Positions 1-23,293 of a DNA stretch of 23,293 bases are shown piece by piece. The stretch's first letter is position 1. The number at the start of each line of letters is the position of its first letter. The position numbers and the translations under genes were made by a program. Location: positions 1 through 23,293 of the IMG/VR virus record IMGVR_UViG_3300032087_001098, one strand, 5' to 3'. The stretch is from a virus. The notes below the pieces were generated by a model. The model was not told the origin of the DNA. It ran no database searches and worked only from the letters and a program-made list of their open reading frames with translations.

Positions 1-1
1 C

Positions 2-202
2 TGGAATATGCGCCACGCTACAGCTGGATCACAATCATATATCTTGGTTAGCCTGGCTGCTAGAGGCGAGGTCAAATTGTTTCACGGATGTAAAACCATG
101 GATCTAGGCCAAAAGACCGTGGACCAAGTGCCTGGGCTGTACGAAGGACCACTCATGGACCTCGATTTTTGTCAAGTCATTTCAAACTCCCAAACTCCCT
201 AA
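2..202 (+). CDS. Possible C-terminal end of an upstream gene (nuclease-like?)
   Basis: An open frame runs in from the left edge of the window and stops at 200-202. It encodes about 66 residues, including the stretch ATAGSQSYILVSLAARGEVK. A Q-x-x-hydrophobic helix followed by 'A-x-G-x-V-x-L-x-x-G' is what the last part of many small PD-(D/E)XK or VRR-NUC nucleases looks like, but no catalytic residues lie in the visible part, so this is only a resemblance. An ATG at 8 could start a free-standing protein, but no ribosome binding site can be judged so close to the edge. The last codons run into the first AAACTCC repeat tract, which is unusual and may mean the C-terminus was altered by the repeat. 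Confidence 0.3.
   Translation, partial: WNMRHATAGSQSYILVSLAARGEVKLFHGCKTMDLGQKTVDQVPGLYEGPLMDLDFCQVISNSQTP
184..199 (+). repeat. AAACTCC repeat tract 1
   Basis: Two perfect copies of AAACTCC begin at 184 and 192 (8-bp period) and overlap the end of the upstream open frame. About ten bases later comes AAACTAAG, a motif also found after tract 3 and, in variant form, after tract 4. This is the first of five such tracts between 184 and 1138. Confidence 0.85.
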
Positions 203-214
203 TATAAACTAAGT

Positions 215-234
215 TGTGGATAAGCTGTGGATAA
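215..234 (-). promoter_or_regulatory. Tandem pair of DnaA boxes (left)
   Basis: Two perfect TGTGGATAA nonamers, the complement of the consensus DnaA box TTATCCACA, lie at 215-223 and 226-234. They have the same orientation and are 11 bp apart, about one helical turn. The same pair with the same spacing recurs at 1926-1945. Consensus boxes in phased pairs are typical of replication origins that recruit host DnaA. Whether DnaA binds here is inference. Confidence 0.7.
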
Positions 235-280
235 CTTCCCGGCCAGGCGCCCGGCGCCCGGTGCGCAGCTGACGGATTAA

Positions 281-318
281 AGCTCCCCGAAACTCCTTAA
301 AAACTCCCGAAAACTCCC
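281..318 (+). repeat. AAACTCC repeat tract 2
   Basis: Starting with AGCTCC, the tract has three perfect AAACTCC copies beginning at 290, 301 and 311 (periods of 11 and 10 bp), joined by short A-rich links. A GC-rich block follows within about 20 bases. Confidence 0.85.
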
Positions 319-377
319 AAAAAAATACCCTGACCCAGCGGCCGGGATCACCTGCTGCCCGGATGCGCAGCGGGCCC

Positions 378-400
378 AGCTCCTAAACTCCGAAACTCCC
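378..400 (+). repeat. AAACTCC repeat tract 3
   Basis: AGCTCC followed by AAACTCC copies at 385 and 393 (8-bp period). Downstream come an A-run, AAACTAAGG at about 407, and then the GC palindrome at 454-465. The order is the same as in the other modules. Confidence 0.85.
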
Positions 401-453
401 GTAAAAAAACTAAGGTTTCTGCCATTTTTGTTTTCCATCTGCTCAGGTTACAC

Positions 454-465
454 CGGGCGCGCCCG
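454..465. repeat. GC-only 12-bp palindrome
   Basis: CGGGCGCGCCCG is a perfect 12-bp palindrome about 55 bp after repeat tract 3. No T-run follows, so it is not an intrinsic terminator. Related GC palindromes follow tracts 4 and 5. Confidence 0.7.
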
Positions 466-533
466 CTGGTCTTCTGCGTGCAACCTTCGGAATGAAATCC
501 CTGTTTTCTGCGAAAAATTTTCCATCTAAGATC

Positions 534-561
534 TTGACATGCTTCCTGGTGAAGGTATATA
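534..561 (+). promoter_or_regulatory. Sigma70-like promoter for the 29-residue membrane peptide
   Basis: A perfect -35 box TTGACA (534-539) is followed after 16 bp by TATATA (556-561); a second TATATA at 558-563 gives an 18-bp spacing. The expected start of transcription, near 568, is about 45 bases before the ATG at 612. The -10 box lies inside a 12-bp palindrome that could be an operator. Confidence 0.6.
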
Positions 562-565
562 TACC
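554..565. promoter_or_regulatory. Palindrome over the -10 box, possible operator
   Basis: GGTATATATACC is a perfect 12-bp palindrome covering the -10 region. A wider inverted repeat, CCTGGT (545-550) with ACCAGG (563-568), overlaps it. A repressor bound here would block the promoter. This is inferred from position and symmetry only. Confidence 0.45.
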
Positions 566-611
566 AGGCCGGGACATCTCAGAGATGCCTGAAGAATTAG
601 AAAGGACGGAA

Positions 612-701
612 ATGCTTGATTTTTTACTTGGGATCTTACTTCCCCTGAAGCTCCTGCTGCTGGCGTGGGCTGCGTGGCAGCTGCTGCACTGGCTGCTGTA
701 A
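612..701 (+). CDS. 29-residue hydrophobic single-pass membrane peptide
   Basis: The peptide begins MLDFLLGILLPLKLLLLAW and ends in a Trp- and Leu-rich tail (QLLHWLL). It is almost entirely one hydrophobic helix with a single Lys. The start at 612 is chosen because AAGGA (602-606) sits five bases before it, in the leader AGAAAGGAC that also precedes the gene at 903. The frame is open back to an ATG at 492, but that start lies upstream of the promoter at 534-561 and has no good ribosome site; an ATG at 585 is possible but has a weak site. The 3' part of the gene is GC-rich (many CTG and GCN codons), unlike the late genes. Its function is not recognised. Size and composition recall holin-like or toxin-like membrane peptides, but there is no specific evidence for either. 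Confidence 0.5.
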   Translation: MLDFLLGILLPLKLLLLAWAAWQLLHWLL

Positions 702-718
702 CCTGCTGCTGGTCCTGC

Positions 719-746
719 AGCTCCTCAATCAAACTCCGAAACTCCC
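719..746 (+). repeat. AAACTCC repeat tract 4
   Basis: AGCTCC, then AAACTCC copies at 731 and 739 (8-bp period), then an AT-rich link with AAACTAATAAGG, and 52 bp after the tract the GC-rich 16-mer at 798-813. It starts 17 bases after the stop of the 29-residue peptide gene. Confidence 0.85.
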
Positions 747-797
747 TGTAATAAATAATAAACTAATAAGGTTCGTGTGGTTTGGTCTGCTGGGAGG

Positions 798-813
798 CCG
801 GGCGCCCGCCGGG
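798..813. repeat. GC-only 16-mer, copy 1
   Basis: CCGGGCGCCCGCCGGG contains the perfect palindrome CGGGCGCCCG (799-808) and can also pair CCGG with CCGG end to end. An exact second copy lies at 1173-1188, again after an AAACTCC tract. In a mostly AT-rich phage, an exact 16-base G/C-only duplication is not expected by chance. Confidence 0.8.
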
Positions 814-847
814 CTGAAGCGTGTGGGTAAGTTTTATTACTTCGCAC

Positions 848-876
848 TTGTCATCAAACAGGATTCGTGATATAAC
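848..876 (+). promoter_or_regulatory. Sigma70-like promoter for the Trp-rich small protein
   Basis: TTGTCA (848-853), exactly 17 bp, then TATAAC (871-876): five of six consensus matches in each box with optimal spacing. Transcription should start near 883, 20 bases before the ATG at 903, with AAGGA at 893-897 inside the leader. Confidence 0.6.
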
Positions 877-902
877 TGCAGATAGAAAGAGAAAGGACTA
901 CT

Positions 903-1040
903 ATGATTCGTTGGAACAAATGGACTAGAGATTATACTTATACTTATGAATGGCATGATGGGGCTTGGCGACTTATCCACAGGAAAAGTAATCGACCTGT
1001 TGCGTCATGGTTTGGAAAGATATATAGTATGTTTAGTTAG
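903..1040 (+). CDS. 45-residue Trp/Tyr-rich small protein
   Basis: The protein begins MIRWNKWTRDYTYTYEWHDG. It carries five Trp and five Tyr among 45 residues and many Arg and Lys, with no membrane helix. AAGGA (893-897) lies five bases before the ATG and a good promoter lies at 848-876, so this is very likely a real expressed gene. It has the same AGAAAGGAC leader as the peptide gene at 612, which suggests related control or duplication of the leader. A DnaA box (973-981) lies inside the coding sequence, and the stop codon is part of the hairpin at 1033-1068. I do not recognise the family. An aromatic, basic, soluble small protein could bind nucleic acid or a host protein, but that is a guess. 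Confidence 0.6.
   Translation: MIRWNKWTRDYTYTYEWHDGAWRLIHRKSNRPVASWFGKIYSMFS
973..981 (+). promoter_or_regulatory. Single DnaA box
   Basis: A perfect TTATCCACA, opposite in orientation to the four boxes at 215-234 and 1926-1945, lies inside the small gene at 903-1040. It could be part of the same origin-like arrangement. A single copy inside a coding sequence would mean little alone. Confidence 0.45.
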
Positions 1041-1104
1041 TTTCCTTGTATATACACACGCTAACTAAGAGGCAAGATAAACGGAGTTATTCGGCTCTTG
1101 CCTC
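1033..1104. repeat. Two abutting 36-nt hairpins
   Basis: Hairpin one pairs TTAGTTAG (1033-1040) with CTAACTAA (1061-1068); its loop contains the palindrome TGTATATACA (1047-1056). Hairpin two pairs GAGGCAAGA (1069-1077) with TCTTGCCTC (1096-1104). Each is 36 nt long, they touch with no base between them, and the second touches repeat tract 5. Neither is followed by a T-run, so intrinsic termination is unlikely. They could act as a cruciform or RNA structure. Confidence 0.65.
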
Positions 1105-1105
1105 A

Positions 1106-1138
1106 AAACTCCAAACTCCCAAAACTCCCCGAAACTCT
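1106..1138 (+). repeat. AAACTCC repeat tract 5
   Basis: Perfect AAACTCC copies at 1106, 1113 and 1122, plus the variant AAACTCT at 1132 (periods 7, 9 and 10 bp). The tract is followed by AT-rich sequence and then the second copy of the GC-rich 16-mer at 1173-1188. Confidence 0.85.
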
Positions 1139-1172
1139 TATGATATTATATAACCACGTCTTGACCACACGC

Positions 1173-1188
1173 CCGGGCGCCCGCCGGG
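1173..1188. repeat. GC-only 16-mer, copy 2
   Basis: Exact copy of the 16-mer at 798-813, also after an AAACTCC tract (34 bp after its end here). CTAACTAA at 1203-1210 and TTAGTTAG at 1266-1273, the same octamers as in the hairpin at 1033-1068, then bracket the reverse-strand terminator. Confidence 0.8.
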
Positions 1189-1225
1189 AGTTCCTGCTGG
1201 TGCTAACTAATTTGTTTCCCGGGCA

Positions 1226-1255
1226 TAAAAAAAGGGCGATAAAAATATCGCCCTT
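1226..1255 (-). terminator. Intrinsic terminator of the reverse-strand operon
   Basis: AAGGGCGATA (1232-1241) pairs perfectly with TATCGCCCTT (1246-1255) around an AAAA loop. Read on the reverse strand, this 10-bp GC-containing stem is followed by a run of seven T (1227-1233 on the top strand). It lies 28 bases beyond the stop of the gene at 1283, as expected for a Rho-independent terminator. It also shields the reverse operon from the forward genes. Confidence 0.85.
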
Positions 1256-1282
1256 ATTAACCATGTTAGTTAGTAGGTATAT

Positions 1283-1570
1283 CTACATGGTTAAACCCAT
1301 TCTCTTTAAGACATATCCGACCTCGCTTTGTAAATGGTGTATTAAGTCTGCTCTATTGTCTTTATCTTCTGCAACCCATTCAATGACTGCATTACATAGA
1401 ACACCACTTATTAACTTCCAATCCATGCTATCTTTTTGAGGCACTTTGCTTATTAGTTCTTCTACATTACCTAAAGTAGCTTGGCTCTTGGAATACTCTA
1501 ACACCTCTTGAAGAAGAGGTGTAACATCGACATTGTTGATAGTTTTTGTTGGCACGATATTATTAGGCAT
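1283..1570 (-). CDS. 95-residue acidic helical protein, unknown function
   Basis: The protein starts MPNNIVPTKTINNVDVTPLL and is predicted to be mostly alpha-helical (for example LQEVLEYSKSQ, ISGVLCNAVIEWVAED, LIHHLQSEVGYVLKRMG). No membrane segment or known motif is seen. The start at 1570 is chosen because its ATG overlaps the stop of the upstream gene by eight bases (ATGCCTAA), a usual coupled arrangement; the frame is open back to 1600 but without better support. It is the second gene of a two-gene reverse operon ending in a strong terminator. Being opposite to all other genes, and between the early and late sides, it may be an early or regulatory gene. That is inference. Confidence 0.7.
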   Translation of the reverse strand: MPNNIVPTKTINNVDVTPLLQEVLEYSKSQATLGNVEELISKVPQKDSMDWKLISGVLCNAVIEWVAEDKDNRADLIHHLQSEVGYVLKRMGLTM

Positions 1571-1853
1571 GAATTTCCCACTCTCTAATCTCGTGACCAT
1601 TTACCTCGAACACAGTTTCAGGGTTAATGTTAGCCCATCTTCTATGCTCTTGGTCAATGCCATTACCAACACGATAAGCTAGAACATATTGTTCATGTTC
1701 CTTAACATTAGTTGGTATTGGGTTATTGGTTTGACGCCAAGCGTACTGACCTAAGATACCTCTCTTAATTACAGACACTTCGCCTTTGTTGTTAAACCAT
1801 TTGCAAGAGAAGAAACCCATTCCTACCCTTGTCTTGAATTCTGACTTTGTCAT
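1563..1853 (-). CDS. 96-residue protein, unknown function
   Basis: The protein starts MTKSEFKTRVGMGFFSCKWF and is rich in Trp, Arg and beta-type segments (VSVIKRGILGQYAWRQT, EQYVLAYRVGNGID, ETVFEVNGHEIREWEIH). AGTAGG lies about eight bases before the ATG. It is the first gene of the reverse operon and overlaps the next by eight bases. Upstream on its strand is an AT-rich stretch with TATAAT-like boxes (about 1896-1911) that could hold its promoter, but I see no convincing -35 box. The small beta-rich, basic character would suit a DNA- or RNA-binding or inhibitor protein; I do not recognise the family. Confidence 0.7.
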   Translation of the reverse strand: MTKSEFKTRVGMGFFSCKWFNNKGEVSVIKRGILGQYAWRQTNNPIPTNVKEHEQYVLAYRVGNGIDQEHRRWANINPETVFEVNGHEIREWEIHA

Positions 1854-1860
1854 ATATACC

Positions 1861-1945
1861 TACTTTCTATTTATTATTAACTGTATCATGGATATAATTA
1901 TATTATATAGCTGATTGCATTATGTTGTGGATAACCTGTGGATAA
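1861..1945. other. AT-rich stretch plus tandem DnaA boxes: candidate origin core
   Basis: About 60 bases (1861-1920) are almost pure A/T with short TA-rich steps. They run into a perfect tandem pair of DnaA boxes, TGTGGATAA at 1926-1934 and 1937-1945, with the same 11-bp spacing and orientation as the pair at 215-234. An easily melted segment beside phased DnaA boxes is the classical layout of a bacterial-type origin. The AT-rich part also serves as the leader of the reverse operon. Origin function is inferred from layout. Confidence 0.5.
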
Positions 1946-1947
1946 GT

Positions 1948-2108
1948 CGGCCGGGACATTAAGACGCATGCGACAAGATGTCGCACCCGGCGCCCGGGAA
2001 CTCTTTGCGGCTCACTCCTTCGGAGTTCGCCGCCCGGTAACTACGGCGACGGGCATACCCCCCTTTTGCATCTAACATCCATATAGTGCTGCGTTGCACT
2101 GTTTGAGA
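1948..2108. other. GC-rich hairpin-rich spacer before the terminase
   Basis: No gene is seen. The stretch has a GCGACA/TGTCGC hairpin (1970-1984, loop AGA), the near-palindrome CCCGGCGCCCGGG (1986-1998), ACTCC/GGAGT and GAACTC/GAGTTC pairings between about 1998 and 2028, a run of six C near 2060, and AGTGC/GCACT just before the promoter. A cos or pac site beside the terminase gene could lie here, but nothing in the sequence proves it. Confidence 0.45.
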
Positions 2109-2137
2109 GTGACAATCCTGTACAAAAACGTTATAAT
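2109..2137 (+). promoter_or_regulatory. Promoter of the late cassette
   Basis: GTGACA (2109-2114, five of six matches), exactly 17 bp, then a perfect TATAAT (2132-2137). Transcription should start near 2144. That excludes the TTG at 2137 as a translation start and leaves only about 20 untranslated bases before the ATG at 2164. It is the only strong promoter I found ahead of the long gene series. Confidence 0.65.
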
Positions 2138-2163
2138 TGGAGTTTCAAAAAAATTTTTACAAA

Positions 2164-3624
2164 ATGGAAACTGTTTCGAATTTAGAATCATTAGATACCA
2201 ATACTCTTAAACTAATCCTGAAAGATGCTATGGATAAAAAACGTGAGATAGCACAGGGTGATTTTTTAAAATTTGTTAAAACAGTTTGGCCTGATTTTAT
2301 TGAAGGCAAGCACCATAAAATTTATGCAGAAAAATTAAATCGTATTGCAAACGGTGAGCTCAAACGTTTGATTGTTAACATGCCTCCTCGACATACAAAA
2401 TCAGAGTTTGCATCTAATTTATTTCCTGCATTTTACATGGGCCGTCATCCAAAGGCCAAGCTTATACAAACGACACACACTGGTGAACTAGCAATCCGTT
2501 TTGGACGTAAAGCCAAAAACATGATAGAATCATCAGAATATGAAAAAGTATTTCCAACAGTTACACTTGCAGCTGACTCCAAAGCTGCTGGACGTTGGGA
2601 GTCAAATCATGGCGGTGAGTATTTTGCTGCTGGTGTTGGGGGTGCTATTACTGGTCGTGGTGCCGATTTACTTATTATTGACGATCCTCATTCTGAGCAG
2701 GATGCTCTCTCGCCAACCGTTTTAGATTCACACTACGAGTGGTACACTTCAGGTCCACGTCAACGTTTACAACCTGGTGGCTCGATCGTTTTAGTCATGA
2801 CACGTTGGTCAACAAAAGATCTTACTGGCCGACTGCTCGAGGCCCAGGGTAAAGACCCAGCTGCGGACCAATGGGAAGTTGTCGAGTTTCCAGCTATACT
2901 AAATGATAAACCCATGTGGGGAGGTTTTTGGACCATGGAGGGTTTACAAGGAGTCAAGGCTTCTATACCTCTAACCAAGTGGCAAGCACAATGGATGCAA
3001 CAACCTACCTCCGAGGAAGGTGCAATCCTAAAGCGTGAGTGGTGGCGCGAGTGGGAAGGAGATAATATACCGGAACTAGATTTTATTATACAATCATACG
3101 ATACAGCCTTTAGTAAAAAAGAGACTGCTGACTTTTCTGCTATCACAACGTGGGGTGTGTTTAATCCTGACGATGGCAGTGGCAAAGGATTAATTTTGCT
3201 TGATGCAAAGAAAGACAGATGGAACTTTCCAGAGTTAAAAGCAGTGGCTATGGAAGAATACAAATACTGGGAACCAGAGATGGTATTGATCGAGGCCAAA
3301 GCTTCTGGCTTACCTTTAACTCATGAGTTGCAAAAGATGGGAATACCTGTTATAAATTTTACACCCTCTAAAGGTAATGACAAACATTCGAGGGTAAACA
3401 GCGTGGCTCCTTTATTTGAATCAGGAGCTATATGGGCGCCCAAAAAAAGTTTCGCCGAAGAAGTCATAGAAGAGTGCGCAGCATTCCCTTTCGGTGACAA
3501 TGACGATTTCGTGGATTCAACCACGCAAGCTCTAATGAAATATAGACAAGGTTATCATATTACGTTAAAAGATGACTTTGAGGACGAAGGAATAGACAAA
3601 GCTAGGAGGAGGGCTTACTATTAA
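2164..3624 (+). CDS. terL: Terminase large subunit
   Basis: The 486-residue motor packages DNA into the procapsid with an N-terminal ATPase and cuts it with a C-terminal RNase H-like nuclease. A Walker A-type loop is visible at residues 72-80 (NMPPRHTKS) and Walker B at about 169-175 (LLIIDDP). Nuclease acidic residues are D313 (SYDTAFS), E377 (LIEAKA) and the D447/D448/D451 cluster (DNDDFVDS). Length and order of parts are normal for TerL. The frame extends to a TTG at 2137, but that lies in the -10 box, so I use the ATG at 2164. No Shine-Dalgarno sequence precedes it in the predicted transcript, which is odd. No small terminase subunit is recognised nearby. The stop overlaps the next start (TAATG). 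Confidence 0.95.
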   Translation: METVSNLESLDTNTLKLILKDAMDKKREIAQGDFLKFVKTVWPDFIEGKHHKIYAEKLNRIANGELKRLIVNMPPRHTKSEFASNLFPAFYMGRHPKAKLIQTTHTGELAIRFGRKAKNMIESSEYEKVFPTVTLAADSKAAGRWESNHGGEYFAAGVGGAITGRGADLLIIDDPHSEQDALSPTVLDSHYEWYTSGPRQRLQPGGSIVLVMTRWSTKDLTGRLLEAQGKDPAADQWEVVEFPAILNDKPMWGGFWTMEGLQGVKASIPLTKWQAQWMQQPTSEEGAILKREWWREWEGDNIPELDFIIQSYDTAFSKKETADFSAITTWGVFNPDDGSGKGLILLDAKKDRWNFPELKAVAMEEYKYWEPEMVLIEAKASGLPLTHELQKMGIPVINFTPSKGNDKHSRVNSVAPLFESGAIWAPKKSFAEEVIEECAAFPFGDNDDFVDSTTQALMKYRQGYHITLKDDFEDEGIDKARRRAYY

Positions 3625-4859
3625 TGGTCACAGTAGTACGAAGGGACAAACCAGAAAACCCAAACAGACGATCAAGCACGTTTACCAGTCCACAGGATAG
3701 GAACATACAACCTGCAGAAGGTCCAGGACGTTTTCAACGCGGCGTTGATATGATTTCAAATGTATTTAAAGATACAGGTAGTAATATTGCAGATTATATG
3801 AAAGCATCTTCTGATGCACGAGATGGTAGATTTTTTTCTGCACCATCTGCATATGATGCTGACTTAGCAAAGTTTCCAATTAATCAAGGTGCAGGTGCAT
3901 TAGAATTTTTTGGTGATTTATTTCAATTACCTTTTGAATCAGGAGCACAGCTTCTTGGATATGATCAATTTGGTTCCGGAAAAGGTAGCGGTGATATGGG
4001 ATATATGATAAATCAATTTCTAGATTCAGATGCTGCTGATAGAGAAAGCATGGCAATTAATAATATTCTACAGGCGTCACCATTATCTTTAGATTACGCA
4101 GGTTTGGTTCAAAATGAAGACTTTCAAAATTATTTACGTGGACAAGGTTTTAATGTCACAGATGATTTTGATATTTACAGAGATATAGTCAAATCAGATG
4201 ACCAAGCAACAATGGATAAATTTTATTCCATGTCACAAGATTCAGAAAGTCCTTACTATACTAATATAAATAAATTCACAGCTGAAGAAGGAATGGATGT
4301 TTACAATCAAGCATTAGAGGATCAATACAATCAATATTTAGCAGATGAAGCAAATAAATTCATGGAAGGCGTATATCCTAGTTTTGCAGAAACACAGACA
4401 CCTTTTATGGTTGATCAACTAGCAACAGATTTAGGTGTTTCACCCGCATCAGCAGAAAGTATATTGATGGGTGGTAGCGCAACTGATTTTGGATTACTAA
4501 ATGATTTAATGAATTACTATGAAGGACCATTAGAGTATGGCACACCAGAAGGACAAGCATTATTTGGTGATGATCCAGTTATGGGTCTTGCAGGAGGTAT
4601 CACTGCTTTAGGTAAAACAGGAAAAGTTTTAAATAAAGCAAAAAAGAAATTAGGAACTGGTAGAACTGCAGCAATGTTAGAACAACTATATCCAGGGACA
4701 TTTGGTGGTAAATTAGAATTTCCAGTTAGATTTGGTAAAGATGGATCGCGATTAAATTTTGGAATACTATCTGGTTATCCTAAAACTTCTGGATTAATTA
4801 GATCTCCTTTACAAGCATATGGAGTAACGGTAGCACCGGATTTTGTAAGCGGTGAGTGA
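3624..4859 (+). CDS. 411-residue protein between terminase and portal, unknown function
   Basis: The protein begins MVTVVRRDKPENPNRR with a basic, disordered-looking N-terminus. A long acidic, Tyr/Asp/Gln-rich middle follows (for example YNQALEDQYNQYLADE), then a Gly/Lys-rich part near residue 325 (GLAGGITALGKTGK) and a basic C-terminal third. No enzyme motif or membrane helix is clear. AGGAGGAGG lies about 11 bases before the ATG, which overlaps the terminase stop. Its stop in turn overlaps the GTG start of the next gene. The place, between terL and the portal gene, and the lack of a known fold suggest a virion-internal or co-injected protein, as in several short-tailed phages. That is inference. 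Confidence 0.85.
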   Translation: MVTVVRRDKPENPNRRSSTFTSPQDRNIQPAEGPGRFQRGVDMISNVFKDTGSNIADYMKASSDARDGRFFSAPSAYDADLAKFPINQGAGALEFFGDLFQLPFESGAQLLGYDQFGSGKGSGDMGYMINQFLDSDAADRESMAINNILQASPLSLDYAGLVQNEDFQNYLRGQGFNVTDDFDIYRDIVKSDDQATMDKFYSMSQDSESPYYTNINKFTAEEGMDVYNQALEDQYNQYLADEANKFMEGVYPSFAETQTPFMVDQLATDLGVSPASAESILMGGSATDFGLLNDLMNYYEGPLEYGTPEGQALFGDDPVMGLAGGITALGKTGKVLNKAKKKLGTGRTAAMLEQLYPGTFGGKLEFPVRFGKDGSRLNFGILSGYPKTSGLIRSPLQAYGVTVAPDFVSGE

Positions 4860-5991
4860 TAAATATAGAAGAGCAGCTAATGTGTTTTTTGGTGGAGGTA
4901 GAGATACTTCTTCTAAAAACAAAGCTTTAAATATTGTAGGTCAAACACAATTTACAGGACCATTTGCAAGATACATAAAAGACCAAAGTGTCAACAAAGG
5001 TTTTATGTTACCTAGTGACACTCTTTCTAAAAAAACAGGTTTAACGTTAGGTAGTAGACAAAGAGATTACAAAGACAAAGAATTTTTAACTAAGTTAAGT
5101 GAAGCAGCACAACTACGAGCAGCAGAAGGTAAAGGATTAAATTTAATTCCTGTTAATTTAAAAAAACAACAAGCAGCAGCTAATAACCCATCTTTGGTTG
5201 CACCTGGTTTAGAAGGTCCGTTAAAATCAGCGATGGCAGCAGATCGTGATGATATAGCTTTAGTAAAAGGCGCGTTGTCACAATACAGATCTGACCTTGG
5301 ATATTATGATTTAACAAAAGCACAACAAGAAGCTATGTTAAGTCCAGCAAATGTAAAAAAATATGTTGACACTGCTAAACTATATAAACCTCAACTTAAC
5401 AAAGCAGTAAATCAAATAGCCAGTTACAAAACAGATAAAAATCAACCAACAAAAGAACTTGTTGATTTAATGACGGATTATACAGATCTTGTAGGAGGAT
5501 CTAATCCTTTATACAATATACAAAGAGCTTTAACATTTGGTCATCCATCTGGCATTGCTGCAAACATTGATCACTATTTAAGAACAGGCGATCAAACAGC
5601 GAAAATGCTATCAAGAGATCCAAAATTTTTAACTAAGATGCAAGCTGAAATAGGACCATTAAATATTGGCAAAGAAAAAATAGACCGTGGTATATTAGCT
5701 GCGCTTCGTAACACTGAAAACAAGGTTACAAAATCAGGATTAGCAGAAATGCGTAAGTTATATGATATGTCAGGATTACAATCTATTTTGCCTGGTCAAA
5801 TGTATCAAAAAATGTATTTAGGAATGAATAATCCAGAATTACAAATGCAATTTTTACGAAATGCAATAAACAAACGTTCCAAACCTTTTGGTAAATTAAC
5901 ACAAAGAGATGTACAAAATATTATGTTTGGTAATAAAACAATTAGTGACTATGGATTTTTCCGTGGTGGCATAGCGAGTTTGTTAGAATAA
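4852..5991 (+). CDS. 379-residue basic helical protein, unknown function
   Basis: The GTG start overlaps the previous stop by eight bases. The protein (MSDKYRRAANVFFGGGRDTS...) is Lys/Gln-rich and mainly helical. It may continue the previous protein functionally, since the two are stacked with no spacer and both look like non-enzymatic virion proteins. It ends FFRGGIASLLE; the GGI(A/V) ending is shared with the genes at 5991, 11238 and 12591. No catalytic motif is recognised. The stop overlaps the next ATG (TAATG) without a good ribosome site, so translation is probably coupled. The pair at 3624 and 4852 might once have been a single gene, but nothing in the reading frames shows a recent split. 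Confidence 0.85.
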   Translation: MSDKYRRAANVFFGGGRDTSSKNKALNIVGQTQFTGPFARYIKDQSVNKGFMLPSDTLSKKTGLTLGSRQRDYKDKEFLTKLSEAAQLRAAEGKGLNLIPVNLKKQQAAANNPSLVAPGLEGPLKSAMAADRDDIALVKGALSQYRSDLGYYDLTKAQQEAMLSPANVKKYVDTAKLYKPQLNKAVNQIASYKTDKNQPTKELVDLMTDYTDLVGGSNPLYNIQRALTFGHPSGIAANIDHYLRTGDQTAKMLSRDPKFLTKMQAEIGPLNIGKEKIDRGILAALRNTENKVTKSGLAEMRKLYDMSGLQSILPGQMYQKMYLGMNNPELQMQFLRNAINKRSKPFGKLTQRDVQNIMFGNKTISDYGFFRGGIASLLE

Positions 5992-7724
5992 TGGTTTTAC
6001 CTAAAGTCATAGGTGGTTTACGTCAATATGCACCAAAGATTGCAGCACCGAAAGGTAAAGGATCAACTACAAAGCTTGATTTAGAAAAAGCTAGGGTTGT
6101 TAAATCTGGATCAACATATTACACTGTTTTTGATGAAGCTGGTTTACCAATAAAAGATTTTAAAAGCGAAAAAGCGGCTAGAGACTTTTTACGCGGTGAT
6201 CCAACAGCAAACAAATACACTGTAGGCGCAAAATCAGCTGAAACAGTAGCTCCAACAGCTACAGCAGACACTCCAGCACTATTTTACAAGTCCAGAGAGG
6301 CATTAATTGATGCTCCTATGGAGAAAATGACGGCAGATAGGTGGTTAAACTACCTAAATGCCAAAGGAATTAAGAAATCTGAGCTTTCAGACACGTCCCT
6401 AGGGCCCTTTTTACAGTCTCAAGGCACAAAAACCTTTACAAAAGCCGATATAATCAAGGAATTTGACGAAATATCCCCAAAAATGAGCATCGTGGCCCTT
6501 GGCCAACCAGGTCCTCGAAATATTCTTACTAATATTTATAAAAAAATACAAAAAATAGATACACAAGCAGAAGATCCACGTGTAGGAGGTTTTTTATCCT
6601 ATCTTCGTGACTCTTTGCCGGGTGTAATCACTGATTCTAGTGGCAGAACAGCAAATAACATTAATCAACAAGCTTTAGACAGTGTAGCGTCAAATGTAGA
6701 CAAATACATGCAAAAAGTTTTTGGTATTAAAAGTTCTTTGAACGAAGGTGTAGCATTAACTGCACCTGTACCTTTTAAAGTACGCGAACCACTTGTTAAT
6801 TTAGCCGCAGCTCTTGATAGACGTGGTGTCGGATTATCACAAAAAGATATTTCAAAGACACCTCAATATAGTGGTCAACAAACAATGCCAGGTGGTGATA
6901 ATTACCGTGAATTTTTGTTTAAATATGAACCAGGAAAACTTAGAACTGGTGAACCTGTGTATACTTATGCACATGACTTTGGATTAAACTCATCACAAAG
7001 AGCTGGAGGCGTTGTACACGCACGTGTGTCAGATCGAACGGATGAATTTGGTAGAAGACTAATGTTTGTAGAAGAAATACAATCTGATATGCATCAGCGT
7101 GTACAACGTGCAATGCGTGAGTCAAAACTTACGGGTAGAAAACCTGATCGTGAAGATAGCTATGCATTTCGTCAAGATATGCCTCCTCCACCAGAGTTGG
7201 CGGCAAATAAACAACAATTAGATTTAATTAATCTTAAAATAGAAAATTTATTGGCTACAAATCCAAGATCACCAGCATTGCCTAAATTAAGACAAGAGCG
7301 TGAAAAAATTAGAGTTATTATAGCTGAGTCCATGACCAAGGAAGGTAAACAAGGTGGTGATATTGCCATGGGCCCTTTTCAATCGTCCAAAGAATACATG
7401 GAGTTTGTTGCTAAGTATTTAGTACGTATGGCTAAAGATGGAGATTTTGATGGTGTTGCTTTTGCAAACCCTGCAATTAAAAACCGTAACTTATCACCTG
7501 GTGGCAGGGATTACCAAGGTAATGTCGCTGCATATGGCCCTATTCTTAATGGTGCACTAAAAGAGACATCTAAGAAAACAGGTGCAAATTTATTAAATAC
7601 TGTTATAAGAGATGACAGGGGACGAGTTTTTGGACAAGTCAAAATGTTAAATTTAAAAGATAATCCTAACGTACGAGATACATTCTCGGCATACGCAAAA
7701 GGTGGAATAGTAAATGGCAGATAA
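5991..7724 (+). CDS. Polyvalent-protein-like 577-residue protein
   Basis: The C-terminal half carries the pattern of a domain common in large phage polyvalent proteins: a 'GGDNYREFLF' strand near residue 300, 'HFG'-type and 'ARVSDRTDEFGRRLMFVEE' strands, EEIQSDMHQ at about 361-369, and 'GDFDGVAFANP' at about 484-494. In larger relatives the same order reads EEIQSDWHQ ... GYD-x-(I/V)-A. Polyvalent proteins are thought to enter the host with the genome and act early against host defences. The N-terminal 250 residues are not recognised. The gene sits between terminase and portal, where packaged internal proteins are often encoded. It ends YAKGGIVNGR; the GGTGG of that motif may double as the ribosome site for the portal gene. 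The exact activity is unknown. Confidence 0.75.
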   Translation: MVLPKVIGGLRQYAPKIAAPKGKGSTTKLDLEKARVVKSGSTYYTVFDEAGLPIKDFKSEKAARDFLRGDPTANKYTVGAKSAETVAPTATADTPALFYKSREALIDAPMEKMTADRWLNYLNAKGIKKSELSDTSLGPFLQSQGTKTFTKADIIKEFDEISPKMSIVALGQPGPRNILTNIYKKIQKIDTQAEDPRVGGFLSYLRDSLPGVITDSSGRTANNINQQALDSVASNVDKYMQKVFGIKSSLNEGVALTAPVPFKVREPLVNLAAALDRRGVGLSQKDISKTPQYSGQQTMPGGDNYREFLFKYEPGKLRTGEPVYTYAHDFGLNSSQRAGGVVHARVSDRTDEFGRRLMFVEEIQSDMHQRVQRAMRESKLTGRKPDREDSYAFRQDMPPPPELAANKQQLDLINLKIENLLATNPRSPALPKLRQEREKIRVIIAESMTKEGKQGGDIAMGPFQSSKEYMEFVAKYLVRMAKDGDFDGVAFANPAIKNRNLSPGGRDYQGNVAAYGPILNGALKETSKKTGANLLNTVIRDDRGRVFGQVKMLNLKDNPNVRDTFSAYAKGGIVNGR

Positions 7725-10233
7725 ATCAAAGAATCAAATAGAAAAAGCAATGGACGCTGTTGAGAAAGCATTGGACATTGAACCGTTGGGCGAAGAAATA
7801 CAATTTGAAAAAAGTGTAGAGTTCGATGGTTTTGAAATACAAGAAGATGGAAGCGCAGAGATTGTTGGTGAACAACCAATAGATCAATCACAAATTCCAT
7901 TCGATGCAAACTTAGCAGAATATATTGACGAAAATAATTTAACCAAGTTTGCTTCAGACTTGGTAGGCGATTTCGAAGGTGATAAAGAGTCACGTAAAGA
8001 TTGGGAAGATACCTATATCAAAGGGCTCGATATGTTAGGCTTTAAATACGAAGACCGAACACAACCTTTCGAAGGTGCGTCAGGGGTCGTTCATCCTTTA
8101 TTAGCTGAATCTGTTACGCAGTTTCAAGCCCAAGCTTATAAGGAACTCCTCCCCCCAAGCGGCCCCGTGCGCACACAAATAATTGGTGAAGCATCACCAA
8201 TGGTAGAACAACAAGCAGAACGTGTAAAAGAATACATGAACTATTACATTTTAAATGTAATGGAAGAGTTTGATCCTGAAATGGACCAACTACTATTTTA
8301 TTTACCATTATCAGGTTCTGCATTTAAAAAAGTTTATTACGATCAAATATTAAAACGTTGTGTTGCAAAGTTTGTATCTAGTGAAGACTGTGTAATTAAT
8401 TATGCAGCCACAGATTTAGAACAATCAGAAAGAATAACACACGTTGTAAAAATGTCATCCAACGAATTAAGAAAATTACAAGTGTCAGGTTTTTACCGTG
8501 ATGTACCAATTACATCAGGATCAGTTAGTATGGCTGATGACGTTGTAGAAAAAATAGATGAATTAGATGGTGCAAATTCTTCAAGTAACGATGATGAACA
8601 TGTTATTTTAGAAATGCATGTTGATGCAGATGTGCCAGATTTTGAAGATACATCTGGAATTAAACTTCCTTATATTGTTACAATAGATCAATATTCTTCT
8701 ACGATATTATCTATCAGAAGAAACTATGAACCAAATGATCCTAATTTTAAAAAGAAACAATACTTTGTACATTTCAAGTTCCTCCCTGGATTAGGCTTTT
8801 ATGGATTTGGCTTAATTCACATGTTAGGTGGATTGTCAAGAACTGCAACAAGTGTTTTGCGACAATTAATTGATGCAGGTACTCTTGCCAATCTACCAGC
8901 AGGTTTTAAAGCACGTGGCATGCGTATACGTGACCATGATGAACCTTTACAACCAGGCGAATTTAGGGATGTAGATGTAACAGGACAATCAATAAAAGAA
9001 TCTTTGTTACCATTGCCATACAAAGAACCATCACAAACTTTATTTGCATTATTAGGTTTTGCTGTTGACGCAGGAAAAGCTTTTGCCGCAATAGCAGACA
9101 TGAAAATGGGTGAAGGTAATGAACAAAACCCTGTTGGCACAACACTAGCATTGTTAGAACGTGGTACAAAAGTGATGAGTGCAATACAAAAAAGATTACA
9201 CTTCTCACAAAGAAAAGAATTTAAATTATTAGCAAACTCAATCAAAATGTTTACGCCACCAGAATATCCATACCAGGTTATTGGTGGTAACAGAATGATT
9301 AAACAAGCTGATTTTGATGATAGAGTAGATATTATACCAGTTAGTGATCCAAACATATTTTCTATGTCACAAAGAGTTATGTTGGCACAACAACAATTAC
9401 AATTAGCACAATCTAATCCTCAAATGCATAATTTGCGTGAAGCATATAGACGTATGTATCAAGCAATGGGAGTGGATAATATTGATGCAATATTAAAACC
9501 AGATCAAAATCAACCACAACCAATGAGTCCTGCAATTGAAAATGCTATGGCTATGAAAAGTAAACCATTAAAAGTATTTCCACAGCAAGACCATCAAGCG
9601 CATATGAAAGCACATGCTGAATTTATGTTTACAAGAATGGTACAAATTAATCCACCATTGTATTCTATGTTACAATCACACATGTCAGAACATATTGCCG
9701 CAATGGCTGGTATACAAGTTCAAAAACAATTTGCAGAACAAGACAAGCAATTACAAATGGCAATGCAACAAAATCAAGCAAACCCACAAGTGATGCAACA
9801 ATTACAAATGCAAGCACAACAAATGGCTGTTGAAAAAGCAAACGCTATCGCAAGAATAGAAGCTGATGTAACAACTCAACTTGCAAGAGACGAGGAAGAA
9901 AGAACTAAACGTGAGCAACAAGATCCTCTTGTTAAATTAAAACAACAAGAGATTGATTTACGTGCAGCAGAAGCAATGGCACGTCAACAAGATATGCAAA
10001 CTAAAACAACAATGAATGCAGCAAGACTTGACATGGATCGAGATAAAATAGAAGCTGATACTACCATTAAATTAATGGAAACAGCTGATCGTATAGATCA
10101 AAGTGCTGCAAAGAACGCTTTAGGCGAGTTAAAAGAAAATGTTTCTTTGACAAAAGAAGCCTTAAAAAATGAAAAAGACGTAACAACAGCGAGGATAAAT
10201 GGCGGACGAAATAACGAAAGTCAAGAAAATTAG
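7714..10233 (+). CDS. Portal protein (long, P22-like type)
   Basis: At 839 residues this is a large portal, the dodecameric ring at one vertex through which DNA is pumped and to which the neck attaches. Typical portal traits are an acidic N-terminus, a core with 'PFEGASGVVHPLL' near residue 118 and 'LPLSGSAFKKVYYD' near 197, and a helical section with 'GLIHMLGGLSRTATSVLRQL' that fits the stem and tunnel region. A Gln/Met-rich coiled coil from about residue 675 to the end resembles the extended barrel of P22-type portals. The start overlaps the previous stop by 11 bases, with GGTGG eight bases ahead. The portal call rests on the pattern, size and position after terL; the P22-like subtype is inference. 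Confidence 0.88.
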   Translation: MADKSKNQIEKAMDAVEKALDIEPLGEEIQFEKSVEFDGFEIQEDGSAEIVGEQPIDQSQIPFDANLAEYIDENNLTKFASDLVGDFEGDKESRKDWEDTYIKGLDMLGFKYEDRTQPFEGASGVVHPLLAESVTQFQAQAYKELLPPSGPVRTQIIGEASPMVEQQAERVKEYMNYYILNVMEEFDPEMDQLLFYLPLSGSAFKKVYYDQILKRCVAKFVSSEDCVINYAATDLEQSERITHVVKMSSNELRKLQVSGFYRDVPITSGSVSMADDVVEKIDELDGANSSSNDDEHVILEMHVDADVPDFEDTSGIKLPYIVTIDQYSSTILSIRRNYEPNDPNFKKKQYFVHFKFLPGLGFYGFGLIHMLGGLSRTATSVLRQLIDAGTLANLPAGFKARGMRIRDHDEPLQPGEFRDVDVTGQSIKESLLPLPYKEPSQTLFALLGFAVDAGKAFAAIADMKMGEGNEQNPVGTTLALLERGTKVMSAIQKRLHFSQRKEFKLLANSIKMFTPPEYPYQVIGGNRMIKQADFDDRVDIIPVSDPNIFSMSQRVMLAQQQLQLAQSNPQMHNLREAYRRMYQAMGVDNIDAILKPDQNQPQPMSPAIENAMAMKSKPLKVFPQQDHQAHMKAHAEFMFTRMVQINPPLYSMLQSHMSEHIAAMAGIQVQKQFAEQDKQLQMAMQQNQANPQVMQQLQMQAQQMAVEKANAIARIEADVTTQLARDEEERTKREQQDPLVKLKQQEIDLRAAEAMARQQDMQTKTTMNAARLDMDRDKIEADTTIKLMETADRIDQSAAKNALGELKENVSLTKEALKNEKDVTTARINGGRNNESQEN

Positions 10234-10453
10234 TGACGCAATGCAAGAAATTGATGCTCTTGCAAAAACGTTAACAGGTAAATCAGAGGACAAACTATTG
10301 GTTTGTGCAGCTTTATTGGCTGTAACAAGGCAAAATTATGTTGAAGCTTTAGGTGAGGAACACACTTCCTTTATCTTTCAATCTGTTGTAGAGTCCTTCG
10401 ATTATTTAAATGGTTATGGTGAAGATAGAGATCTTCCTATAACTATACATTAG
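10199..10453 (+). CDS. 84-residue small protein after the portal, unknown function
   Basis: The protein starts MADEITKVKKISDAMQEIDA and looks like three helices with a conserved-looking 'DKLLVCAALLAVTRQNYVEA' centre, then an acidic end. The ATG lies 35 bases inside the portal gene and is preceded by GAGG, a good ribosome site. It is a real overlapping gene rather than a shadow: its own stop is followed directly by the ribosome site of the next small gene. I know no function; similar small proteins follow the portal gene in many marine phages, from memory. Confidence 0.8.
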   Translation: MADEITKVKKISDAMQEIDALAKTLTGKSEDKLLVCAALLAVTRQNYVEALGEEHTSFIFQSVVESFDYLNGYGEDRDLPITIH

Positions 10454-10462
10454 GAGGTAACT

Positions 10463-10591
10463 ATGAAGTTATTACAAGACCTATGGACACACTTAAAAGA
10501 GTGGAGCGACTGGGGTATGAAAGACTGGATTAAAGCCGGTATCGTAGCCATAATCGTAATTATTGTTCTACAGTCAATAATAGGAGCTTAA
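10463..10591 (+). CDS. 42-residue single-pass membrane protein
   Basis: A strong TAGGAGG lies a few bases before the ATG. The N-terminal 20 residues are amphipathic with several Trp (MKLLQDLWTHLKEWSDWGMK), followed by one transmembrane helix (AGIVAIIVIIVLQSIIGA) at the C-terminus. The stop overlaps the start of the next gene (TAATG). The shape, a Trp-rich amphipathic helix plus one membrane span, would suit a pinholin or antiholin partner of the 3TM holin at 12187, or a membrane-anchored virion protein. Neither is proven. Confidence 0.8.
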   Translation: MKLLQDLWTHLKEWSDWGMKDWIKAGIVAIIVIIVLQSIIGA

Positions 10592-11238
10592 TGGCACCTT
10601 TTGTTGATAGACAAAGAAAGAGCATGGAGGCTTCACGCAAAGCGCGTGAAGCCAAGGCTCAAGAAGAACGTCAGTTCATGACGAACTTTAATCCGAATAC
10701 AGCGGAACGTAAAGATTTTACAAGATTCAGAGAAAACTTAAAAGAGCAAGCTTTAAAACTTGCAAACGCACGTCCTGATGGTGGCATCATGGGTGCTAAA
10801 AATGCAGAGATATTTAAGTCATTGTATGATGATCCATATAGAAAAATGATGGGTCAATACATGAAAACAAATCCAAAAGACTATCAGGAAAATTTTCCTA
10901 TTTCTTACGGCATACAAAGAATGATTCCACAAGCTGGTAAAGCACTTATCAGTGGTTTATCTGGAATTCCAATGTTAGGTGCCATGATACCAAAACAAGC
11001 AAATGAATTGTTAGGGGATCTAAGCTATTTAGATTACAGGCCAACAAGACTGGGTACACCAGAAGGTGAAGTCATGCGTGAAGCCTACACATCACCAGCA
11101 GGTTTTGAATATCCAGAAGTATTATCTACTGGTGCAGCAGAAGATTATTATGATCAATTCTTCCCAATGCAAGTACCAGATTACTTCTATCAGTTTATGG
11201 ATAACGAAATGTTACCATACATATTAGGTATGAGATAA
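10591..11238 (+). CDS. 215-residue protein, unknown function
   Basis: The protein begins MAPFVDRQRKSMEASRKARE, a strongly charged helix. A Gly/Pro-containing hydrophobic segment follows near residue 115-135 (GKALISGLSGIPMLGAMIP), which could insert in or lie on a membrane, then an acidic, Tyr-rich C-terminus (EDYYDQFFPMQVPDYFYQF). No domain is recognised. Start and stop both overlap the neighbours through TAATG, so it belongs to the same coupled transcript. A hydrophobic segment within a charged protein is seen in some ejection proteins; that is only a suggestion. Confidence 0.8.
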   Translation: MAPFVDRQRKSMEASRKAREAKAQEERQFMTNFNPNTAERKDFTRFRENLKEQALKLANARPDGGIMGAKNAEIFKSLYDDPYRKMMGQYMKTNPKDYQENFPISYGIQRMIPQAGKALISGLSGIPMLGAMIPKQANELLGDLSYLDYRPTRLGTPEGEVMREAYTSPAGFEYPEVLSTGAAEDYYDQFFPMQVPDYFYQFMDNEMLPYILGMR

Positions 11239-12185
11239 TGGGACGAAGTAGTTATTTAAGCGGTAGAAGTAAGGGTAAAACAGGCACGAGTTATGGACCA
11301 GCTGGAATGGGTGGTTCTACATATACTCCATCAAATACTTCTCAAGTAAATCTCAGCAATCCTCAAGTTAAAAAATCAATAGACGATAGAAAAACCGCAT
11401 ATGAAAGTATGCAACAAGCAGGAATGTTAACACCAAGTTTATCCGGTGTTAGTCTTTATGACCAATCACCTGTAATTTATGAAGAAGGAACTACTTCTCA
11501 AGAAATTTTAGGCGCTGATGATCCAAAAGATATTGGCGGACAGCAAGTTGATTTAAAAGGAACTACAGTATCTGATGATTTTGGTGGTATGACACCTTTT
11601 TACACTACATATGCTGAAGATGCACTTAACACTGGTAATGTTGCATATAAAGCGCGTATGTATGCTTTAAGTCAAGGTAAAACAGAAGAAGAAGCACAAG
11701 CAGTTGCAGATCAAGCAAGTAATGAATTAAAAAAATTAGTATCTGAAGCAAGAAGTAGTGGTGACTACTCTGCAGTAGATCAATTTTTTGCAGGAGAAAA
11801 CAAATTTTTTCAAAGCATTTTACCACAAACACTTTATGAATCAGGCGTAGGAGTAGGTGGATACACTGGCTCACCCACAAATTATGTAGGTCAAGACGAA
11901 TTAGGTAGGTTTTTTGATATAGAAGATCCAACACCTGGAATACTGTCAAATAGAAGTGGATTTGGTGGTGGCGGAGGTGGTTCTTACGGTGGCGGCGGTG
12001 GAGATTATGGAGCTGGTATAGCTGCAGGATTATTTAAAAGACCAAAACAATTAGGTGATGAAGAAAATGTGCCAAAAGGTTTACGTTTACTTCAATACAT
12101 GGTAAACCTACACAAAGAAAATCCATATACAAAAATGGCTATACGTAGAAAAAACGGTGGCATAGTGAGTTTAGTAGGAGGTTAA
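11238..12185 (+). CDS. 315-residue Gly-rich protein, unknown function
   Basis: The protein has a Ser/Gly/Thr-rich disordered N-terminus, a helical acidic centre (for example YALSQGKTEEEAQAVADQAS near residue 145), a pure glycine linker near residue 240-255 (GGGGGGSYGGGGGDYGAG) and a basic C-terminal helix ending RRKNGGIVSLVGG. The last part resembles the ends of the proteins at 4852, 5991 and 12591. No enzyme motif is seen. The start overlaps the previous stop by TAATG; GGAGG for the next gene lies at its very end. A virion-associated role is likely from context only. Confidence 0.8.
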   Translation: MGRSSYLSGRSKGKTGTSYGPAGMGGSTYTPSNTSQVNLSNPQVKKSIDDRKTAYESMQQAGMLTPSLSGVSLYDQSPVIYEEGTTSQEILGADDPKDIGGQQVDLKGTTVSDDFGGMTPFYTTYAEDALNTGNVAYKARMYALSQGKTEEEAQAVADQASNELKKLVSEARSSGDYSAVDQFFAGENKFFQSILPQTLYESGVGVGGYTGSPTNYVGQDELGRFFDIEDPTPGILSNRSGFGGGGGGSYGGGGGDYGAGIAAGLFKRPKQLGDEENVPKGLRLLQYMVNLHKENPYTKMAIRRKNGGIVSLVGG

Positions 12186-12186
12186 T

Positions 12187-12582
12187 ATGGTATGGCAACT
12201 ATTGGCCAAGCCTTTATTAGGTGTGGTCGCAGACGGAGTACAAGGCTTCGTTAAAACAAAACAAGCGAAAGCTGAACTAAAGTTAACAGAAGTTAAAGCA
12301 GCAACTAAGTTGAAAGAGGATCAGATCGCCGGAAAAGTGGCATGGGAAGCATCAGCTGTAGATCAAATGAAAGGATCGTGGAAAGATGAGCTAATTTTAA
12401 TTTGTCTTTTAGCTCCAGCCGTGGCCGTATTCTGGCCTGGTATGACACCACATATTGAAGCAGGATTTATTGCCTTGCAACAACTACCAGATTATTATAA
12501 ACATTTATTATATATTGCGTGCTCAGCGAGCTTTGGCATAAAAGGTGCTAAAGGTGCAATGGGTTTAATTAAGAAAAAATAG
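12187..12582 (+). CDS. 3TM-type holin (GTA holin family)
   Basis: The 131-residue protein matches the 'Holin of 3TMs, for gene-transfer release' family (PF11351, from memory). It has a leading hydrophobic segment with a P-L-x-x-V-x-D-G pattern, a long charged helix (residues 22-60), the signature SWKDE at 64-68, a membrane span at about 67-85 (LILICLLAPAVAVFWPG), a short central hydrophobic part, and a final span with ASFGIKG at about 104-120. Such proteins make the membrane hole that lets lysin or particles out. GGAGG ends six bases before the ATG. No endolysin is found in this window, so lysis genes appear to be split. Confidence 0.8.
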   Translation: MVWQLLAKPLLGVVADGVQGFVKTKQAKAELKLTEVKAATKLKEDQIAGKVAWEASAVDQMKGSWKDELILICLLAPAVAVFWPGMTPHIEAGFIALQQLPDYYKHLLYIACSASFGIKGAKGAMGLIKKK

Positions 12583-12590
12583 GAGATATT

Positions 12591-12851
12591 ATGAAAGGCG
12601 ATTTAGATAAAGACGGGAAAATGAGTTCTTACGAAAAGAAAAGAGATGCTGCTATCAAAAAATCAATGGCTGCTAAAGGAAAGAAAAAAGGTGGCCAAGT
12701 TGTTGCTAAGAAAAAAGGTGGCGCTGTCAAAAAAATGGGTGGTGGCATGATGAAAAAAGATCCAAGTATGATGGGTTACAAAGCTGGTGGTTTAAGAGCA
12801 GCAGCGGCTAAATTAAAAAAAGGCATGAAACGAGGTGGAATTAAAAAGTAA
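12591..12851 (+). CDS. 86-residue basic protein with an EF-hand loop and KGG repeats
   Basis: Residues 4-15, DLDKDGKMSSYE, fit the canonical 12-residue EF-hand calcium loop exactly: Asp at 1, 3 and 5, Gly at 6, a hydrophobic residue at 8, Ser at 9 and Glu at 12. The rest is extremely Lys-rich with repeated K-G-G steps (KKGGQVV, KKGGAVK, KAGGL, KRGGIKK) and Met/Gly runs. AGGAG precedes the ATG and the stop overlaps the next start. The calcium loop probably binds Ca or structures the N-terminus; the basic tail probably binds DNA or another polyanion. Both are inferences from sequence. It heads a row of five basic small proteins. Confidence 0.85.
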   Translation: MKGDLDKDGKMSSYEKKRDAAIKKSMAAKGKKKGGQVVAKKKGGAVKKMGGGMMKKDPSMMGYKAGGLRAAAAKLKKGMKRGGIKK

Positions 12852-13141
12852 TGGGTAAATTATGTCCTAAAGGTAAAGCAGCAGCAAAGCGTAAATTTAA
12901 AGTATATCCAAGTGCATATGCTAATATGTACGAAAGTGCTGTATGTTCCGGTAAAGTAACACCAGGTGGTAAAAAGAAAAAAGCTGCGGGTGGCTACAAT
13001 AGTAATGGCATATCACAAGCTAGAAAAAAAGTTTCTAGTCAAAGAAAAGTTAATTTTGCAAATGGTGGTGCTAACATGGTAGCTGCTGGTTGTGGTGCTG
13101 TTGATTCAAGTAGAAGAAAACAAACAAAACTTTTTACGTAA
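12851..13141 (+). CDS. 96-residue basic protein of a family widespread in marine phages
   Basis: The N-terminus MGKLCPKGKAAAKRKFKVYP, followed by SAYANMYESAVCSG, is a conserved signature I remember from cyanophages and some giant viruses (a DUF family; number not certain). Cys at 5 and 32 could pair or bind metal. The C-terminal half is Gly/Lys/Arg-rich with AAGGYNSNG and FANGGANM motifs. Start and stop are both TAATG overlaps. Function is not known; the positive charge suggests nucleic-acid binding. Confidence 0.85.
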   Translation: MGKLCPKGKAAAKRKFKVYPSAYANMYESAVCSGKVTPGGKKKKAAGGYNSNGISQARKKVSSQRKVNFANGGANMVAAGCGAVDSSRRKQTKLFT

Positions 13142-13512
13142 TGGCCAAAAAAGGTTTACGTTCTTGGGTAAAAGAAAATTGGGTAGATATAGCCAATAAA
13201 AAATCAGATGGATCATATCCTAAATGTGGTAGATCTGGCGGTGAAAAAAGAAAAAAATATCCTAAATGTGTACCCATAGCGAAAGCTAGAGCCATGAGCA
13301 AAGGTCAAAAAGCATCAGCTGTAAAAAGAAAACAACAAGCTGGTAACACTGGACCTAAACCGTCAAATGTTGCAACAATAAAAAAATCTGCAGGTGGGTA
13401 TATTGGACCAAATATATCTGGATCTTATGATGGTGTAAAACTATCAAATCCTAGTTATAGAAGTTATTATGCGGGTAGAGTAAAAGAGTTCCCTAGCTTT
13501 AAAATAAAATGA
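13141..13512 (+). CDS. 123-residue basic protein with duplicated YPKC motif
   Basis: The protein begins MAKKGLRSWVKENWVDIANK. It has two YPKC motifs (SYPKCGRSGGEKRKKYPKC) and 'IAKARAMSKGQKASAVKRKQ', a combination I recall from many cyanophage and other marine phage genomes without a known function. The two Cys separated by a basic segment may form a disulfide or a metal site. The C-terminal 40 residues (AGGYIGPNISGSYDG) are Gly/Ser/Tyr-rich. It is coupled by overlaps to the genes on both sides (TAATG in front, ATGA behind). Confidence 0.85.
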   Translation: MAKKGLRSWVKENWVDIANKKSDGSYPKCGRSGGEKRKKYPKCVPIAKARAMSKGQKASAVKRKQQAGNTGPKPSNVATIKKSAGGYIGPNISGSYDGVKLSNPSYRSYYAGRVKEFPSFKIK

Positions 13513-13628
13513 AAAAGAATAAAATAAAGAAAGTAAAAAAAGTAATTAAAGGATTGAGTAAAGCATCTAAAACTCATGCCAGCCAAGCAAAAACTTTAAA
13601 AAGTATAATCAAAAAGAAAAATGGCTAA
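13509..13628 (+). CDS. 39-residue lysine-rich peptide
   Basis: The ATG at 13509 overlaps the previous stop (ATGA), and the stop at 13626-13628 overlaps the start of the next gene at 13621. The peptide has 15 Lys in 39 residues (MKKNKIKKVKKVIKGLSKAS...) and the segment SKASKTHASQAKTLK. As I remember, this pattern recurs in short phage proteins next to the same neighbours. Coupling on both sides and the lack of spare bases argue that it is real, although a gene finder with a length cut-off would miss it. Nucleic-acid binding is likely from charge. Confidence 0.75.
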   Translation: MKKNKIKKVKKVIKGLSKASKTHASQAKTLKSIIKKKNG

Positions 13629-13902
13629 AACACCAGCATGGCAAAGAAAAGAAGGTAAAAGTAAATCTGGTGGATTGAATAAAAAAGGTGTTGCATCTTA
13701 CCGTGCAGCTAACCCTGGCTCCAAATTAAAAACTGCCGTAACAACAAAACCATCAAAATTAAAAAAAGGTTCTAAAGCAGCAAAAAGACGTAAATCATTT
13801 TGTGCAAGAATGGAAGGAATGAAGAAGAGAAGAACTAGTGCAAAGACAGCTAGAGATCCTAATTCTAGAATAAATAAATCTTTGCGTAAATGGAATTGTT
13901 AG
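13621..13902 (+). CDS. 93-residue basic protein with SFCARM ... LRKWNC motif
   Basis: The N-terminal pattern TPAWQRKEGKSKSGGLNKKG, the SFCARMEGMK motif near residue 60-69 and the terminal LRKWNC match a small family found in cyanophages, pelagiphage-like contigs and large DNA viruses (I believe DUF6321; not verified). The conserved Cys pair near 61 and at the end suggests a structural disulfide or metal site. It is the last of the five basic genes. Function is unknown. Confidence 0.85.
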   Translation: MAKTPAWQRKEGKSKSGGLNKKGVASYRAANPGSKLKTAVTTKPSKLKKGSKAAKRRKSFCARMEGMKKRRTSAKTARDPNSRINKSLRKWNC

Positions 13903-13917
13903 TATATAGACCAATTA

Positions 13918-14130
13918 ATGAGAGATGAAACAGCGATCTATGTAATCTTGAAAAAGATTAGAGCTCGCAAAGAGGAGTTGAAAGAAATCATAGCAGCTGG
14001 ATTACCTGGTTGGGATGAGTATAATAGAACCGTAGGCGAATATAAGGCCTATGCAATAATGGAACAGGAGATTCAGGGCCTGCAGAAAGACGAGGAATAT
14101 AATGACGGAGAAAGAACTACCAAAGCGTAG
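13918..14130 (+). CDS. 70-residue helical protein
   Basis: The protein (MRDETAIYVILKKIRARKEE...) reads as two long helices joined by 'AAGLPGWDEYNRTVGEYKAY', with heptad-like spacing typical of a small coiled-coil dimer. There is no clear ribosome site before 13918, and 15 bases separate it from the previous stop. It overlaps the chaperonin gene by 29 bases. The size and helical-hairpin form are common for small proteins in this position of marine phage cassettes. No function is recognised. Confidence 0.75.
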   Translation: MRDETAIYVILKKIRARKEELKEIIAAGLPGWDEYNRTVGEYKAYAIMEQEIQGLQKDEEYNDGERTTKA

Positions 14131-14605
14131 ATTTGCGCTTGAAGAAAAAGATTTGTCAGTAGAAGCTGATGAAAACAATAAAGTAGCTGAAGACAAAGAA
14201 AATAAATTTCTTAAAAAAATTCAAGAAGACGCTACTTCTAATATAGAACATTTACCAGACGAAAAAATTTTAGATAGGCTGCCTAATCCAACAGGTTGGC
14301 GTATGTTAGTATTACCTTACAAAGGACAAGGTAAAACTAAAGGTGGTGTAATATTGACAGATGAAACGATGCAAGAACGTGGATATACCACGGTAACAGG
14401 ATTGATTCTTAAAATGGGAACAGAATGTTATGATAATAAAGAAAGGTTTCCAAATGGACCTTGGTGTAAGAAAGGTGATTGGATTATATTCGGTCGTTAT
14501 GCTGGATCTAGGTTTGGGATAGAAGGTGGTGAAGTGAGAATACTTAACGATGACGAGATAATTGCTGTGGTAAAAGACCCAGAGGATATCTTGCAATTCA
14601 GATAA
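14102..14605 (+). CDS. GroES-like co-chaperonin
   Basis: From about residue 57 on, the 167-residue protein follows the Cpn10 fold: 'NPTGWRMLVLP', a mobile loop KTKGGVILTD (78-87) whose VIL tripeptide (83-85) corresponds to the GroEL-binding IVL of GroES, then 'VTGLILKMG', 'CKKGDWIIFGRYAG' and a closing 'GGEVRILNDDEIIAVV'. GroES itself is about 97 residues; the extra 55 at the N-terminus are charged and probably disordered. A phage GroES substitute (compare T4 gp31) lets the host GroEL fold the capsid protein. It sits just before scaffold and capsid genes, which fits. GAGGAA precedes the ATG. Confidence 0.9.
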   Translation: MTEKELPKRRFALEEKDLSVEADENNKVAEDKENKFLKKIQEDATSNIEHLPDEKILDRLPNPTGWRMLVLPYKGQGKTKGGVILTDETMQERGYTTVTGLILKMGTECYDNKERFPNGPWCKKGDWIIFGRYAGSRFGIEGGEVRILNDDEIIAVVKDPEDILQFR

Positions 14606-14617
14606 ACAGGAGGATAA

Positions 14618-15559
14618 ATGCCTGCAGACGCACAACCAAAAGTAGAATCACAAACTGAAGCTGATGCCAAGATCGTTGATTTACCATCAGACGGTCCATC
14701 AGTTGATGTAGAACTACCTGAGGAAAAACAGACTAAAGTAGAAACCCAACCACAAGGAGAAGTTGTAGTTGAGGAAAGTGCATCTCAAGGAGAGATGGAT
14801 GACTACGGCAAAAAAGTTCAATCTAGGATTGATAAACTAACTAAAAAACTAAGAGAGTCTGAACGAAGAGAACAAGCTGCAATAGAATTTGCTCAAGGAT
14901 TACAATCAGAGCAAGTTAAACTGCAACAAAAAACACGCCAGTTAGATACTGGGTATGTAAATGAATTTGCATCACGTGTTGAAGCACAGACAGCAGAAGC
15001 CAAAAAACAGCTAAAAGATGCAATGGATACTGGTGATATAGACGCACAAGTAGAAGCACAGCAAAAAATAGCACGTTTAGCAGTGGATGCTGATAGAGCA
15101 AAGAAAAGCTTGGATCAACGTGAAAGACTAAAAAAAGAAATGGAGGCACGTGGAGTTGATCCAAATCAACCTCAAATGCCTATACAACAACCTCAACAAG
15201 CTCCACAACCAGCAGCTCCACCTGACCCTAAAGCAGAAAGCTGGGCCGAAAAGAACGATTGGTTTGGAACTGATGAACCTATGACACTCACGTCTTTTTC
15301 AATTCACCGTAAATTAGTTGAAGAAGGATTTGACACGAAGTCAGATGAGTATTATAGTGAGATTGACAAAAGAATGAGGGAAACTTTTCCTCATAAATTT
15401 GAACAAGTTTCTACGCCGACGCAAACTGTTGCTCCTGCAACCAGAAGCACTCAGCCAGCCAGGCGCCAAGGTACTGTGAGACTCACACCATCACAAGTAG
15501 CCATAGCAAAAAAACTAGGTGTGCCACTAAGCGAATATGCGAAGTACGTGAAGGAGTAG
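14618..15559 (+). CDS. Capsid scaffolding protein
   Basis: The 313-residue protein shows the classic scaffold plan. An acidic disordered N-terminus (1-60) leads to a long coiled coil (about 62-175, with 'SRIDKLTKKLRESERREQAA'), then a Pro/Gln linker (about 176-205) and a middle segment. The basic C-terminal helix pair (TVRLTPSQVAIAKKLGVPLS...) is the part that contacts the coat protein in other phages. It directs procapsid assembly and is then lost. AGGAGG precedes the ATG. Position between GroES-like protein and capsid genes agrees. Confidence 0.9.
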   Translation: MPADAQPKVESQTEADAKIVDLPSDGPSVDVELPEEKQTKVETQPQGEVVVEESASQGEMDDYGKKVQSRIDKLTKKLRESERREQAAIEFAQGLQSEQVKLQQKTRQLDTGYVNEFASRVEAQTAEAKKQLKDAMDTGDIDAQVEAQQKIARLAVDADRAKKSLDQRERLKKEMEARGVDPNQPQMPIQQPQQAPQPAAPPDPKAESWAEKNDWFGTDEPMTLTSFSIHRKLVEEGFDTKSDEYYSEIDKRMRETFPHKFEQVSTPTQTVAPATRSTQPARRQGTVRLTPSQVAIAKKLGVPLSEYAKYVKE

Positions 15560-15563
15560 GCAT

Positions 15564-16034
15564 ATGAATACAAATACAAAAAATAAACTACCGTCACGCG
15601 AGTCTGAAACCCGAGTTAAAACCGAACGAAGGAAACAATGGGCTCCACCATCACAGTTAGATGCACCACCCGCACCTAACGGTTTTAAACACCGTTGGAT
15701 TAGGGCCGAAACGATAGGACAGATGGATTCAAAAAATGTATCCGCTAGAATGCGTGAAGGATGGGAGTTTGTCAGAGCTGACGAATACCCAGACACTGAA
15801 TGGCCACAAATGGAATCGGGTAGATACCAAGGTGTCATAGCTGTTGGAGGTTTGATGCTAGCAAGAATTCCTAATGAGATTGTTGAGCAGCGAAAAGAAT
15901 ATTTTGCACAAGTTGCGCAAGATAAAGATGACGCTGTTGCAAACGATCCTCTAAAGGACCAACACCCTAGCATGCCTGTACATAATGAAAGCAGGCGATC
16001 TCGCGTAACATTTGGTGGCGGTAAGAAAAACTAG
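15564..16034 (+). CDS. 156-residue virion-associated protein
   Basis: The protein has a basic disordered N-terminus (residues 1-35) and a core with 'NGFKHRWIRAETIGQMD', 'ARMREGWEFVRADEYP' and a hydrophobic 'YQGVIAVGGLMLARIPNEIV', and ends with a charged tail. The core pattern ('F-x-x-RWIR ... EGWE-x-V') recurs between scaffold and capsid genes of marine phages, as I remember, without a tested function. AAGGAG lies a few bases upstream. A minor head or capsid-assembly role is inferred from position. Confidence 0.8.
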   Translation: MNTNTKNKLPSRESETRVKTERRKQWAPPSQLDAPPAPNGFKHRWIRAETIGQMDSKNVSARMREGWEFVRADEYPDTEWPQMESGRYQGVIAVGGLMLARIPNEIVEQRKEYFAQVAQDKDDAVANDPLKDQHPSMPVHNESRRSRVTFGGGKKN

Positions 16035-16088
16035 TTTTTTCTCCCCATAAGTTACAAAATGACACATTCATGGTGAGTGTGTTGTAAC
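16026..16088 (+). promoter_or_regulatory. Palindrome and hairpin before the capsid genes
   Basis: AAAAACTAGTTTTT (16026-16039) is a perfect 14-bp palindrome ending in a T-run. Next, GTTACAA (16051-16057) pairs with TTGTAAC (16082-16088), with an inner ACAC/GTGT pairing. Together they could slow or process the transcript before the decoration and capsid genes; the weak A/T stem makes full termination doubtful. Confidence 0.4.
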
Positions 16089-16109
16089 AATTACTATGAG
16101 GATAAAATC

Positions 16110-16709
16110 ATGGCTAATATTGACGCGGCCTTTGGGTACAGACCTATTGGGAAAGTTGGTAGTGGCGTTCAAAACATGGGTACGACTATGTACACCATCG
16201 AAGACAATTACGGGACATCTATTTTTAAAGGTGACCACGTAATGCAGTCTGGTGGGTATGTAATTGCTGGAACAGCTTCCGGCGCTACGAACCTAGGTGT
16301 TTTTAACGGTTGCTTCTACATTGACCCAGTAAGTAAAAAACCTACATGGTCAAATTACTACAGTCAGACTAATGTAACCAGTGCTGGTTCCATATCTGGC
16401 TCAACTAATATAGACGCGTACATCTATGACGATCCGTACATGCTTTTCGAAGCTCAATGTGATGGCACTATTGCTAAAACTGATATTGGTAAAAATACTG
16501 ATTCAGTATTAACATCTGGTAGTACTGTAACTGGACAATCAAAAAATGAAATTGATGATAGTACAGAAGCAACTACTGCTGGTTTACAGGTAAAAATCAT
16601 TGGGATTACAAAAGATCCAGAAAACGACGATGCATCAAGCGCAAACGCTAACTGGCACATTATGTTTAATGAGCACGTTAAGTTGGGCACAGGCATCACT
16701 GGAACATAA
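16110..16709 (+). CDS. Probable head decoration/stabilising protein
   Basis: The 199-residue protein begins MANIDAAFGYRPIGKVGSGV and is beta-rich, with 'YTIEDNYGTSIFKGDHVMQS' and 'GYVIAG' strands and a C-terminal 'GLQVKIIGIT'. Proteins with this 'AFGxRP ... IFxGDxV' beginning lie directly before the capsid gene in many marine phages and are regarded as decoration or cement proteins. I use the ATG at 16110 because GAGGA lies six bases ahead. An upstream GTG at 16077 in the same frame overlaps the hairpin and adds a Cys/Tyr-rich extension without support. Decoration role is inference from position and fold-like pattern. Confidence 0.8.
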   Translation: MANIDAAFGYRPIGKVGSGVQNMGTTMYTIEDNYGTSIFKGDHVMQSGGYVIAGTASGATNLGVFNGCFYIDPVSKKPTWSNYYSQTNVTSAGSISGSTNIDAYIYDDPYMLFEAQCDGTIAKTDIGKNTDSVLTSGSTVTGQSKNEIDDSTEATTAGLQVKIIGITKDPENDDASSANANWHIMFNEHVKLGTGITGT

Positions 16710-16728
16710 TAGCTAGAGGAGAGATATA

Positions 16729-17634
16729 ATGGCAATTTCAAGAATGCAATTGGTCAAAGAACTCGAACCTGGCTTAAATGCCTTGTTCGGATTAGAATAC
16801 GACCGATACGAAAACCAGCACACAGAAATTTTCGATGAAGAAAGTTCTGATCGTGCATTTGAAGAAGAAGTAATGCTAGGTGGGTTTGGCAATGCAGAGG
16901 TAAAACCAGAAGGTTCTGGTGTTGTTTATGAAGCAGCACAAGAAACTTTCACTGCACGCTATACACACGAAACCATTGCTTTGGCTTTCTCATTAACTGA
17001 AGAAGCCGTAGAGGATAACCTTTACGACAAAATCAGCACTAGATATACAAAAGCATTGGCACGTTCAATGGCTAACACTAAACAGATTAAAGCTGCTAAC
17101 GTTCTTAACAGAGCGTTCAACAGTTCTTTTCTTGGTGGCGATGATAAGGAGCTTTGTGCTACTGATCACCCTACACTTAGTGGAGACCAAAAGAACGAGC
17201 TGTCAACTTCAGCTGACTTAAACGAAACTTCGCTTGAGCAGATGTTAATTGATATTGCTGGTATGAAGGATGAAAGAGGAATGAAAATTGCTCTTCAAGG
17301 AGTAAAAATGATTATTCCTGTAAACCTTCAATTTACTGCTGAAAGGTTAATGAAATCTGCAGGTAGAGTAGGAACAGCTGATAATGACTTAAACGCAATT
17401 AGAAACATGGGAATGGTACCACAAGGATATGTGGTAAACAACTTCCTAACTGATACTGATGCGTTTTTCATTAAAACAGATGCACCTAATGGACTAAAAA
17501 TGTTCACTAGGTCTCCTATTAGAACTGCGATGGAAGGTGACTTCGACACTGGTAATGTTAGATACAAAGCTAGAGAGAGATACTCGTTTGGGTTCTCTGA
17601 CTGGAGAGGTATCTTTGGTTCACCAGGAGCGTAA
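16729..17634 (+). CDS. Major capsid protein
   Basis: The 301-residue protein shows features of HK97-fold coat proteins: an acidic N-arm, an 'ETFTARYTHETIALAFSLTE' strand region, a spine helix ('KISTRYTKALARSMANTKQI') and a middle beta region. The end is conserved-looking ('FTRSPIRTAMEGDFDTGNVR' and 'RERYSFGFSDWRGIFGSPGA'). In related phages the 'MVPQGYVVNNFLTD' and 'FGFSDWR' patterns belong to coat proteins. It follows scaffold and decoration genes, has a strong GAGGAG ribosome site, and is followed by a GC hairpin, as often seen after the most highly expressed late gene. I see no cleavage signal; fold is inferred. Confidence 0.9.
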   Translation: MAISRMQLVKELEPGLNALFGLEYDRYENQHTEIFDEESSDRAFEEEVMLGGFGNAEVKPEGSGVVYEAAQETFTARYTHETIALAFSLTEEAVEDNLYDKISTRYTKALARSMANTKQIKAANVLNRAFNSSFLGGDDKELCATDHPTLSGDQKNELSTSADLNETSLEQMLIDIAGMKDERGMKIALQGVKMIIPVNLQFTAERLMKSAGRVGTADNDLNAIRNMGMVPQGYVVNNFLTDTDAFFIKTDAPNGLKMFTRSPIRTAMEGDFDTGNVRYKARERYSFGFSDWRGIFGSPGA

Positions 17635-17640
17635 ATCTTT

Positions 17641-17667
17641 TAGTGGGGCGCATTATGTGCCCCACTA
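17641..17667 (+). terminator. GC-rich hairpin after the capsid gene
   Basis: TAGTGGGGC (17641-17649) pairs perfectly with GCCCCACTA (17659-17667) around a 9-base loop, seven bases after the stop. No T-run follows, so it may act as a partial terminator, an mRNA end-stabiliser or a processing site. The same GTGGGGC stem returns at 18660-18677. Confidence 0.55.
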
Positions 17668-17754
17668 TACCTAGTATAATTAGTTATACAGACTGGCTAG
17701 GCAGACGATATAGAGACTGTATGACGATTGGTCTATATGACCGAGGAGAATATT

Positions 17755-18648
17755 ATGGCTAATACTAGCTTTGTGGGTCCGGTAAGATCCAAAAATAACT
17801 ATAAATTATATAGCACTACAGCTTCAACGGGAGTTGAGCACGATAGAACTATAAGTGATCCAGCAATGGACGCTAGAAGATTTTATTTAGAAGAATGGTT
17901 TTTACAAAGACCAGGTCTAAATGCAAATATTGACCAAGCATCAACAGTTGAAGTTCAAAGAGCTTTGAATAGAAACTGGGAAGCACTTGGAACTAATATG
18001 ACAACTGCATTATGTACATTTGCTACAACTTCCGCAGGAATTTTAGCAACAACAGCAGGAGCAGACCAAGACCAAGCAATTATTACACCTCACTTAGATA
18101 CTGCCGCAACAGCGTGGGCAGGATGCTTATGGGGAACAGAAAATTCAGTTCATTTTGAAACATCAATTATGTTACCTGCACTTGATAACCAAAAGGTTTG
18201 GGCAGGATTAAAATTAACTAATGATCAATTAATTGCAACTGACGATGATCAAGCATACTTTAAGTATCAAACTGATGCTACTAACTCAGAAGCATTTACT
18301 GATTTCTCTGTTTGGCACTTTGTTCACAGTATTGGTGGCACTGATTATATCACTGCGTTACCAGTAACTGTTGCAGCAAATACACCGTATCATTTAAAAA
18401 TTGAAATAGATAGCGACAGAAAAGCTACTATCTTTATAAATGGTGTACAGTACAATGTTGCTAATACAGCAGGATCAACTGGTGGTACAACTGCTACAGC
18501 AGTACAACCAGGAGTTCAAGTTACTAAAACTGCAGCTTTAACTGATGATGTGGATTTCATTCCATATGTTGGTATTGAAGCTGGTGCGGCTGCTGCAGAA
18601 GCAGTAAACGTACATCATGTTTGCATGAGCAGAAACGTATACGAATAA
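17755..18648 (+). CDS. Virion protein with a lectin/LamG-like beta-sandwich part
   Basis: The 297-residue protein has an N-terminal part of about 70 residues that may tie it to the capsid. A beta-rich C-terminal part follows (about 125-297). There, 'VHFETSIMLP' and later 'YHLKIEIDSDRKATIFINGV' give the pattern of concanavalin-A-like (LamG) sandwiches, as found in surface-displayed phage head and fibre proteins that bind sugars. The ATG at 17755 has GAGGAGA (17743-17749) in front; an in-frame ATG at 17728 has none. The gene is bracketed by two like-stemmed hairpins, so its message may be kept at a separate level. Sugar binding is inference. Confidence 0.75.
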   Translation: MANTSFVGPVRSKNNYKLYSTTASTGVEHDRTISDPAMDARRFYLEEWFLQRPGLNANIDQASTVEVQRALNRNWEALGTNMTTALCTFATTSAGILATTAGADQDQAIITPHLDTAATAWAGCLWGTENSVHFETSIMLPALDNQKVWAGLKLTNDQLIATDDDQAYFKYQTDATNSEAFTDFSVWHFVHSIGGTDYITALPVTVAANTPYHLKIEIDSDRKATIFINGVQYNVANTAGSTGGTTATAVQPGVQVTKTAALTDDVDFIPYVGIEAGAAAAEAVNVHHVCMSRNVYE

Positions 18649-18659
18649 TAAATAAACAA

Positions 18660-18677
18660 GTGGGGCTTCGGCCCCAC
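18660..18677 (+). terminator. GTGGGGC-TTCG-GCCCCAC hairpin
   Basis: A perfect 7-bp GC stem (GTGGGGC at 18660-18666, GCCCCAC at 18671-18677) is closed by a stable TTCG tetraloop, 11 bases after the stop at 18648. The sequence after it (AGTTCTTAATTAA) is T- and A-rich but has no clean T-run, so termination may be partial. A ribosome site (AGGAGG) follows for the next gene. Confidence 0.6.
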
Positions 18678-18699
18678 AGTTCTTAATTAAGGAGGGAAC

Positions 18700-19119
18700 A
18701 TGGCAGATACAGTAACAGGACCAACTATCCTACAACAAAACGATAAACGTGTTGTAATTAAAATAGTTAATCAATCAGACGGCACAGGAAGCACAACAGT
18801 TTTTGGCGATGTCTCAGAACTCGACGCTAGAGGAGACGGAACTGCTGTAGCTCATTTAGGATTACTTAGAGTTTGGTATTCTTGTCAAGGCGGAGACGGA
18901 GGAGACTCTTATGCACGTTTAGATGAAGAAGATTCGGATGGAGATATTCCTATTATTGGTTTAACAGGAGCAGGCTATTGGGATTTTAGAGAGTTTGGAG
19001 GCATACCAGCAGACAAATCATCTAACAGTAACCAAAGTGATGTTAACTTTGTTGTACCAGGAGCAGCTGACTCTGGTAACATGTATACAGTTATAGCTGA
19101 ATTTCAAAAAATTTATTAG
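18700..19119 (+). CDS. 139-residue virion protein
   Basis: The protein begins MADTVTGPTILQQNDKRVVI, a beta-strand start, and continues with a Gly/Asp-rich middle ('CQGGDGGDSYARLDEEDSDG', an acidic patch that might bind divalent ions) and a beta-rich end ('MYTVIAEFQKIY'). AAGGAGGG precedes the ATG. The sequence type (small, beta-rich, after the capsid genes) fits a decoration, neck or tail-tube-tip protein. I recall the same kind of protein at this place in other marine phages but know no tested function. Confidence 0.8.
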   Translation: MADTVTGPTILQQNDKRVVIKIVNQSDGTGSTTVFGDVSELDARGDGTAVAHLGLLRVWYSCQGGDGGDSYARLDEEDSDGDIPIIGLTGAGYWDFREFGGIPADKSSNSNQSDVNFVVPGAADSGNMYTVIAEFQKIY

Positions 19120-19127
19120 GGGTTTAA

Positions 19128-19877
19128 ATGGCTTATTCAGGCACACAAACCTTTAATCTTTCGATTGAGGAAATAATAGAAGAGGCATACGAAAGATGTC
19201 AATTAGAAACTCGTAGTGGTTATGATTTAAAAACTGCTAGACGATCTATGAATTTGATGTTAGCAGAGTGGGCAAATCGTGGTTTAAATTTATGGACCAT
19301 AACGTATGGCACACAAACATTAACTGCTGGCACAAACTTTTATGCAATTGATCAAAATGTTGTAGATATAATAGATGCTGTTGTAACAACTACAACTGGC
19401 GCAACTTCTAATTTAGAGGGCGATAGTAGCACTACAGATGTTACTATGAATAGAATATCTAGAACTGAATTTATAAATTTAAGTAAAAAAGAAAATTCAT
19501 CAACAGGTGACGCAAGACCAACACAATTTGCTTTGGTTCCTGGCACAGTCACAACTGGTGGATCAACTACTAGTGGTAGACCAGCAAACGACATGACTTT
19601 GTTTTTGTATCCTAGCCCAGATAAAGCATATATATTTAAATATTTTTATCTTGCTAGAATAGCAGATGCAGGGGATTACACAAATAACGCTGATGTACCT
19701 TTCTATTTTCTTCCTTGTTTAACTGCAGGATTAGCTTATTATATAAGTTTAAAAAGAGCACCAATGTTAAGTGCAAATTTAAAAGCGGTGTATGATGAAG
19801 AATTTAAACGTGCTAGCGAAAATGATAGAGAAAGAGTTTCTTTTAGAATTGAACCGGCACGGGCGTACACACCATAG
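19128..19877 (+). CDS. P22 gp4-like tail accessory/head completion protein
   Basis: The 249-residue protein begins with the helical signature of this adaptor family: 'SIEEIIEEAYERCQLETRSG' then 'LKTARRSMNLMLAEWANRGL' and 'LWTITYGTQTLTAG', the same plan as P22 gp4 ('A-x-x-x-(C/L)G ... LNxML-x-x-W-x-x-x-GLxLW'). In P22, gp4 seals the portal and forms the first ring of the short tail. The second half is beta-rich with a helical end ('SANLKAVYDEEFKRASENDR'). It is in the correct place in the neck cluster. The call is from the pattern of residues only. Confidence 0.75.
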   Translation: MAYSGTQTFNLSIEEIIEEAYERCQLETRSGYDLKTARRSMNLMLAEWANRGLNLWTITYGTQTLTAGTNFYAIDQNVVDIIDAVVTTTTGATSNLEGDSSTTDVTMNRISRTEFINLSKKENSSTGDARPTQFALVPGTVTTGGSTTSGRPANDMTLFLYPSPDKAYIFKYFYLARIADAGDYTNNADVPFYFLPCLTAGLAYYISLKRAPMLSANLKAVYDEEFKRASENDRERVSFRIEPARAYTP

Positions 19878-19885
19878 GAGGTAAT

Positions 19886-19996
19886 ATGCCAATATGTAAA
19901 CATTGTGACCATGAATGTCATTGTAGTAACGGCGGCTCATGCTGCGGTGGACAATGTAAATGTGGGAACTGCGAATGTCAAAAGGAGGACAAATGA
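19886..19996 (+). CDS. 36-residue metallothionein-like peptide
   Basis: The peptide MPICKHCDHECHCSNGGSCC, then GGQCKCGNCECQKEDK, has ten Cys (4, 7, 11, 13, 19, 20, 24, 26, 29, 31) and three His (6, 9, 12) in 36 residues, with CxxC, CxC and CC steps and no aromatic residue. This is the composition of metallothioneins, which bind clusters of Zn, Cd or Cu through thiolates; ten Cys plus His could hold three or four metal ions. A perfect AGGAGG stands a few bases before the ATG. The stop overlaps the next start (ATGA), and AAAGGAGG near its end serves the next gene, so it is well set in the operon. Metal binding and its purpose (metal supply, detoxification, redox control or a virion part) are inference. 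Confidence 0.85.
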   Translation: MPICKHCDHECHCSNGGSCCGGQCKCGNCECQKEDK

Positions 19997-20235
19997 GCAA
20001 TAAAAACTGGAACAGTCAAACTGCTAACCCTATGGGTGGTGATAAAACTGGAATAAAATTTGGTAGAGGTCAAATAAATATTCCTGCCCCTGTAGAAGCT
20101 GCTGCTATAACTACAAAAGGTATTGCACCAGCAAAAGGTAAAGCACAAGATATTACTGTAGAAAAAGGAAAAGTATCTGGTACCATGCAAAGCATGGGCG
20201 CTGCTAAAAAAGGCGGCAGTTATACTTGGAGTTAA
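19993..20235 (+). CDS. 80-residue protein, unknown function
   Basis: The start at 19993 has AAAGGAGG five to twelve bases ahead and overlaps the preceding stop; an in-frame start at 19960 lies inside the metallothionein-like gene and has no support. The protein (MSNKNWNSQTANPMGGDKTG...) is Lys/Gly/Ala-rich, with no hydrophobic helix. It reads like a disordered linker with two beta-type segments ('INIPAPVEAAAITTKG', 'AQDITVEKGKVSG') and ends KKGGSYTWS. Tail or neck context; function not recognised. Confidence 0.75.
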   Translation: MSNKNWNSQTANPMGGDKTGIKFGRGQINIPAPVEAAAITTKGIAPAKGKAQDITVEKGKVSGTMQSMGAAKKGGSYTWS

Positions 20236-20238
20236 TTA

Positions 20239-20745
20239 ATGTCTTACGCAACAGGTAAATACGCAAAATTTATTTCTGACCGTAGTGGTATGGAATATCC
20301 ATACAAAGAAATGGTCGTGGAATGGAATGGAGCACGTGTTCACAAAAGTGAGTTTGAACCTAAAACACCACAGGACAGACCAAATAAGCACGCACCTGAT
20401 GCAATAGCATTACAATTTCCAAGACCAGCAAGAGAAGAACCAGCAACAGAAAGATTGTTACCTAGAAATGCTTTTACTCATCCAGCAGGAGAAAGTTTTA
20501 TAAGAGTTTTTGAACCAGGACATCGTAGATCAACAGGAGATACAGTTAGATTTAGAAATGTAACATCAGCAGGAACTTCTTTTGATGTAACAAATCAAGT
20601 TGATACCGCAAACAGCGCAACTGGTAACACCATAACAAAAATAGATGATGATTTTTATAGTTTTAGTTTTGGGGTAGCACCTGTTACAGATCTTATTTTT
20701 GGTGGAAAGCTAGCATCATCTGGTCCAGTAACGGTGAGTAACTAA
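20239..20745 (+). CDS. 168-residue neck/tail-associated protein
   Basis: The N-terminal segment 'YAKFISDRSGMEYPYKEMVV', then 'EWNGARVHKSEFEPKTPQ', is a motif I remember from short-tailed and other cyanophage-like genomes close to neck genes. There is no known activity. From about residue 80 to the end it is beta-rich ('SFIRVFEPGHRRSTGDTVRF' and 'SFDVTNQV'), like small collar or tail-attachment domains. GGAG precedes the ATG by about nine bases. The stop overlaps the next start by TAATG. Confidence 0.78.
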   Translation: MSYATGKYAKFISDRSGMEYPYKEMVVEWNGARVHKSEFEPKTPQDRPNKHAPDAIALQFPRPAREEPATERLLPRNAFTHPAGESFIRVFEPGHRRSTGDTVRFRNVTSAGTSFDVTNQVDTANSATGNTITKIDDDFYSFSFGVAPVTDLIFGGKLASSGPVTVSN

Positions 20746-21443
20746 TGACTACATACGCAGAACTAACACAACAAATTTTAGACTACACAGAAACTAGCAC
20801 TGATGTATTGACATCTACAATCACAAACGATTTTATTGAGCATACAGAAAATAGAATATTAAAAGAAGCAGATCTAGATGTGTTTAAATCACATCAATCT
20901 GTTACATTGGTTGCAAGTAATCCTTTCTTATCATTACCTGGTGGAACATCACCGGATCCTACATCGCTTGCTACAATAAGAACTGTGCATATATTTCCTG
21001 CATCAGGAACACCTACAAGAGATTTTTTAGAACATCGTGATATAAGTTACATGAACGAATATTGGCCAGACAGAACTGCTACAAGCACACCAAAGTATTG
21101 GTCATGGTGGGATCACAACACAATTTATCTTGCTCCTACGCCGGATTCAGCGTATAACGTGGAGTTAGGAATTACTAGATTACCAACAAGACTGTCTAGT
21201 AGTAATACAACCTCATGGTTAGGCAACAATGCCCCTATGGTTTTGTTGTATGGATGTCTTGCAGAAGCCTTCAAGTTTTTGAAGGGTCCAGCTGAAATGC
21301 TGCAATTATATGAACAATCTTATCAACGTGCTATGCAAGAACTGATAGTTGAACAAACCGGTAGACATAGACGAGATGAGTACACGCATGGAGAATTAAA
21401 GTTTCCTATGCAATCTGTTAAAACAAATACTAGAGGAGAATAA
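20745..21443 (+). CDS. SU10-type adaptor (phage neck) protein
   Basis: At 232 residues this has the plan of the phage adaptor family named for phage SU10. A helical N-terminus ('YAELTQQILDYTETSTDVLT', then 'FIEHTENRILKEADLDVFKS') leads to a beta part with 'SLATIRTVHIFPASGTP' and 'YWSWWDHNTIYLAPTPDSAY', and a helical end ('MLQLYEQSYQRAMQELIVEQ'). Such adaptors form a ring under the portal to which tail proteins bind. The order P22 gp4-like, unknowns, SU10-like suggests a short-tailed virion. The start overlaps the previous stop by TAATG. Confidence 0.8.
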   Translation: MTTYAELTQQILDYTETSTDVLTSTITNDFIEHTENRILKEADLDVFKSHQSVTLVASNPFLSLPGGTSPDPTSLATIRTVHIFPASGTPTRDFLEHRDISYMNEYWPDRTATSTPKYWSWWDHNTIYLAPTPDSAYNVELGITRLPTRLSSSNTTSWLGNNAPMVLLYGCLAEAFKFLKGPAEMLQLYEQSYQRAMQELIVEQTGRHRRDEYTHGELKFPMQSVKTNTRGE

Positions 21444-21445
21444 AC

Positions 21446-21877
21446 ATGGCAATATCACAAGCTGTCTGCACAAGTTTTAAACAAGAATTACTTGTTGGAA
21501 CACATAATTTTACTGCTTCATCAGGTGATACTTTTAAAATTGCATTGTACACAAGTTCTGCTTCTTTAGGTGCTTCAACCACTGCTTTTACTACATCTAA
21601 CGAGGTATCTGATTCAGGTTCTTATTCGTCTGGTGGGGGTACATTGACTAGTGTTACGCCAACAACTTCAGGTACTACTGCTATTTGTGATTTCGCTGAT
21701 ATATCTTTTACGTCGGCTACCATCACTGCAAGAGGTGCTTTAATTTATAATAGCTCACAATCTAATAAGGCTGTAGCTGTTCTAGATTTTGGTGGTGATA
21801 AAACATCTACAAGCGGAACATTTACAATTCAGTTTCCTGCAGCTGATGCAAGTAACGCTATATTAAGATTAGCATAG
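21446..21877 (+). CDS. 143-residue beta-rich tail/virion protein
   Basis: The protein begins MAISQAVCTSFKQELLVGTH, followed by 'TFKIALYTSSASLG' and a Ser/Thr/Gly-rich beta series with 'GALIYNSSQSNKAVAVLDFG' near residue 97. The pattern is typical of small proteins in tail regions of marine phages ('GDTFKIALYTSxA'), probably a beta-sandwich. GAGGAG precedes the ATG, three bases after the previous stop. No tested role is known to me; tail or fibre-base location is inferred from place. Confidence 0.82.
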   Translation: MAISQAVCTSFKQELLVGTHNFTASSGDTFKIALYTSSASLGASTTAFTTSNEVSDSGSYSSGGGTLTSVTPTTSGTTAICDFADISFTSATITARGALIYNSSQSNKAVAVLDFGGDKTSTSGTFTIQFPAADASNAILRLA

Positions 21878-21885
21878 GAGTATAA

Positions 21886-23268
21886 ATGGCATTAGTCATT
21901 AATGATCGCGTAAAAGAAACAACAACTACAACAAGCACAGGAGCTGTTACTCTTGCTGGTGCAGTCACTGGTTTTGAAACTTTTGCTGCTGGTGTTGGTA
22001 ATAGCAATACAACGTATTATGCTATTGTACATCAAACAGCAAACGAGTTTGAAGTAGGTCTAGGTACATTAAACGGTGATAGTTCTACACTAACAAGAAC
22101 AACAGTTATATCCTCTTCTAACAGTGACAGTGCGGTTGATTTTGCAGCAGGAACAAAAGATGTTTTCTGTACAATACCAGCAAGTAAATTAATATTTGAA
22201 GATGCAAACAACGATGCAACGATAGGACGTAACTTAACAGTTACAGGCGATTTAACTGTATCCGGTGATGATATTACCATGGCTACTAATACAAGTGGTG
22301 CGGCTCTTATAGGTGATGGTACAAACTTTAATCCTGTTGCCATATCTGGTGACATAACCATAGCAGCAAACGGAACAGCAGCAATTGGTTCTGGTGTTAT
22401 TGTTAACGCTGACATTAATGCAAGTGCGGCTATCGCAATGTCTAAAACTGCTTTCACGGCAGGGACAGGTGTATCTTTATCAACTAACACATTAAGTGTA
22501 GACGCAGCACAAACAGGCATTACATCAATTTTAGCAACAGATGTTAAGATTGGTGAAGACGATGAAACAAAAATAGATTTTGAAACTGCTGATACAATTA
22601 ATTTTTATGCAGGTAATGAAAAACAATTAATACTTACAGACGGTGCTTTAACACCGGGTGCTGATAACATACTTGATCTTGGTAGTAGCGGTGTCGAATT
22701 TAAAGATGGATTTTTTGATGGCACTGTAACAGCAGACGCTTTTGCAGGACCATTAACAGGTAATGTAACAGGTAATGTATCTGGAACGGCTGCCACAGTA
22801 ACTGGTGCGGCACAAACAAACATTACTTCTTTAGGAACACTGACAGCGCTCACTGTTGATAATATAGCTATTAACGGAGCTACAATTGGTCATACTGATG
22901 ATACAGATTTAATTACTTTAGCAGATGGTATTGCCACTGTTGCAGGAGAAATATCTGTAACAACTTTAGATATTGGTGGCACTAATGTGACATCTACTGC
23001 TGCTGAATTAAATTTATTAGACGGTGTTTCCGGATTAGTACAAGCAGATTTAACTAAACTTGCTGCGGTTGATGCAACTGCCGCTGAACTAAACATTATG
23101 GATGGTGGCACATCTGCAACATCTACTACTTTAGCAGATGCAGATAGATTAGTAACAAATGATAATGGAACGATGGTGCAGGTAGCACTATCTGATGTAA
23201 AAACGTATTTATCAAGTGCAGGGTTCTCAACAGAAGACCCTACTGCCCTTGCAATTGCACTCGGATAA
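21886..23268 (+). CDS. Repetitive tail fibre protein
   Basis: The N-terminal 80 residues ('INDRVKETTTTTSTGAVTLA' and 'YYAIVHQTANEFEVGLGTL') are a domain found at the base of many phage fibres. The rest is a low-complexity beta-repeat shaft: 'LTVTGDLTVSGD', 'GPLTGNVTGNVSG', and two TAAELN(L/I)(L/M)DG units (near residues 368 and 401), the usual repeats of trimeric fibres. Charged and aromatic residues are rare. The whole gene is 460 residues and seems complete; receptor-binding tips often come from a separate downstream gene. GGAG precedes the ATG. Confidence 0.85.
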   Translation: MALVINDRVKETTTTTSTGAVTLAGAVTGFETFAAGVGNSNTTYYAIVHQTANEFEVGLGTLNGDSSTLTRTTVISSSNSDSAVDFAAGTKDVFCTIPASKLIFEDANNDATIGRNLTVTGDLTVSGDDITMATNTSGAALIGDGTNFNPVAISGDITIAANGTAAIGSGVIVNADINASAAIAMSKTAFTAGTGVSLSTNTLSVDAAQTGITSILATDVKIGEDDETKIDFETADTINFYAGNEKQLILTDGALTPGADNILDLGSSGVEFKDGFFDGTVTADAFAGPLTGNVTGNVSGTAATVTGAAQTNITSLGTLTALTVDNIAINGATIGHTDDTDLITLADGIATVAGEISVTTLDIGGTNVTSTAAELNLLDGVSGLVQADLTKLAAVDATAAELNIMDGGTSATSTTLADADRLVTNDNGTMVQVALSDVKTYLSSAGFSTEDPTALAIALG

Positions 23269-23287
23269 CAATATAATAGGAGGATAA

Positions 23288-23293
23288 ATGGCT
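23288..23293 (+). CDS. Start of the next gene (first two codons)
   Basis: TAGGAGG (23277-23283) is followed by ATG GCT at 23288-23293, where the window ends. This is the same gene junction as before (AGGAGG, short A-rich gap, ATG), so a further tail gene starts here. Only the first two residues (Met-Ala) can be read. Confidence 0.75.

Follow-up and report, generated by a model that had tools for sequence, protein, structure and literature searches.

The window spans an entire virus record (23,293 bases) and carries a gene of 36 codons whose product is probably a phage metallothionein (at a probability of roughly 0.55), buffering Zn2+/Cu+ in the cytoplasm of the infected cell and forming one branch of a marine-phage superfamily. 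The open reading frame itself is real and under selection. A metallothionein reading had been put forward in the preliminary description, with emphasis on the structural genes around the frame. The reading is well supported at the level of sequence, through invariant Cys, Cys/His exchange at a ligand position, the near-complete lack of aromatics and the best profile matches, whereas the structural-gene emphasis is not.

The gene and its conservation in the neck cluster

Terminase, portal, capsid, adaptor and tail genes were found in the window. Its portal shares ~49-50% identity with the portals of pelagiphages HTVC023P and HTVC027P, so the window represents an uncultured relative of the HTVC023P/HTVC027P group, and a SAR11 host is likely. 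The placement in a neck cluster was borne out by a Pam1-type adaptor homologue and the capsid gene upstream and by tail genes downstream (Table 1). Identity of the adaptor to its annotated Pam1-type counterpart in phage DSL-LC04 is 45%, and to the "portal-adaptor" of Pag-Yong1 32%. Scans of the window for Rfam families and tRNAs gave no hits.

Table 1. Features around the Cys-rich gene of the window
Feature	Position	Strand	Basis
Adaptor (head-tail connector) gene, 249 aa, directly upstream	19128..19877	+	Homology to Pam1-type adaptors
Shine-Dalgarno AGGAGG of the metallothionein-like gene	19876..19881	+	Sequence; GGAGG before the start in 57/64 orthologous slots
Metallothionein-like gene, 36 aa, 10 Cys and 3 His	19886..19996	+	Translation; 64/64 clade slots; dN/dS 0.08
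ATGA start/stop overlap of the peptide gene and the next gene	19993..19996	+	Sequence; 53/64 slots
Next gene, 80 aa from ATG 19993	19993..20235	+	Sequence; conserved in syntenic loci
168-aa gene, anchor of the syntenic slot	20239..20745	+	phrog_28581
Tail/virion structural protein, 232 aa	20745..21443	+	phrog_10775 tail protein, phrog_2941 virion structural protein

Translation of the frame yields MPICKHCDHECHCSNGGSCCGGQCKCGNCECQKEDK (36 aa) and confirms the Cys and His counts given earlier, with Cys at positions 4, 7, 11, 13, 19, 20, 24, 26, 29 and 31 (28% of the residues) and His at 6, 9 and 12. CxC, CxxC and CC spacings are all present, and the peptide agrees with metallothioneins in general size and Cys content (<10 kDa) as well as in lacking F, W and Y. 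Only M1, P2 and I3 could contribute to a hydrophobic core, and the core around a structural metal site that marks zinc fingers and zinc ribbons is missing from the window-clade peptide, though members of the wider family with longer loops may have one. The strong ribosome site and the gene overlap described at the outset are likewise present: AGGAGG ends 4 bases short of the ATG, and the stop codon TGA (19994-19996) overlaps the next start. By this anatomy, the peptide would be translated from a strong ribosome site within a late operon and coupled to its neighbours. The 80-aa gene that follows has its own AGGAGG at 19983-19988 and no PHROG match.

Relatives were drawn from IMG/VR by the two flanking genes, the adaptor and the 168-aa gene, and not by the peptide itself, which gave 74 distinct slots. 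A Cys-rich peptide was found in all 64 slots whose adaptor is >=79% identical to that of the window, and in none of the 10 with a distant adaptor (<=38% identity). The 64 filled slots comprise 41 long forms (CCGGQC; 10-11 Cys), 4 intermediate forms and 19 short forms (8-9 Cys), and 63 of the 64 peptides are free of F, W and Y. The 25 distinct long-form variants found through their neighbours show all ten Cys and two His unchanged, with a dN/dS of ~0.08 and with most Cys codons switching between TGT and TGC; a failure of the Cys positions to be conserved in homologues, named beforehand as evidence against the proposal, was thus looked for and not seen. With pattern-found cores added, the 75 distinct cores among the matches listed give the same picture (dN/dS 0.07), with Cys and His at the last ligand in a ratio of 54:21. 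Invariant Cys as candidate metal ligands are a mark of metallothioneins, and the Cys/His alternation at the last position appears to be a typical metal-ligand exchange.

On the adaptor tree, at least 6-7 swaps between the long and short forms were counted, but every slot of the clade stays filled, which points to functional replacement. Loci L048 and L049 have identical adaptor proteins followed by a short and a long form, respectively, a recent swap at one locus. That the frame is open by chance and functionless was suggested by its short length and nothing else; a frame with >=10 Cys per 36 aa arose 0.01 times per window in 200 Markov-resampled windows. This explanation is refuted by purifying selection, and the 64/64 synteny and the conserved ribosome site and overlap speak against it as well.

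Relatives in other marine phages

The window gene would be one branch of an apparently undescribed superfamily with the motif CxxC[GDN]HxCHC...CxCxxCx[C/H]. The search by Cys spacing proposed earlier did recover relatives, in that the long-form pattern occurs in at least 119 stretches of IMG/VR, with the adaptor absent from 29 contexts among the long-form matches listed. A second pattern, in which only the N-terminal half CxxCGHxCHC was fixed and the CHCS form excluded, gave at least 120 matches, all small ORFs among the matches listed. Of 107 distinct ORFs among these listed matches, 106 contain 4-6 further Cys downstream and a C-terminal CxxCx[C/H], the sole exception being cut by a contig end; the last ligand is Cys or His at 87:19 in this wider family among the matches listed. 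The window-clade profile found 103 of the 120 listed family ORFs at E<=10 versus 2 of 600 shuffled sequences, and at E 0.01 it found 31 ORFs, all of the family among the matches listed. Reciprocally, a profile without window-clade members ranked the window ORF first in the six-frame translation of the window (E=0.001), so that this small ORF combines both Cys halves with a reciprocal profile match. Since 30-45 Cys-rich residues make homology uncertain, the main support for the superfamily comes from the motif's independent second half and from the shuffled controls.

Members were found in the neck cluster of the window, the terminase region of HMO-2011-type phages (terminase 65% identical to that of HTVC033P), the replication region of HTVC023P-type phages and the baseplate region of T4-like phages, where baseplate wedge genes are among the neighbours. 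Another adaptor-free context among the matches listed is that of phages with a phrog_284 exonuclease. Relatives elsewhere thus adjoin DNA polymerase, terminase, lysis-region or baseplate genes among the matches listed, and the structural-gene setting, once taken as a clue to function, loses its weight. A gene annotated as PurM or ferredoxin adjoins some members, with its closest isolate homologues in HTVC023P and HTVC027P. Proteins of phrog_3704 (e.g. L406 3843-4493 and HTVC023P gp44) are annotated as PurM, ferredoxin or hypothetical in isolates, and their genes adjoin the Cys-rich gene in ~30 of 120 loci among the matches listed. Variation in length was also observed: in the HMO-2011-type relatives L182, L130 and L201 the Cys-rich part is preceded by an N-terminal extension with RYGW[HT]L at its end, two Cys-rich copies lie ~1 kb apart in L182, and L131, L165, L183 and L223 have a C-terminal extension ending in DFDPDFSLTEH or similar, which at least partly overlaps the next gene in another frame.

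In cultured phages, Mosig_00110 of Pelagibacter phage Mosig (QOI69074.1; MEYCKNCGHECHCGSACKQEVTNEFGEKYEIECCKQCRCDTPVNK) and AGE60383.1 of HTVC008M were placed in the superfamily by the broader profile A2 (E 3e-7 and 3e-6, respectively). Both are annotated as hypothetical and lie just upstream of baseplate genes, and no naming or study of either was found in the open-access literature. They have 45 and 40 aa and share CxxCGH near the N-terminus with the window peptide, but differ from it in their baseplate-region location, a longer middle loop and fewer Cys, clearly so in AGE60383.1, which has SHC where CHC is expected. In both T4-like pelagiphages, the Cys-rich gene is followed at a distance of two or three genes by one for a glycine-rich protein of 99-100 aa (L459 3386-3688, Mosig_00108; L472 2316-2615) that looks like a candidate PAAR spike tip. 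HTVC023P (MN698239.1, L255 ~29070-29170) has an unannotated Cys-rich frame directly after gp44 (CFECHHDCHCDKICPKCSCYTC, E 0.001), conserved in one relative (L259, ~3600). The frame after gp44 reads KNKTFCFECHHDCHCDKICPKCSCYTCNN, with no clear start codon; because gp44 and the Cys-rich frame share sequence at the end of gp44, read in different frames, a frameshift fusion of the two is possible. A further unannotated member lies just before the capsid gene of KT997847. Altogether the wider profile found members in 4 of 14 isolate phages, while the window-clade profile alone found none in 9, and a tblastn search of isolate phages with the 36-aa peptide gave no match, perhaps because BLAST masks such sequence. 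The expectation that similar genes may be widely missed fits the unannotated frames of HTVC023P and KT997847, but the genes of Mosig and HTVC008M are annotated as hypothetical.

Two candidates were set aside. Mycobacterium phage Suigeneris gp81 was dropped as it lacks CHC, and the single match among 84,980 species of GTDB, in Streptomyces, is a long low-complexity frame judged to be chance; this check of cellular genomes used one exact pattern and would miss other forms.

Likeness to metallothioneins and alternative explanations

Metallothioneins have been described in animals, plants, fungi and certain bacteria. Profile A1, built from 25 family members, was run against 177,635 distinct PDB sequences, and its five best matches were all metallothioneins: that of Neurospora crassa (E=0.036, the best), mammalian beta domains (E 0.044 to 1.7) and an MT-1A fusion. 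Such matches show likeness and not descent, being weak (E ~0.04) and strongly biased by composition (27 bits). The mammalian beta domain (MT1/MT2, PDB 1dft, 2mrt) and the N. crassa protein (1m0j) have CxCxxxGSC...CxxxCxCxxCxC in common with the phage peptide, are equally free of aromatics and fall on the same scale of 25-36 aa, and 1dft also has the CSxGGSC loop. Of seven consecutive Cys gaps, six have the same length as in the mammalian beta domain, and only 0.9% of permutations of these gaps match it equally well. The phage peptide differs in that CC replaces CxC at one place and in its extra N-terminal CxxCxH, its three His and its phage origin, and the likeness is too weak for common descent to be claimed. 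Eukaryotic metallothionein families of Pfam (PF12749, PF02067, PF02068) matched weakly, with a best E of 0.14-0.69 and one or two members each. The bacterial family SmtA/BmtA (PF02069) matched none of the 25 members at E<=10, and no NCBIfam or PHROG family matched the peptide family. Like SmtA, BmtA and PflQ2, the peptide is small with ~9-10 Cys plus His, but the bacterial proteins contain a GATA-type zinc-finger fold (PMC10612145), for whose core the short phage peptide has no residues. AlphaFold2 gave no confident fold (pLDDT 66.7), as would be expected for a metal-dependent peptide, and the result counts as neutral.

The broader profile A2 matched no metallothionein in PDB; a zinc-ribbon protein came out best (E=2.5), and a zinc-knuckle fold is therefore conceivable for the CxxCGHxCHC half. 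The peptide might accordingly be a small zinc-binding adaptor, knuckle- or treble-clef-like, for a host or phage macromolecule, e.g. in host takeover, with the metal as structural glue. CxxCGH does resemble zinc-ribbon knuckles, a zinc ribbon of an RNA polymerase subunit was matched, though not significantly, and several relatives have short terminal extras (RYGWHL, FDPDFSLTEH) or longer loops. With 28% Cys and next to nothing to build a hydrophobic core in the window-clade peptide, and with the whole SNGGSCCGGQ loop dispensable in the short form while the slot is still kept, this explanation is unlikely.

Somewhat less probable again is a role as metallochaperone for loading a phage metalloprotein, such as tail or spike proteins or Fe/Zn enzymes, during assembly. 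It would suit a window gene set between virion genes and a T4-like pelagiphage gene two or three genes before the PAAR-like spike candidate and gp25, and iron-uptake genes rise together with zur and irr in SAR11 infected by HTVC027P (PMC12753301). Between phage groups, however, the neighbours are entirely different (terminase, DNA polymerase, adaptor, baseplate), which leaves the peptide gene without a link to any single client protein. A metal-binding component of the virion neck, as the gene's place immediately behind the adaptor gene and its joint translation with the following gene might suggest, is highly improbable: relatives lie outside virion gene clusters in many phages, and since distant relatives of the same adaptor lack the peptide gene, a neck can be built without it.

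Proposed role and meaning for marine phages

As a metallothionein, the peptide would take its fold from metal-thiolate clusters, there being almost no hydrophobic residues for another core. A load of 3-4 Zn2+ or Cd2+ per chain, or more Cu+, is predicted by analogy with the 9-Cys beta domain and with SmtA; 3-4 Zn were measured in PflQ2MT and SmtA (PMC10612145). It would most likely act as a cytoplasmic buffer and sink for Zn2+/Cu+ and as a thiol redox buffer, taking up metal that would be released or mis-handled during turnover of host proteins and nucleic acids and synthesis of phage zinc proteins. A general function in the infected cell fits better than a structural one, because the superfamily sits in different modules of different phages; for the same variation in genomic location, a dedicated neck or virion role and one fixed client are disfavoured, and a role in the virion or in assembly is no more than one of several possibilities. 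Ribosomes are a store of zinc. Some pelagiphage-infected SAR11 cells have no detectable ribosomes (PMC11066056), and this loss, together with the zur/irr response, makes metal handling plausible in pelagiphage infection, to which the peptide gene may be linked.

No phage-encoded metallothionein family was found in the open-access literature, Pfam, NCBIfam or PHROGs; the "metallothionein" of a paper on phage Ab31 is a gene of the bacterial chromosome, not of the phage. Cys-rich genes of this kind are common in marine phages related to SAR11 phages, across unrelated phage groups, and genes of 30-45 codons are missed or left unnamed by annotation. Tailed phages of the ocean may, at slightly less than an even chance, share a widespread and undescribed metallothionein superfamily that is exchanged between unrelated groups and controls the Zn/Cu pool for takeover. 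Since a member is carried by two cultured pelagiphages, whose host is the ocean's most abundant bacterium, trace-metal management by phages in the metal-poor cells of the ocean is directly testable.
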